Positions 1 through 58,246 of a stretch of 58,246 nucleotides of DNA are shown one piece after another. The stretch is from Verrucomicrobiota bacterium (GTDB lineage Bacteria > Verrucomicrobiota > Verrucomicrobiia > Limisphaerales > UBA9464): the NCBI GenBank assembly GCA_016871615.1, contig VHCX01000017.1:1-58246 (forward strand). Reading direction: 5' to 3'. The position numbers and the translations under genes are program-made. The notes beneath the pieces were generated by a model that saw only the letters and a program-made list of their open reading frames with translations, did no database searches and had not been told where the DNA came from. Position 1 is the first letter of the stretch, and the number at the start of each line of letters is the position of its first letter.

Positions 1-52
1 TGGAAGCCTCAAGCGGCCTGACCGCTGAGGTGGACCGGGTAGCGGTGGCGGC
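1..52 (+). repeat. IS66-type 3' end copy, inverted match to 3716-3767
   Basis: The first 52 bases match the reverse complement of 3716-3767 with about three mismatches. At the second site this sequence lies just 3' of an IS66 transposase stop codon, so here it should be the tail of another IS66-like copy that lies outside the window on the left and is transcribed rightwards. No coding part of that copy is visible. The exact element boundary cannot be fixed without the left flank. Confidence 0.6.
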
Positions 53-198
53 GGGTAGTCGAAGACAAACCCGGAATCATCACACCCTCAAGCCGGTGTG
101 GGAACCATGGGGTTCGGCGTACGGATATAATCAAGTTACGTGTCTGCGGTACTCGACCCCCGAGCCAACGCAGCAACTGGCGAAAAGGCCCGCCGCAC

Positions 199-1386
199 TC
201 AGATGGCCTGTCCGGCGGTATGACCGCTGGCCCATGCCCACTGGAAGTTGTAGCCGCCGAGCCAGCCGGTGACATCCACCACCTCGCCGATGAAGAACAA
301 GCCCTTCACGTCCCGGCACTCCAGGGTCTTGGACGACAGTCCCGAGGTGTCCACGCCGCCCACCGTCACCTCCGCCTTGGGATAGCCTTCGTCGCCGTCG
401 GGCTGGAGTTCCCAGCCCGAGAGTTGCGTCGCCAAGGTGTCGATCTCGCGCTGCGGCAACTGGGCCAGCGGCCGCGGAGCCGCGTTCGGCCCGAGCCACG
501 CTTGGACGAAGCGCTCCGGCAGCACTTGGCGCAGTGCCCACTTCAGGTCCTTGCCGCCGGTCCGGTGCGACATCAGGAACGCCTTCGCATCGACCCCGGG
601 AAGCAAATTGATCCGGAACGCCTCGCGCGGTTGGAGCACGCTCGAGATTTGCAGGATCGATGGCCCACTGAGCCCCCGGTGCGTGAACAGGGCGTTCTCG
701 CGGAAGCGCAGCCGATCGCCGACCGCCCAGGTCTCGACATCGATCGACAAGCCACTCAATGCCGTGAATGCCGAGTAGCGGGTCGCCGGCAACGTCAGCG
801 GCACCAACCCGGGACGCGGCTCCACCAGCGGCACCCCGAATTGCCGGGCGATGTGGTATCCCCACGGCGTCGCGCCCAGCTTGGGAAAAGACAGTCCCCC
901 GGTGGCGATGACCAGCGAGTCGGCCGTGCGCTCACCCAGCGAGGTGCAGATCCGCCACCCGCCTTCCGGGACGCGCTCCACGCCCTCCACCTTGCAGTTC
1001 ACCGTGATCCGCACCCCGGCATCCCCGCACTCCTGCTCCAGCAGTTGCAGGATCTGCTTCGAGCTCTGGTCGCAGAACAACTGCCCCAGCTTCTTCTCAT
1101 GCCAGGCGATGCCATGACGCTCGACCAGCGCCAGGAAGTCCGACGGCGTGAACCGGGCCATCGACGACTTCAGGAAGTGCGGGCTGCCCGAGGTGACGTA
1201 GTTGGCCGCCGTCGCGCCGAGGTTGGTGAAATTGCAGCGCCCGCCGCCGGAGATCAGGATCTTGTTGCCCGGCCGCGGATTGTGCTCCAGCACCTCCACG
1301 CGCCGCCCGCGCAGGCCCGCCGACCGGGCGCAGAACAACCCCGCCGCTCCTCCCCCGACCACCACTGCATCCCAGTGTTCGCTCAT
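199..1386 (-). CDS. BaiN/YhiN (HI0933) family NAD(P)/FAD-dependent oxidoreductase
   Basis: A 395-residue cytosolic flavoprotein of the HI0933/YhiN/BaiN family. An N-terminal Rossmann dinucleotide motif (VVVGGGAAG, residues 8-16) is followed by the family hallmark SGGGRCNFTN (46-55). The C-terminus carries the second FAD-contact segment with GLFFIGEVVDVTG and a GGYNFQWAW-type end. Length matches the family (about 390-420). I chose the ATG at 1386 because the flavin motif follows directly; the frame stays open upstream to 1494 but that part looks non-coding. BaiN of gut clostridia reduces bile-acid intermediates, but most family members, including this one, have no established substrate. It stands alone, pointing toward the IS66 end at the window edge. 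Confidence 0.9.
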   Translation of the reverse strand: MSEHWDAVVVGGGAAGLFCARSAGLRGRRVEVLEHNPRPGNKILISGGGRCNFTNLGATAANYVTSGSPHFLKSSMARFTPSDFLALVERHGIAWHEKKLGQLFCDQSSKQILQLLEQECGDAGVRITVNCKVEGVERVPEGGWRICTSLGERTADSLVIATGGLSFPKLGATPWGYHIARQFGVPLVEPRPGLVPLTLPATRYSAFTALSGLSIDVETWAVGDRLRFRENALFTHRGLSGPSILQISSVLQPREAFRINLLPGVDAKAFLMSHRTGGKDLKWALRQVLPERFVQAWLGPNAAPRPLAQLPQREIDTLATQLSGWELQPDGDEGYPKAEVTVGGVDTSGLSSKTLECRDVKGLFFIGEVVDVTGWLGGYNFQWAWASGHTAGQAI

Positions 1387-1635
1387 TGCATGGAACGGCC
1401 GTTTGCGCCGAACACCGATGAAATCCCAACGCGCCCCACGAAGGCGAACCCGGAGTTCGCGCCCAAATTCCTGCAACCCGGGCAACCCGGGCAACGGCTG
1501 TCCCTCCGCTGCGCCTCGACCGCGACGAACGCCATCGCCCTCAGCCCCACGGCCTTCGATGGCCTTGCCGGCTTGGCCGGATGATCCGGCGCGACGAAAT
1601 GGCTCCGGGCCGTTGGATTCTGATCGGATGGCCCT

Positions 1636-2040
1636 TCAGCGGCGGAAGGGCACGGCCTCGGTCGGGTGGGCCTCGGCCCCGCAATAGAGGCACACCGGGC
1701 GATTGCCGATGATCTTGCGGCCGCAGTGGGTGCAGTCGGGCGCGACCGTCTCGTTGGCCACCTTGCCGTCGAGCTTTCCATCCCGCAGGTCGATCTCGTT
1801 GACCCGCCTCACGAGTTCGGCGTCGGTGTAGCCGTGCTTCTCTTTGAGGATCGTCCACAGCGCCTCGGTGAGCATGAAGAGCTTCTCCACGTCGCACTGC
1901 ATCAACTCGCCCTGTCGGCGGGCATCCGCAGCGGTCCGGCCGGCGTTCTCGGCGGCGGTCCGGGTGGCGGAGTCGCCGACGGCGTTGGCGCGCCATGCCA
2001 TGGTGTGGATGGCGCTGCCGAAAATCCGATCCTCGATCAT
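1636..2040 (-). CDS. hypothetical protein with C-terminal zinc ribbon
   Basis: A 134-residue protein I cannot assign to a named family. The first 95 residues are predicted helical, Ala/Arg/Glu-rich and soluble. The C-terminus has two CxxC pairs (CTHC about 103-106 and CLYC about 117-120), typical of a four-cysteine zinc ribbon. The start at 2040 is supported by a good Shine-Dalgarno sequence (GAGGAG about 9 bases upstream on the minus strand). It is followed by about 250 bases of non-coding sequence before the flavoprotein gene. A regulatory or adaptor role is possible but not shown. Confidence 0.7.
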   Translation of the reverse strand: MIEDRIFGSAIHTMAWRANAVGDSATRTAAENAGRTAADARRQGELMQCDVEKLFMLTEALWTILKEKHGYTDAELVRRVNEIDLRDGKLDGKVANETVAPDCTHCGRKIIGNRPVCLYCGAEAHPTEAVPFRR

Positions 2041-2212
2041 GCGTCGTTCTCCTCGGTCCAAGCCGCTCTGCCGGTCCGCGAGCTTCCTTCCGGAGCCCCA
2101 CCAATCTCAGGAGGTTGCATGGTTCCGACCGTCCGGCCAAGAGCCATGTTGTGGGGTCGATCGTTGCCGGTTGTCCCCATCGTGAGGCCCCCGTTCGTCT
2201 GCGGATCTCGGT

Positions 2213-2437
2213 TCACGGGGTCTTGAGCGTGTCGCCATCATACCAGACCCGGACGACCTGAAACAGATAGGTCCCCATCAGATGCCTGGTGTTGATGACC
2301 TGCGAGGTGTCCTTGACCTCGGGAAGGTTTGGCAGCACGACGGTCTCCACATTCAAGACCGCCACACCGGAATCTCGAATCCAGGCGTTGGCACGATCAA
2401 TCGCCCTGGAAAACGTCTCGAAACCTGTTGAGAACAC
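2213..2437 (-). CDS. small conserved hypothetical protein, possibly 5'-damaged
   Basis: A short soluble protein (74 residues from the GTG at 2437) with the phrase VLNVETVVLPN in the middle and RVWYDG near the end. I recall this pattern from uncharacterised bacterial proteins whose longer N-terminus precedes it. The same frame stays open upstream to about 2530 and reads TLIRCKDFIPRARDHA, which resembles the missing start of such a protein, but no ATG, GTG or TTG is found there. An ATG in the neighbouring frame at about 2538 suggests a possible frameshift. Function unknown; real but perhaps decayed. Confidence 0.5.
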   Translation of the reverse strand: MFSTGFETFSRAIDRANAWIRDSGVAVLNVETVVLPNLPEVKDTSQVINTRHLMGTYLFQVVRVWYDGDTLKTP

Positions 2438-2732
2438 CGCGTGGTCCCGCGCCCTTGGGATGAAGTCTTTGCATCGAATCAGCGTGGGGTTGTTTCCGGG
2501 TTGAGGCCTTGTGTTTCGTGCCGTGTCGCGGTTGACATCACGTGGTCGGATCAGTCGAACCCAAACTTTGGGAGATCAACCACGCGTGTCGTGAGTTGGA
2601 TCGGGCGAACAAGTCGCCCAGCCACACAAAATAAATGATCTTTAATGCGGTGGTGAGGATCGTCACCCAGGGTGCTCAAGGCGTCTAGATTCGGAAATGG
2701 TTCCCTGACCCCGTTCGCCGCTGACACGGATG

Positions 2733-3278
2733 TCATCGGTGGCGGACAACCCGTTTGACCAACCGATCCAGGCGGGCCAACGCCAGGGGTTTCCCGTCAT
2801 CCGTCTTGAACGGGGTGTTGATCAAGCGCTCACGCAGCGTCTCTGCCGCCACCAGCCCGTGGCGAAGCAAGGTTGCTATGAAGTCCAGGTCCTTTTCTCT
2901 CGCAGCGACCAGCTTGCTCACCGCCAAGTCGTGCGGTTCAAGGCACCAACCGATGCTGCCGCGGGTGTTCTCATTCTCCACTCGCACGAGGCGCTCCCGC
3001 CAACCGGTAGGCAAAACCGCCGTGGTTTCATCCACACCGTGTGCGTAGTAGCCGAAGGTCTCGTGGAACATCGACCGCTCACCGATCGATCCATCGATGA
3101 CGATCGAAAGTTCCGGGCGATCCTTCGGGAAAACGTCCGCCTCCATCGACGCGAGCAGGTCTTCGGGAGCATTCGGGAATGCCCCCAGGATGGACTGGCT
3201 CCCAATCACCACGATCTCACGAACGTCGGCATTGCCGGCGGCCGCGCGGATGACGTGCTCAAGCTGATTGCGAGTCAC
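2733..3278 (-). CDS. DUF6036 family nucleotidyltransferase (toxin-like partner)
   Basis: A 181-residue protein of the DUF6036 group, nucleotidyltransferase-fold proteins related in layout to the MNT/AbiEii toxins. The active-site strand-loop GSQS (residues 26-29) is followed by an acidic EADVF motif (46-50), the expected metal-binding pair of the fold. Downstream there is FHETFGYYAHGVDETTAVLP and a helical C-terminus with HDLAVSKL. Its start overlaps the end of the upstream small gene by 20 bases, so the two are translated as a pair. A role as the enzymatic half of a toxin-antitoxin or defence module is inferred from the fold and the pairing; no substrate is known. Confidence 0.8.
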   Translation of the reverse strand: MTRNQLEHVIRAAAGNADVREIVVIGSQSILGAFPNAPEDLLASMEADVFPKDRPELSIVIDGSIGERSMFHETFGYYAHGVDETTAVLPTGWRERLVRVENENTRGSIGWCLEPHDLAVSKLVAAREKDLDFIATLLRHGLVAAETLRERLINTPFKTDDGKPLALARLDRLVKRVVRHR

Positions 3279-3588
3279 GGGTGGAAAAGCGCTTCAGGAT
3301 GTCGGTTCGCTCCGACACGGTCAAAAGACCGGCAAACGGGCTCGATTGCCGGAGACGGGTGGCCCGTGGGTCGGTGCTCAGCAGAACGGAAATCACCTCG
3401 GGCAGCGGCTGCTGGAGCAACGCCTGCCACTCCATCAACACGGGGCGAACCCTGGGGGAACAGGTCTTCAACCACCGGTCCAGAGTTGCAAGAGCACGCT
3501 CCACCAAGGCCGGATTCGCCAAGAGCCTCTGAGCCGTGCTCTGGTCCATGGCAAGACTCCGCAGGTCGATTTGCTGATGCTTGCTCAT
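3259..3588 (-). CDS. small antitoxin-like protein paired with the DUF6036 nucleotidyltransferase
   Basis: A 109-residue helical protein beginning MSKHQQIDLRSLAM and ending with LRQSSPFAGLLTVSERTDIL and a basic tail. I recall similar small proteins directly ahead of DUF6036 nucleotidyltransferases, always in this order. It overlaps the next gene by 20 bases. The pattern (small helical gene first, enzyme second, overlapping) is that of a toxin-antitoxin operon, so it is the likely antitoxin or regulator. The start at 3588 is chosen because upstream residues in this frame are IS66-derived shadow sequence. No DNA-binding motif is evident. Confidence 0.75.
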   Translation of the reverse strand: MSKHQQIDLRSLAMDQSTAQRLLANPALVERALATLDRWLKTCSPRVRPVLMEWQALLQQPLPEVISVLLSTDPRATRLRQSSPFAGLLTVSERTDILKRFSTRDSQSA

Positions 3589-3715
3589 TAGACAGGTGGT
3601 GAATAGACGCTGAACCTTGGCATGGCAAGCGACCTCCATGCTTCGCCGGCCCGCGGCTCTGCCCTGGTGGCGGACTGGCATGACCAGGGGTTGGGGGGAT
3701 GCCAGTGGACGACCG

Positions 3716-3926
3716 GCCGCCACCGCTCCCCGGTCCACCTCAGCGGTCAGGCCGCCTGAGGCTTCCAGTTTCAGGATGGCAACTCGGGCAGGTTGGCTTG
3801 GGTGCAGGTCGGGATCCGACGCAATACGTCGGTCAACCAGGTCGCGGGATTCAGGCGATACCGGCGGGCGGTGATCAGCAGACTGTAGATCACCGCGCTC
3901 CGCCATCCGGCGTCCGGGTGAAAAGG
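3716..3926 (-). mobile_element. IS66-family transposase C-terminal remnant with 3' flank
   Basis: Read on the minus strand, 3926-3771 translates to HPDAGWRSAVIYSLL...NPATWLTDVLRRIPTC...LPELPS and a stop at 3771. This is the conserved C-terminus of the IS66 TnpC transposase (AVIYSL...YLTDVLxRLP). The reading frame is cut upstream at about 3927, immediately beside the inverted-repeat element at 3935. The sequence just 3' of the stop (3716-3767) recurs inverted at the window start. The N-terminal and catalytic parts are absent, so the element is dead. Confidence 0.8.
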
Positions 3927-3934
3927 TACAAAAA

Positions 3935-4192
3935 GGGGTCAGTTCTTGATATTGTTTACTATTCACCAAGCCTCCTCCGCCGGTAAAAGTGATGGTTCAG
4001 ATAACCGCTCGTGCCCATTGCCAGACGCTCGGCGATCCACCCAACCGTCATCGTTGTCTCCGCCCGCCAGCGCGCCGCCAAAGCCACCTTCACTGGATCT
4101 CCCTCGGTCCGAGCGTACTCGACTCTCAACTTCCGGATCATGGCGGGAGAGCGCTTTGGGCGCTTCATGTATCAATATCAAGAACTGACCCC
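3935..4192 (-). mobile_element. 258-bp MITE-like RAYT derivative with perfect 20-bp inverted ends
   Basis: The element is bounded by GGGGTCAGTTCTTGATATTG at 3935-3954 and its exact reverse complement at 4173-4192. The interior holds a single short ORF that encodes only the C-terminal part of a REP-associated tyrosine transposase. It therefore looks like a non-autonomous, internally deleted derivative mobilised by a full-length RAYT elsewhere. On the left it abuts an IS66 remnant and on the right a truncated cyclase gene, so the flanks are not two halves of one target. Confidence 0.8.
3959..4168 (-). CDS. RAYT (REP-associated tyrosine transposase) C-terminal fragment
   Basis: An intact 69-residue ORF starting 5 bases inside the right inverted repeat and ending 5 bases inside the left one. 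KVALAARWRAETTMTVGWIAERLAMG is broken here as KVALAARWRAETTMT followed by VGWIAERLAMG; this helix-turn-helix-like segment is the usual tail of RAYT proteins. The HUH motif and catalytic tyrosine are missing, so it cannot transpose DNA. Whether this peptide is made is unknown; if so, it could bind REP or element ends. The ATG at 4168 shares a CATG palindrome with an opposite-strand ATG. Confidence 0.6.
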   Translation of the reverse strand: MKRPKRSPAMIRKLRVEYARTEGDPVKVALAARWRAETTMTVGWIAERLAMGTSGYLNHHFYRRRRLGE

Positions 4193-4949
4193 AGTTCGGG
4201 CGCGCACCGCTGAGCTGGTGACCGCGCGCACGGAAGCCGAGGACGCCCGCGACCGTGCAGACGGTCTGCTGCACAACATGCTGCCCCGGCGCGTGGTGGA
4301 CGAGCTCAAAGCGGCGGGCAGCTATCCAAGCCGTCACATTCCTTCGGCCACGGTGCTGTTCCCCGACTTCCAGGGCTTCACCGCAGCCTCAGAGCGGATG
4401 GCGCCGACCGATCTGGTGGCCGAGCTTGAGCGCTGCTTCGGCGCTTTTGATCGGGTCGTCGACCGCAACGGCGGGGAGAAGGTCAAGACCATCGGCGACG
4501 CGTACATGGCGATCGGTGGCGCCCCCATCCCCAACCGCACCCACCCGGTGGACTGCGTGCTGGCGGCCCTGCAGATGCGCGACCATATGGCCGCGCCCGG
4601 CCCCGACGGCCAGCCTGCCCTCTTCGCGCTGCGGATCGGGGTGCACACCGGACCGCTGGTGGCCGGGGTCATCGGCGAGCGCCGCCTCGCCTCCGACGTA
4701 TGGGGCGACACGGTGAACACCGCGAGCCGCATGGAGAGCAACGGCGCGGTCGGTCGGGTCAATGTGAGCGCCGCCACATGGGCCACCGTCCAGGGCTTTT
4801 TCGTCGGAACCCCCCGCGGGAAGGTCGCCGCCAAAGGCAAAGGTGAGGTCGAGATGGTCCTTGTCGACGGCATCCGCCCTGAGCTGAGCGTCGATGGAGA
4901 GGACCGCGCCCCCACCGGCGCATTCTGGGCGCTGCGCTCAGCGCTCTGA
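4167..4949 (+). pseudogene. class III adenylate/guanylate cyclase, 5'-truncated at an inserted element
   Basis: The catalytic domain is complete. DFQGFT carries the first metal-binding Asp (residue 67 from the ATG at 4167) and GEKVKTIGDAYMA the second (D111) with a purine-selecting Lys nearby. WGDTVNTASRMES gives the Asn and Arg of the transition-state pair (N184, R188). A helical linker (residues 11-50, with HNMLPRRVVDELK) precedes it, as in cyclases with N-terminal sensor or HAMP modules, but everything before base 4193 is mobile-element sequence, so the sensor part is lost. By chance the inverted repeat supplies an in-frame ATG (MYQYQELTPV...). The product could still be an unregulated soluble cyclase. 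Style resembles Myxococcota. Confidence 0.75.
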
Positions 4950-4989
4950 GCCTGCAGCGGCCCGGGACAAGGCGGGCACGCCCCAGCGG

Positions 4990-5017
4990 TTGACGCGGGC
5001 GCCCGCCGGAGTAAGGC
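4990..5017 (+). promoter_or_regulatory. possible sigma70-type promoter ahead of cobT
   Basis: TTGACG at 4990-4995, a 16-base spacer and TAAGGC at 5012-5017 lie between the cyclase and cobT. The -10 match is poor. I see no cobalamin riboswitch (no B12 box) in the 166-base gap. Confidence 0.2.
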
Positions 5018-5115
5018 TGATCGGGAGATCTCGCTGTGCCTGTGGACACCCACCGCGACGCCAATCGCGCGCAACGCGAGGGCGCGCACACCCCTCCGCT
5101 CGTCGACAAGCACGC

Positions 5116-6207
5116 ATGCTGACCGATACCCTCACGCAGATCGGCGCACCACGCCCGACCAGCGCGGCTGCCGCGCAGCTCGCCCGCGCGCGCGTCGATC
5201 AGCTCACAAAGCCGTTGGGCGCGCTCGGCGTGCTCGAGCCGCTCGTCGTGCAGCTCGCAGCGGCGTTTAACGAGGAGCGGCCCCGCGTCGATCCGATCGG
5301 AGCCCTCATCTTCGCTGCCGACCACGGGGTCGCCCTGCGGGGTGTTTCTGCCTACCCGAGGGAGGTCACCGCCGCCATGCTCGGGGCCTTTGCGCGGGGC
5401 ACTGCGGCTGCCTCGGTGATGGCACGCGCGCTCGCCGTCCCGCTCACGGTGTGGGACGTCGGCGTCGCGCGGCCCGCGGGCGCCGCTGAGCCGCGCTCGG
5501 GCGTGCGCGTCCGCCCGACCGTGCTCGCCGGCCGGCCGAGCGAAGACCTCACTGGTGGCGCGGCGCTCGACCGGGGGAGGCTGGCCGCTGCGCTCGCGGC
5601 CGGCGCGCATGCGGTCGACGTGATTCGGCACGAGCACCCCGAGACACGCACCTTCGTGCTCGGCGAGATCGGGATCGGCAACACGACCCCCGCCGCCTGC
5701 GTCGCCAGCGCGCTGCTGGGCTTGCCCGTCGACGCCGTGCTGGGCCGCGGCACCGGGCTCGACGACCCGGGCCTTTTGCGCAAGCGCGCTGCGATCGAGG
5801 CCGGCCTGTCCCGACTCGGCGCGGAGCGTGACCCGCTCGCGGTGCTCGGCGCCGTGGGGGGAGCTGAGCTCGCCGCGATGACCGCGGCCGCCCTCCGCGT
5901 GGCCCACCACGGAGGTGTCGTGCTCGTCGACGGTGTGGTGGCCACAGCCTCCATGATCGCGGCGCTGGCCCTCGAGCCGACGCTGCGCCCGCGACTCGTG
6001 TTCGCGCATGCCTCCGGCGACGCCGCCCATGCGGCGATGCTGCGGGCGCTGGGCGTCCGCCCGCTTCTCGAGCTGGGGATGCGCCTCGGCGAGGGGACCG
6101 GCGCGCTCGCGGCCGTGCCGCTGCTCCGCCTCGCCGCGACGACCGCGGCAGAAATGCAGACCTTCGCCGAGGCGGCCGTTCCCGATCGCGAGAGGGGCGG
6201 CCCATGA
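5116..6207 (+). CDS. cobT: nicotinate-nucleotide--dimethylbenzimidazole phosphoribosyltransferase CobT
   Basis: A 363-residue enzyme that makes alpha-ribazole phosphate from nicotinate mononucleotide and dimethylbenzimidazole, for the lower ligand of cobalamin. Diagnostic segments are LTKPLGALGVLE near the N-terminus, IFAADHGV, the glycine-rich GEIGIGNTT substrate loop and RLGEGTGA near residue 330, which contains the catalytic Glu. Length matches the family. The ATG at 5116 is chosen because the recognisable N-terminus begins there. It overlaps cobS by 4 bases (ATGA), forming cobT-cobS-cobC, the nucleotide-loop assembly set. No other corrin genes are in the window, so this would serve late steps or salvage. 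Confidence 0.93.
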   Translation: MLTDTLTQIGAPRPTSAAAAQLARARVDQLTKPLGALGVLEPLVVQLAAAFNEERPRVDPIGALIFAADHGVALRGVSAYPREVTAAMLGAFARGTAAASVMARALAVPLTVWDVGVARPAGAAEPRSGVRVRPTVLAGRPSEDLTGGAALDRGRLAAALAAGAHAVDVIRHEHPETRTFVLGEIGIGNTTPAACVASALLGLPVDAVLGRGTGLDDPGLLRKRAAIEAGLSRLGAERDPLAVLGAVGGAELAAMTAAALRVAHHGGVVLVDGVVATASMIAALALEPTLRPRLVFAHASGDAAHAAMLRALGVRPLLELGMRLGEGTGALAAVPLLRLAATTAAEMQTFAEAAVPDRERGGP

Positions 6208-6974
6208 TGCCGCCCATCGTGCGGGGGGCGCGCGCCGCGTTCGTGTTCCTGACCCGCATTCCACTCGGGGGCTGGCCGTACCGGCCCGAGGACTGGCGGT
6301 GGTCCACCGCACACTTCCCGCTGGTCGGGGCGTGCCTCGGTGCCGTCCTCGCGCTCGCACTCGGCTGGCTCCGCGACGGCCTCGGCATCACCGCAGCAGC
6401 CTGGCTGGTGTTGGCGATCTCGACGCTGCTGACCGGTGCCTTTCACGAAGACGGCCTCGCAGACACATCCGACGCGCTCGGCGGGGCGTACGACCGAGAG
6501 AAGCTCTTCATCATCCTCAAAGACAGCCGCATCGGCAGCTTCGGAGCTGTGGCGCTGATCGTGGCGCTCGGGGCCAAAATCGCCTTGCTGGCCCGGCTTG
6601 ATGCGGCCGCGCCCATGGCTCTCTTTGTGGTCAGCGCGCTGGCGCGCCTGCCGCCCATCGCGCTGATGACCCTCATGCCATACACGACCCGCCCCGACGA
6701 AGCCAAGAGCCGCGACGTCGCGCGCGCCGGCGTGGCCCAGTTGGCGGTGGCCGCGCTGTGGACCGGCCTTATCCTCGCCGTCGCCGTCTGGATGCTCGGC
6801 CTCGGTCTGCCGGCGCTGGCGCGGGCGCTGGTGGTGAGCAGCGTGGTGACGGGAGTCCTCGCGTGGCGCTTCCATGTCCGCGCGGGCGGCATCACCGGCG
6901 ACTTCCTCGGCACCACGGAGCAGCTCGTCGAGGTCGGGGCGCTCGCCGCCCTGGCGTGGGGCGTGGCCGCATGA
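6204..6974 (+). CDS. cobS: adenosylcobinamide-GDP ribazoletransferase (cobalamin synthase) CobS
   Basis: A 256-residue polytopic inner-membrane enzyme joining adenosylcobinamide-GDP with alpha-ribazole (phosphate). FLTRIPLGG near the N-terminus and the metal-binding motif FHEDGLADTSDALGG (about residues 80-94) are characteristic, followed by DSRIGSFG and several Ala/Leu/Val-rich membrane segments. It starts inside the cobT stop (ATGA overlap) and ends overlapping the cobC start by 4 bases, so the three genes are translationally coupled. Confidence 0.93.
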   Translation: MMPPIVRGARAAFVFLTRIPLGGWPYRPEDWRWSTAHFPLVGACLGAVLALALGWLRDGLGITAAAWLVLAISTLLTGAFHEDGLADTSDALGGAYDREKLFIILKDSRIGSFGAVALIVALGAKIALLARLDAAAPMALFVVSALARLPPIALMTLMPYTTRPDEAKSRDVARAGVAQLAVAALWTGLILAVAVWMLGLGLPALARALVVSSVVTGVLAWRFHVRAGGITGDFLGTTEQLVEVGALAALAWGVAA

Positions 6975-7549
6975 GCCTGCGCCTCCACTGTGTGCGGCAC
7001 GCGCCGACAGACTGCGCCGGATTCGCGGTGGGTCGCACCGACGTCCCCACGGTGATGGCCGCCGGCGACGCGGCCGACCGCATCGACGCCACCCTTCCCG
7101 TCGACATCTCCGCGGTGTGGAGCTCCCCATCACGGCGCTGCCGAGAGCCCGCGGCTCTCATCGCCGCGCGCCGCGGCGTTCCCCATCACGTCGACCCCGA
7201 CTTGCACGAGCTCGACCAGGGCATCTTCGAGGGCCGAGCCTACCGCGATCTGGAGCGGGAGGAGCCGCAGGCGCTTAGCGCATGGATGGAGAGCTGGATC
7301 GATCGGGGTCCACCGGGAGGAGAGGGCGCCCGGGACCTAGAGCGACGGGTCGGACGGTGGTTGGCCGCGCGGCGCACCGAGGCCCCATCAGACGTCGCCG
7401 TCGTGGCGCACGCGGGCGTCATTCGGGCCCTCCGTGTGCTCATCGAGCGCCAGACGTGGGAGGCGGTGATGGGCGCGCCGGTGCCGCACCTCGAGCGGGT
7501 CGAGCTCCTCGCGCCGGACCTGCGCAAAACCGACCGCCGAGATCACTGA
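6971..7549 (+). CDS. cobC: histidine phosphatase family protein, CobC-type alpha-ribazole phosphatase
   Basis: A 192-residue phosphoglycerate-mutase-like phosphatase. The N-terminal VRHAPTD holds the catalytic His in place of the usual RHGxT. SSPSRRCREPA is the conserved second arginine region, HELDQGIFEGRAY the Glu-containing family motif, and VVAHAGVIRAL carries the second catalytic His. Position directly after cobS (4-base overlap) supports dephosphorylation of alpha-ribazole-5'-phosphate or of the CobS product. The fold alone is broad, so the specific role rests on context. Confidence 0.85.
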   Translation: MSLRLHCVRHAPTDCAGFAVGRTDVPTVMAAGDAADRIDATLPVDISAVWSSPSRRCREPAALIAARRGVPHHVDPDLHELDQGIFEGRAYRDLEREEPQALSAWMESWIDRGPPGGEGARDLERRVGRWLAARRTEAPSDVAVVAHAGVIRALRVLIERQTWEAVMGAPVPHLERVELLAPDLRKTDRRDH

Positions 7550-7935
7550 CGCGGCGAGAGTCAGACTCGGGGGCGCCGGGCTCGAGGCACCGGGCCGATT
7601 CGGTCGTCCTGCACATCGCCTCGCGATCGCCCTCAGACACGGCCAAGGGCCCAGGCGCACGGGTCGGGCCGGCCATACCGACACACTCCGTGCCAAACCG
7701 CCGCACCGGCGGATAGGACCTCCGAGCGGATGACCTCCGCCGAAGGCGGTCGTTGACGGTCAACCAGTGCAGGTTCGCCGCGGGGCGCCGATCCGTCAAA
7801 TGGCCTCCAGGGCCCGGCGCTGGCTCGTCAGGGCGCGCTGGGGCGCTGCTGCGGGCGCCTCGGATACGGCCGGACCTACTCGCTGGCGCGGGTCGCGGGC
7901 GAGGAGTGTGCTCGGCGGGGCAAAGGGGCGGTGGT
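7550..7935. other. non-coding stretch between cobC and an IS91 remnant
   Basis: I see no convincing gene here. The reading frames present have random composition on both strands. Since the IS91-type remnant reads leftwards and stops at 7936, part of this stretch is presumably the 3' flank of that insertion sequence. No clear terminal repeat was found. Confidence 0.4.
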
Positions 7936-8190
7936 TCAGGCGAAGTCGAGCTGTTCGCGCGAGCGCGCCGGTGCGGGCCGTGGAGGCTCGGTCGGGTGGC
8001 CGAGGTGCGCGAGGATCTTGCGCACGACGACTGGGTCTGTGAGCTGCGCTATGAGGCGGCGTGGGCCGCCGCAATGCGGGCAGGTGAGGACGTCGATGGC
8101 GAAGGCGATGGCGGGGCGGGCGATGTACCGGCAGAGTCGCTCGAGTCCAGTGAGGTCGTGGCCTTCGATCAGGACCTTGGCGCGCGCCGT
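7936..8190 (-). pseudogene. IS91-family transposase remnant with internal deletion
   Basis: The minus frame reads GHDLTGLERLCRYIARPA, which matches the middle of IS91-type transposases (just after the catalytic region), and then jumps straight to FAIDVLTCPHCGGPRRLIA...PVVVRKILAHLGHPTEPP, the family C-terminus with its CPxCGG zinc motif. The stretch normally lying between these two blocks is missing, as is the N-terminal zinc finger and tyrosine region. It is an inactive relic, of the kind common in Myxococcota genomes. It marks the right side of the cob block. Confidence 0.7.
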
Positions 8191-8360
8191 TGCTGAGTCC
8201 GTTGCCTGACAAGAGGAATCCAATACGCTGCGAGATGGCAGGCGGTGGGATGGTGACGGGAGCCCGGAGGGCGACCGGAACCATCCCCCCCGCCTGAGGC
8301 GGTCACAACACCCACCCACGACAGAGATGGAGGCTGGAGACCTTGGGCGTTCCACGGGCG

Positions 8361-8452
8361 GTCCCCCCGATGGGGCCCCAGTCGCACGCCGCGGGACGCT
8401 ATCGAACGACCGCTGCGCTTCGTCCCGCGGCGGCTCTACCCCCATCGGGGAC
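8361..8452. repeat. REP-like imperfect inverted repeat
   Basis: A left arm at 8361-8397 (GTCCCCCCGATGGGG ... GCCGCGGGAC) pairs imperfectly with a right arm at 8422-8452 (GTCCCGCGGCGG ... CCCATCGGGGAC), leaving a loop of about 24 bases. The arms end in the perfect GCCGCGGGAC/GTCCCGCGGC stem. Such long imperfect hairpins are typical of REP sequences. Only one copy is visible here. Confidence 0.5.
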
Positions 8453-8559
8453 CCCGCCTCGTCGCCGAAAAACATGGACTGGTGAAGCCCCGGAACGTGG
8501 GACCGAAAACCACTGAAACGACAGAAGCCTCTCGAAAACTCTCAACCCATACTGGCCAC

Positions 8560-8820
8560 TCATCCCCGTGCCGAGAGGGGTGGGTGATTTTGACGCCGGA
8601 GTTTCGACCCTGGGTGGTCCCTTTTGAAGTGACCGGTGACCGCTTGGCCGATCTGCTCGAGGGGGAACTTTTCCAGATACAGTTCCTTGGCCTCACGGAG
8701 ATTGCTGATGGCCTCGGTCACGGACTCACCCTGAGTCGTGGTTCCTGTTTCGGGATTGTAGGCGACGAAGCCACCCTCCGCGGCTGGAATCCAGACGGCG
8801 GTGAGATGCCTGCCATCAGT
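8560..8820 (-). pseudogene. HicB-family antitoxin remnant lacking a start codon
   Basis: The minus frame reads HLTAVWIPAAEGGFVAYNPETGT, here split after HLTAVWIPAAEGG, then TTTQGESVTEAISNLREAKELYLEKFPLE: the HicB partial-RNase-H fold. An in-frame stop lies at 8842-8844 and no ATG, GTG or TTG falls between it and the conserved part. An ATG two bases out of frame just upstream (8818-8816) suggests a small indel. After VTGHF the tail is unlike HicB. No hicA toxin gene is adjacent. Confidence 0.6.
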
Positions 8821-8944
8821 CTGTGGGAACCGGGCAGCGAGTCAAGGTGGCCACCCTCGGGCAACGGGGAAGCCTGACTTTGGCGCAGGGAGGTCGGTCA
8901 CCGATCCCGCGCGGACAACCATGTCGCAGAGGTGCCCCAGTCAC

Positions 8945-9007
8945 CATGGCCATTCGAATGGCCATGCGACCGTAAAAGACGGAACCTCGGTTGGGGAACG
9001 CGTTCCC
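8945..9007. repeat. two palindromes downstream of secA
   Basis: A perfect 22-base palindrome centred on ATTCGAAT at 8945-8966 (arms CATGGCCATTC) and a perfect 14-base palindrome GGGAACGCGTTCCC at 8994-9007 lie between the hicB remnant and the secA stop. They could fold as hairpins at the end of the secA transcript, but there is no T tract. They may equally be repeat-family sites. Confidence 0.5.
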
Positions 9008-9059
9008 TACCCCCGTTCCACGGCGTGGCCATCCGGCTCGAGACGCCTCACCCCCCACC

Positions 9060-12140
<3,081 letters not shown>

Positions 12141-12165
12141 GGATGCCTTCGATTGAAGGACGGGC

Positions 12166-12194
12166 AAGCTAAGTAAGCCCATCCCATGCGTCAA
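12166..12194 (-). promoter_or_regulatory. candidate sigma70-type promoter of secA
   Basis: On the minus strand TTGACG (12194-12189), a 17-base spacer and TAGCTT (12171-12166) stand about 25 bases ahead of the secA ATG. The -35 box is strong and the -10 box partial. The same TTGACG box recurs ahead of ppdK and acnA. Confidence 0.45.
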
Positions 12195-12278
12195 AGGCTT
12201 TGACCGGCACGCTGGACGGCTCGGAGGCGCGCGGACCGGTCGAGGGCGGATTTCGGGAAGGCAAGGGCCGGCTGGGGT

Positions 12279-12303
12279 GTGGACGGCTCGGAAAGCCGTC
12301 CAC
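12279..12303. repeat. perfect hairpin in the secA / adaptor intergenic region
   Basis: GTGGACGGCT and its complement AGCCGTCCAC form a 10-bp stem with a 5-base loop, 87 bases before the adaptor start. A related GGACGGCTCGG occurs at about 12213. It may be a REP-type unit or a regulatory hairpin. Confidence 0.45.
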
Positions 12304-12389
12304 GATCCGCCGGGGGGGGACTCCGGCGCCGGGGGGAGACTTTGCTCTGGCGCGGGGTTCCCCGGCCCGGGCAGCCTAGCCAAACCTTC

Positions 12390-13484
12390 ATGAAGCGTCT
12401 CCTCCAACCCTTCGTCCCGGGCGTGGCTCTCGCCTTTCTGGCCGGTGCCGTCGCGGGCGGTTGCAAGCCGGCCCAAGCCCCGGGCGGGGCCGCCGCCCAG
12501 GGCGGTGGGGGTGGGGGGATGGCCTTCCAGGTGGTGGCGGTGGAGGCGCGCCGGCAGCCCGTGGCCGAGGTGGTGTCGCTGGTCGGCACGGTGATGCCCA
12601 ACGAGTCGGTGGAGATCAAGTCCGAGGCCGATGGGGTGGTGCAGACCATCGCCTTCTCCGAGGGGCAGTCGGTCGAGGCCGGCGCCCTGCTGGTGGCGCT
12701 CGACGAGACGAAGTTCCAGGCGTCCCTGCAGGAGAGCGAGGCATCGCTGGAACTGAGCCGGGCCAACCACGAGCGCGCCCAGCAGATGTTCCGCGACAAG
12801 CTCATCGCGCAGCAGGAGTTCGATCAGGCCGCCGCGACGTTCCGGGTGAACCAGAGCGCGGTGGAGCTTCGGCGCCGCCTCCTGAAGGATGCGCGCATCA
12901 TGGCCCCGTTCGCGGGCACCACCGGGGCCCGCCAGATCAGCCCGGGTCAGGTCATCTCGCGCAACAGCCTGCTGACGACCCTGGTGGACCTGTCGGTGGT
13001 GAAGGTCGAACTGAGCCTGCCCGAGCGCTTCCTGGGGCAGGTGGCCACGGGCCAGAAGGTGGAGTTCCGCGTCGATGCCTACCCGCAGGAGCGCTTCTCG
13101 GGCGAGGTGTACTTCATCTCGCCCCAGCTCGACCCGGGCACGCGCACGGCGTTGCTCAAGGCGCGGGTGGCCAATCCGGGGGCGCGACTCCGGGGCGGGA
13201 TGCTGGCGCAGCTCGACCTGTCGGTGCGCCTGCGCGAGTCGGCGCTGGTCATTCCCGAGCCGTCGGTGATCGCCAGCGGCGACACCAACCTGGTCTTCGT
13301 CGTGGGTGCCCAGGGTCAGGCGGTGATGCGGCCCGTGAAGCTGGGCCTGCGCCTGGCCGGCAAGGCCGAGGTCATCAGCGGGGTGGAACCGGGCGAGAAG
13401 GTGGTGGTCGAAGGGGTGAAAAAGATCTTCCCGGGCGCGCCGCTCAAGCTCTCGGGCCCGGAGTCGACCGCGCCGTACCTCTGA
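12390..13484 (+). CDS. efflux RND transporter periplasmic adaptor subunit (lipoprotein)
   Basis: A 364-residue membrane-fusion protein of the HlyD/AcrA family. The N-terminus is a lipoprotein signal ending in AVAGGC, so it should be anchored by lipid. Then come the first half of a barrel-sandwich ([20 protein letters not shown]), a short coiled-coil hairpin ([27 protein letters not shown]), the second half-motif ([23 protein letters not shown]), a beta-barrel and a C-terminal domain with [15 protein letters not shown]. It would bridge an inner-membrane RND pump and an outer-membrane channel. No pump gene follows: a 116-residue unrelated gene comes next. Start chosen at the ATG giving the signal peptide. 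Confidence 0.9.
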
Positions 13485-13682
13485 CCCCAAGGTCTCCGCG
13501 GGCCTCCCCCGCAGGGCGCCGTCACGGCCCCGGAGCGTCCTCCGGGACCATGAATCGAGCTCATCGGATCCAGTGCCCGATCCGGCTCCGGGGGGATCGA
13601 GCGCCCGGGAGCCGGGATCCGAGAAACAGGTTGACCGGGCCGCTGCTTCCGGGCTCCCTTCGGCCATCCCCAGAGTTGTGTC

Positions 13683-14033
13683 ATGAGCGAGGCACCTTCC
13701 ATGACCCTGCGCCATCGTCTGGCCAGGCAATTGGCCTGCGATCCGTCGGCCGTCGGGCGATGGGCCCTTTTCGAGTGCGTGCCCCCGACGAAACGGCCGC
13801 TCTACCGGCTGGCCTGTTGGTTGCAGCCGGCGGCCTTCGCCCAGGATGTCAGCGTGGTGGAGGATGCCCTCAACGCCCTGCGGCCCGACCAAGTGAAGCT
13901 GGCCATTGCCGACCTGCATGATCCCGCCCGGCGGCGTCGGGTGTTCTGGCGCGATTGGCTGGGGCTGCGGGTCTCCGGGCGGCGGTTGCTGGCGGTGGCC
14001 TTGGGGGGCTTCGAAGTCGGCCCGCCGCGCTGA
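13683..14033 (+). CDS. hypothetical protein
   Basis: A 116-residue soluble protein (or 110 from the ATG at 13701) without a named domain. It contains [23 protein letters not shown] in two pieces ([23 protein letters not shown]), then a helical [23 protein letters not shown] and [19 protein letters not shown] recall a similar layout in verrucomicrobial hypotheticals but cannot name it. It ends before a shared hairpin terminator facing pnp. Confidence 0.6.
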
Positions 14034-14205
14034 AGCGGTTGTGCGGGGTGGCCCGAGGCCGTCCCGGAGCGGGATCGGTTCGGGCATCGTGGGGTTGCCC
14101 GGCTGACCTCGGGGCTTGGGGCTTGGGGCTCCGGGCGGCAGACGTCCCTGGCCAAGGGCCGCCGCCGTTGCGGGCGAGCCTGTGCACCCTGGTCCCGAAA
14201 CAAAC

Positions 14206-14234
14206 AGGGCGCCCAGTGTTGCCACGGGCGCCCT
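14206..14234. terminator. hairpin terminator between the hypothetical gene and pnp
   Basis: AGGGCGCCC (14206-14214) pairs with GGGCGCCCT (14226-14234) across an 11-base loop. On the minus strand, where pnp is read, the hairpin is followed by TGTTTGTTT, a fair intrinsic terminator tail. On the plus strand it could also stop the convergent gene ending at 14033. The 301-base gap otherwise holds only short tandem repeats. Confidence 0.6.
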
Positions 14235-14269
14235 TGAATCTTGGGTTTTGGTCCCGGTCGGTCAGGCCC

Positions 14270-14340
14270 GGTCAGGGACTGGTCGGGGACTGGTGGGGGA
14301 CTGGCAGCCTTGGCTCAGTCCGGCTCAGTCTGGCTCAGTC
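14270..14340. repeat. two short tandem-repeat arrays at the pnp 3' end
   Basis: GGGACT-containing units recur with an 11-base period (14275, 14286, 14297), directly followed by three 10-base units TGGCTCAGTC, CGGCTCAGTC and TGGCTCAGTC at 14311-14340. The last unit contains the pnp stop codon (TCA at 14335-14337 on the plus strand). Confidence 0.7.
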
Positions 14341-16986
14341 TTGGGCCGGGGCGTCGCCGCTGCCGGATTCGGAGGCCTCACCGGCCGGGGCATCACCACT
14401 CGAGGCGGCCTTTTCGCGCTCTTCCATGGCCGCCTTGCGGCTGAGGCGCACGCGGCCCTTCTCGTCCTGGCCGAGGAGCTTCACCCAGATCTCGTCGCCG
14501 AGCTGGACGATGTCTTCGACCTGCTTGACGCGGAAGTTGGCCAGCTCGCTGACATGCACCAGACCCTCGCGGCCGGGGAGGAACTCCACGAACGCACCGA
14601 AGTCCTTGATGGTCACGACCTTGGCGCGGTAGACCTTGCCGACTTCCAGGGGTTCGCCCGAGGCTTCGCCCTCGCCACCGGCGGGGGCTTCGCTGCGACG
14701 GCCGCCGCGATCTCCGCGACCGCCACGGTCTCCGCGATCGCCACCGCGCTCACCACGGCCACCGCGATCTCCGCGACCGCCACGGTCGCCACCGCGCTCG
14801 GCGCGCTCCGGACGGGCCTCGCCTTCGCCGGCGGCCGGGGCTCCCTCTTCCGGGCCACCGGTGGAGGGCGGGATCTCTCCGCGCTCTTCCATGGCGGCCT
14901 TGCGGCTGAGCTTCACACGGCCCTTCTCGTCGACACCGATGCACTTGACCCAGATGTCGTCGCCCATCTTGAGCACGTCTTCCACACGGGCGACGCGCTT
15001 GTTGGAGAGCTCGCTGACGTGCACCAGGCCGTCCTGGCCGGGGAACACTTCGACGAAGGCGCCGAATTCCTTGATGGTCACGACACGGCCCTTGTAGACC
15101 TTGCCGATCTCGATCTCGGCGCTCAGCGCCTCAATCTCGCGGCGGGCGATCTCCATGCCCTCGGGCGACACCGAGAACACCTTCACGGTTCCGTCGTCCT
15201 CGATGTTGATCTCGCAGCCGGACTCCTCGACCAGGCGCTTGATGTTCTTGCCGCCCGGTCCGATCAGCGCGCCGATCTTCTCGGGGTTGATCTTCAGGGT
15301 GACGATGCGCGGGGCGTACTTGGAGATGTCGGAGCGCGGGGCCGGCAGCGTGGTGAGCATGTGGGCCAGGATCTGGCCGCGGGCCACGCGGGCCTTCTCG
15401 ATGGTCTGCTCCATGATGGGCATCGGCAGGCCCTTGAGCTTGAGGTCGAGCTGGAAGCCCGTGATGCCCTTGTCGGTGCCCGCGATCTTGCAGTCCATGT
15501 CGCAGAACGCGTCTTCCCAGCCGATGATGTCGGTGAGCAGCTTGTAGCGGGAGATCTGGTGGTCGGCGCCGTACTCGGTGCAGATGCCGATGGAGATGCC
15601 GGCCACCGGGCGGGTGATGGGCACGCCGGCATCCATGAGGGCCAGGGTCGCGCCGCAGACCGACGCCATGGAGGTGGAACCGTTGGATTCCATGATCTCC
15701 GCGGTGATGCGGACGGCGTAGGGGTACTCGTTGAGGGGGATCACCGGGCGCACGCTGCGCTCGGCGAGGGCTCCGTGGCCGATCTCGCGGCGGCCGGGGC
15801 CGGTGATGCGGCCCGTCTCACCGACGGAGAAGTTCGGGAAGTTGTAGTGCAGCAGGAACTGCTTCTTGGTCTCGCCGCCGGTGTAGGAGTCGAACTCCTG
15901 GATGTCGTCGCTGGTGCCGAGGGTGGCCAGACAGACGGCCTGGGTCTCGCCGCGGGCGAAGACGGCCGATCCGTGGGCGCGGGGCAGGAAGCCCACCTCG
16001 CTCGACAGGGCGCGGATGGCGTCGAAATCGCGGCCGTCCAGGCGCTTGGAGTGGTCGAGCACGAGGCTGCGGACCGCTTCCTTCTGGATGTAGTACTGGG
16101 CGTCCTTGATGACGAACTCGGTGACCTTCTCGGCGCCGAACTGGGCGACAAGTTTCTGGCCGACGTCGGCGAAGATGGCGTTGACGGCAGCTTCGCGGGC
16201 CAGCTTCTGCGGGGTGAGCAGGGCGGGGATGATCCGGTCGCCGGCCAAGGCCTTGGCGGCGTTGAGGATCTCTTCCGGCACGATGTTGACGGTGATGGCG
16301 CGCTTGGCCTTGCCGGCCTTGGCGGCCAGTTCTTCCTGGGCGGCGATCAGCGGCTGGCAGGCGGCCTGGGCGAACTTGAGGGCGGCGATGAAGTCGGCCT
16401 CGGAAATCTCGTTGGCGGCACCCTCGTACATGACGACGTCGGTCTTGTTGCCGACGTAGATCAGGTCGAGGTCGGACTGGGCCTGCTGCTCGTGGGTGGG
16501 GTTCACCACGAATTCGCCACCGACGCGGGCCACGCGGACGGCGCCGAGGGGGCCGGCCCAGGGGATGTCGGAGACGGTCAACGCGGCCGAGGCGCCGAGG
16601 ATGGAGAGGATGTCGGCGTCGTTCTGGCCGTCGGCCGAGAGGAGCAGCGACTGGACCTGCACTTCATTGTACCAGCCCTTCGGGAAGAGCGGACGGATGG
16701 GGCGGTCGGTGAGGCGGCAGGTGAGGATCTCTTTCTCGGAGGGCCGGCCTTCGCGCTTGAAGTAGCCCCCGGGGAAACGGCCGGCGGCGGCCGCCTTCTC
16801 GCGGTAGTCGACGGTGAGGGGGAAGAAATCCTGGCCGGGCTTGGCCTTGGAGGCCGCGACGGCGGCCGTGAGGATGATGGTTTCGCCGAGCTGGACGGTG
16901 ACGGCGCCATCGGCCTGCTTGGCGAAGCGGCCGGTTTCGATGGTGATGTGCTGACCACCGACGGGGATTTGAACAGTATGGGACAT
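14335..16986 (-). CDS. pnp: polynucleotide phosphorylase with two C-terminal S1 domains
   Basis: An 883-residue 3'-5' phosphorolytic exoribonuclease of RNA turnover and the degradosome. Two RNase PH domains ([21 protein letters not shown] at the N-terminus; [15 protein letters not shown] in the second) flank a helical domain, then a KH domain with [11 protein letters not shown]. Unusually there are two S1 domains: [20 protein letters not shown] and [20 protein letters not shown], both ending in [15 protein letters not shown]. They are separated by a linker rich in GDRGGRG repeats. E. coli PNPase has one S1 domain and about 711 residues. It is downstream of rpsO, the classic rpsO-pnp order, with a 281-base gap. 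Confidence 0.97.
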
Positions 16987-17267
16987 GCTGGCAGGTGCCC
17001 GACCGCCCTGAGGAACTTCACTCGGACCCCGGGCAGACCCCGGCTCCGGGGGCGCTGCGATGGGAGGGGGTCCGAGTGAAATTTCCCGGGCGGACCGGGC
17101 GTTTCATTTCTGACTTCTTCGACGCGTCTTTGGGGTTGGGATGCCGGCTGGGCGCGCGCGTCGGATGGGCGACCTGCCTGCGGCGGACTTCCCTGGGGGC
17201 CCGATCGATTCGGGGTCCGGGGACTCCTGGAGCGATGACCGGGCGCTCGGCCCGGCCTCGCGAAAAC

Positions 17268-17525
17268 TTATTTACGGAGCTTCAGCTTCTTGGTGAGCGC
17301 CTGATAACGGGCCGAATCGGTGCGGTTCAGATAGTCGAGCAGGCTGCGACGCTTGCCCACCATGAGGAGCATGCCGCGGCGGCTGCTGTGGTCCTTCTTG
17401 TTCTTCTGGAGATGCTCCGTTAGGGAGTTGATCTTTTGGGTCAGAAGGGCAATCTGGACATCGGCGGAGCCGGTGTCTTTGGCGTGGATTCGGTGTTCGG
17501 CGATGGTTTGGTTCTTGTCGGACAT
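17268..17525 (-). CDS. rpsO: 30S ribosomal protein S15
   Basis: An 85-residue primary 16S rRNA-binding protein of the small-subunit platform. [35 protein letters not shown] and the [10 protein letters not shown] motif are all present and the length is typical (88-89). It is transcribed toward pnp. In other bacteria S15 represses its own mRNA; I cannot identify such a structure here. The gap to pnp (16987-17267) shows no gene. Confidence 0.97.
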
Positions 17526-17833
17526 GATTCGGTGTCGGGAAGCCTTGTACCTCCCGGTAAGCGTTTCCGTTTATCGTGAACCCGCAGCTTAGGGGGCCAT
17601 CGGTCGCGGGGCAAGTCTCGAGTTTGGTCTGCCGAATGGCCGATTTGGGCCGGCCGGAGAGGGGGTGGGCCGCCCGACCGGTCGCCCGGGGCCCTCCCCC
17701 GGGGTTTCGGGGAGAGCTTCCCGGGCCGCGCCCGCCCGCCGTCCGGGGAGCGGTCCCAAGGCTTGCCGGATCGCCTTCCAGCGGGAAGTCTGGCCGAGGG
17801 ATCCTTTCGCCAGCGGGCGGGCCCCACCAGGTG
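17526..17833. other. divergent intergenic region rpsO / moeA
   Basis: These 308 bases between the rpsO start and the moeA start show no gene with plausible composition on either strand. They must carry both promoters; no strong -35/-10 pair was found by eye. Confidence 0.4.
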
Positions 17834-19042
17834 ATGATTTCCTACGAAGAGGCCTTGGAGCAGGTGATCGGCGCATTGACCCCGCTTCCTGCGGTTTCGA
17901 TGTCGTTAACGGATTGCCTGAACACCTGTCTGGCCGAGGATGTGGCCTCCTGGGTGGACTTGCCGGGCTTCGACACGGCCTCCATGGATGGGTACGCCGT
18001 CCGGTCCTTGGACTTCGCGGGGGTGGGCGGTCCAAACGGGCCCGTCGCGCTGCCATGCCGCATGGACATCGCCGCCGGCGAGGTTGCCGACCGCCCCCTG
18101 GAGGCCGGCGGGTGTGCCCGCATCCTGACGGGGGCGCCGATGCCGGCCGGGGCCGACGCGGTGGTGATGCAGGAGGACACGGAGCGGGAACCCGATGGGC
18201 GGATCCGGTTCCTGGAAGGGGCCCAGCCCTGGGAGAATGTCCGGTTCCGGGGCGAGGATTTCCGGGCGGGAACCCGGGTGCTGTCGGCGGGCCAGCGCTT
18301 GGGACCGCCGCAGTTGGCCTTGGCCGCGGCCGCCGGGCACGCGGTGCTGACCGTGCATCGTCCGGTGCGGGTGGCGGTGCTGGTGTCGGGGGACGAAGTG
18401 TGCCCGCCCGGCAGCCCCTTGGGCCCGGGGCAAATCCACGACAGCAACTCGGTGCTGCTCGGCTCGCTGTTCCGGGCGGCCGGCGCGGAGGTGGTGCGCC
18501 TTGCCCGGCTTCCGGACCGGATGGAGGACACGGTCGCCGGCCTCGGGTCGGCGGCGGCCGAGGCCGATCTCCTCGTGACGGCCGGGGGCGCCTCGGTGGG
18601 CGACCGCGACCTGCTCCGCCCGGCCTGGGAGCGGCTCGGGGGCCGGCTCGGGTTCTTCCGCGTGGCCCTGAAGCCGGGCAAGCCGCTCTTCTTCGGATCG
18701 TTGGGAGAGGCGCGGCTGATCGGTCTGCCCGGAAACCCGGTCTCCGCCCTGGTGACGGCCGTGCTGGTCGCCCTGCCGGCCCTGCGCCGGTTGCAGGGGG
18801 ATGTCCGGTGCGGCTGTCCCTCGGTTCCGGGCGTGCTCTCCGGCCCGCTGTCGAATCCCGGCGACCGACGCCATTTCCTACGGGTGATCCAGGACGACTC
18901 GGGGGAGGTCCGGTCGGCAGGGGTGCAGGCCTCGCACATCCTCGGGCCCCTCGCCGCGGCCAACGGGCTGGTGGATGTCCCGCCGGCCACCCACTGGCCG
19001 GCAGGCACCCCGGTGCGCGTGCTCCGCTGGCCCATGGGCTGA
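17834..19042 (+). CDS. moeA: molybdopterin molybdenumtransferase MoeA
   Basis: A 402-residue enzyme inserting molybdate into adenylylated molybdopterin to make Mo-cofactor. Motifs in order are LPGFDTASMDGYAVR (about residue 45), ILTGAPMPAGADAVVMQED, VAVLVSGDEV, DSNSVLL, LLVTAGGASVGDRD and LIGLPGNPVSALV, followed by a C-terminal beta domain. Length is typical. The ATG at 17834 is preferred over the in-frame GTG just before it and the longer upstream extension. No other cofactor gene is nearby. Confidence 0.95.
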   Translation: MISYEEALEQVIGALTPLPAVSMSLTDCLNTCLAEDVASWVDLPGFDTASMDGYAVRSLDFAGVGGPNGPVALPCRMDIAAGEVADRPLEAGGCARILTGAPMPAGADAVVMQEDTEREPDGRIRFLEGAQPWENVRFRGEDFRAGTRVLSAGQRLGPPQLALAAAAGHAVLTVHRPVRVAVLVSGDEVCPPGSPLGPGQIHDSNSVLLGSLFRAAGAEVVRLARLPDRMEDTVAGLGSAAAEADLLVTAGGASVGDRDLLRPAWERLGGRLGFFRVALKPGKPLFFGSLGEARLIGLPGNPVSALVTAVLVALPALRRLQGDVRCGCPSVPGVLSGPLSNPGDRRHFLRVIQDDSGEVRSAGVQASHILGPLAAANGLVDVPPATHWPAGTPVRVLRWPMG

Positions 19043-19112
19043 GCCGGTGGGTCGAAGCCACCGCACGTCCCGGGTTGCGTCGGGCGCGGATGCGTGGAGG
19101 ATCTCGCCCCTG

Positions 19113-19994
19113 ATGAAGACACTTCTGGGGGCCTTGGCCTCCCTCGCCTGGATGGGCGCCTTGTGCGCGCAGGATCGATTCGTGGCCCCGGCGTACTCCG
19201 GCAACCTGGAATTCACCACGGGCCATTCGGCCGGGGCCGACATCCGCCTCGGGACCCGGGAGCTGGGGGAGCTTGAAGCCACCCGCACCCGCGTCGAGTA
19301 CCGGGGGCTCTTCCACCCGGGGGCCGAGTTCCAGTGGGGCGTCGGCGTGGCCTACACGCGCTGGGACTTCGGACGCGAGGCGGGCAATCCGCTGCCGGCC
19401 AACCTGCAGTCGGCGGCCCTGCCGCTGACGGTCTCGTGGCGTTTCCGCGAGGGCTGGCAGGCCTTCGGCGAGGCGTCCCCGGGCATCTACTCCGACTTCG
19501 AGGAGATCAGCGGCGATGCCTTCAACGCGCCCTTCGTCGGCGGGGTGGGCTACACGGTGAACCCCGACCTCCAGGTGTTCGTCTCGGCCAGCGTCGACTT
19601 CCGTCGCGACATCCCCGTGGTGGGTGGCCCCGGGGTCCGCTGGCGCTTCGCCGAAGACTGGACGCTGTCATTGCTGCTGCCGCGCCCGCAGATCCAATAC
19701 CGTCCCACGGCCGACTGGCTGCTGCACGTGGGAGCCGAGATGGCTGGTGGCGCCTTCCACCTGAACCCGGCCTTCGGCACGCGCCGCGGTCTTCCCGCGA
19801 TGGACGACCAGCAGATCACCTACCGCGAGATCCGTACCGGGGCCGGTGCCCGGTGGGGCGGCTCGAAGGGCTTCCAGGCCTCCATCGAGGCCGGCTGGAT
19901 GATCGACCGCCGGTTCGTGCTCGACGATGTGCGCCTGCAGTTCAACGGCGACGGTGCCGTGTACGGACAGGTGTCGATCGGTTACCGGTACTGA
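19113..19994 (+). CDS. DUF6268-like outer-membrane beta-barrel protein
   Basis: A 293-residue exported protein. A Sec signal peptide (MKTLLGALASLAWMGALCAQ) is cleaved around residue 20. The rest alternates short polar and aromatic strands, e.g. EFQWGVGVAYTRWDF, TVSWRFREGWQAFGEA, GYTVNPDLQVFVSASVDF and ends VYGQVSIGYRY, whose terminal aromatic Tyr is typical of BAM-inserted barrels. GGAGG about 13 bases upstream is the ribosome site. I place it with DUF6268 from memory; the function is unknown. Confidence 0.75.
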   Translation: MKTLLGALASLAWMGALCAQDRFVAPAYSGNLEFTTGHSAGADIRLGTRELGELEATRTRVEYRGLFHPGAEFQWGVGVAYTRWDFGREAGNPLPANLQSAALPLTVSWRFREGWQAFGEASPGIYSDFEEISGDAFNAPFVGGVGYTVNPDLQVFVSASVDFRRDIPVVGGPGVRWRFAEDWTLSLLLPRPQIQYRPTADWLLHVGAEMAGGAFHLNPAFGTRRGLPAMDDQQITYREIRTGAGARWGGSKGFQASIEAGWMIDRRFVLDDVRLQFNGDGAVYGQVSIGYRY

Positions 19995-20019
19995 GCCGGG
20001 CCACGCGCCCCGGGCCGCC

Positions 20020-21117
20020 TCACAGCGCGTTGAGGATCCGGTTCAGGTTCACGTTCTTGGAGATGATCTCCTGGATGAGCTGGATCTTTTGGCTGTCGTC
20101 GGGCCGGGTCTTGACGATGAGGTCGTGGACGATGGAGGCGGCGCGGTAGCTGTCCTTGCCGGTGATGATCACCGGGCAGGGCAGTTCGCGCAGCGACTTG
20201 AGCATCGACGGCGACGGCTTGATGTCGTCGGACAGGATGAGCCCGGCGATGGGCGCCTTGGAGGCCTTCATCGTCGCGGCGGCCGTCTCGAGGAGGTCCT
20301 CCCGGTCGGCGGGTACGATCATCACCACGCCGGGCCGCAGCTGGTCACGGGCCCGCTCCGCGCCCATCGCCCCGACGACCATGCGCTCGACGACCTGGGT
20401 GAGCGGGCGCCTGCCGACAAGGATCTCGGCCTCGAGTTCATCGGCGATGGCGCCGACGGTGGGCCGGGAGAGGATCGGTTGATACGGCACGACGCCGAGG
20501 AGTTCGAGGCCCTTGCGCTTGAGTCCGCGCTGCGCGAACTCGGTGATGTAGTCGAGCTTCTCGGGCAGCACCTTGTTGATGATCACCCCGATGACCTGGA
20601 CGCCCTCCTGCTTGAAGAGGGCGTGGTTCATGACGGTTTCGTCGATGGGTTGGCCGATGCCGCCGCGGGTCACGATGACCACCTTGGCGTTGAGCAGCTT
20701 GGCGACGTTGGCGTTGGACAGGTCGAAGACGCTGCCGACCCCGGCGTGGCCCGTGCCCTCGCAGAGCACGAAGTCCTTCTCCCAGGCCACGCGGTCGAAG
20801 GCCTTGTGGATGCGCTTGACCAGGGCCTCGAGGTTGGCCGACTGCAGGTACTTGCGGGTGAAGTCGGGCTCGACGGCGATGGGCGACATGTCCACCAGCG
20901 GGCAGTTCAGCCGGAAGACCCGGTCCATGATGACGGCGTCCTCGTCGATCTTCTGCTCGTCGATCTCCACGAAGCGCTGGCCCACGGGCTTGATGTAGCC
21001 CACCCGGCCATAGCGCCGCTGCAGCGCCGCCAGGAGGCCGAGCGAGGTGGTGGTCTTGCCGTCGTTCTGGCGGGTGGCCGCGATGAAGACCCGGGGGGTG
21101 AGCTGGTTCTGGAGCAT
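20020..21117 (-). CDS. DRTGG-domain ATPase (BioD-like), Pta N-terminal module homologue
   Basis: A 365-residue cytosolic protein equivalent to the N-terminal half of the long enterobacterial phosphotransacetylase. The P-loop-like ATRQNDGKTTTSLG (about residues 14-27) belongs to the dethiobiotin-synthetase fold, with LCEGTGHAGVGSVFDLSNA downstream. A C-terminal DRTGG domain (from about residue 215, GVVPYQPILSRPTVGAIADEL) follows. It lies 39 bases downstream of a separate catalytic pta on the same strand, so the pair probably forms a regulated enzyme in two chains. Nucleotide sensing is inferred from E. coli Pta. Confidence 0.85.
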   Translation of the reverse strand: MLQNQLTPRVFIAATRQNDGKTTTSLGLLAALQRRYGRVGYIKPVGQRFVEIDEQKIDEDAVIMDRVFRLNCPLVDMSPIAVEPDFTRKYLQSANLEALVKRIHKAFDRVAWEKDFVLCEGTGHAGVGSVFDLSNANVAKLLNAKVVIVTRGGIGQPIDETVMNHALFKQEGVQVIGVIINKVLPEKLDYITEFAQRGLKRKGLELLGVVPYQPILSRPTVGAIADELEAEILVGRRPLTQVVERMVVGAMGAERARDQLRPGVVMIVPADREDLLETAAATMKASKAPIAGLILSDDIKPSPSMLKSLRELPCPVIITGKDSYRAASIVHDLIVKTRPDDSQKIQLIQEIISKNVNLNRILNAL

Positions 21118-21156
21118 GGCGGGGAGGGCTCGGGTGGGGTGGGGCTGCCGGCCGCT

Positions 21157-22212
21157 TCAGAGGTCGCCGGGCAGCGTCTCGCCGGCGCCGGGGTAGAGCT
21201 GCTGGTAGTCGATGCTCTGCAGGCCCACGATTGCGGCCACGCCGAGGATGTCGTGCGAGCTGCTGCCGCGCGACAGGTCGGCGGCCGGGCGGTCCAGGCC
21301 CAGCAGGATTTGGCCATAGGCGTTGGCCCGGGCCACGTGCTGGATGAGCTTGCTGGCGATGTTGCCCGAGTTGAGATCGGGGAAGATGAGCACGTTGGCC
21401 TTCCCGGCCACCTTGCTGTCGGGGAGCTTGCGCACGGCGATTTCCGGGATGAGGGCGGCGTCGACCTGCAGCTCGCCGTCGAAGTCGGCCTCGAAGCCCA
21501 GGTCGTGGGCCTTCTGCTGGGCCAGCCCGGTGGCGGCCTGGACCTTCATGAGGCTGGGCTGGGTGGCGCTGCCCTTGGTGGAGTAGCTCAAGAGGGCCAC
21601 GCGCGGCCGAACGCCGGAAATCTGACGGGCCAGGCGGGCCGTCGAGATGGCGATGTCGGCGAGCTGGTCGACGGTGGGGTCCGGGATGACGCCGCAGTCG
21701 CCCATGAACAGCACGCCCCGGTCGCCGAAGCGGGTGTCCTCGACCTCCATGACCATGCACGACGAGGCCGTGGTGGTCTTCGGGGCCACCTTGATGATCT
21801 GGAAGAGCGGCCGCAGCACGCCGCCGGAGATCTCCTTGGCGCCCGAGACCAGTCCGTCGGCCTGCTTCATGGCCACCATCATCGCGCCGAAGTAGTTCGG
21901 CTTGATCATGGCCTCGCGGGCCTCCTGCTCCTCGATGCCCTTGCCCCGGCGCAGCAGCAGGAAGCGTCGCACGAAGCTGTCGAGGTCGGGGCTCTCGGCC
22001 GGGTTGATCAGCCGGATGCCCTCGAGCGACACGTTCAGCGCGGCGGCCGCCTCCTTGATGGCCAGCCGGTCGCCCAGGAGGATCGGGGCCCCGAGGCGCA
22101 GGGAGAAGAACTGGCGGGCCGCCTGGATGACCCTCGGCTCGGTGCCCTCCGGGAAGACGATCCGCTTGGGGTGACGCTGGAGCTTCTCGATCACGCCGCC
22201 GATGAAACGCAT
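21157..22212 (-). CDS. pta: phosphate acetyltransferase, catalytic chain
   Basis: A 351-residue PTA/PTB family enzyme interconverting acetyl-CoA plus phosphate and acetyl phosphate. IVFPEGTEPRVIQAARQF at the N-terminus, the long helical middle, SSCMVMEVEDTRFGDRGVLFMGDCGVIPDPT (in pieces SSCMVMEV, FMGDCGVIPDPT) and the C-terminal VLIFPDLNSGNIASKL and NAYGQILLGLDRPAADLSRG are family hallmarks. It lacks the N-terminal DRTGG half of long Pta proteins, which is encoded separately just downstream. No acetate kinase gene is seen in the window. Phosphate butyryltransferase activity is not excluded. Confidence 0.92.
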   Translation of the reverse strand: MRFIGGVIEKLQRHPKRIVFPEGTEPRVIQAARQFFSLRLGAPILLGDRLAIKEAAAALNVSLEGIRLINPAESPDLDSFVRRFLLLRRGKGIEEQEAREAMIKPNYFGAMMVAMKQADGLVSGAKEISGGVLRPLFQIIKVAPKTTTASSCMVMEVEDTRFGDRGVLFMGDCGVIPDPTVDQLADIAISTARLARQISGVRPRVALLSYSTKGSATQPSLMKVQAATGLAQQKAHDLGFEADFDGELQVDAALIPEIAVRKLPDSKVAGKANVLIFPDLNSGNIASKLIQHVARANAYGQILLGLDRPAADLSRGSSSHDILGVAAIVGLQSIDYQQLYPGAGETLPGDL

Positions 22213-22313
22213 GGCCGGACCATGGCCGAGGCGCCCAGGACCGACAAGGGTGGCGTCGGGCGCCGCGGAAGGCCGGTCTCATGGCGCCCACGCCCCCGGT
22301 CGAGCGGCACGAA

Positions 22314-22357
22314 AAACCCCGCGGGCTCCGGGTCTTTCGACGGGTGCCGCGGGGGTT
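22314..22357 (-). terminator. intrinsic terminator of acnA
   Basis: On the minus strand AACCCCCGCGG pairs with CCGCGGGGTT across a loop of about 22 bases, followed by TTTTTCG, just 24 bases after the acnA stop. This is the clearest intrinsic terminator in this half of the window and separates acnA from pta. Confidence 0.75.
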
Positions 22358-22380
22358 GCTGGCCGCCGTCCGGCCGGGCC

Positions 22381-25071
<2,691 letters not shown>

Positions 25072-25113
25072 CGTGCGCGGGATTGCTTGGGGAAATTCGG
25101 CGTTTTGGGTATC

Positions 25114-25142
25114 AGAATTGGCCTTGGCGGCCGGAGCGTCAA
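25114..25142 (-). promoter_or_regulatory. candidate promoter of acnA
   Basis: On the minus strand TTGACG (25142-25137), a 17-base spacer and AATTCT (25119-25114) lie in the 103-base gap between shc and acnA. The -10 box is weak, but the -35 box matches those ahead of secA and ppdK. Confidence 0.3.
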
Positions 25143-25174
25143 GCGACCGGCTCCGGAAGGCCAAGGCCGGATCT

Positions 25175-27154
25175 TCAGGTGGCCCGGCCGGGAACCTCAC
25201 CCCGGCAGAGCTTGCGGTGGGTCGCCAGGGCCAGCAGCGGCCAGGCGTTCCGGTACATGTCGTACTTGAGGTAGAAGACGCACGGGAAGCCCGTGCCGGT
25301 GATCTCTTCCTCGGTCCAGGAGCCGTCGGTGTTCTGGTTGCGGATGAGCCACTCGACACCCCGGGCCAGGGCCGGATCCGATGCGTCGCCCATCGCGCAG
25401 AGGCCCATCACCGCCCAGGCGGTCTGCGAGGCGGTGGCCGGGCCGGCCCCTTTGAAGATGGGGTCGTCGTAGGTGTTGCAGCGCTCGCCCCAGCCCCCGT
25501 CGGGCAGCTGGACGCTGCGCAGCCAGGCCGCGCCGCGCTGGAGCCATGGCTCGTCCATGTCCCAGCCCATGGCCTTCATGCCCCGGAGCACCTGCCAGGT
25601 GCCGTAGATGTAGTTCACGCCCCACCGGCCGTACCACGAGCCGTCGGCCTCCTGCTGGCCCTTCAGATAGGTGATGGCGCGCTGGACCTGGGGGCAGTCG
25701 CGATCCCAGCCCTCGTAGCCCAGCAGCTCGAGGATGCGCGCGGTGATGTCCGCGCACTCGGGGTCGAGCATGGCGTTGTGGTCGGCGAAGGGGACCTTCT
25801 CCAGGATGGACTTGGTGCAGTCCTTGTCGAAGGCGGCCCAGCCGCCGTCGCGGCACTGGAAGGTCATCATCCAGCGGATGGCCCGGGTGCGGCACTCGTC
25901 GCGTCGGCGGGGATCGTCGGTGGGGATGAGCCGCAGCGCCAGGATGACCATGGCCGTGTCGTCGACATCGGGGTTCCACTGGTTGGCGTATTCGAACACC
26001 CAGCCGGAGGCCTCCACGTCGGCCGGGTTCTTGTGGATCCAGTCGCCGCGGAAGCGGATCTCCATGTCCATCAGCCACTCGGCCGCCCGCTTCATCCGGG
26101 GGTGGTGGCCCGGCACGCCGGACTCGCGCAGGCAGATCGCCACGATGGCGCTGTCCCAGACCGGGGAGAAGCAGGGCTCGATGCGCACGGAGTCGTCCGT
26201 GAAGTGCATGAGCTTCTCGAGCTCGTGGTGGGCCCGGATGACTTGCGGGTGGTCGTCGGGGTAGCCCAGGGCGATGAGCGCGATGAGGGCGTTGAGCATC
26301 GCCGGGAAGATCGCCGCCAGGCCGTCGCTGCCCTCGAAGCGCTCGAGCATCCAGGTCTCGGCCCGCCTGATGGCCCGCCGCCGGAAGGGGTGCAGTCCCT
26401 GGCGGCTGACCCACTCGGCGAACTTGTGCAGCCGGTCCAGCCAGAGGAAGCCGTTCCGCAGCGAGAAGTCGAAATAACGGGGCCGCAAGGTCTCGTCCAA
26501 TTCCCACTTGCCCGTCGGGTACAGCTCGTCGAGGTCCACCTTCACCGGGCGCGTCGGGCGGAAGTGGTTGATGATGGCCAGCGGGATGATCATCGCCCGC
26601 GACCAGTTGCTCATCTCCCAGAAGTTCACGTGGAACCACTTGCCGATGAGCAGCACCTCGCACGGGATGGTCGGCACGTGGTTCCAAGTCACCAGGCCGA
26701 GCAATGCGAGGTAGAGCTTGGAGAAGGTGTTCATCCGCGGCACGCCGCCGAGCGAGCGGGCCATCTCGCGGGCGCGGAGCATCCGGGGATCGGTGGTGGG
26801 GATGCCGGCCAGCTTCAGCGCCAGGTAGGCCTTCACCGTGGCGTTCACCTCCGCGGGGCCGTTGGGGTAGATGTTCCAGCCACCGTCGGCGAGCTGCTTG
26901 TCGAAGATGTGGCGGACGGCCTTGCGCTGCCATCCGGCATCGACCCGGCCCCACCAGTGGTAGAAGGCGACCATGTCCGCCACGAGCGTCACGTCCACCA
27001 TCAGCTCGCCGACCCAGTACCCCTCGGGCCGCTGTTCGGACAGCAGGTAGCCCTGCGAGCGGGTGATCGCGCTGTCGAGGTCGGGATGGGCTGTGACAAA
27101 AGGCCGCCCCGGGACACCGTCCGAGGTGCGGAGCGGCGCTTGGCTCACGGACAT
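25175..27154 (-). CDS. shc: squalene-hopene cyclase
   Basis: A 659-residue monotopic membrane enzyme cyclising squalene to hopene, the first committed step of hopanoid synthesis. The catalytic acid motif reads DVDDTA (family DxDDTA) at about residue 380. Several QW repeats are visible, e.g. [42 protein letters not shown] (here at its full 20 residues), QLPDGGWGE and QNTDGSWTE. Length fits the family (630-720). No squalene-synthesis genes (hpnCDE) are adjacent. The start at 27154 is the first ATG; the 118-base gap to mpl holds divergent promoters. Confidence 0.95.
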
Positions 27155-27271
27155 AGGGGTCAGGATGGGTCCGGGGCTTCATCCCGCAAAGTGATTATTC
27201 AGGGCCTCGCGATGCCGGTTTGGGCTGGTTTGGAACTTGGGCTTGATCGCCCCCGACCCTACGCTTGGCCC

Positions 27272-28687
27272 GTGTTCGGGAATCTGCGCAGCGTCCACTT
27301 CATCGGCATCGGCGGCACGGCCATGGCCAGCGCCGCGGCGGCCATGCACCAGCTGGGATACCAGGTGAGCGGGTCCGACCAGGATGTGATCTACCCGCCG
27401 ATGTCCACCTTCCTGGCCGAACGCGGCATCCGGGTGAACGCCGGGTACGCCGAGGCCAACCTGGCCCACCGACCCGACCTCGTGGTGGTGGGCAACGCCA
27501 TCTCCCGGGGCAATCCCGAGGCCGAAGCCGTGTTGGAGCGCCGTCTGCGGTACTGCTCGCTGCCCGAGCTGCTCAAGGAGTTCTTCATCCGGGGCCGCCG
27601 CTCGCTGGTGGTCGCCGGCACGCATGGCAAGACGACCACCGCCTCGCTGCTGGCCTGGGTGCTGGAGCGCGCGGGCCTGAACCCGTCGTTCCTCATCGGC
27701 GGCATTCCCCGCAACCTCGGCCAGGGGGCGCGCTTCACCGACTCGGAGTGGTTCGTGATCGAGGGCGACGAGTACGACACGGCCTTCTTCGACAAGCGCT
27801 CGAAGTTCGTCCACTACCTGCCGGAGGTGGCCATTCTGAACAACCTGGAGTTCGACCACGCCGACATCTTCCCGACGCTCGCCGAAATCCAGCTCAGCTT
27901 CCGGCGCTTCATCCACCTGGTCCCCCGAAACGGGCTGCTCCTGGCCAATGGCGACGAGCCAAACCTTGCGCCGTTGCTCGACGTGCGGCACTGCCCGGTC
28001 AAGCGCTTCGGTCTCGGTGCCGGCAATGAGCTGCGGGCCGGCGGCCTCGTCCTGAAGGACGACGGCTCGGAGTTCGAGCTGGGTGGCACCCGGTTCCGCA
28101 TCCCCATGGTGGGCGAACTCAACGTGCGCAACGCCCTGGCCGTCGCGGCCGCGGCCCGCCACTGCGGCATCCGCGACACGGTCATCCAGGGCGCCTTCGA
28201 TTCGTTCCTCAGCGTGAAGCGCCGCATGGAGGTCCTGGGCGAGTCGGGCGGCGTGGTGGTGATCGACGACTTCGGGCACCACCCGACGGCGATCCGGGAA
28301 ACGGTGCGCGCCCTCCGCGTGAAGTTCCCCGGCCGCCGGATCTGGGCGGTCTTCGAGCCCCGTTCCAACACCACCCGACGCAACGTCTTCCAGCACGAAC
28401 TGGTCGATGCCCTCGAGCGTGCCGACGTCGTGGTGGTGGCCGAGGTGGCTCGGCTCGAGCAGTTGCCCCTGGGCGAGCGCCTCGACCCGGAGAAGCTCAT
28501 GCAGGACTTGCGCCTGACGGGCAAGCCGGCGGCCTACCTGCCGACGGTCGAGGCCATCATCGACCACGTGGCCGGGGCCGCCCGGCCGGGCGACGTGGTG
28601 TGCGTCTTCAGCAACGGCGGCTTCGGGGGCATTCACCAGAGGTTGCTGGACCGTCTGGAGACCCCGGGTGCCGGGGCCGCTGAATAA
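27272..28687 (+). CDS. mpl: UDP-N-acetylmuramate:L-Ala-gamma-D-Glu-meso-DAP ligase Mpl
   Basis: A 471-residue Mur ligase for murein recycling, joining the recovered tripeptide to UDP-MurNAc. VHFIGIGGTAMAS at the N-terminus, SGSDQDVIYPPMSTFL, the ATP loop VAGTHGKTTTASLLAW, VIEGDEYDTAFFDKRSKFVHY, LNNLEFDHADIF and the C-terminal EPRSNTTRR and SNGGFGGIHQRLLD match E. coli Mpl closely, so this is not MurC. I prefer the GTG at 27272; an in-frame ATG at 27212 would add 20 residues that look untranslated. Implies meso-diaminopimelate peptidoglycan. Confidence 0.93.
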   Translation: MFGNLRSVHFIGIGGTAMASAAAAMHQLGYQVSGSDQDVIYPPMSTFLAERGIRVNAGYAEANLAHRPDLVVVGNAISRGNPEAEAVLERRLRYCSLPELLKEFFIRGRRSLVVAGTHGKTTTASLLAWVLERAGLNPSFLIGGIPRNLGQGARFTDSEWFVIEGDEYDTAFFDKRSKFVHYLPEVAILNNLEFDHADIFPTLAEIQLSFRRFIHLVPRNGLLLANGDEPNLAPLLDVRHCPVKRFGLGAGNELRAGGLVLKDDGSEFELGGTRFRIPMVGELNVRNALAVAAAARHCGIRDTVIQGAFDSFLSVKRRMEVLGESGGVVVIDDFGHHPTAIRETVRALRVKFPGRRIWAVFEPRSNTTRRNVFQHELVDALERADVVVVAEVARLEQLPLGERLDPEKLMQDLRLTGKPAAYLPTVEAIIDHVAGAARPGDVVCVFSNGGFGGIHQRLLDRLETPGAGAAE

Positions 28688-28741
28688 GGCGTTGGTTCGG
28701 CCGTCGGAGGCTGATGTGGGTGGTTCCCCGGTTCCCACCGC

Positions 28742-29167
28742 ATGAACAAATCCCTCCTCGTCGCGGCTGCACTTTTCGCGGGCACGTCGTCCCTCACCGC
28801 CACCCTCCACGCCGGGAACATCTCCTGGGGCGTCAGCATCGGAAGCTGGGGAGGAGGCGTCGGCGTCGGGGTGTCCGCAGGTTCCTGGGGCGCGCCGCCG
28901 CCGCCGGTCGGCGTGGTGTCCGTCGCGGCACCGGTGTTTGCCCATCCTGCTCCGCCTCCGCCGCCTCCCCCGGCGGTGGTGTATGCCCCGGCCCCTGTGG
29001 TGTACGCTCCCGTACCCGTGGTCTATGCGCCGGCGCCGGTCGTCTACGCCCCGGCCCACGTCGTGACCTATGGGCCGCCGCCCGCGGTGTATGCCCCGGC
29101 CCCGGTCATCTACGCGCCAGCCCCCATCCACTGCGCTCCCCGGTTCGCCTTCCGCGCCCGCTGGTGA
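28742..29167 (+). CDS. exported VVYAPAP-repeat protein
   Basis: A 141-residue protein with a Sec signal peptide (MNKSLLVAAALFAGTSSLTATLHA). A Gly/Ser/Trp-rich segment (ISWGVSIGSWGGGVGVG) follows, then a proline run and about seven imperfect copies of VVYAPAP between residues 78 and 130, ending in an Arg/Phe-rich tail. No cysteine pattern or membrane helix follows the signal. The composition resembles cell-surface or sheath structural proteins. Function unknown; the DNA repeats are correspondingly tandem. Confidence 0.75.
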   Translation: MNKSLLVAAALFAGTSSLTATLHAGNISWGVSIGSWGGGVGVGVSAGSWGAPPPPVGVVSVAAPVFAHPAPPPPPPPAVVYAPAPVVYAPVPVVYAPAPVVYAPAHVVTYGPPPAVYAPAPVIYAPAPIHCAPRFAFRARW

Positions 29168-29315
29168 GCCATGGGTCGTGGCAGGCACCGCAGGTTGGCG
29201 GAGGTCCGGTCTCGGTCCGGTGGCGGTCTGGTCGCGGACTGGTCGACGAGTTCGGGTGCGTCTGCCCCAGATCGTCCGCCTGAGTCCACCGGCCCGGGCG
29301 GGTGATGCCGGCGCA

Positions 29316-29342
29316 ACAACGCCGCCCGGTGGGCGGCGTTGT
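29316..29342. terminator. bidirectional hairpin between convergent genes
   Basis: ACAACGCCGCCC and GGGCGGCGTTGT form a perfect 12-bp stem with a 3-base loop midway between the VVYAPAP gene (ending 29167) and the small Lys-rich gene (ending 29401). There is no T tract, so termination is inferred from position and stem strength. Confidence 0.5.
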
Positions 29343-29400
29343 CAGGGTGGCGGACCGGATGCCGCTAAGGGGCGATCCCGGAAGCCCGCGGAACCTGGGC

Positions 29401-29775
29401 TTAGTTGTCCTTGGCCTCGCTCTTCTTGGCGCGCTTGCCACCAGGGGGACGCTCGCCCGGCGGACGATCTCCCCGGGCCGCCTGTTTTTCGAGGCGCTCG
29501 AGTTGCTGGGTCTCCTTGTCGGTGAGCGTGCCGGAGGCCTTCTTGGCCTTCAGGTCCTTGAGGCGCGCCTCCATCTTGGCCTTGCGCTCCTTGAGCTTCT
29601 CGGTCTTCTCGGCCTCGGTGAGCTTGTCCCACTCCTCGCGGGCTCCCTTGCCCTTCTTGTCGGCCTTCTCGGCCGAGGGGGTGGCCGGGGCGGCAGGTTT
29701 GGCATCCTGCGCCGACAGCGGCGCGAGGCTCAGGCCGATCAGGGCGGTCAACAGGGCGATCTTGCGGAGGTTCAT
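29401..29775 (-). CDS. small exported Lys/Glu-rich protein
   Basis: A 124-residue protein. The signal peptide MNLRKIALLTALIGLSLAPLSAQ is followed by an Ala/Pro/Lys linker, then a long highly charged helix (EEWDKLTEAEKTEKLKERK...LKDLKAKKASGTLTDKETQQLERLEKQ), quoted in part, and an RPPGERPPGGKR tail. It looks like a coiled-coil periplasmic protein. I do not recognise a named family. The start is set by the signal peptide at the ATG 29775. Confidence 0.7.
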   Translation of the reverse strand: MNLRKIALLTALIGLSLAPLSAQDAKPAAPATPSAEKADKKGKGAREEWDKLTEAEKTEKLKERKAKMEARLKDLKAKKASGTLTDKETQQLERLEKQAARGDRPPGERPPGGKRAKKSEAKDN

Positions 29776-29913
29776 GAAGTTTTCTCTGGGGTGCCGGGGG
29801 TTCCCGGCGGGTTGTTCGTTGGAGCAGACCCCGGAGGAGGCCGGCAGGTTACAGGCGGACCTACATGGGCCCCGGTCGGTGCGCCGCCCGGGCGGTTGTG
29901 CTACGCTACGGCA

Positions 29914-30948
29914 ATGAGCGACGTCCTCGCGGGGGCCTTGACCCTGCTTCTGGCCACCAACAAGACGGCCGTCCTGAACTCCGCGCTGGAAGAACGGGCC
30001 GGCATCTCCGTGCCTGTGGTGGCGACCAACGATCCGGTCGAGGCCGATTTCCAGGCCCTCCTCCGGCTCGATGACCAGGTGAGTGATCAGGTCGAGCGCT
30101 GGTTGGACGCCCTGCCCGACGGCGCCGAGGTGGGTGCGGAATTCAAGGCGCGGATCGATGGCCGTCACGATGAGGTGCGCAAGCGCTACCTGTCCTTCAT
30201 GGAAAGGAACCCGAAGCATGCCCGGTCGGTGGTGGCCTACGGCAGCTTCCTCGGGGACATCGGCGACGAGTTCGCCATGGTCGACCAGTGGGAGAGGGCC
30301 CGGTCGATGGATCCGTCGAATCCGGCCGTGTGGAACAACCTCGCCGGCCACTACGCCCATCGGGGCCCCATTGAAAAGGCGTTCCCCTACTTCGAGAAGG
30401 CCATCGAACTGAAGCCCACCGAGGCCCAATACTGGCACTCCCTCGGCACGGTGACCTACCTCTTCCGCCGAGATGCCGAGAAGTACTACGGCGTCGATGA
30501 GCAGGGGGTTTTCAAGAAGGCCTTCGAGTTCTATGCCAAGGCCACCGCGCTGCGTCCCCTCGATTTCAAACTGGCCTCCGATGTCGCCCAGACCTGGTAT
30601 GGGGTGAAGCCTGCGCCGGCCACCAACGAGGTGGCTCGCAAGGCGGCTGAACTGGCGGTCGCCGAGTCGGGCCTGGGCGCTTGGACCAACGCCATGCGTC
30701 TGGCCACGCTGGACGAGGAGCGGGAGGGGGTGCGGTTGCACCTGGCCCGATGGCAGATCAAGGCCGGCCGATGGTCCGAGGCCCGCACCCACCTGGATGT
30801 GGTGACCAACGCGGTCCACTCGGTGGTCAAGGTCCGCCTGGAGCGCACCTGGCGCGAGAAGCAGGGCTTGCCCCCGCTGGGCGTGCCGTCGACCGGCCCC
30901 GGGACCCCGGAGGCCACGGCCCCGGCCGCTCCCGCCGACAGGCCTTGA
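29914..30948 (+). CDS. tetratricopeptide-repeat protein
   Basis: A 344-residue helical protein. A possible N-terminal signal or anchor (MSDVLAGALTLLLATNK) is weak. TPR-like units are visible from about residue 80, e.g. NPKHARSVVAYGSFLGDIGD, NPAVWNNLAGHYAHRGPIEKAF, PTEAQYWHSLGTVTYLF and PLDFKLASDVAQTWYGV. A Pro/Ala-rich tail closes it. TPR proteins scaffold protein contacts; no partner is suggested by the neighbours, a convergent ppdK and a divergent small exported protein. Confidence 0.75.
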   Translation: MSDVLAGALTLLLATNKTAVLNSALEERAGISVPVVATNDPVEADFQALLRLDDQVSDQVERWLDALPDGAEVGAEFKARIDGRHDEVRKRYLSFMERNPKHARSVVAYGSFLGDIGDEFAMVDQWERARSMDPSNPAVWNNLAGHYAHRGPIEKAFPYFEKAIELKPTEAQYWHSLGTVTYLFRRDAEKYYGVDEQGVFKKAFEFYAKATALRPLDFKLASDVAQTWYGVKPAPATNEVARKAAELAVAESGLGAWTNAMRLATLDEEREGVRLHLARWQIKAGRWSEARTHLDVVTNAVHSVVKVRLERTWREKQGLPPLGVPSTGPGTPEATAPAAPADRP

Positions 30949-31030
30949 GCCCCGGGCCGGATCCCTCCGATGGGCAGGCAAGCGGGCGGTCCGCGCGATA
31001 CCCACCCGTGGTGCGCGCCCATCATCCGCC

Positions 31031-31063
31031 AACAAAAAACCGCCCGGATTTCTCCGGGCGGTT
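31031..31063 (-). terminator. intrinsic terminator of ppdK
   Basis: On the minus strand AACCGCCCGG pairs with CCGGGCGGTT around a 6-base loop, followed by TTTTTGTT. It lies 33 bases after the ppdK stop and is a textbook intrinsic terminator. Confidence 0.85.
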
Positions 31064-31095
31064 GGTCTGTCGATCGATGGGCTCCGAGGAGCGCC

Positions 31096-33858
<2,763 letters not shown>

Positions 33859-33916
33859 AATCGCTAGTTGTGTCTTTGGATGGAAACGCGGGAGTCCGCG
33901 TGGAAGCAGAACCGTC

Positions 33917-33944
33917 AGGTTATCCGGGAGCGGGCAAGCGTCAA
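33917..33944 (-). promoter_or_regulatory. candidate sigma70-type promoter of ppdK
   Basis: On the minus strand TTGACG (33944-33939), a 16-base spacer and TAACCT (33922-33917) stand about 60 bases ahead of the ppdK ATG at 33858. Confidence 0.45.
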
Positions 33945-34133
33945 CGCGGGAAAATCCGTGAAACATCGCGTGAAATCATGGTTTTTTGGGTTCCGGATGT
34001 CGTAAACCCTTGGTTTTCCGGGGGGTTGACGGGCCCCGGTGGCACTGCCGGTCCTTCGCCGGCTCCACGCCCGTGGGCCTCCCCAAAGGCATCCTTGTCT
34101 GGCCGGGGCGGTTGTCCGCACCTTCTGAAGCGC

Positions 34134-35048
34134 ATGTCGTCGACGGATTCCTCGCCCACGTTGTTGCTGGTGGATGGCCACGCCTACGCCTACCGGGCCT
34201 TCTATGCGATCCGCTCGCTGAACTCTCCCGAGGGTGCCCCGACCAACGCCATCTACGGCTTCGTGAAGATGCTCCAGAAGATGGAGGGCATCCTCCGGCC
34301 GACCCACCGGTTGGTGCTGTGGGACCGGGGGTTGGCGGCCGAGCGCATGGCCGACCTGCCGGAGTACAAGCAGCAGCGGGCCCCGACGCCCGACGACCTC
34401 GAGCGGCAGTTCCCAGAGATCGAGGGGTGGCTCGAGGCCGCCGGGGTGGCCGCCTGGAGCCAGCCGCAGACGGAGGCCGACGACTGGATCGGCACCTACG
34501 CCCGGCGTGCGGAGGCGAGGGGCTGGCGCACGGTCGTCGCCAGTTCCGACAAGGACTTCATGCAGCTGGTTGGCGACCGGGTGGGGGTCTTCAACCCCAA
34601 CGACAAGTCCGAGAAGGTGTGGACGAGCGCCGAGGTCGAGGCCAAGACCGGGGTCCGGCCGGACCAGGTCGTCGACTGGCTGAGCCTCATCGGCGACGCG
34701 GTCGACAACATCCCGGGCGTCCAGGGCGTCGGGCCCAAGACGGCCACCCAGCTGCTGCAGAAATACGGGAGCATCGAGTCGCTGATGGCCCGGCTGGCCG
34801 AGATCAAGTCGGAGTCGCAGCGGTCCAACCTCTTGGCCGCGGAGGGGTCCCTCCGCCGCAACCGTCGGTTGATCGCGCTCCGCACCGACCTCGCCGGGGG
34901 ACCCGACCTCGAGGCCCTGCGCATCGAACCTCCGGACGCCGCCCGCCGGGAACGCCTCGGGTCGATGTACCGCAGGTGGGGTTTCCGCAGCCTGCTCTCG
35001 GAACTGGGACTGCCGTGGGAGGCCTCGGGCCAGGGAACCCTGCTGTGA
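34134..35048 (+). CDS. stand-alone 5'-3' exonuclease (FEN/Pol I N-terminal type)
   Basis: A 304-residue flap-endonuclease-like nuclease. LLLVDGHAYAYRAFYAI and YGFVKMLQKM open the PIN-like domain. Acidic metal ligands sit in WDRGLAAERM, QTEADDWIGTYAR and VVASSDKDFMQLV. The helix-hairpin-helix H3TH segment is LIGDAVDNIPGVQGVGPKTA (about residues 183-202). There is no polymerase part, so it acts separately from Pol I in primer or flap removal. Its stop codon overlaps the start of the next gene by 3-4 bases (GTGA). Confidence 0.9.
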   Translation: MSSTDSSPTLLLVDGHAYAYRAFYAIRSLNSPEGAPTNAIYGFVKMLQKMEGILRPTHRLVLWDRGLAAERMADLPEYKQQRAPTPDDLERQFPEIEGWLEAAGVAAWSQPQTEADDWIGTYARRAEARGWRTVVASSDKDFMQLVGDRVGVFNPNDKSEKVWTSAEVEAKTGVRPDQVVDWLSLIGDAVDNIPGVQGVGPKTATQLLQKYGSIESLMARLAEIKSESQRSNLLAAEGSLRRNRRLIALRTDLAGGPDLEALRIEPPDAARRERLGSMYRRWGFRSLLSELGLPWEASGQGTLL

Positions 35049-36244
35049 GTGCGCCGGTTTCCAGTGGATGCCCACGGGTGCCGGTCGCCGCATCGGCCGG
35101 CCTGGGCGCGGCACTGGGAGTGGTCCTCGCCCTGCTGGGAGCCCAGGGCTGCGGCCGGCCGACCGTGCCGGAGACTCCGCCGTCGCCGTCCGGGGCGGAC
35201 CCGGCCGTCCAGGTTCCGGCATCGGGGTCCGCCGCCTCTGTCGAGGGCATGGTGTGGATCCCGGGGGGCGAGTTCTGGATGGGCGGTCCGGGCACCTCGG
35301 CCACCGCCGTGCTCCGTTCGGGCCTCGGGGCGGGCGAGCCGATGTGCACGGGCCTGCGCGACGGCTTCACGGACGCCGAGCCCGTCCACCGGGTGGCGGT
35401 CGACGGGTTCTGGATCGATGCAACCGAGGTGACCAACGACCAGTTCGCGCGCTTCGTGGCCGCCACGGGGTACCGCACGGTCGCCGAGCATGCACCCCGG
35501 GCCGAGGAATTCCCCGGGGCCGACCCGGCCCTGCTGGTCCCCGGCGCGGCGGTGTTCGTGAGGCCGGAGGGTCCGGTGATGCTGGAGGATCCGCTGCAGT
35601 GGTGGCGCTACGTGCCCGGGGCCGACTGGCGGCATCCGGAAGGGCCGGCCAGCTCCATCGAGGGCAAGGGCGACCACCCGGTGGTGAACGTGGCCTACGC
35701 CGACGCCGAGGCGTACGCCCGGTGGGCCGGCAAGCGCCTGCCCACCGAGGCCGAGTGGGAGTTCGCCGCGCGTGGCGGCCTGGACCGCAAGGCCTACGCC
35801 TGGGGCGACGATCGCCTCGATGCCGGGGGCCGCTGGCGCTGCAACGCCTTCCAGGGTCGCTTCCCCGACGCCGACGCCGCGCTGGACGGGTTCCGGGGCA
35901 TCGCGCCCGTGCGCCGGTACGCCCCCAACGGATTCGGCCTGTACGACGTCGCCGGCAATGTCTGGGAGTGGTGCAGCGACTGGTACCGCCCCGACGCCTA
36001 CCGATCCCGGGCGGGCGACGCCGGGGTGGTCCGCAATCCCCGGGGGCCCTCCGACAGCCACGATCCCGACGAGCCGGGCGTGCCCAAGCGGGTCCATCGG
36101 GGCGGGTCGTTCCTGTGCAGCGACCAGTATTGTGCCCGGTTCCTGATCGGCACGCGGGGCAAGGGTGCGGTGGACACCGGCAGCTCCCACCTGGGTTTCC
36201 GGTGCGTGCGTGCGGGACCTCCGCCGGCCCCGGGCGGACCCTAG
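35045..36244 (+). CDS. formylglycine-generating enzyme (SUMF1) family lipoprotein
   Basis: A 399-residue member of the FGE-sulfatase family. The N-terminus has a hydrophobic signal ending in GAQGC, consistent with lipidation and export. The catalytic fold begins MVWIPGGEFWMGG and includes FWIDATEVTNDQFARFV, VVNVAYADAEAYARWAGKRLPTEAEWEFAARGG (in part) and YDVAGNVWEWCSDW. RGGSFLCSDQYCARF places two cysteines five residues apart, matching the active-site Cys pair of true FGE, so it is probably able to oxidise sulfatase Cys to formylglycine rather than being an inactive homologue. The GTG start at 35045 overlaps the exonuclease stop, implying coupled translation. No sulfatase gene lies in the window. 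Confidence 0.88.
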   Translation: MSAPVSSGCPRVPVAASAGLGAALGVVLALLGAQGCGRPTVPETPPSPSGADPAVQVPASGSAASVEGMVWIPGGEFWMGGPGTSATAVLRSGLGAGEPMCTGLRDGFTDAEPVHRVAVDGFWIDATEVTNDQFARFVAATGYRTVAEHAPRAEEFPGADPALLVPGAAVFVRPEGPVMLEDPLQWWRYVPGADWRHPEGPASSIEGKGDHPVVNVAYADAEAYARWAGKRLPTEAEWEFAARGGLDRKAYAWGDDRLDAGGRWRCNAFQGRFPDADAALDGFRGIAPVRRYAPNGFGLYDVAGNVWEWCSDWYRPDAYRSRAGDAGVVRNPRGPSDSHDPDEPGVPKRVHRGGSFLCSDQYCARFLIGTRGKGAVDTGSSHLGFRCVRAGPPPAPGGP

Positions 36245-36301
36245 GCCGGGATCGACGCGCAGTTCCCGCCGGGCGGCCCCTGTGGTTGAATCGCCGCGCC
36301 G

Positions 36302-37585
36302 ATGAACATTCTCGACGAACTGCGCTGGAGGGGGCTCTACGCCGATTGCACCGACCTTGAGGCGCTGACCGCCCGGCTCGCCTCGGGGCCCACGACCCTG
36401 TACTGCGGCTTCGATCCCACGGCCGATTCGCTGCATGTCGGCAACCTGGTTCCGCTCCTGTGCCTGCGGCGCTTCCAGCAGGCCGGTCACACGCCCATCG
36501 CGCTGGCCGGCGGGGCCACCGGCATGATCGGCGATCCCAGCGGCCGCTCGTCGGAGCGCAACCTGCTGAGCCCGGAGGTGTTGCGGCACAACATCGCCTC
36601 GATCCAGGGGCAGTTAGCCCGGTTCCTCGACTTCGACGCCCCGGCCAATGCGGCGCGCCTGGTGGACAATTTCGACTGGTTCGGCCCCATCTCGTACCTG
36701 GAGTTCCTGCGCGACGTGGGCAAGCACTTCACGGTCAACGCCATGGTGGCCAAGGAATCGGTCCGCGCCCGCATGGAGGACCGCGACAACGGCATCAGCT
36801 ACACCGAGTTTAGCTACATGCTGCTGCAGGCCTACGATTTCTACCACCTGCGCAGCCACGTCGGTTGCGAGCTCCAGATCGGCGCGACCGACCAGTGGGG
36901 CAACATCACGGCCGGCACCGAGCTGTGCCGCAAGAAGCTGGGCGTGCCGGTGTGGGGCCTCACGCTGCCGCTGCTCACCAAGGCCGACGGCACCAAGTAC
37001 GGCAAGAGCGCCTCCGGGGCCGTGTGGCTCGATTCCAAGCGGACCAGCCCGTACCGCTTCTACCAGTTCTTCGTGCAGAGCGACGACCGCGATGTGGTCA
37101 AGCTGCTGAAGGTCCTGACGTTCCTCTCCTCCGAGCAGATTGCCGCCCTCGAGCAGGACCTGGTGGCCAACCCCGGGGCGCGTGCGCCCCACAAGGCCCT
37201 GGCCCGCGAGGTGACGACGCTGGTGCACGGGGAGTCGGCCGCGCAGGAGGCGGTGCGGGCCAGCGAGATCCTCTTCGGGGGCGACCTGGCGGGCGTGGGC
37301 GAAGGCACCTTCAACGAACTGCTGGGCGAGGTGCCGACGAAGACCCTCGAGGCCTCGCGGCTGGCCGGGGCGGGCATGCCCGTCACCGAGCTGCTGGTGC
37401 ATGCCGGCCTGTCGGCCAGCAAGGGCCAGGCCCGCACGGACATCCAGGGCGGCGGGGCCTCGCTCAACAACGTGCGCGTGGCGGAGGTCCAGCGTGCGGT
37501 CACCACCGCCGACTTGCTCTTCGGCAAGCACCTGCTCCTGCGCAAGGGCCGGCGCAACTACGCCGTGGTCACGGTCCTGGCGTAG
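36302..37585 (+). CDS. tyrS: tyrosyl-tRNA synthetase
   Basis: A 427-residue class I aminoacyl-tRNA synthetase charging tRNA-Tyr. GFDPTADSLHVGNLVPLL (about residues 37-54) contains the HIGH-type HVGN; GATDQWGNI lies mid-domain and KYGKSASGAVWL is the KMSKS-type loop. A C-terminal S4 RNA-binding domain (LLVHAGLSASKGQARTDI) completes it. The length fits TyrS of the KYGKS type. It begins 58 bases after the FGE gene and ends convergent to slyX. Confidence 0.97.
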   Translation: MNILDELRWRGLYADCTDLEALTARLASGPTTLYCGFDPTADSLHVGNLVPLLCLRRFQQAGHTPIALAGGATGMIGDPSGRSSERNLLSPEVLRHNIASIQGQLARFLDFDAPANAARLVDNFDWFGPISYLEFLRDVGKHFTVNAMVAKESVRARMEDRDNGISYTEFSYMLLQAYDFYHLRSHVGCELQIGATDQWGNITAGTELCRKKLGVPVWGLTLPLLTKADGTKYGKSASGAVWLDSKRTSPYRFYQFFVQSDDRDVVKLLKVLTFLSSEQIAALEQDLVANPGARAPHKALAREVTTLVHGESAAQEAVRASEILFGGDLAGVGEGTFNELLGEVPTKTLEASRLAGAGMPVTELLVHAGLSASKGQARTDIQGGGASLNNVRVAEVQRAVTTADLLFGKHLLLRKGRRNYAVVTVLA

Positions 37586-37687
37586 GCTGGGTTTTCCGCG
37601 AGCCCCGGCAGGTGGTGCCGGACGGCTTGGGCCATGGTCCCGGGGCCCTGCCACGGGCCGGACATCACCCGGATTGGCAGCACCGGC

Positions 37688-37906
37688 TCAGGGAGCGTAG
37701 TGGGGCGGCTTCTGGTTGTGTGGCGCGATGCGGTCCCCGTCCTGCGCCCGCAGGGTCTGGCCCAGCGTCTCCAGTTGCCGCTGCAACCGGGCGATGAGCT
37801 TGCCCTGGTCGATCACCACCGAGTTCAGGGCGTCGAAGTTCCGTTCGAGGTGGGCGAGGGCGGCCTCGGCCCGGTCGAGCCGTTGGTCGTGGGATTCCGG
37901 GGGCAT
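37688..37906 (-). CDS. slyX: SlyX family protein
   Basis: A 72-residue coiled-coil protein. RLDRAEAALAHLERNFDALNSVV (in part RLDRAEAALAHLERN) and IDQGKLIARLQRQLETLGQ form a heptad-rich helix, and the tail PHNQKPPHYAP matches the PPHY ending of SlyX. Function is unknown in all bacteria. Its ATG overlaps the stop codon of the upstream gene by one base, so it is the last gene of a tight three-gene operon. Confidence 0.85.
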   Translation of the reverse strand: MPPESHDQRLDRAEAALAHLERNFDALNSVVIDQGKLIARLQRQLETLGQTLRAQDGDRIAPHNQKPPHYAP

Positions 37907-38181
37907 CAGAGTTCTCCTTCGCGCTCGGTGAAGAACAGGGCGTGCGCCCTGGGGAAATCGGCCTCGGACACGAGCACGCGCATCGGGCGGTCGAGGTCCT
38001 CGGGGTCGCCGGCCACCGTGCCCGCAGGTCGTGTCGGCTCCACCGGGTCAGCCGGGTCGGCCGGTTCGAGGACCGCGGCGATGCCGTGCTTCTCGAGCCA
38101 GGCCTGCAGCAGGTCGCCCTTGATCCACGGGCCCGTGAAGAAGTGCCGCAGGGCGTCGGGTTGGACAGGATGCTCGCTCAC
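37906..38181 (-). CDS. DUF2007-like signal-transducing small protein
   Basis: A 91-residue soluble protein. RHFFTGPWIKGDLLQAWLEKHGI and VLVSEADFPRAHALFFTERE resemble the two halves of the DUF2007 fold (putative metal- or PII-type small domain), with an Asp/Pro-rich linker between. The GTG start at 38181 overlaps the phosphatase stop by 4 bases (GTGA), and its stop overlaps the slyX ATG. Function unknown; coupling to a PP2C phosphatase hints at a shared signalling context. Confidence 0.7.
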   Translation of the reverse strand: MSEHPVQPDALRHFFTGPWIKGDLLQAWLEKHGIAAVLEPADPADPVEPTRPAGTVAGDPEDLDRPMRVLVSEADFPRAHALFFTEREGEL

Positions 38182-39719
38182 AGCACGCGCACGAGGACGA
38201 CCGTGAAGTCGTCGGTCTGGGGTTCCGGCCGGGTGAAGTCCCGGGCCGCCTGGCAGATATGCTGGGCCAGCTCGGCCGCGGGCATGCCCGGGTGGGCGCG
38301 GATCAGGTCGAGGACCCGTTCCACGGTGAAGAGGGTTCCATCCGACCGCATGGCCTCGTCGATGCCGTCGGTCAGTTGCAGCACCGTGTCCCCCGATTCG
38401 AGGGCCAACGGCGGGTTCTCCGTGTAGGCGGCCTGGCCCTGCCGGCCCAGCGGCTTGCCGGTGCGGCGCAGGCGGGCCTTGATCTGCCCGGCGGCGTCGA
38501 GCACCCAGGTGGCCGGATGCCCGGCGCTGGCGTGTCGGAGGACCCGGCTCGCGGGGTGGATCGCCGCAAGGGACACCGTCACATAGCGGTCGCCGCCGAG
38601 GTCCTCGGCGAGCAGCCGGTTGGCCTGGGTGAGAATGTCGGCCGGGCTGGCCTCCGTGCGGGCGGTCATGCGCAGGCAGAAGCGGGTCTCGGCCATCAGC
38701 AGGGCCGGCCCCATGCCGTGTCCGGCGACGTCGGCCACCAGGATGCCCCAGGAGCCGTCGGGCAGCGGCAGGTAGTCGAAGGAATCGCCCCCGGTGGCCT
38801 CGGCGGCCTGCGAGAGCCCGGCGATGTCGAACCCCGGCACCTGGGGAGGAGACGTGGGGAAGAGGCGGGACTGCACCTCCCGGGCCGCCGCGAATTCCTG
38901 GCGGCCCTTGCGGATCTCGGCCTCGTGCCGGCGGCGTTCGGTGATGTCGCGGATGAAGGCCACGAGCCACTGCTGGGCGCCCATGCGCATGCGGGTGAAG
39001 CCGATCTCGACCTCCACCTTCGACCCGTCGGATCGGCGGGCGCAGGTCTCGTAGACCCGGCGGTCCTCGGCCTCGGCGGCCGTCCTCCAGGTCCCGGGCG
39101 GGGTGTCGGTCGCCTGCAGGAAGTCGAGCGTCCGGCCGCAGACCTCCGCGGCATCCCAACCGAAGATGACCCTCACGGCGGGGTTGCCGAAGCGGATGAC
39201 GCCCTCGAGGTCGATGAGCAGCACCCCGTCGGTGGAGTTCTCCCAGACCGAGCGGTAGCGCAGCTCGCTTTCGCGCAGCGCGGTCTCGGCCTGCCGCCGG
39301 GCGGCGCGCACGGCCGCCTCGCGCAGCTCGCGCTGGACGGCGGGCACCAGCCGGCCGGGCGAGCCCTTGGTCATGAAGTCGTGCGCCCCGGACTTCATGG
39401 TCTCGATGGCCACGCCTTCCTCGATGCCGCCTGAGACGATGATGAAGGGCATGTCCCGTCCCGACTGCTGGTAGATCCGCAGGGCCTCCGGCGCGCTGAA
39501 CCCGGGCATGAAGTGGTCGCAGAGGACCAGGTCCCAGCCCCCGGTGCGCAACTCGCCCTCGAAGGCGCCCGCATCGGCCACCCGCTTGGATTCGACCTTC
39601 CAGCCCCCCTGCCGGAGGTGGTTGACCAGGATCAGCGCGTCGAACTCGGAGTCCTCCACGATGAGGGCCCGCAGCCTGGGGCGTTCAGCGGTCGTCGCGG
39701 GAGCGGGGTTCTCGGGCAT
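38178..39719 (-). CDS. REC-PAS-PP2C (SpoIIE/RsbU-type) response-regulator phosphatase
   Basis: A 513-residue cytosolic signalling protein with three domains. The receiver domain (about 15-135) has LIVEDSEFDAL and the phospho-acceptor Asp in DLVLCDHFMPGFSAPEA. The PAS domain (about 150-265) has ENSTDGVLLIDLEGVIRFGN and ends IRDITERRRHE. The PP2C-type Ser phosphatase (about 280-513) has VQSRLFP, GGDSFDYLPL, VADVAGHGMGPALLMAE and a final QTDDFTVVLVRVL. Such proteins dephosphorylate anti-anti-sigma factors in partner-switching pathways; no anti-sigma gene is near. First gene of the overlapping operon with the DUF2007-like and SlyX genes. Confidence 0.92.
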   Translation of the reverse strand: MPENPAPATTAERPRLRALIVEDSEFDALILVNHLRQGGWKVESKRVADAGAFEGELRTGGWDLVLCDHFMPGFSAPEALRIYQQSGRDMPFIIVSGGIEEGVAIETMKSGAHDFMTKGSPGRLVPAVQRELREAAVRAARRQAETALRESELRYRSVWENSTDGVLLIDLEGVIRFGNPAVRVIFGWDAAEVCGRTLDFLQATDTPPGTWRTAAEAEDRRVYETCARRSDGSKVEVEIGFTRMRMGAQQWLVAFIRDITERRRHEAEIRKGRQEFAAAREVQSRLFPTSPPQVPGFDIAGLSQAAEATGGDSFDYLPLPDGSWGILVADVAGHGMGPALLMAETRFCLRMTARTEASPADILTQANRLLAEDLGGDRYVTVSLAAIHPASRVLRHASAGHPATWVLDAAGQIKARLRRTGKPLGRQGQAAYTENPPLALESGDTVLQLTDGIDEAMRSDGTLFTVERVLDLIRAHPGMPAAELAQHICQAARDFTRPEPQTDDFTVVLVRVL

Positions 39720-39773
39720 GGGGCGTGGGGTCGGTGGTCCTGCCCGGCTCGGCCGGGTGGGGCTCCGTGGGCT

Positions 39774-41231
39774 TCAGGGGCGACGGACCCGGTAGAACCG
39801 CGTGGCCGAGGAGTCCGCAGGCAGCGGCAGGACGACCGGTTCGGAGAGGCCCTTGCCCGACACGGGCCCGAGACCCGGGACGGCCGTCCAGCCCTCGGCG
39901 CCCAGGCGGGTGTTGTGTTCGACCTGGAAGGTCACGCCGGCGGTCGCCCGCAGGTGGAGGCTCCAGGCCCGCCCGGAGGCCGGCACGAGCGCCAGGGATG
40001 CCTGGGCCGTGGGCGGCGCCACGTCCCGGACGATGATGTCGAAGTCGTGGGTGACGGTGCCGAAGGTGTCGTTGACGCCGACGCGGACCCGGTTGGTGCC
40101 TGGCCCCTGGTCGTAGCCGGGCGTCCAGGACAGCACGCCGTTGGTCGTGACCGACAGACCCGCCGGGCCTGACACGAGGCGGTAGGTCAGGGGTTGGGCG
40201 GGCAGGTCGGCGTCGGTGGCCCGGAGTTGCAGGGAGAGTCGTTGGCCCTCGCTGACCCGGCGGGTGCCGACCGTCGTCCAGACCGGCGGGGTGTTCCGCT
40301 CGAGCACCACGATCTCGAACTCCTGCGAGGCCGTGTCGATTCCGTCGCCCACCTCGACCCGGACCCGGTTGGTGCTGGGTCCTTGCGCCTCCGTGGGCTG
40401 CCAGGACAGCACACCGTTGGTGGACACCGTGAGCCCCGTTGGGCCCGTCGCCAGCCGATAGGTCAAGGCTTGGGCCGGCACGTCGGCGTCGGTGGCGCGC
40501 AACTGGAACGTCAGGAGCAACCCCTCGCTCACGCGGCGGGTCAGCGCGGGCGAGGTCCAGACCGGGGCCCGGTTCGGGATCGATTCGGTCACGACGCGCG
40601 CGTAGAAGTTGCCCTGGGGACCCGAGTCGGGGTTGCTGCTGAACAGGTTCAACGCCCAGGAGTCCGGCACGTCGGCCTCCTCGAGCCTCCAGAAGTCGGC
40701 GTAGCTGCCGATGAAGTTCCGGGTCTTGCCGGGGAGGAGGGCCCCGATGGTCGGGGGATGGGCGATGATCAGCCCCGCCCCGTTGTCGGAGTCTTGGGCG
40801 AGGCCCTGGAAATCGACCGTCCAGGTGAACCGGTCGGGCACGGTCACCCGCGGCACGTCCAGGGTGGTGAGCTGGAGCCCGGGGAGGACGGGGTAGGTCG
40901 CGCTCTCCCAGAGGAGGGTCTTGGGCTTCTGGGTGTTGGCGATGGTCGGGTACTCCCGCTCACCGTCGTTCCGGAAGAACCGGATCTTCCATCCGCCCGA
41001 CGGGGTCAGCACATTCCCGAAGTACATAAAGGTGAAGTGCGTGACGACTCGGCTGGTGCCGGCCAGGTTGATGTCGTCCCCGTGCTGACTGCCGATCAGG
41101 TAGTAGTTGGTGGTGATGCCCTTGGTGTTGTCGAAGACGATCTCGGGAACCTGCGCGTGGACGCGGAGGGCGAAGGCCGCCAGCACCATGATGAGGAGAC
41201 CGCGGACCAGGCTGGCTGAGGCACGCTTCAT
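39774..41231 (-). CDS. exported protein with tandem putative Ig (He_PIG/cadherin-like) domains
   Basis: A 485-residue secreted protein. Signal peptide MKRASASLVRGLLIMVLAAFALRVHAQ. The N-terminal 190 residues (PEIVFDNTKGITTNYYLIGS...) resemble beta-sandwich choice-of-anchor domains. Two near-identical repeats follow, each with NxxPVWT...RRVSEG...LQLRATDAD...LTYRL..GP.GL...TNGVLSW and RVRV; these are putative Ig domains. The C-terminus (FQVEHNTRLGAEGW...FYRVRRP) is the short beta domain often ending verrucomicrobial secreted proteins. Surface adhesion or polymer contact is a guess. Confidence 0.8.
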   Translation of the reverse strand: MKRASASLVRGLLIMVLAAFALRVHAQVPEIVFDNTKGITTNYYLIGSQHGDDINLAGTSRVVTHFTFMYFGNVLTPSGGWKIRFFRNDGEREYPTIANTQKPKTLLWESATYPVLPGLQLTTLDVPRVTVPDRFTWTVDFQGLAQDSDNGAGLIIAHPPTIGALLPGKTRNFIGSYADFWRLEEADVPDSWALNLFSSNPDSGPQGNFYARVVTESIPNRAPVWTSPALTRRVSEGLLLTFQLRATDADVPAQALTYRLATGPTGLTVSTNGVLSWQPTEAQGPSTNRVRVEVGDGIDTASQEFEIVVLERNTPPVWTTVGTRRVSEGQRLSLQLRATDADLPAQPLTYRLVSGPAGLSVTTNGVLSWTPGYDQGPGTNRVRVGVNDTFGTVTHDFDIIVRDVAPPTAQASLALVPASGRAWSLHLRATAGVTFQVEHNTRLGAEGWTAVPGLGPVSGKGLSEPVVLPLPADSSATRFYRVRRP

Positions 41232-41346
41232 CGATCGAGATCGCCCCGGGCAGGGGCCGTTGGGCTTCATCAAACGTCTCGCTGGGGAAACGTCGGGAGG
41301 TTTCGTGCCCGGCAGGTTTGGGACTGGGGTGGGAGAAATCGAGGAG

Positions 41347-41421
41347 TGGTGCCCCGGCTAGGACTTGAACCTAGAACCAACTGATTAAGAGTCAGCTGCT
41401 CTGCCATTGAGCTACCGAGGC
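41347..41421 (-). tRNA. tRNA-Lys (anticodon CTT)
   Basis: The minus strand from 41421 folds as a complete cloverleaf: acceptor GCCTCGG/CCGGGGC, D stem GCTC/GAGC, anticodon stem GCTGA/TCAGT with loop CTCTTAA (anticodon CTT, reading AAG), variable loop TGGTT, T stem CTAGG/CCTAG with loop TTCAAGT, and discriminator A. CCA is encoded (41349-41347). 72 bases plus CCA. Confidence 0.97.
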
Positions 41422-41550
41422 GCCAACGCTGCGCACGGTTATGGAGAGCCCGTGCGCCGTTGTCAACACGACGCGCAGCGGAAACGGGCCCGGCCCCGAG
41501 AGAATCCGATTCCCGAACCGGCGGTGGAATCCCTACCGTCGGGGGCAGCG

Positions 41551-43452
41551 ATGCTGACCGTCTCGAATGTCTCCAAGGGATATGGGGGAAAGACCCTGTT
41601 CACCGACCTTTCCCTGCAGTTCAACCGCCAGGACCGACTGGGCCTGGTCGGCCCGAACGGCGCCGGCAAGTCCACCCTCTTCAAGCTCATCCTGCAGCAG
41701 GAGGAGCCCGACGACGGCCTGGTGACCTTCCAGCGCGGCACGACCGTCGGGTTCCTGCCCCAGGAGAGCGCGCCGGTGGGCGACCAGACGGTGCTCGAGA
41801 TCGCCACCAGCCAGCATGCGCCCGGCTCCGAGCCCGACGACGACCACCACTTCTATGCCGACGGCCCGGCCATCGCCAAGGCCAAGCGCCTGCTCAAGGG
41901 CCTGGCCTTCCGCGACACCGACTTCGACCGGCCGGCGCGCGAGCTTTCGGGCGGCTGGGTGATGCGGGCGCACCTGGCGCGCCTGCTGGTGCAGGAGCCG
42001 GACATCCTCATGCTCGACGAGCCCACCAACCACCTCGACCTCGAGACGTTGATCTGGTTCCAAGGCTACCTGAAGAACTACCCCGGCGCGATCCTGGTCA
42101 TCTCGCACGACCGCGAGTTCCTCAACCAGTTGGTGACGGGCATCGTCGAGATCCGCAACGAGCGGCTCTACCGCTACTCGGGCAACTACGACGCCTTCCT
42201 GGACCAGCGCGAGGCGCAGCAGGAGCAGCAGTTGGCCGCCTTCAAGAACCAGCAGCGCGAGATCGGCCGGCTGATGGACTTCGTGAACCGCTTCCGGGCC
42301 AAGAACACCACGGCGACGCGGGCGCAGGCCAAGCTCAAGCAGATCGACCGCATGGAGAAGATCAACGCCCCGGAGCAGGCGGCGGCCACCGTGGATTTCG
42401 CCTTCCCCCAGCCGGAGAAGAGCGGTCAGCGGGTGATCACCCTCAAGGGCATCGACTTCGCCTACGGTGAGAACGTCATCTACACCGGCCTGGAATTCGA
42501 GGCGCAGCGCGGCGACCGCACGGTGCTGGTCGGGCCCAACGGCTCGGGCAAGTCCACGCTGCTCAAGCTCCTGGCGGGCAACCTGACGCCGCAGGCCGGC
42601 GAGCGCGACCCCGGGCTGCGCGTGAAGGTGGGCTACTTCTCCCAGTACCGCACCGAGATGCTCCAGCCGGGGCGCACGGTCCTCGAGGAGGCCGGCGACA
42701 CCCCGGCCCGGGTGACCGAGCTGTACATCCGCTCGCTGCTGGGGTGCTTCCTCTTCCGCGACGACGACGTCTTCAAGAAGGTGGCCGTCTTGAGCGGTGG
42801 CGAGAAAACCCGCCTGGCCCTCGTGAAGCTGCTGCTCGATCCGCCCAACCTGCTGCTCATGGACGAGCCGACGACCCACCTGGACATCGCCAGCATCGAC
42901 GCGCTGGTGGCGGCCTTGAGCGAATTCATCGGCACCCTCGTCTTCATCAGCCACGACGTGTACTTCATCCGGGCCATCGCCACGCGGGTGCTGCACGTCA
43001 GCGGCGGCGTGCTGACCCCCTACGCGGGCGACTACGACTACTACCTGGAGAAGATCAAGGCGTCGTCGGCGCGGGTGGCCCTGACCCAGGCCTCCAACGG
43101 CACCGGCCTGACCAATGCCCGGCCGGCCACCGGAGGACCGGTCGCCTCGTCGAGGCCGGTGATCAGCGCCTCATCCAAGGAACGTCGCCATCAGGCCGCG
43201 GAGGCGCGCAAGGCGATGGGCTTCCAGAAGAAGCACGTGGCCACGCTGGAGGCGCGCATTGCCACGCTCGAGGCCAGGCAGGTGCAGTTGACGGCCGAGA
43301 TGGAGAAGCCCGAGACCTACACCAGGCCGGGTCGCTCGCAGGAGCTCCAGCAGCAGCTGCGGGCCGTCGGCCACGACCTCCACAAGACCACCACCGACTG
43401 GGAGGCCGCGGCCACCAAGCTCGCCGAGCTGGAGGTCGCCTCGGTCGAGTGA
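41551..43452 (+). CDS. ABC-F family ATP-binding protein
   Basis: A 633-residue soluble ATPase with two ABC cassettes and no membrane segments, typical of ribosome-associated ABC-F translation factors. Walker A motifs are GPNGAGKST and GPNGSGKST; signatures LSGGW and LSGGE; Walker B LMLDEPTNHLD and LLMDEPTTHLD. The inter-domain linker (FVNRFRAKNTTATRAQAKLKQ) is the charged P-site-tRNA-interaction helix region. A C-terminal coiled coil (FQKKHVATLEARIATLEARQ) resembles the Uup-type tail. ATG at 41551 chosen at the first cassette (MLTVSNVSKGYGG). The subfamily (Uup, YheS or EttA) is not settled. Confidence 0.93.
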   Translation: MLTVSNVSKGYGGKTLFTDLSLQFNRQDRLGLVGPNGAGKSTLFKLILQQEEPDDGLVTFQRGTTVGFLPQESAPVGDQTVLEIATSQHAPGSEPDDDHHFYADGPAIAKAKRLLKGLAFRDTDFDRPARELSGGWVMRAHLARLLVQEPDILMLDEPTNHLDLETLIWFQGYLKNYPGAILVISHDREFLNQLVTGIVEIRNERLYRYSGNYDAFLDQREAQQEQQLAAFKNQQREIGRLMDFVNRFRAKNTTATRAQAKLKQIDRMEKINAPEQAAATVDFAFPQPEKSGQRVITLKGIDFAYGENVIYTGLEFEAQRGDRTVLVGPNGSGKSTLLKLLAGNLTPQAGERDPGLRVKVGYFSQYRTEMLQPGRTVLEEAGDTPARVTELYIRSLLGCFLFRDDDVFKKVAVLSGGEKTRLALVKLLLDPPNLLLMDEPTTHLDIASIDALVAALSEFIGTLVFISHDVYFIRAIATRVLHVSGGVLTPYAGDYDYYLEKIKASSARVALTQASNGTGLTNARPATGGPVASSRPVISASSKERRHQAAEARKAMGFQKKHVATLEARIATLEARQVQLTAEMEKPETYTRPGRSQELQQQLRAVGHDLHKTTTDWEAAATKLAELEVASVE

Positions 43453-43480
43453 CCCTCGCCCGGGGCCGGGGCCGTAGGGG

Positions 43481-44551
43481 TCAGATGACCACCTTGAACT
43501 TCTCGCCCTTGCCGATCGACAACGCGAACGCGGCCATCAGCTCGGGGATGAACTCGAGGTCCTTGAGATTCACCATCTCGACCGGCGAGTGCATGTAGCG
43601 GTTGGGCAGGCTGATGAGGCCGCTGGGGATCCCGCCCCGGGTCCAGAAGATCACGTCGGTGTCGGTGCCGCTGGTGGCGCTCATGGCCTCGTGCTGCAGG
43701 GGGATCTTCTTCTTCGCGGCCACCTCCTCGAGGCGCTGCACGACGGTCGGGTGGTTGCAGCCGCCATGGGTCAGTGCCGGGCCGGCTCCGAGCCGGATGT
43801 CGCCGTGGGCTCGCTGGTCCACCGTCGGATAATCGGTTGCATGGGTGACGTCCACCACGAGGGCGGTCTCGGGATGGAGCGAGTAGGCGATTTGGCGGGC
43901 CCCGAGCAGGCCGACCTCCTCCTGCACGTTGGCCACGGCGCAGACCTCGACGTGGAGCTTCTTGGCTACGGGTTTGAGCAGGCGAAGGGTTTCGGCCACG
44001 GCGAAGGTGCCGATGCGGTTGTCGAAGGCCCGGGCGACGGCCAGGTCGCCATGCAGCCTCTCGAAGCGGTCGTTCAGCGTGATGGGGTCGCCGATGCGCA
44101 CCCGCTTCAGGGCCTCCTCCTTCGAGGGCGAGCCGATGTCGATGAAGAGCTCGTGGATCTTCGGCGCCTTGGCCTCGCCGTCGCCGCGGGTCAGGTGCGG
44201 CGCGACGTTGCCGACCACGCCCAAGACCGGACCCTTCCGGGTGTGGATCGTCACCCGCTGGGCCTTGGTGATGGCCGGATCGATGCCGCCGGTCTTGCGG
44301 ACATGGATGAATCCCTCGGGCGTGACGAAGTTCACCGACATGGCGATCTCGTCGGCGTGTGCCGCGAGCATCAGGCGAGGGCCGCTGCCCTTGTTCAGCA
44401 CGGCCACGCAGTTGCCGTAGGCGTCGGAGAAGGTCTCGTCGGCGTATTGTCCGGCGTAATCGAACCAAGCGCGCAGGCCGCGCGTCTCATGCCCGACCGG
44501 GCTGGGGGTGTTGACCAGGGTTTCCAGGAAGTCCAGCGATTGCGAACGCAT
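43481..44551 (-). CDS. M42 family metallopeptidase (FrvX-type aminopeptidase)
   Basis: A 356-residue co-catalytic zinc aminopeptidase. Metal ligands are in LMLAAHADEIAM (His, Asp), ARAFDNRIGTFA (bridging Asp), VANVQEEVGLLGAR (catalytic Glu pair) and VVDVTHATD; SATSGTDTDVIFWTRGG carries a late ligand-bearing segment. A dodecameric shell is typical for the family. Start ATG at 44551 precedes SLDFLETLVNTPSPVGHE. Role: cytosolic peptide degradation. Confidence 0.92.
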   Translation of the reverse strand: MRSQSLDFLETLVNTPSPVGHETRGLRAWFDYAGQYADETFSDAYGNCVAVLNKGSGPRLMLAAHADEIAMSVNFVTPEGFIHVRKTGGIDPAITKAQRVTIHTRKGPVLGVVGNVAPHLTRGDGEAKAPKIHELFIDIGSPSKEEALKRVRIGDPITLNDRFERLHGDLAVARAFDNRIGTFAVAETLRLLKPVAKKLHVEVCAVANVQEEVGLLGARQIAYSLHPETALVVDVTHATDYPTVDQRAHGDIRLGAGPALTHGGCNHPTVVQRLEEVAAKKKIPLQHEAMSATSGTDTDVIFWTRGGIPSGLISLPNRYMHSPVEMVNLKDLEFIPELMAAFALSIGKGEKFKVVI

Positions 44552-44613
44552 ACGGGCCTCAGCCTGCCGCAGGATGGCCGAGGTGCCAAGGGCCCGGGGA
44601 CCTCGACGACGGG

Positions 44614-45357
44614 TCACGGCCCGTCGGTGTCGGGATGACGGCGCAGCCGGTTCTCCAGCAGGAGCCGCCAAACCATCCAGGCCGCCTCGATGGCGATGTC
44701 GCGGGACATCTTTGAGACGCCCTGCTCGCGGTCGGTGAAGATGATGGGAACCTCGGCGACCTGGAGGCCGCGCCGCCAGACGCGGTGGGTCAGCTCAATC
44801 TGGAAGCTGTAGCCGTTGGCCGTCACCGAGCCGACGTCGATGGCCGCCAAGGTCTCCTTACGGAAGCACTTGAAGCCCCCGGTCGGGTCGCTGAAGGGCA
44901 TGCCGGTGATGAGCCGGGTGTAGAAGCCGCCCCAGAGCGAGAGCAGCAGGCGGGGCAGCGGCCAGTTGATGACGCGGATGCCGCCGGAGTAGCGGGAACC
45001 CAGCACGAGGTCGGCCTGCTGATCCTTGGCCGCCTCCAGGAGGCGGGGGATGTCGGCCGGGTTGTGGGAAAAATCCGCGTCCATCTCGAAGATGAAGCGG
45101 TAGTCGCGGGCCAAGGCCCACTGGAAGCCCGCCACGTAGGCCCGGCCGAGGCCATCCTTCACCGTCCGGTGCAGGACATGCACCCACGGATGCTGCGCCG
45201 CCAGTTCGTCGGCGATCCGTCCGGTGCCGTCCGGGGAGTTGTCGTCGACCACCAGCATCTCCACGGCGACGGGCAGCGCACCGAGCCGGCGCACCAGCTC
45301 GGGCAGGTTCTCGCGCTCGTTGTAGGTCGGGACGATGATGAGGGTCTCGGCCGGCAT
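44614..45357 (-). CDS. GT2 polyprenol monophosphomannose synthase-like glycosyltransferase
   Basis: A 247-residue soluble GT-A glycosyltransferase. LIIVPTYNERENLPELV opens the fold, VVDDNSPDGTG and FEMDADFSHNP are the nucleotide-sugar DxD-type sites, and FSDPTGGFKCFRKETL is the acceptor-side motif of the DPM1 family. It ends EVPIIFTDREQGVSKMS, a DPM1 hallmark. It transfers a hexose, usually mannose, from a nucleotide sugar to polyprenyl phosphate. No C-terminal membrane domain. Lies 62 bases upstream of the peptidase gene on the same strand. Confidence 0.9.
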   Translation of the reverse strand: MPAETLIIVPTYNERENLPELVRRLGALPVAVEMLVVDDNSPDGTGRIADELAAQHPWVHVLHRTVKDGLGRAYVAGFQWALARDYRFIFEMDADFSHNPADIPRLLEAAKDQQADLVLGSRYSGGIRVINWPLPRLLLSLWGGFYTRLITGMPFSDPTGGFKCFRKETLAAIDVGSVTANGYSFQIELTHRVWRRGLQVAEVPIIFTDREQGVSKMSRDIAIEAAWMVWRLLLENRLRRHPDTDGP

Positions 45358-45551
45358 GATGACAGCCGGAAGCCTAACGGGCGACCAGGGCCCTGAACAG
45401 GCGGGAAATGGGCCTCCCACGGGGATTCCGCGCGCGGTGGCCGGTCCGGGAACGCCGGTGGATGGGGACGAAGGCCGGAAGGCGCGGATCCGCCGGAGGG
45501 CCTCCCGCCCGGATGCTTGCATCGCGCCGGTTCTTCGGGAGCCTTGGGGCC

Positions 45552-46589
45552 ATGAAGATTCCCCGCAGGGTGTTCCTGGGTTCCTCGATGGCGGCCGTGT
45601 CGGCCGGTCCGCTCCTGGCCGCCAACCCCAAGTCGGCCAAGTCGAGGTCGGCCAAGGGCGGTTCCCGCCCGGCCGACGCCTCCGCCCGGCCGCCCCTGGT
45701 GATCTCCACCTGGCCCTTCGGCAAGCCGGCCAACGACCGCACCCTCGAGGTCCTGCGTTCCGGGAAGACCGGCCTCGACGCCGTCGAGCAGGGGGTGCGC
45801 CTCGCCGAGGCCGACCTGTCGAACCCGAGCGTGGGCCTGGGAGGCATCCCGGCGGCCCACGGCGTGGTTCAACTCGACGCCTGCATCCTGTCGGGTCCGG
45901 GCCACCGGGCCGGATCGGTGGCCGCGGTCGAGGGCTTCAAGCACCCGGTGTCCATCGCCCGGCGCGTCATGGAGGAGACCCGCCATGTGATGCTGGTCGG
46001 CGAGGGCGCCCAACGCTTCGCCCGCGAGCGGAAGTTCGAGGAGGGTCCGGCCGTGACGCCGGGCCAGAGGGCCGCCTGGGAGACCTGGAAGACGGCGCAG
46101 GAGGCCGAGAAGGCCAAGGCCCCCAACCACGACACCATCGCACTGCTGCTCCTCACCCCGTCGGGCGACCTCTTCGGCGCCTGCTCCACCTCGGGCTGGG
46201 GCTACAAGATCCCCGGTCGGGTGGGGGATTCCCCGATCATCGGCGGCGGCCTCTACGTCGACAACACGGTCGGTGCCGCCGGGGCCACCGGCATCGGCGA
46301 GAACGTGATGCGCTACTGCGGGTCGTTCCTCGTGGTGGAATTCATGCGCCAGGGATTGTCGCCCGCCGAGGCCTGCCTCGCCACGCTGCACCGCATCGCC
46401 TCGCTCGACCCCAAGGGCTACGACCTGAGCGTCAATTTCATCGCCCTCGACAAGCGCGGGCGTTTCGGCGCGGCGGGCACGGGCCAGGGGTTCGAGTACG
46501 CCGTGGCCTGCGACGACTACAGCAAGGTGCTGCAGAGCCCCGGGGTGACGCAGAAGCCGGTGGGGCCGCTGGGCGGCAATCGCCTCTGA
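45552..46589 (+). CDS. exported N4-(beta-N-acetylglucosaminyl)-L-asparaginase
   Basis: A 345-residue Ntn hydrolase cleaving the GlcNAc-Asn bond of glycopeptides. The N-terminal signal has an RR motif (MKIPRRVFLGSSMAA), suggesting Tat export. The autoprocessing site is NHDTIALLLL, whose Thr (about residue 197) becomes the nucleophile; GWGYKIPGRVGDSPIIGGGLY and GAAGATGIGENVMR are the substrate pocket of glycosylasparaginases. It is convergent with the HEAT/cytochrome gene. Suits degradation of glycoprotein-derived matter in the envelope. Confidence 0.92.
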   Translation: MKIPRRVFLGSSMAAVSAGPLLAANPKSAKSRSAKGGSRPADASARPPLVISTWPFGKPANDRTLEVLRSGKTGLDAVEQGVRLAEADLSNPSVGLGGIPAAHGVVQLDACILSGPGHRAGSVAAVEGFKHPVSIARRVMEETRHVMLVGEGAQRFARERKFEEGPAVTPGQRAAWETWKTAQEAEKAKAPNHDTIALLLLTPSGDLFGACSTSGWGYKIPGRVGDSPIIGGGLYVDNTVGAAGATGIGENVMRYCGSFLVVEFMRQGLSPAEACLATLHRIASLDPKGYDLSVNFIALDKRGRFGAAGTGQGFEYAVACDDYSKVLQSPGVTQKPVGPLGGNRL

Positions 46590-46618
46590 GCGCGTGGGCG
46601 CCGGTGCCTTGGGGCCCT

Positions 46619-47842
46619 TCACTTGGCCCCCGCGGGCAACGGCACCTGCCCCGGCCGGCCGAGGTAGTAAAGCAGGTCGCGGACCTGCTGATCGGTGAGG
46701 TTGGCGACCAGTCCCTCGGGCATCATGGAGATGGCCGTGGGCTCGATCCTGCGGACCTCCGGACGGGGCAGCGTGACCAGCTCGTTGGCCGTCTGCAGGG
46801 TCACCGTGTTGGCGTCCTGCGACTTGATCACGCCGGTGAGCACCCGCTCGTCCCTGGTCTCGACGGTCGAGGCGAGGTATTCGTTGGGGATCACCGCGTT
46901 GGGGTAGAGGATGTTCTGCAGCAGGTAGTCGAGGTCGGCGCGGTTGGCCCCGGTGATGTCGGGCCCCACGTTGCCGCCGGTGTCGAAGAGATGGTGGCAC
47001 TGGGCGCAGACCTGGTTGAAGACCACCCGGCCGCGCGGGGCGTCTCCCGGCTGGGAGCCGCCGGCCCAGTAGACCCTCTTCACCCGTTCCACCTCGGCCT
47101 TCATGTCGGGGCTGGTCTCCTTCATGACCCCCCAGATCCGGGTCAGCTCCGCGGCCAGGTCGCCATCCTTGAGGGAGCGCAACTGGCGCACCAGGTCGGC
47201 GGTCAGGGCCGTCTTGGGCACCTGGCCGGAGGAGACGGCCGCCACCAGCGGCCGGGCGTAGGCGGTGCGCGAGGCCAGGGTGTTCAGGGCGTCGCGCTGC
47301 TCGGCCGGCGTGAATCGCCCGAAGGCCCCGAGGATGACCGACGGCGTGTTCGGGTCCTCGAACCCGGCCAGGCCCCGCAGGGCCGCACCCCGCACGTCGG
47401 GATCGGCCGTCAGGCGCTGCAGCATCGGCACGAGGCCGGCGTCGCGGGTCCGCAGCAGCGCCTCGAGGGCGGCAGTGCGGTCCGTCGCCGGGGCCTTGGG
47501 GTCGGAGGCGATCGTGCGAAGGGCCTCCAGCGCGCGCGGGCTGCCGAAGACGGTGCCGAGGTTCCGCGCCAACCGGCCGGTCTCGGCGTCCGCGCTCCCG
47601 GCCAGCCGGGTTTCGAGGTCGTTCCATCCGGCCGGGGCGTCCACCCCGTTGCGACCGCGCAAGGCGGCCTCCATGCCGCGCAGCACGTCGAGGCGCAGGG
47701 CCGGGTCGGCGGTCGAGGCCGCCAGCGCCGTCAGCCGGTCGAGCGGTCCCTCGGCGATGAGCGGCGAGGCCAGCAGGCCGATCCCGAGGCTCAGGGCGAG
47801 GGTCCAGGGACGGGCGGAACAGGACCGTTGCGTGGAGTTCAC
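46619..47842 (-). CDS. exported HEAT-repeat c-type cytochrome with verrucomicrobial heme-binding domain
   Basis: A 407-residue exported protein. A signal (RPWTLALSLGIGLLASPLIAEG) is followed by HEAT-like helical repeats (about 40-250) and then the heme motif CAQCHH in GRVVFNQVCAQCHHLF. The downstream segment (NILYPNAVIPNEYLASTVET...NLTDQQVRDLLYYLGRP) matches the putative heme-binding domain seen at the C-terminus of large PVC dehydrogenase-like proteins. Those proteins usually carry an N-terminal PQQ-like propeller; here it is absent and the signal peptide shows this is not a truncation. The GTG at 47842 is chosen because it begins the signal. Confidence 0.8.
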   Translation of the reverse strand: MNSTQRSCSARPWTLALSLGIGLLASPLIAEGPLDRLTALAASTADPALRLDVLRGMEAALRGRNGVDAPAGWNDLETRLAGSADAETGRLARNLGTVFGSPRALEALRTIASDPKAPATDRTAALEALLRTRDAGLVPMLQRLTADPDVRGAALRGLAGFEDPNTPSVILGAFGRFTPAEQRDALNTLASRTAYARPLVAAVSSGQVPKTALTADLVRQLRSLKDGDLAAELTRIWGVMKETSPDMKAEVERVKRVYWAGGSQPGDAPRGRVVFNQVCAQCHHLFDTGGNVGPDITGANRADLDYLLQNILYPNAVIPNEYLASTVETRDERVLTGVIKSQDANTVTLQTANELVTLPRPEVRRIEPTAISMMPEGLVANLTDQQVRDLLYYLGRPGQVPLPAGAK

Positions 47843-48022
47843 GCACCGGAGGCTACCCGCCGGCGACCGGGCATCAAGCCGTCGTTCCGGACGGGCCTGC
47901 CGTCCCCGGTCCGGGGCGCCGGGGAAAATGGGGGTTGCGCCCCCGGTCCGGGGTGTGGCTAAGTTTCGCGCCTTTCCGGGCAAACGGCCCGGAATTGGCG
48001 GTTCTTCGACGTGGGAGATACC

Positions 48023-48301
48023 ATGAAGCGCTGGCGCATGCAGGTGCTGTACTCGGGTCGGGTGCAGGGCGTGGGCTTCCGTTACCAGGCCAAACGGCAG
48101 GCGGCGGGCTTCGAGGTTTCTGGAACGGTGCGGAACCTGCTAGACGGACGGGTTGAACTGATCGCCGAGGGCGAGCGGTCCGAGTTGGAGGAGTTTCGGA
48201 AGGCGATCCGCGAGTGCGGGGCGGGGCCGATGATCCGCAACGAGGACGTGACATGGACCGAGGCCACGGGCGGATTCCGGGGTTTCGAGATCGTGCGGTA
48301 G
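48023..48301 (+). CDS. acyP: acylphosphatase
   Basis: A 92-residue enzyme hydrolysing acyl phosphates. GRVQGVGFRYQAKRQA holds the catalytic Arg and the following GTVRNLLDGRVELIAEG the catalytic Asn. The ATG at 48023 is favoured over an in-frame GTG at 48011 because GGGAG (48013-48017) stands 5 bases ahead of it. Six bases separate it from the phosphoesterase gene, so the two are co-transcribed. Confidence 0.95.
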   Translation: MKRWRMQVLYSGRVQGVGFRYQAKRQAAGFEVSGTVRNLLDGRVELIAEGERSELEEFRKAIRECGAGPMIRNEDVTWTEATGGFRGFEIVR

Positions 48302-48307
48302 ACGAGA

Positions 48308-49030
48308 ATGAGGTACGCCATCATAGCGGACATCCACGGCAACCTGGAGGGCTTCCAGCGGGTGCTCGCGGATATCCAGGAGCAGAAGTGCACCCATGTC
48401 GTCTGCCTGGGAGATGTCGTCGGCTACGGCGCCAATCCCAAGGAGTGCCTCGACATCGTGCGCGGGATGAACCTCCCCACGGTCAAGGGCAACCACGACG
48501 AGTACATCGGCCTCGACGAGGATCCGGAGGGCTTCAACGACGCGGCCGCCGAGGCCGTGGCGTGGAGCCGGGCCCAGTTGACGGCCGACGACCGCAAGTG
48601 GTTGCGCGACCTCAAGTACTTCCGCCTGGTGGCCAATTTCTCCATCGTCCACGCGACCCTCGACGGTCCGCAGCGCTGGGGATACGTGTTCGAGAAGCTC
48701 GAGGCCGCCGCGAGCTTCACCTACCAGAACACCCAGTTGTGCTTCTTCGGCCACACCCATGTTCCCGTGGCCTTCATCCGGGACACCGGGATCCGGGGTG
48801 GCCAGTATTCGAAGCTGAAGATCGAGCCGGGACGGAAGTATTTCATCAACGTGGGCAGCGTCGGTCAGCCTCGGGACGGCGACCCCCGGGCGGCCTACGT
48901 GGTGTACGATTTCCCGACCCAGACGGTGGAACTGCGCCGGCTCGAGTACGACATCCCGACGGCCCAGAAGAAGATCCTGGCCGCCGGCCTGCCGCCCCGG
49001 TTGGCCGAGCGCCTGGCCGTGGGTCGCTAG
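48308..49030 (+). CDS. metallophosphoesterase family protein
   Basis: A 240-residue calcineurin-like phosphoesterase. All metal motifs are present: IADIHGN (about 5-11), GDVVGYGANP, KGNHDEY and FGHTHVPV. The C-terminus includes FINVGSVGQPRDGDPRAAYV, the YfcE-type closing segment. Substrate unknown; single-domain members act on phosphodiesters or phosphoproteins. It follows acylphosphatase by 6 bases. Confidence 0.9.
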   Translation: MRYAIIADIHGNLEGFQRVLADIQEQKCTHVVCLGDVVGYGANPKECLDIVRGMNLPTVKGNHDEYIGLDEDPEGFNDAAAEAVAWSRAQLTADDRKWLRDLKYFRLVANFSIVHATLDGPQRWGYVFEKLEAAASFTYQNTQLCFFGHTHVPVAFIRDTGIRGGQYSKLKIEPGRKYFINVGSVGQPRDGDPRAAYVVYDFPTQTVELRRLEYDIPTAQKKILAAGLPPRLAERLAVGR

Positions 49031-49124
49031 GGCCCGGGGTTCGCCCCGCCAATCGATTCCGGGGCTTGCGGGCTCGACGGATCGGGCTGGCCTGGATTAT
49101 CCCCGGCGGCAATCGGTCCAGCGC

Positions 49125-50153
49125 GTGAAGATCCTCCTCCTCAAGCCCAGCTCCCTCGGGGATGTGATCCATGCGCTGCCCGTGCTGCGCCTGATCAAGC
49201 TGGAGGTCCCCGGGGCCCAGGTCGACTGGTGGATCCTCCGGGGCCTGATGCCGCTCCTGGAGGGCGACCCGGACATCCGCCGCCTGATCCCCTTCGATCG
49301 CAGGGATTGGGGCAGGCCGCGCCATTGGCCGGCGGTGCTTCGCCTGGTGAGGCAGCTCCGTTCCGAGCGGTATGACTGGGTGCTGGATCTCCAGGGACTG
49401 GCCCGGTCGGCATGGTTCGGCCGGGCTTGTGGCGGGTCGCGCTTCGTGGGTGTGCGGGATTGGCGGGAGTTGGCACCGTTGCTCCACGGCGAGTCGGTGC
49501 GCCGCCCTTCGCCGAGGGCCCATGCCGTGGACTGGCAGCGGGCCCTGCTGGCGCACCTGAAGGTGCCGCTGCGGACCGGGTGGGAATGGATTCCGCGCCG
49601 GACCGCGGCCGCCGAGCGCCTGGCGCTGGACTTTCCCGGGCTTTGGCAAGGCTCCTGGATCGGTCTCCAGCCGGGCGCGCGCTGGGACAACAAGCGGTGG
49701 CCGGTGCCCCGATTTGTCGAGCTGGTCGGGTTGTTGTCGCGCTCGCACCCCGCGCATCGGATCGCCCTCTTCGGAGGGCCTGAGGACCGGGCCCTCGGGC
49801 AGGCGGTGACCCAGGCCGATCCCGTCCGCTGCCTCGACCTGACGGGGCGCATCCCATTGCCCGGGATGATCGAGGCGCTGCGCCGCATGGACCTTCTGGT
49901 GACCAACGACACCGGGCCGATGCATGTGGCCGCCGCCCTGGGCAAACCGGTGGTCGCCCTGTTCGGTCCGACCGATCCATCCCGGACGGGTCCCTACGGG
50001 CAGGTGGAGTCGGTGCTCCGGGCGGACCCGCCGCCACCGTGCGCGCCCTGCCTGAAGGCGGTCTGCCACCACGCGGAGCCGCTGGCCTGCCTGAATGGAA
50101 TCACCCCGGCCCAGGTCGCGTCGGCCGTCTCGGCCCGGTTGGTTGGCCGGTGA
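49125..50153 (+). CDS. GT9 family glycosyltransferase (lipopolysaccharide heptosyltransferase-like)
   Basis: A 342-residue GT-B enzyme. ILLLKPSSLGDVIHALPVL is the family N-terminus, WVLDLQGLARSAW a mid-domain motif, IGLQPGARWDNKRWP the donor-domain start and LLVTNDTGPMHVAAALGKPVVALFGPT (in pieces) the sugar-nucleotide site, with PCAPCLK and CLNGITP at the end as in RfaC/RfaF. It begins with GTG at 49125, 94 bases after the phosphoesterase. Likely adds a heptose or related sugar to the LPS core. Confidence 0.9.
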   Translation: MKILLLKPSSLGDVIHALPVLRLIKLEVPGAQVDWWILRGLMPLLEGDPDIRRLIPFDRRDWGRPRHWPAVLRLVRQLRSERYDWVLDLQGLARSAWFGRACGGSRFVGVRDWRELAPLLHGESVRRPSPRAHAVDWQRALLAHLKVPLRTGWEWIPRRTAAAERLALDFPGLWQGSWIGLQPGARWDNKRWPVPRFVELVGLLSRSHPAHRIALFGGPEDRALGQAVTQADPVRCLDLTGRIPLPGMIEALRRMDLLVTNDTGPMHVAAALGKPVVALFGPTDPSRTGPYGQVESVLRADPPPPCAPCLKAVCHHAEPLACLNGITPAQVASAVSARLVGR

Positions 50154-50237
50154 GTGGGGCCCGGGGGCTGCGGGTCGGGTCGTGGACGACCCATGTGGAG
50201 GCGATGGGGCTCCCGGTTTGAAACGCTTCCGGCCTCC

Positions 50238-51440
50238 TCACTCCGAGAGTGCGGCGTCCCAGTCCTTCCACACCGGTTCGTAGCCGAGCCTGCGGATCAC
50301 CCCCGCCACTTCCGCAGGGGACCGGTCGTCGGCGATGTCGAACTGTCCGGTGGCGTTGGTGGCCCGGCCGGCTGCGACCGACCGTTCGGGGGCGTCGGGC
50401 GCCAGGGCCTCGATGCGGCCGCGCACGGTGTGGTGGATGGCCTCCTTGCCGGCGCCGGTGTAGCCGCCGGGTTCGGTGTGGCTGCCCGCGCTGGCATGGG
50501 TGATGCCCAGGGGCAGCAGCCCGTCGCGCAGGGAGGCCGGCTCACGGGTGGAGAGCACGAGGCCGACGTCGGGCAGGAAGAGCCGCAGCGCGGTGATCAC
50601 CTGGACGAGGTCCCGGTCGTGGAAGCCGGTGAGGGGCTGGAATTCGCCGGCGCAGGGACGCAGCCGTGGCAGGGAGACGGTGACCTGGGCTTTCCAGCAA
50701 TGCCTGAGCAGCCAGGCGGCGTGGGCCGCCACCGAGATCGCCTCTTGGCGCCAGTCGGCCAAGCCATACAGCGCGCCGATGCCCAGACGCCGGAAGCCGG
50801 CCTCGTAGGCCCGTTCGGGGGTGGCCAGGCGCCAGTCGAAGTCGCGTTTGGGCCCCAGGGTGTGCATGCGGCCGTAGACCTCGCGGTCGTAGGTCTCCTG
50901 GTACACCACGAGGCCTTCGGCCCCGGCCTGGACCAGCGGTCGATAGTCGGAGGTCTCCATGGGCCCGACTTCGAGCGACAGGGAAGGAATGAAGGCGTGC
51001 AGGTCGCGGACGCAGTCGGCCATGTAGCCGTTGGAGACGAACCTGGGGTGTTCACCGGCGACCAGCAGGAGGTTACGGAAGCCTTGTCCGGCCAGAGCGC
51101 GGGCTTCGCGGGCGACGTCCTGCCGGGCGAGGGTGACGCGAAGGATGGAGTTGTCGCGGGAGAAGCCGCAGTAGGCGCAGTTGTTGATGCACTCGTTGCT
51201 GAGGTACAGCGGGGCGAAGAGGCGGATGGTCTTGCCGAAGCGTTGGTGGGTGAGGGCCTGGGAGCGGCGGCATAGTTCTTCAAGCCGGGTGGAGGCGGCC
51301 GGTGAGAGGAGGGTTGCGAACTCGGCGAGGGACGACGGCCCGCGCCGGAGGACGGCGTCGACGGGCTCGGGGGTCGATGACCGGGCCAGACTCATCAGGC
51401 TTTCCAAGGGCAAGGCCCGGAAGGCCTCGACGAAACTCAT
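50238..51440 (-). CDS. thiH: 2-iminoacetate synthase ThiH
   Basis: A 400-residue radical SAM enzyme cleaving tyrosine to dehydroglycine for the thiazole of thiamin. The cluster motif CINNCAYCGF (CxxxCxxC) is at about residue 89, after LFAPLYLSNE. SLEVGPMETSDYRPLVQAG, YQETYDREVY and the C-terminal SAGSHTEPGGY follow ThiH closely rather than HydG or NocL. The ATG at 51440 (MSFVEAFRALP) is preferred. No thiG, thiS or TPP riboswitch is seen upstream; a 134-base gap separates it from the preceding gene. Confidence 0.93.
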   Translation of the reverse strand: MSFVEAFRALPLESLMSLARSSTPEPVDAVLRRGPSSLAEFATLLSPAASTRLEELCRRSQALTHQRFGKTIRLFAPLYLSNECINNCAYCGFSRDNSILRVTLARQDVAREARALAGQGFRNLLLVAGEHPRFVSNGYMADCVRDLHAFIPSLSLEVGPMETSDYRPLVQAGAEGLVVYQETYDREVYGRMHTLGPKRDFDWRLATPERAYEAGFRRLGIGALYGLADWRQEAISVAAHAAWLLRHCWKAQVTVSLPRLRPCAGEFQPLTGFHDRDLVQVITALRLFLPDVGLVLSTREPASLRDGLLPLGITHASAGSHTEPGGYTGAGKEAIHHTVRGRIEALAPDAPERSVAAGRATNATGQFDIADDRSPAEVAGVIRRLGYEPVWKDWDAALSE

Positions 51441-51574
51441 GGGCCGCGACCATAGCCGGGGCTCCCTCTCTAGCAAGTGGGCTCCGCGGGCTCGGTCCGC
51501 GCTCGCGGGGAACGTTGGGGCCAGCGGGACGTCCAGCGCTATCGCGTTGGGGGGGGAGCAGGATGGTGACGTTC

Positions 51575-52438
51575 CTACGCTCGCCGCGGACTGATCCCGC
51601 TCCGCTGCGGTGATTGGGGTGGGTGAACGACGGTCTGGAGTTGGCGGAGGAGGCGATCGCGGGCGGGGAGGATGCCTTTGTAGGCGGCAATGGGGTCGGG
51701 CATGGAGCGGAGTTGCCGGGCCAGGCGATCGCGGGCGCCAGCAGGGCGCAGGATACTGGCCAGCGGATGGACGGTGAGGTGGATGGCGAAGAGCAGGCCG
51801 CCGCTGTCCGGCAGGGCGCGGAAGGCCTGATGCTCGAGCCGCAGCCAGGTGGTTTCGAGGGTGGCGTCGTCGGTGAGCCGGGGCAGGGCGCGGTCGGGAT
51901 GGGCGTTGCGTTGGCCGTGAGCGGCCAGGCCCCAGTTGTCGCGCTCGAAGGTCTGTCCCGTGGGAAGGCGATCGAGGAAGGCGCGAATGCGCGTCCCCAA
52001 GGTGTCGTTGAGGGTGGGGACGCCGGCATGGATGGCGTCGACGGTCTTGCCGACCTTTTCGCGGAGGTCCCAGGCCGACGGAAAGCAGACCGCTCCGGCG
52101 ACGAGGCGGAACTGGCCCGAGGGGTCCCGTCGCAGGAGGAGCAGGTCAGGTTCCCAGCGCCGGGACAGCTCCTTCAAGGCGTCGGCGTCCGACCGCGTGA
52201 CCGGGAGATCGGGGAAGAGGGCCCCAGCCTCGCGCAGCACGGGGGCGGCGTCGTCGGTCCAGGCGAGGTGCCGATGCGGGTCGGCTGACAACCAGTGTCC
52301 GCGCTCCTGCAAGGCCTCGTGATCGGGTGGGCTCCACCGGAACCACTCCTGCCGGGGGCGTTGCATGCCGAAGCCGAAGGCGAAGTCGCCCTCGGGGAAC
52401 AACCGCTCGGCAAGCGTCTCTGGCGGGACCGGTTCCAT
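51575..52438 (-). CDS. DUF3445 heme-dependent oxidative N-demethylase family protein
   Basis: A 287-residue protein of the DUF3445 family, whose characterised members are heme-dependent oxidative N-demethylases. LLLLRRDPSGQFRLVAGAVCFPSAWDLREKVGKTVDAIHAGVP (quoted by pieces CFPSAWDLREKVGK, IHAGVP), RDNWGLAAHG, LRLEHQAFRALPDSG and FAIHLTVHPL are the family core. No signal peptide. The ATG at 52438 is used; upstream in-frame sequence overlaps the divergent gene's promoter. It precedes thiH on the same strand, but a functional link is not evident. Confidence 0.88.
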   Translation of the reverse strand: MEPVPPETLAERLFPEGDFAFGFGMQRPRQEWFRWSPPDHEALQERGHWLSADPHRHLAWTDDAAPVLREAGALFPDLPVTRSDADALKELSRRWEPDLLLLRRDPSGQFRLVAGAVCFPSAWDLREKVGKTVDAIHAGVPTLNDTLGTRIRAFLDRLPTGQTFERDNWGLAAHGQRNAHPDRALPRLTDDATLETTWLRLEHQAFRALPDSGGLLFAIHLTVHPLASILRPAGARDRLARQLRSMPDPIAAYKGILPARDRLLRQLQTVVHPPQSPQRSGISPRRA

Positions 52439-52595
52439 GTCCCGACGTTGCCCTCGGGTTGCCCTCCCGCCAATGCCGGGCTCCGTGTTCGTGGTGACCT
52501 GCCGACGCACGGCGCTGCGCGGGGAGCACCGATCGCCGATTCGGCCCGACCGCCATGGGGATTGCGTGGCCCCGGGAACCTTGTCACAAAGGCTC

Positions 52596-53810
52596 ATGCC
52601 CCCGTCCTCGAGTGCAGGAAAACCTCCGGCGTTGCCGCAACGGTTGGCGTCGATGGATGCCTACCGCGGGTTCGTGATGCTGCTGATGGCCGGGGAGATG
52701 GTCCGGCTCGGCGCGGTGGCGGCCAAGATGCCCGCGGACAGCGTGTGGCATCTGCTCGCGCACCATCAGGACCACGTCGAGTGGCAGGGGTGCACGCTGC
52801 ACGACCTCATCCAGCCGTCGTTCTCCTTCCTGGTCGGCATGGCCCTGCCTTGGTCCATCGCCTCCCGGCAGCAGTCGGACCAGGGATTCCTGCGGATGCT
52901 CGTCCACACGTTGTGGCGGGCGCTGGCCCTGTCGGCGCTGGGCATCGCGCTGCGCTCGACGCACTCGGCCCAGACGAATTTCACCTTCGAGGACACGCTC
53001 ACCCAGATCGGTCTGGGCTACACCTTCCTCTGGCTCCTGGCCTGGCTGAGCGTGCGCACGCAGGTGCTCGCGCTGGTGGCCCTCCTGCTCGGATATTGGG
53101 CCTGGTTCGCGATGGCTCCGCTGCCCGGTCCGGACTTCGATCCCGCGACGGTCGGCGTGTCGGCCGACTGGATGAAGCAGCACGGCCTGGACGGTTTCGC
53201 GGCCCACTGGAACAAGAACGCCAATCCGGCCCACCGGTTCGATGTCTGGTTCCTCAACCTGTTCCCGCGCGCCAAGCCCTTCCTCTACAACGGAGGGGGC
53301 TACCTGACGCTGAGCTTCATCCCGACCTTGGGCACGATGATCTGCGGCCTGCTGGTCGGCGGGTGGTTGCGCCGGGAGGACGTCGCCATCGGCCGGCGTC
53401 TGTTCCGGATCGCCCTGTTCGGCCTGGCCGGCCTGGGTGTCGGATGGATCCTCGACCGCACGGGCATCGCCCCGGTGGTCAAACGCATCTGGACGCCGTC
53501 GTGGGTGCTTTTCAGCGGCGGATGGTGCTGCCTGCTCATCATCGGGTTCCACCTGCTGGCCGATCGGCTCAAGCAGTCGTGGCTCGCCTTCCCGCTCCAG
53601 GTCGTGGGCATGAACTCCATCTTCATGTACGTGACCAGCCACTTGTGGGATGGGTTCTTCCGCGACAACCTGCGGACCCACCTGGGCAAGACCTTCTGGT
53701 CCGACCAGTTCGGCGTGTACGCCCCGGCGGTGGAAGGGGCGGCGGTGCTGTCGATCTTCTGGGCGATGTGCTGGTGGCTGTGGAAGAAGCGGCTCTTCAT
53801 CCGCCTCTGA
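52596..53810 (+). CDS. NagX/HGSNAT-like membrane acyltransferase (DUF5009/DUF1624 type)
   Basis: A 404-residue integral membrane protein with about ten hydrophobic helices. SMDAYRGFVMLLMAGEMV opens the family core, HDLIQPSFSFLVGMALPWS contains the conserved His region for transmembrane acetyl transfer in the heparan-alpha-glucosaminide N-acetyltransferase family, and GGYLTLSFIPTLGTMICG and VVGMNSIFMYVTSHLW follow. Role: probable transfer of acetyl groups to amino sugars across the inner membrane. It is divergent from the DUF3445 gene and 55 bases ahead of the large cytochrome-module protein. Confidence 0.87.
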   Translation: MPPSSSAGKPPALPQRLASMDAYRGFVMLLMAGEMVRLGAVAAKMPADSVWHLLAHHQDHVEWQGCTLHDLIQPSFSFLVGMALPWSIASRQQSDQGFLRMLVHTLWRALALSALGIALRSTHSAQTNFTFEDTLTQIGLGYTFLWLLAWLSVRTQVLALVALLLGYWAWFAMAPLPGPDFDPATVGVSADWMKQHGLDGFAAHWNKNANPAHRFDVWFLNLFPRAKPFLYNGGGYLTLSFIPTLGTMICGLLVGGWLRREDVAIGRRLFRIALFGLAGLGVGWILDRTGIAPVVKRIWTPSWVLFSGGWCCLLIIGFHLLADRLKQSWLAFPLQVVGMNSIFMYVTSHLWDGFFRDNLRTHLGKTFWSDQFGVYAPAVEGAAVLSIFWAMCWWLWKKRLFIRL

Positions 53811-53865
53811 AGGACCCCGCCAGGGAATGCGTCAGGAACGTCGTCGGCCATCGGTGAACCACGGG

Positions 53866-56800
53866 ATGAAACAACGGGTGATGAACCAGGGATTTCAAGG
53901 TGCGGTGCCATTCGCAGGGCGGCCCGTTGGTCCAGTTGGTCCGGCTGGCCCGGTCGGTCTGGGGTTTGCGGCGGCCCTGGCGGCGGCCCTGCTGCTGTCG
54001 GTGCGCCCGATCGCGGCGGCCGAGGTGCTGGACGCCAGGACCCGCGCGCTCTTCGACACGCATTGCCTGGATTGCCACTCCACCGAGAAGCACAAGGGTG
54101 ACCTCGACCTCGAGCGCCTCGTCCGGACATCGGCCGGGGCGACCGAGCCCAAGGTCTGGCAGCAGGTGCTGGAGCAGGTCTCGCTGGGTGAGATGCCCCC
54201 GAAGGACCGGCCCGCCATGGACGAGCGGTCGCGCGACCAGTTGATGTCCGGCGTGCGCGCCCAGCTCGACCGGTGGGCCCGCCGGAACGCCGGAGATCCC
54301 GGGCCGGTGGTGCTGCGCCGCCTCTCCAACGCCGAGTACACCCACACGATCCGCGACCTGACCGGCGTGGAGACGCTCGACCCGGCCCGGGAGTTCCCGG
54401 TCGACTCGGCCGCGGGCGAGGGCTTCATGAACGTGGGTCAGTCGCTGGTGATGTCGCCCTCGCTGGTCACCAAATACCTCGATGCGGCCAAGGAGGTGGC
54501 CCGTCATGCGGTGTTCCTGCCCGACGGGCTGGCCTTCTCGCCGAGCACCTCGCAGCGCGACTGGACCGAGGAGCGCCTCGCCGCCATCCGCGCGTTCTAT
54601 GGCCGCTACACCCGCAACGGCGGAGGCACCTCGGTCAATCTCCAGGGCATCCGCTTCGACACGCGGGACGGCGGGGTGCTGCCCCTGCCCGAGTACTTCG
54701 AGGCCACCCTTGAGATGCGTGCCCAGGGGGGCGGCTCCCGGCGCGCCAGCAAGTCCCTCGAGGCGGTGGCCCGAGCCCGGGGACTGAACGCCCGCTACCT
54801 CGCGCGGCTGTGGGAGGCATTGAATCCGCCGCAGGCGCCCGGGCCCTCGCCGCTTCTCGATGCGGTCCGAACCCGCTGGCGGGAGGCCCAGCTGGGCGAG
54901 GGGGCCGCGGTGGCCGCGCTGGTCGCCTCCTGGCAACAGGCCGTGTGGCGCTTCACCACCGTGGGCCACATCGGCAAACGGGACGGTCCCAGCGCCTGGC
55001 AGGTGCCGGTCTCGCCGCTGGCCGTCTCCCGCGAGGTGCGCTTCAAGCTCCCGGCGCCCGATGCCTCGGGCCTGGTGGGCGCCTTCCTGGAGGCCTCGGA
55101 TGCCGGCGACGGGGCCGACGCCGATCTGGCCCTGTGGGGCAACCCGCGCCTGGTGGTCCCGGGACGGCCCGATGTGCCGCTGGGCCGCCTCCGTTCGGTG
55201 ATCCGACGCGTGGATGAGGCGCGCGGCCCCCTGTTCTCCCAGGCCGCCGCCTGCCTCGAGGCCGCCGCCGGATTGACCGAGGTGCCCGCCGGCGAGGCCC
55301 TGACCGCCTTGGCCCGCTCGAGGAACCTCGATCCGCAGGCCTTCGCCGCGTGGCTCGAGGCGCTGGGCATGCGCTCGGGCGGCACCCGCATCGAGGGACA
55401 CCTGACCTCTCCGATGGACAGCGCGCAGGGCTATGCGTTCATCCAGGGGTGGACCGGCGCCGACGCGCTCAGCGTCACCGCCAACGCGTCCGACCGTGAG
55501 GTCCGTGTGCCCGGATTGATGCGCCCGCACAGCGTCGCCGTGCACCCATCACCTTCGCGCCGCGTGATCGTCGGCTGGCGTGCGCCCTCGGGCGGCACGC
55601 TGCGGGTCGAGGGTCTGGTGCAACATTCCCACGTCGAGTGCGGCAACGGAGTGGCCTGGGCCCTTGAACTGCGTCGCGGGGCCACACGCCAGACGCTGGC
55701 CTCGGGCGTGTCGCAAGGAGCCAAAGAGGTCCGTTTCGGGCCGTTCCCGGCGGTTCCCGTGGGCTCCGGCGACGTGGTCTGCCTGTCGGTGGGGCCACGT
55801 GATGGCAACCACTCCTGCGACCTCACCCGCGTGGACCTGCAATTGACCGACACCCGCGATCCCGCCCAGGCATGGAGCCTGTCGGGCGACGTGTCGCCCT
55901 CGATCCTCGCCGGCAATCCCCATGCGGACCGCCTGGGGCATCCTGGCGTGTGGCACTTCTTCAGTGAGCCCGAGGCGCGTGGCGGGGCGCTGGAGACCCC
56001 GATCCCCGAGGGTTCACTGCTGGCCCGCTGGCGTGCGGCCGCCACCGATGGCGAACGGCGTGCATTGTCCGCCGGGATCCAGGCGCTCTTCGCACCCTCC
56101 GAGCCGGCGGGATTGGGCAAGGACTCGCCGGACGCCGTGCTGCGTCGGCAGTGGACCTCCCTGCAGGGGCCCTTGCTCGGAGCCGTGCTCCGCGGCGTGC
56201 TCGAGGCCTCCGGGCCGGCGGGTGGGCTCTATGGAGCCGCCGGTGTGCCGGGTGTCGGGCCCGATCCGTCCCTCTTCGGCCGTTCGCCGCGCTCCGGGGC
56301 CCGGGTCGCCCCGCAGGACCTCTGCGTGCAGGCCCCCTCGGTCGTCGAGGTTCGGATCCCCGCCGACTGGGCCGCCGGCGGTGAGCTGGTCGCCACGGCC
56401 GGTCTCGACGCCTCCGCGGGCCCCGAGGCCAGCGTGCAGATGCGGATCCTGCCACGGCGCCCGGAATCGCTGGCGCTGGTGGCGGGCTCGGTCAGCGCAA
56501 AGGGCGGAAAAGGCACCTGGTCCGATGGCGAGCTGCCCATGCAGTCGGACCTGCCGGTGCTGGTGGCCGATGGGAGTGCCGCGCGGCGCCGCTGGGACGC
56601 GTCGCTTGAGCGGTTCCGCGCGCTGTTCCCGGCCGCCCTCTGCTACACCAAGATCGTGCCGGTCGACGAGGTGGTCACCCTGACCTTGTATTACCGCGAG
56701 GACGACGCCCTGCGCCGCCTCCTGCTGGGCCCGGACGAGACCGCCGAGCTGGAGCGCCTCTGGTCCGAGCTTCACTACGTCAGCCAGGACGCCTTCAAGC

Positions 56801-58194
56801 TGGTCGATGCGTATGAGCAGCTGTGGCAGTACGCCACCCAGGATGCCGACCCCAGCGCGTTCACGCCGATGGGTGAGCCGATCCGGCGCCGGGCCGAGGC
56901 GTTCCGTCGCCTGCTGGTGGACACCGAGCCCACCCACCTTCAGGCCCTGGCCGCCTTCGCGGCGAGGGCCTACCGCCGGCCCCTGCAGGAGGCCGAGGTG
57001 GACGCCCTGAAGGCGCTGCACGGCCGCCTCCGTGGGGACGGCCTGACCCATGAGGAGGCCGTCCGCAGCGTGCTGGCACGGGTGCTGGTGTCGCCGGCCT
57101 TCCTGTACCGCGCCGAGCAACCCGGACCCGGCATGGCCGCCGCGCGGGTCAGCGACCTCGAGCTGGCCACCCGGTTGAGCTACTTCCTCTGGGCCTCGAC
57201 CCCGGATGCCGCGCTGATGGATGCCGCCGCACGCAACCGGTTGCACCGCCCGGAGGTGCTGCGGGCGCAGGTCGGCCGGATGCTCCGCGACCCCAAGGTC
57301 CGCCGTCTGTCCGACGAGTTCGCGCTGGCGTGGCTGCACCTCTACGACTTCGACGGTCTCGACGAGAAGAGCGAGCGCCATTTCCCGGAGTTCCGTGGGC
57401 TCCGCGGGGCCATGCGCGAGGAGACCGTCCGTTTCTTCACCGACCTCTTCCAGAACAACGGCCCGGTGCTCGACATCCTGGATGCCGACCATTCCTTCCT
57501 GAACGCCGACCTGGCCCGATTCTACGGGCTCTCGGCGGCGGGGTTCTCCGGCACCAACGGGTGGCGGCGGGTCTCCGGCCTGCGGTCCATCGGTCGCGGC
57601 GGCATCCTGGGCCAGGCCGCCACGCTGGCCCGCCAGTCGGGCGCCTCGCGCACCAGCCCGATCCTGCGCGGCAACTGGATCAGCGAGGTGATCCTCGGCG
57701 AGAAGCTGCCCAAGCCCCCGAAGGACGTGCCCCGCCTGCCCGAGGATGAATCCCTCGACCAGCTCACCGTCCGGCAGCTGACCGAGCGGCACAGCACCGA
57801 TCCCAAGTGCTCCGGGTGTCACCGTCGCATCGATGCCTACGGGTTTTCGCTGGAGTCCTTCGACGCGGTGGGACGCTTCCGGGAGAAGGACCTCGGGGGC
57901 CGGCCGATCGATGCCCGGGCCAAGGCGCCCGACGGCACCCTGCTGGAGGGGCCGGCCGGCCTGCGGCATTATCTTTCACACCAGCGCAAGCAGGCCTTCC
58001 TGCGGCAGTTCAGCCGCAAGCTCCTCGGCTACGCCCTGGGTCGCGGCGTGCTCCTCTCCGACGAACCGCTCCTGACCGACCTGCAACGCAAGCTCTCCGC
58101 CCGGGACGCCCGGGTCGGGACCGCCATCGAAACGATCGTCGCCAGCCCACAGTTCGTCAGGATCCGCGGGCTGGATCGCCCTGCCGACGAGTGA
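53866..58194 (+). CDS. large exported DUF1592/DUF1588/DUF1585 protein with planctomycete-type cytochrome domain
   Basis: A 1442-residue exported protein typical of Planctomycetes and Verrucomicrobiota. After a signal segment (AAALAAALLLSVRPIAAAE) comes PSCyt1 with CLDCHS (about residues 66-71), then DUF1587 (RRLSNAEYTHTIRDLTGVET), a long middle of roughly 700 residues with beta-sandwich-like segments, DUF1595 (FAARAYRRPLQEAEVDALK), DUF1592 (LATRLSYFLWASTPD to LNADLARFYGL), DUF1588 (GGILGQAATLARQSGASRTS, CSGCHRRIDAYGFSLE) and DUF1585 at the end. A DUF1552 partner gene usually follows, just beyond this window. Likely periplasmic oxidative polymer or small-molecule metabolism; no substrate is known. 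Start: ATG 53866 or 53881. Confidence 0.92.
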   Translation: MKQRVMNQGFQGAVPFAGRPVGPVGPAGPVGLGFAAALAAALLLSVRPIAAAEVLDARTRALFDTHCLDCHSTEKHKGDLDLERLVRTSAGATEPKVWQQVLEQVSLGEMPPKDRPAMDERSRDQLMSGVRAQLDRWARRNAGDPGPVVLRRLSNAEYTHTIRDLTGVETLDPAREFPVDSAAGEGFMNVGQSLVMSPSLVTKYLDAAKEVARHAVFLPDGLAFSPSTSQRDWTEERLAAIRAFYGRYTRNGGGTSVNLQGIRFDTRDGGVLPLPEYFEATLEMRAQGGGSRRASKSLEAVARARGLNARYLARLWEALNPPQAPGPSPLLDAVRTRWREAQLGEGAAVAALVASWQQAVWRFTTVGHIGKRDGPSAWQVPVSPLAVSREVRFKLPAPDASGLVGAFLEASDAGDGADADLALWGNPRLVVPGRPDVPLGRLRSVIRRVDEARGPLFSQAAACLEAAAGLTEVPAGEALTALARSRNLDPQAFAAWLEALGMRSGGTRIEGHLTSPMDSAQGYAFIQGWTGADALSVTANASDREVRVPGLMRPHSVAVHPSPSRRVIVGWRAPSGGTLRVEGLVQHSHVECGNGVAWALELRRGATRQTLASGVSQGAKEVRFGPFPAVPVGSGDVVCLSVGPRDGNHSCDLTRVDLQLTDTRDPAQAWSLSGDVSPSILAGNPHADRLGHPGVWHFFSEPEARGGALETPIPEGSLLARWRAAATDGERRALSAGIQALFAPSEPAGLGKDSPDAVLRRQWTSLQGPLLGAVLRGVLEASGPAGGLYGAAGVPGVGPDPSLFGRSPRSGARVAPQDLCVQAPSVVEVRIPADWAAGGELVATAGLDASAGPEASVQMRILPRRPESLALVAGSVSAKGGKGTWSDGELPMQSDLPVLVADGSAARRRWDASLERFRALFPAALCYTKIVPVDEVVTLTLYYREDDALRRLLLGPDETAELERLWSELHYVSQDAFKLVDAYEQLWQYATQDADPSAFTPMGEPIRRRAEAFRRLLVDTEPTHLQALAAFAARAYRRPLQEAEVDALKALHGRLRGDGLTHEEAVRSVLARVLVSPAFLYRAEQPGPGMAAARVSDLELATRLSYFLWASTPDAALMDAAARNRLHRPEVLRAQVGRMLRDPKVRRLSDEFALAWLHLYDFDGLDEKSERHFPEFRGLRGAMREETVRFFTDLFQNNGPVLDILDADHSFLNADLARFYGLSAAGFSGTNGWRRVSGLRSIGRGGILGQAATLARQSGASRTSPILRGNWISEVILGEKLPKPPKDVPRLPEDESLDQLTVRQLTERHSTDPKCSGCHRRIDAYGFSLESFDAVGRFREKDLGGRPIDARAKAPDGTLLEGPAGLRHYLSHQRKQAFLRQFSRKLLGYALGRGVLLSDEPLLTDLQRKLSARDARVGTAIETIVASPQFVRIRGLDRPADE

Positions 58195-58246
58195 GACCCG
58201 CCCTTCCCCCCACCCCCCACCCCCCGCTCCCCTGCCCCAACCCTCC
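58195..58246. other. C-rich low-complexity tail
   Basis: The last 52 bases are a run of C tracts broken by A or T (CCCCCCACCCCCC pattern) directly after the stop of the large cytochrome-module gene. No feature is evident; the window ends inside it. Confidence 0.5.

Follow-up and report, generated by a model that had tools for sequence, protein, structure and literature searches.

The window, as we term the whole stretch of 58,246 nucleotides that was analysed, carries a 258-bp element at positions 3935-4192, and this element is bounded by perfect 20-bp inverted ends. The two arms are complementary at 20 of 20 positions and are separated by 218 nt, and the space between them is occupied by a minus-strand ORF of 69 codons (Table 1), just as the preliminary description of this locus had reported. 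Allowing up to 3 mismatches, the window has no further occurrence of the 20-mer, and 100 shuffled sequences yielded no match. The ORF opens at an in-frame ATG upstream of the native start codon (4141), which adds the first 9 of its 69 codons. A scan of positions 3700-4500, which covered the sigma-70-like type alone, found no promoter of this type. The element lies between a 5'-truncated cyclase gene and a fragment of another dispersed repeat.

Table 1. Coordinates of the element, its parts and its flanks in the window
Feature	Position	Strand	Remark
Inverted end (right end in transposase orientation)	3935-3954	+	GGGGTCAGTTCTTGATATTG; AAAAA just outside
Inverted end (left end in transposase orientation), same 20-mer	4173-4192	-	Outer AAA absent, ACT there instead
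ORF of 69 codons and a stop, joining the transposase N-terminus in frame to the C-terminus	3959-4168	-	
Stretch that aligns with the native frame of the transposase, from its start codon: 60 codons and stop	3959-4141	-	
Deletion junction, counterparts of parent residues 10 and 262	4111-4112	-	Same junction in G007:C22:11016-11278
Flank: 5'-truncated guanylate/adenylate cyclase	4193-4949	+	
Flank: other dispersed repeat, fragment	3708-3920		Ends 14 bp short of the element

With up to 3 mismatches allowed, the 20-mer is matched 14 times in the same genome (0 for the reversed control), and two of these matches bound a 1012-bp copy (C103:7527-8538) with an intact ORF of 312 amino acids. This ORF encodes a Y1 transposase, so that a full-length relative with the same ends, which the preliminary description had named as a check, does exist. 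Intact full-length copies are also found in the genomes G018 and G007, and the 1012-bp copies have 20-bp ends starting with GGGGTCAG on both sides, with 0-1 mismatches. When the window ORF is aligned to the full-length copy of its own genome, its translation from the native start is MIRKLRVEYA, corresponding to residues 1-10 of the transposase; at the junction 4112|4111 it passes in frame into the counterpart of residue 262 onward. The window element therefore lacks 251 codons of C103 (residues 11-261) with its frame kept, and its ORF consists of the N-terminal 10 residues fused to the last ~50; the earlier statement that it encodes only the RAYT C-terminal segment was inexact. The deleted part contains the HFH motif at 60-62 and Tyr121, both invariant in 7 of 7 aligned proteins, which would correspond to the HUH pair and the catalytic tyrosine according to the motifs given in PMC6006769.

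The full-length protein matches Pfam Y1_Tnp (PF01797) with an E-value of 3.3e-11, while its score against NCBIfam REP_Tyr_transpos is 49.3 bits, short of the equivalog cut-off of 80. By Foldseek and VIA-align (Z 9 to 11), its predicted fold matches the TnpA of IS608 and ISDra2 as well as the REP-associated transposase 4er8. By eye, the terminal inverted repeats begin with GGGGTCAG and not with GTAG. TIRYT elements share the TIR motif GGGGWSAS, according to PMC3733652, and the full-length copies have both long terminal inverted repeats with this motif and a Y1/HUH transposase domain. The C-terminus may provide a second link. The model of the full-length protein has a low mean pLDDT of 56 overall and 79-89 over residues 241-310, and residues 232-312 of this low-confidence model align with 8btg_B 350-431 (Z 8.9, rmsd 3.3 over 77 residues), a chain of an origin-unwinding complex whose residues 350-431 are, in our reading of the entry title and numbering, DnaA domain IV. 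The Pfam matches of the C-terminal segment to HTH families are weak and all under the cut-off, the best ones being PF24410 (0.0027) and HTH_31 (0.029). PMC6006769 describes TnpA-REP subclass 2.1, which probably corresponds to the TIRYTs, as having a C-terminal extension similar to Bac_DnaA_C, HTH_23 or HTH_28. From its GGGGTCAG ends and its DnaA-domain-IV-like C-terminus, we place the parent closest, among RAYT-like enzymes, to the TIR-associated branch (TIRYT). The attribution of the window element to a RAYT thus stands as far as a RAYT-like transposase is concerned, but the nearer branch is the TIR-associated one and not the REP-associated one. The window peptide itself retains the last three predicted helices (267-309) and misses the earlier ones. 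Its model is moderate (pLDDT 77.5, pTM 0.42), a Foldseek search of the 69-residue peptide against the PDB gave no match at E up to 10, and the two matches from a PDB profile search are at chance level (E 0.52 and 0.68).

A DNA match to the element was found in 38 of 145 related genomes, its own included, in a scan that scored 5 candidates per genome, which makes the copy numbers lower bounds. All 48 named loci encoding a relative belong to metagenome bins titled as Verrucomicrobia groups; many are labelled Akkermansia muciniphila, one Pedosphaera and two Spartobacteria, and several titles suggest lakes. A pattern spanning the deletion junction, allowing 3 mismatches, detected the same two copies among 19 genomes of the genus and among 320 genomes of the order: that of the window and a second one, G007:C22:11016-11278, in a sister species. 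A copy with the same deletion point thus exists, and the element is neither a single copy nor devoid of a full-length relative with its ends, the two findings that had been named as fatal to its being a deletion derivative. The two copies are 87% identical over the element, and their flanks do not match each other. Their dS is 0.26 over 45 synonymous sites, compared with 0.14-0.21 among the three full-length copies; with such a divergence, the proposal of a recent origin is not borne out.

The two same-junction copies could have arisen in two ways, and we regard a single origin as likelier than two separate deletions. Two deletions in related parents would have produced the same junction independently, the derivative would never have spread, and both copies would be dead relics. 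The unrelated flanks fit this scenario, and over its left part the window copy shows 14 differences from G007:C22 and 10-13 from the full-length G018:C277, G007:C41 and C103; moreover, the longer copy G007:C157 has the same ACC beside the junction. However, the junctions are identical, by eye no more than 1-2 bp are shared at the break point, and a C at element position 33 is restricted to these two copies among 21 left parts. An A after the junction is found in just 5 of 50 right parts, namely those of the window, G007:C22, another two copies in G007 and one in G008 (aligned there with a gap), and the 5'-truncated G007:C42 also has the post-junction bases of the window copy, CCGAGGGAGATCC. 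Weighing these, we consider separate deletions to be the less probable course, although one to be taken seriously.

The window element is one member of a series. In the genus, 91 matches were obtained in 15 of 19 genomes, and 60 stretches were fetched, to which the window and the own-genome copy C106 were added; the fetched stretches L222 and L261-L265 lie outside the analysis. These gave 27 candidate elements, two of which were dropped (G007:C21, with more than 3 mismatches in its ends, and a G011 fragment consisting of a left end alone), while G008:C4 and G008:C18, each with one end beyond 3 mismatches, were placed by hand. The 25 two-ended copies thus resolved comprise 4 of 1012 bp, of which 3 are intact, and 21 internally deleted ones of 258 to 985 bp. 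Among these 21 derivatives, the native ATG reads into the C-terminal frame in 3 and the native stop is reached in 2, the window copy and G015:C309. The stop is lost in G007:C22, so that its frame runs through the element end, and G011:C153 is open over 249 codons with ACG as its start. Random stops in sister copies, which had been expected to speak against the frame being maintained, are therefore largely present at other junctions, whereas the same-junction G007:C22 is open, with its stop lost.

Another derivative, 87|683, adjoins one conserved left flank in G015, G011, G007 and G002, at differing distances, with related ends also in G001 and G005 and a right flank common to G015 and G011. 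The 105-codon frame of this derivative is open in G015 but closed in the three other genomes, of which G007 and G002 also show a second deletion. We read this derivative as probably decaying in place. The stretches L254, L255 and L257-L260 show the same derivative family beside this one conserved flank in six species and at varying distances; in G002 the derivative lies several hundred bp farther from the flank, and in G001 AAAGGGGTCAG is repeated ahead of it. This locus would be either a hot spot or the product of repeated local rearrangement. Elsewhere, L110, L136, L141 and L149 contain tandem 5'-truncated transposon right ends, 4-17 bp apart, each piece ending in the 20-mer with 0-1 mismatches and the outermost pieces of L110, L136 and L141 starting at a contig end. 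These arrays look as if new copies had landed next to an old end.

We can now examine whether the short frame is kept by selection, as had been proposed for a small end-binding peptide. Such a peptide, holding part of the DnaA-IV-like HTH, would compete with the transposase for the ends and repress it, or would mark the ends. The frame is open in both same-junction copies, and these differ by 10 synonymous and 10 non-synonymous changes, which gives a dN/dS of 0.30 (0.24 over the C-terminal 51 codons); the value for the three full-length copies is 0.24-0.26. The alignment of residues 232-312 of the full-length model with 8btg_B, of which the peptide retains the last three helices, also fits a role in binding. 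However, 28 copies judged unable to code by a frameshift, a lost start or the absence of a left end in the stretch (a group that is not perfectly clean, some copies, e.g., G007:C157, being cut by a contig end) gave 305 comparable pairs with a median dN/dS of 0.47, and 20% of these pairs are as low as 0.24. The value of the pair thus falls inside the spread seen among these copies, and selection on the peptide, which this low value seemed to indicate, was rejected, since neither these controls nor the frame decay seen elsewhere separate it from neutrality.

Changes private to single copies were counted over the C-terminal 51 codons: the window copy has 4 non-synonymous and 1 synonymous, G007:C22 has none, the three intact full-length copies have 0 non-synonymous and 3 synonymous, and 45 other copies have 62 non-synonymous, 24 synonymous and 3 stops, all these counts being biased against synonymous changes because the latter recur between copies. 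When changes are assigned by hand to the window branch, 7 are non-synonymous and 8 synonymous, a ratio that is that low in 3-7% of neutral runs and is a weak hint of constraint; in the neutral simulation with 15 changes, the frame is free of stops in 53-62% of runs. Further arguments against an end-binding peptide are the broken frames of most other derivatives, the overrun of the element end in G007:C22, the missing helices ahead of residue 262, the moderate model of the peptide with no PDB match, and the negative result of the sigma-70-like promoter scan, other promoter types being outside its range. We conclude that the sequence comparisons offer no reliable evidence for selection on the peptide, and we hold a frame kept by selection to be quite improbable. 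The broader idea, by which in-frame deletions of TIRYTs would repeatedly free the DnaA-IV-like HTH (60 codons here, 105 in the separate G015:C309) as a small DNA-binding protein that occupies the ends and restrains the full-length transposase, strikes us as very doubtful too. The frame of the window element is then best seen as a leftover.

Concerning movement, the contexts of the ends were tallied at the fetched loci, leaving out 20 of 121 contexts without an assignable side. AAA lies outside 21 of 30 left ends, that of the window not being among them, and outside 57 of 71 right ends; the true ends may therefore be slightly longer than 20 bp, and the missing outer AAA at the left end of the window element may mean that this copy is immobile. 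The consensus outside both ends is G-N-AAA, with the G at -5 present in 23 of the 30 left ends and in 42 of the 71 right ones; it is symmetric rather than a target duplication.

A clean empty site was found neither for the window element nor for G007:C22 among the genus genomes compared. The left flank of G007:C22 matches five places in G011, G017, G003 and G015 at ~95-99%, and at 4 of the 5 places the match ends 4 bp before the element (L221:2012-2017). Beyond that stop, one sequence is common to G011, G017 and G015:C304 and another is found in G003, and the right side of G007 continues neither. This break was rejected as an empty site on account of these two different continuations, in neither of which the G007 right side is found, and it looks like the border of some other repeat. 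On the non-cyclase side of the window element, positions 2765-3634 are matched in four genomes, and part of them in one more, after which comes the dispersed repeat at 3708-3920. Whole or partial matches to this repeat occur in at least 10 genomes of the genus, and a piece of it is also found at window positions 1-60 on the opposite strand. The own-genome contig C94, related to the 87|683 locus, reaches its end without an element and without a far side for comparison.

Among the other 18 genomes of the genus, none matches the cyclase side of the element at the DNA level. A plus-strand ORF of 312 codons (4011-4949) starts within the element and extends into the cyclase domain (Guanylate_cyc, E 1.7e-45; an HNOBA match at 3.6e-4 stays under the cut-off). 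That the element replaced the 5' part of the cyclase gene and supplies a new start for this fused frame is, in spite of the frame itself, highly improbable, as chance long frames are common here (94 ORFs of at least 40 amino acids overlap the first 10 kb), the scan for sigma-70-like promoters was negative, and the 18 other genomes hold no DNA relative of the cyclase for comparison. Window positions 4193-8250, the first 768 bp of which have no DNA match in these 18 genomes, reach a GC content of up to 70-76% and contain, besides the truncated cyclase, ORFs whose matches are cobT- and cobS-like. Among the 20 matches listed (24 records) in a plasmid search with the right flank, 19 fall in cobT or cobS and 1 has no annotated feature there. 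The region 4193-8250 is possibly acquired DNA that starts exactly at the element.

Taken as a whole, the window element is most probably an old, non-autonomous (MITE-like), internally deleted TIRYT derivative, whose frame is a leftover and whose movement would have occurred in trans. Comparison with the full-length copy shows that a ~1012-bp Y1 parent (HUH, IS200/IS605-like) lost 251 codons in frame. What remained were both 20-bp ends, the 10 N-terminal residues and, from the C-terminal DnaA-domain-IV-like HTH, its last three predicted helices. As the HUH and Tyr residues are absent, the element should not be able to cut DNA, and any movement, past or present, would be the work of a full-length enzyme acting in trans on its ends. 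Movement in trans would fit the copies at many loci, the intact full-length copies and the unrelated flanks of the same-junction pair. The controls described above suggest that the frame is open because the deletion happened in frame and later changes left it unclosed.

How does this element compare with known systems? It is short (258 bp), has inverted ends like those of a full-length copy in its own genome and encodes no complete transposase, as expected of a MITE, and the preliminary view of a MITE-like, internally deleted derivative is supported by these shared ends and by the second copy with the same junction. It shares with the MITEs of insertion sequences, as defined in PMC3733652, inverted ends of 15-30 bp, a size of 70-300 bp and a parent with the same ends; however, its parent is of the HUH type, two copies with the window junction were found, and it still has an open frame of 60-69 codons, although elements so defined have no coding capacity. 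The likeness to the TIRYTs or TIRtrons (PMC3733652; largely subclass 2.1 of PMC6006769) lies in the GGGGWSAS motif of the ends (GGGGTCAG here), in the Y1 domain with HUH and Tyr in the parent, probably in the C-terminal extension, there similar to Bac_DnaA_C, HTH_23 or HTH_28, and in the published TIRs being also single, dimeric or grouped. The difference is that the window copy is internally deleted and has no catalytic domain, and that its relatives in the genus are multi-copy with many deletion derivatives. With RAYTs and REPINs, as presented in PMC2817692 and PMC3116915, it shares a related Y1 transposase and small inverted-end derivatives that are proposed to be moved in trans, but the ends here begin with GGGGTCAG and not with a GTAG-type REP head, and there are several copies per genome, whereas the RAYTs of PMC3116915 are single-copy and apparently unable to move themselves.

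In the parts of the literature that the search covered, with few subscription papers among them, we found no description of TIRYT deletion derivatives; the term TIRYT turned up in two papers, and the branch appears little studied there. The TIRYT and MITE kinds are already known in outline, and the deletion series of the present genus is a new addition to them. A single genus lineage contains both intact full-length copies and graded internal deletions, with one deletion present in two species between flanks that are unrelated, while a second one persists, in decay, next to a single conserved flank. It thus provides a natural series for asking what an inverted-end HUH transposase needs in order to move.
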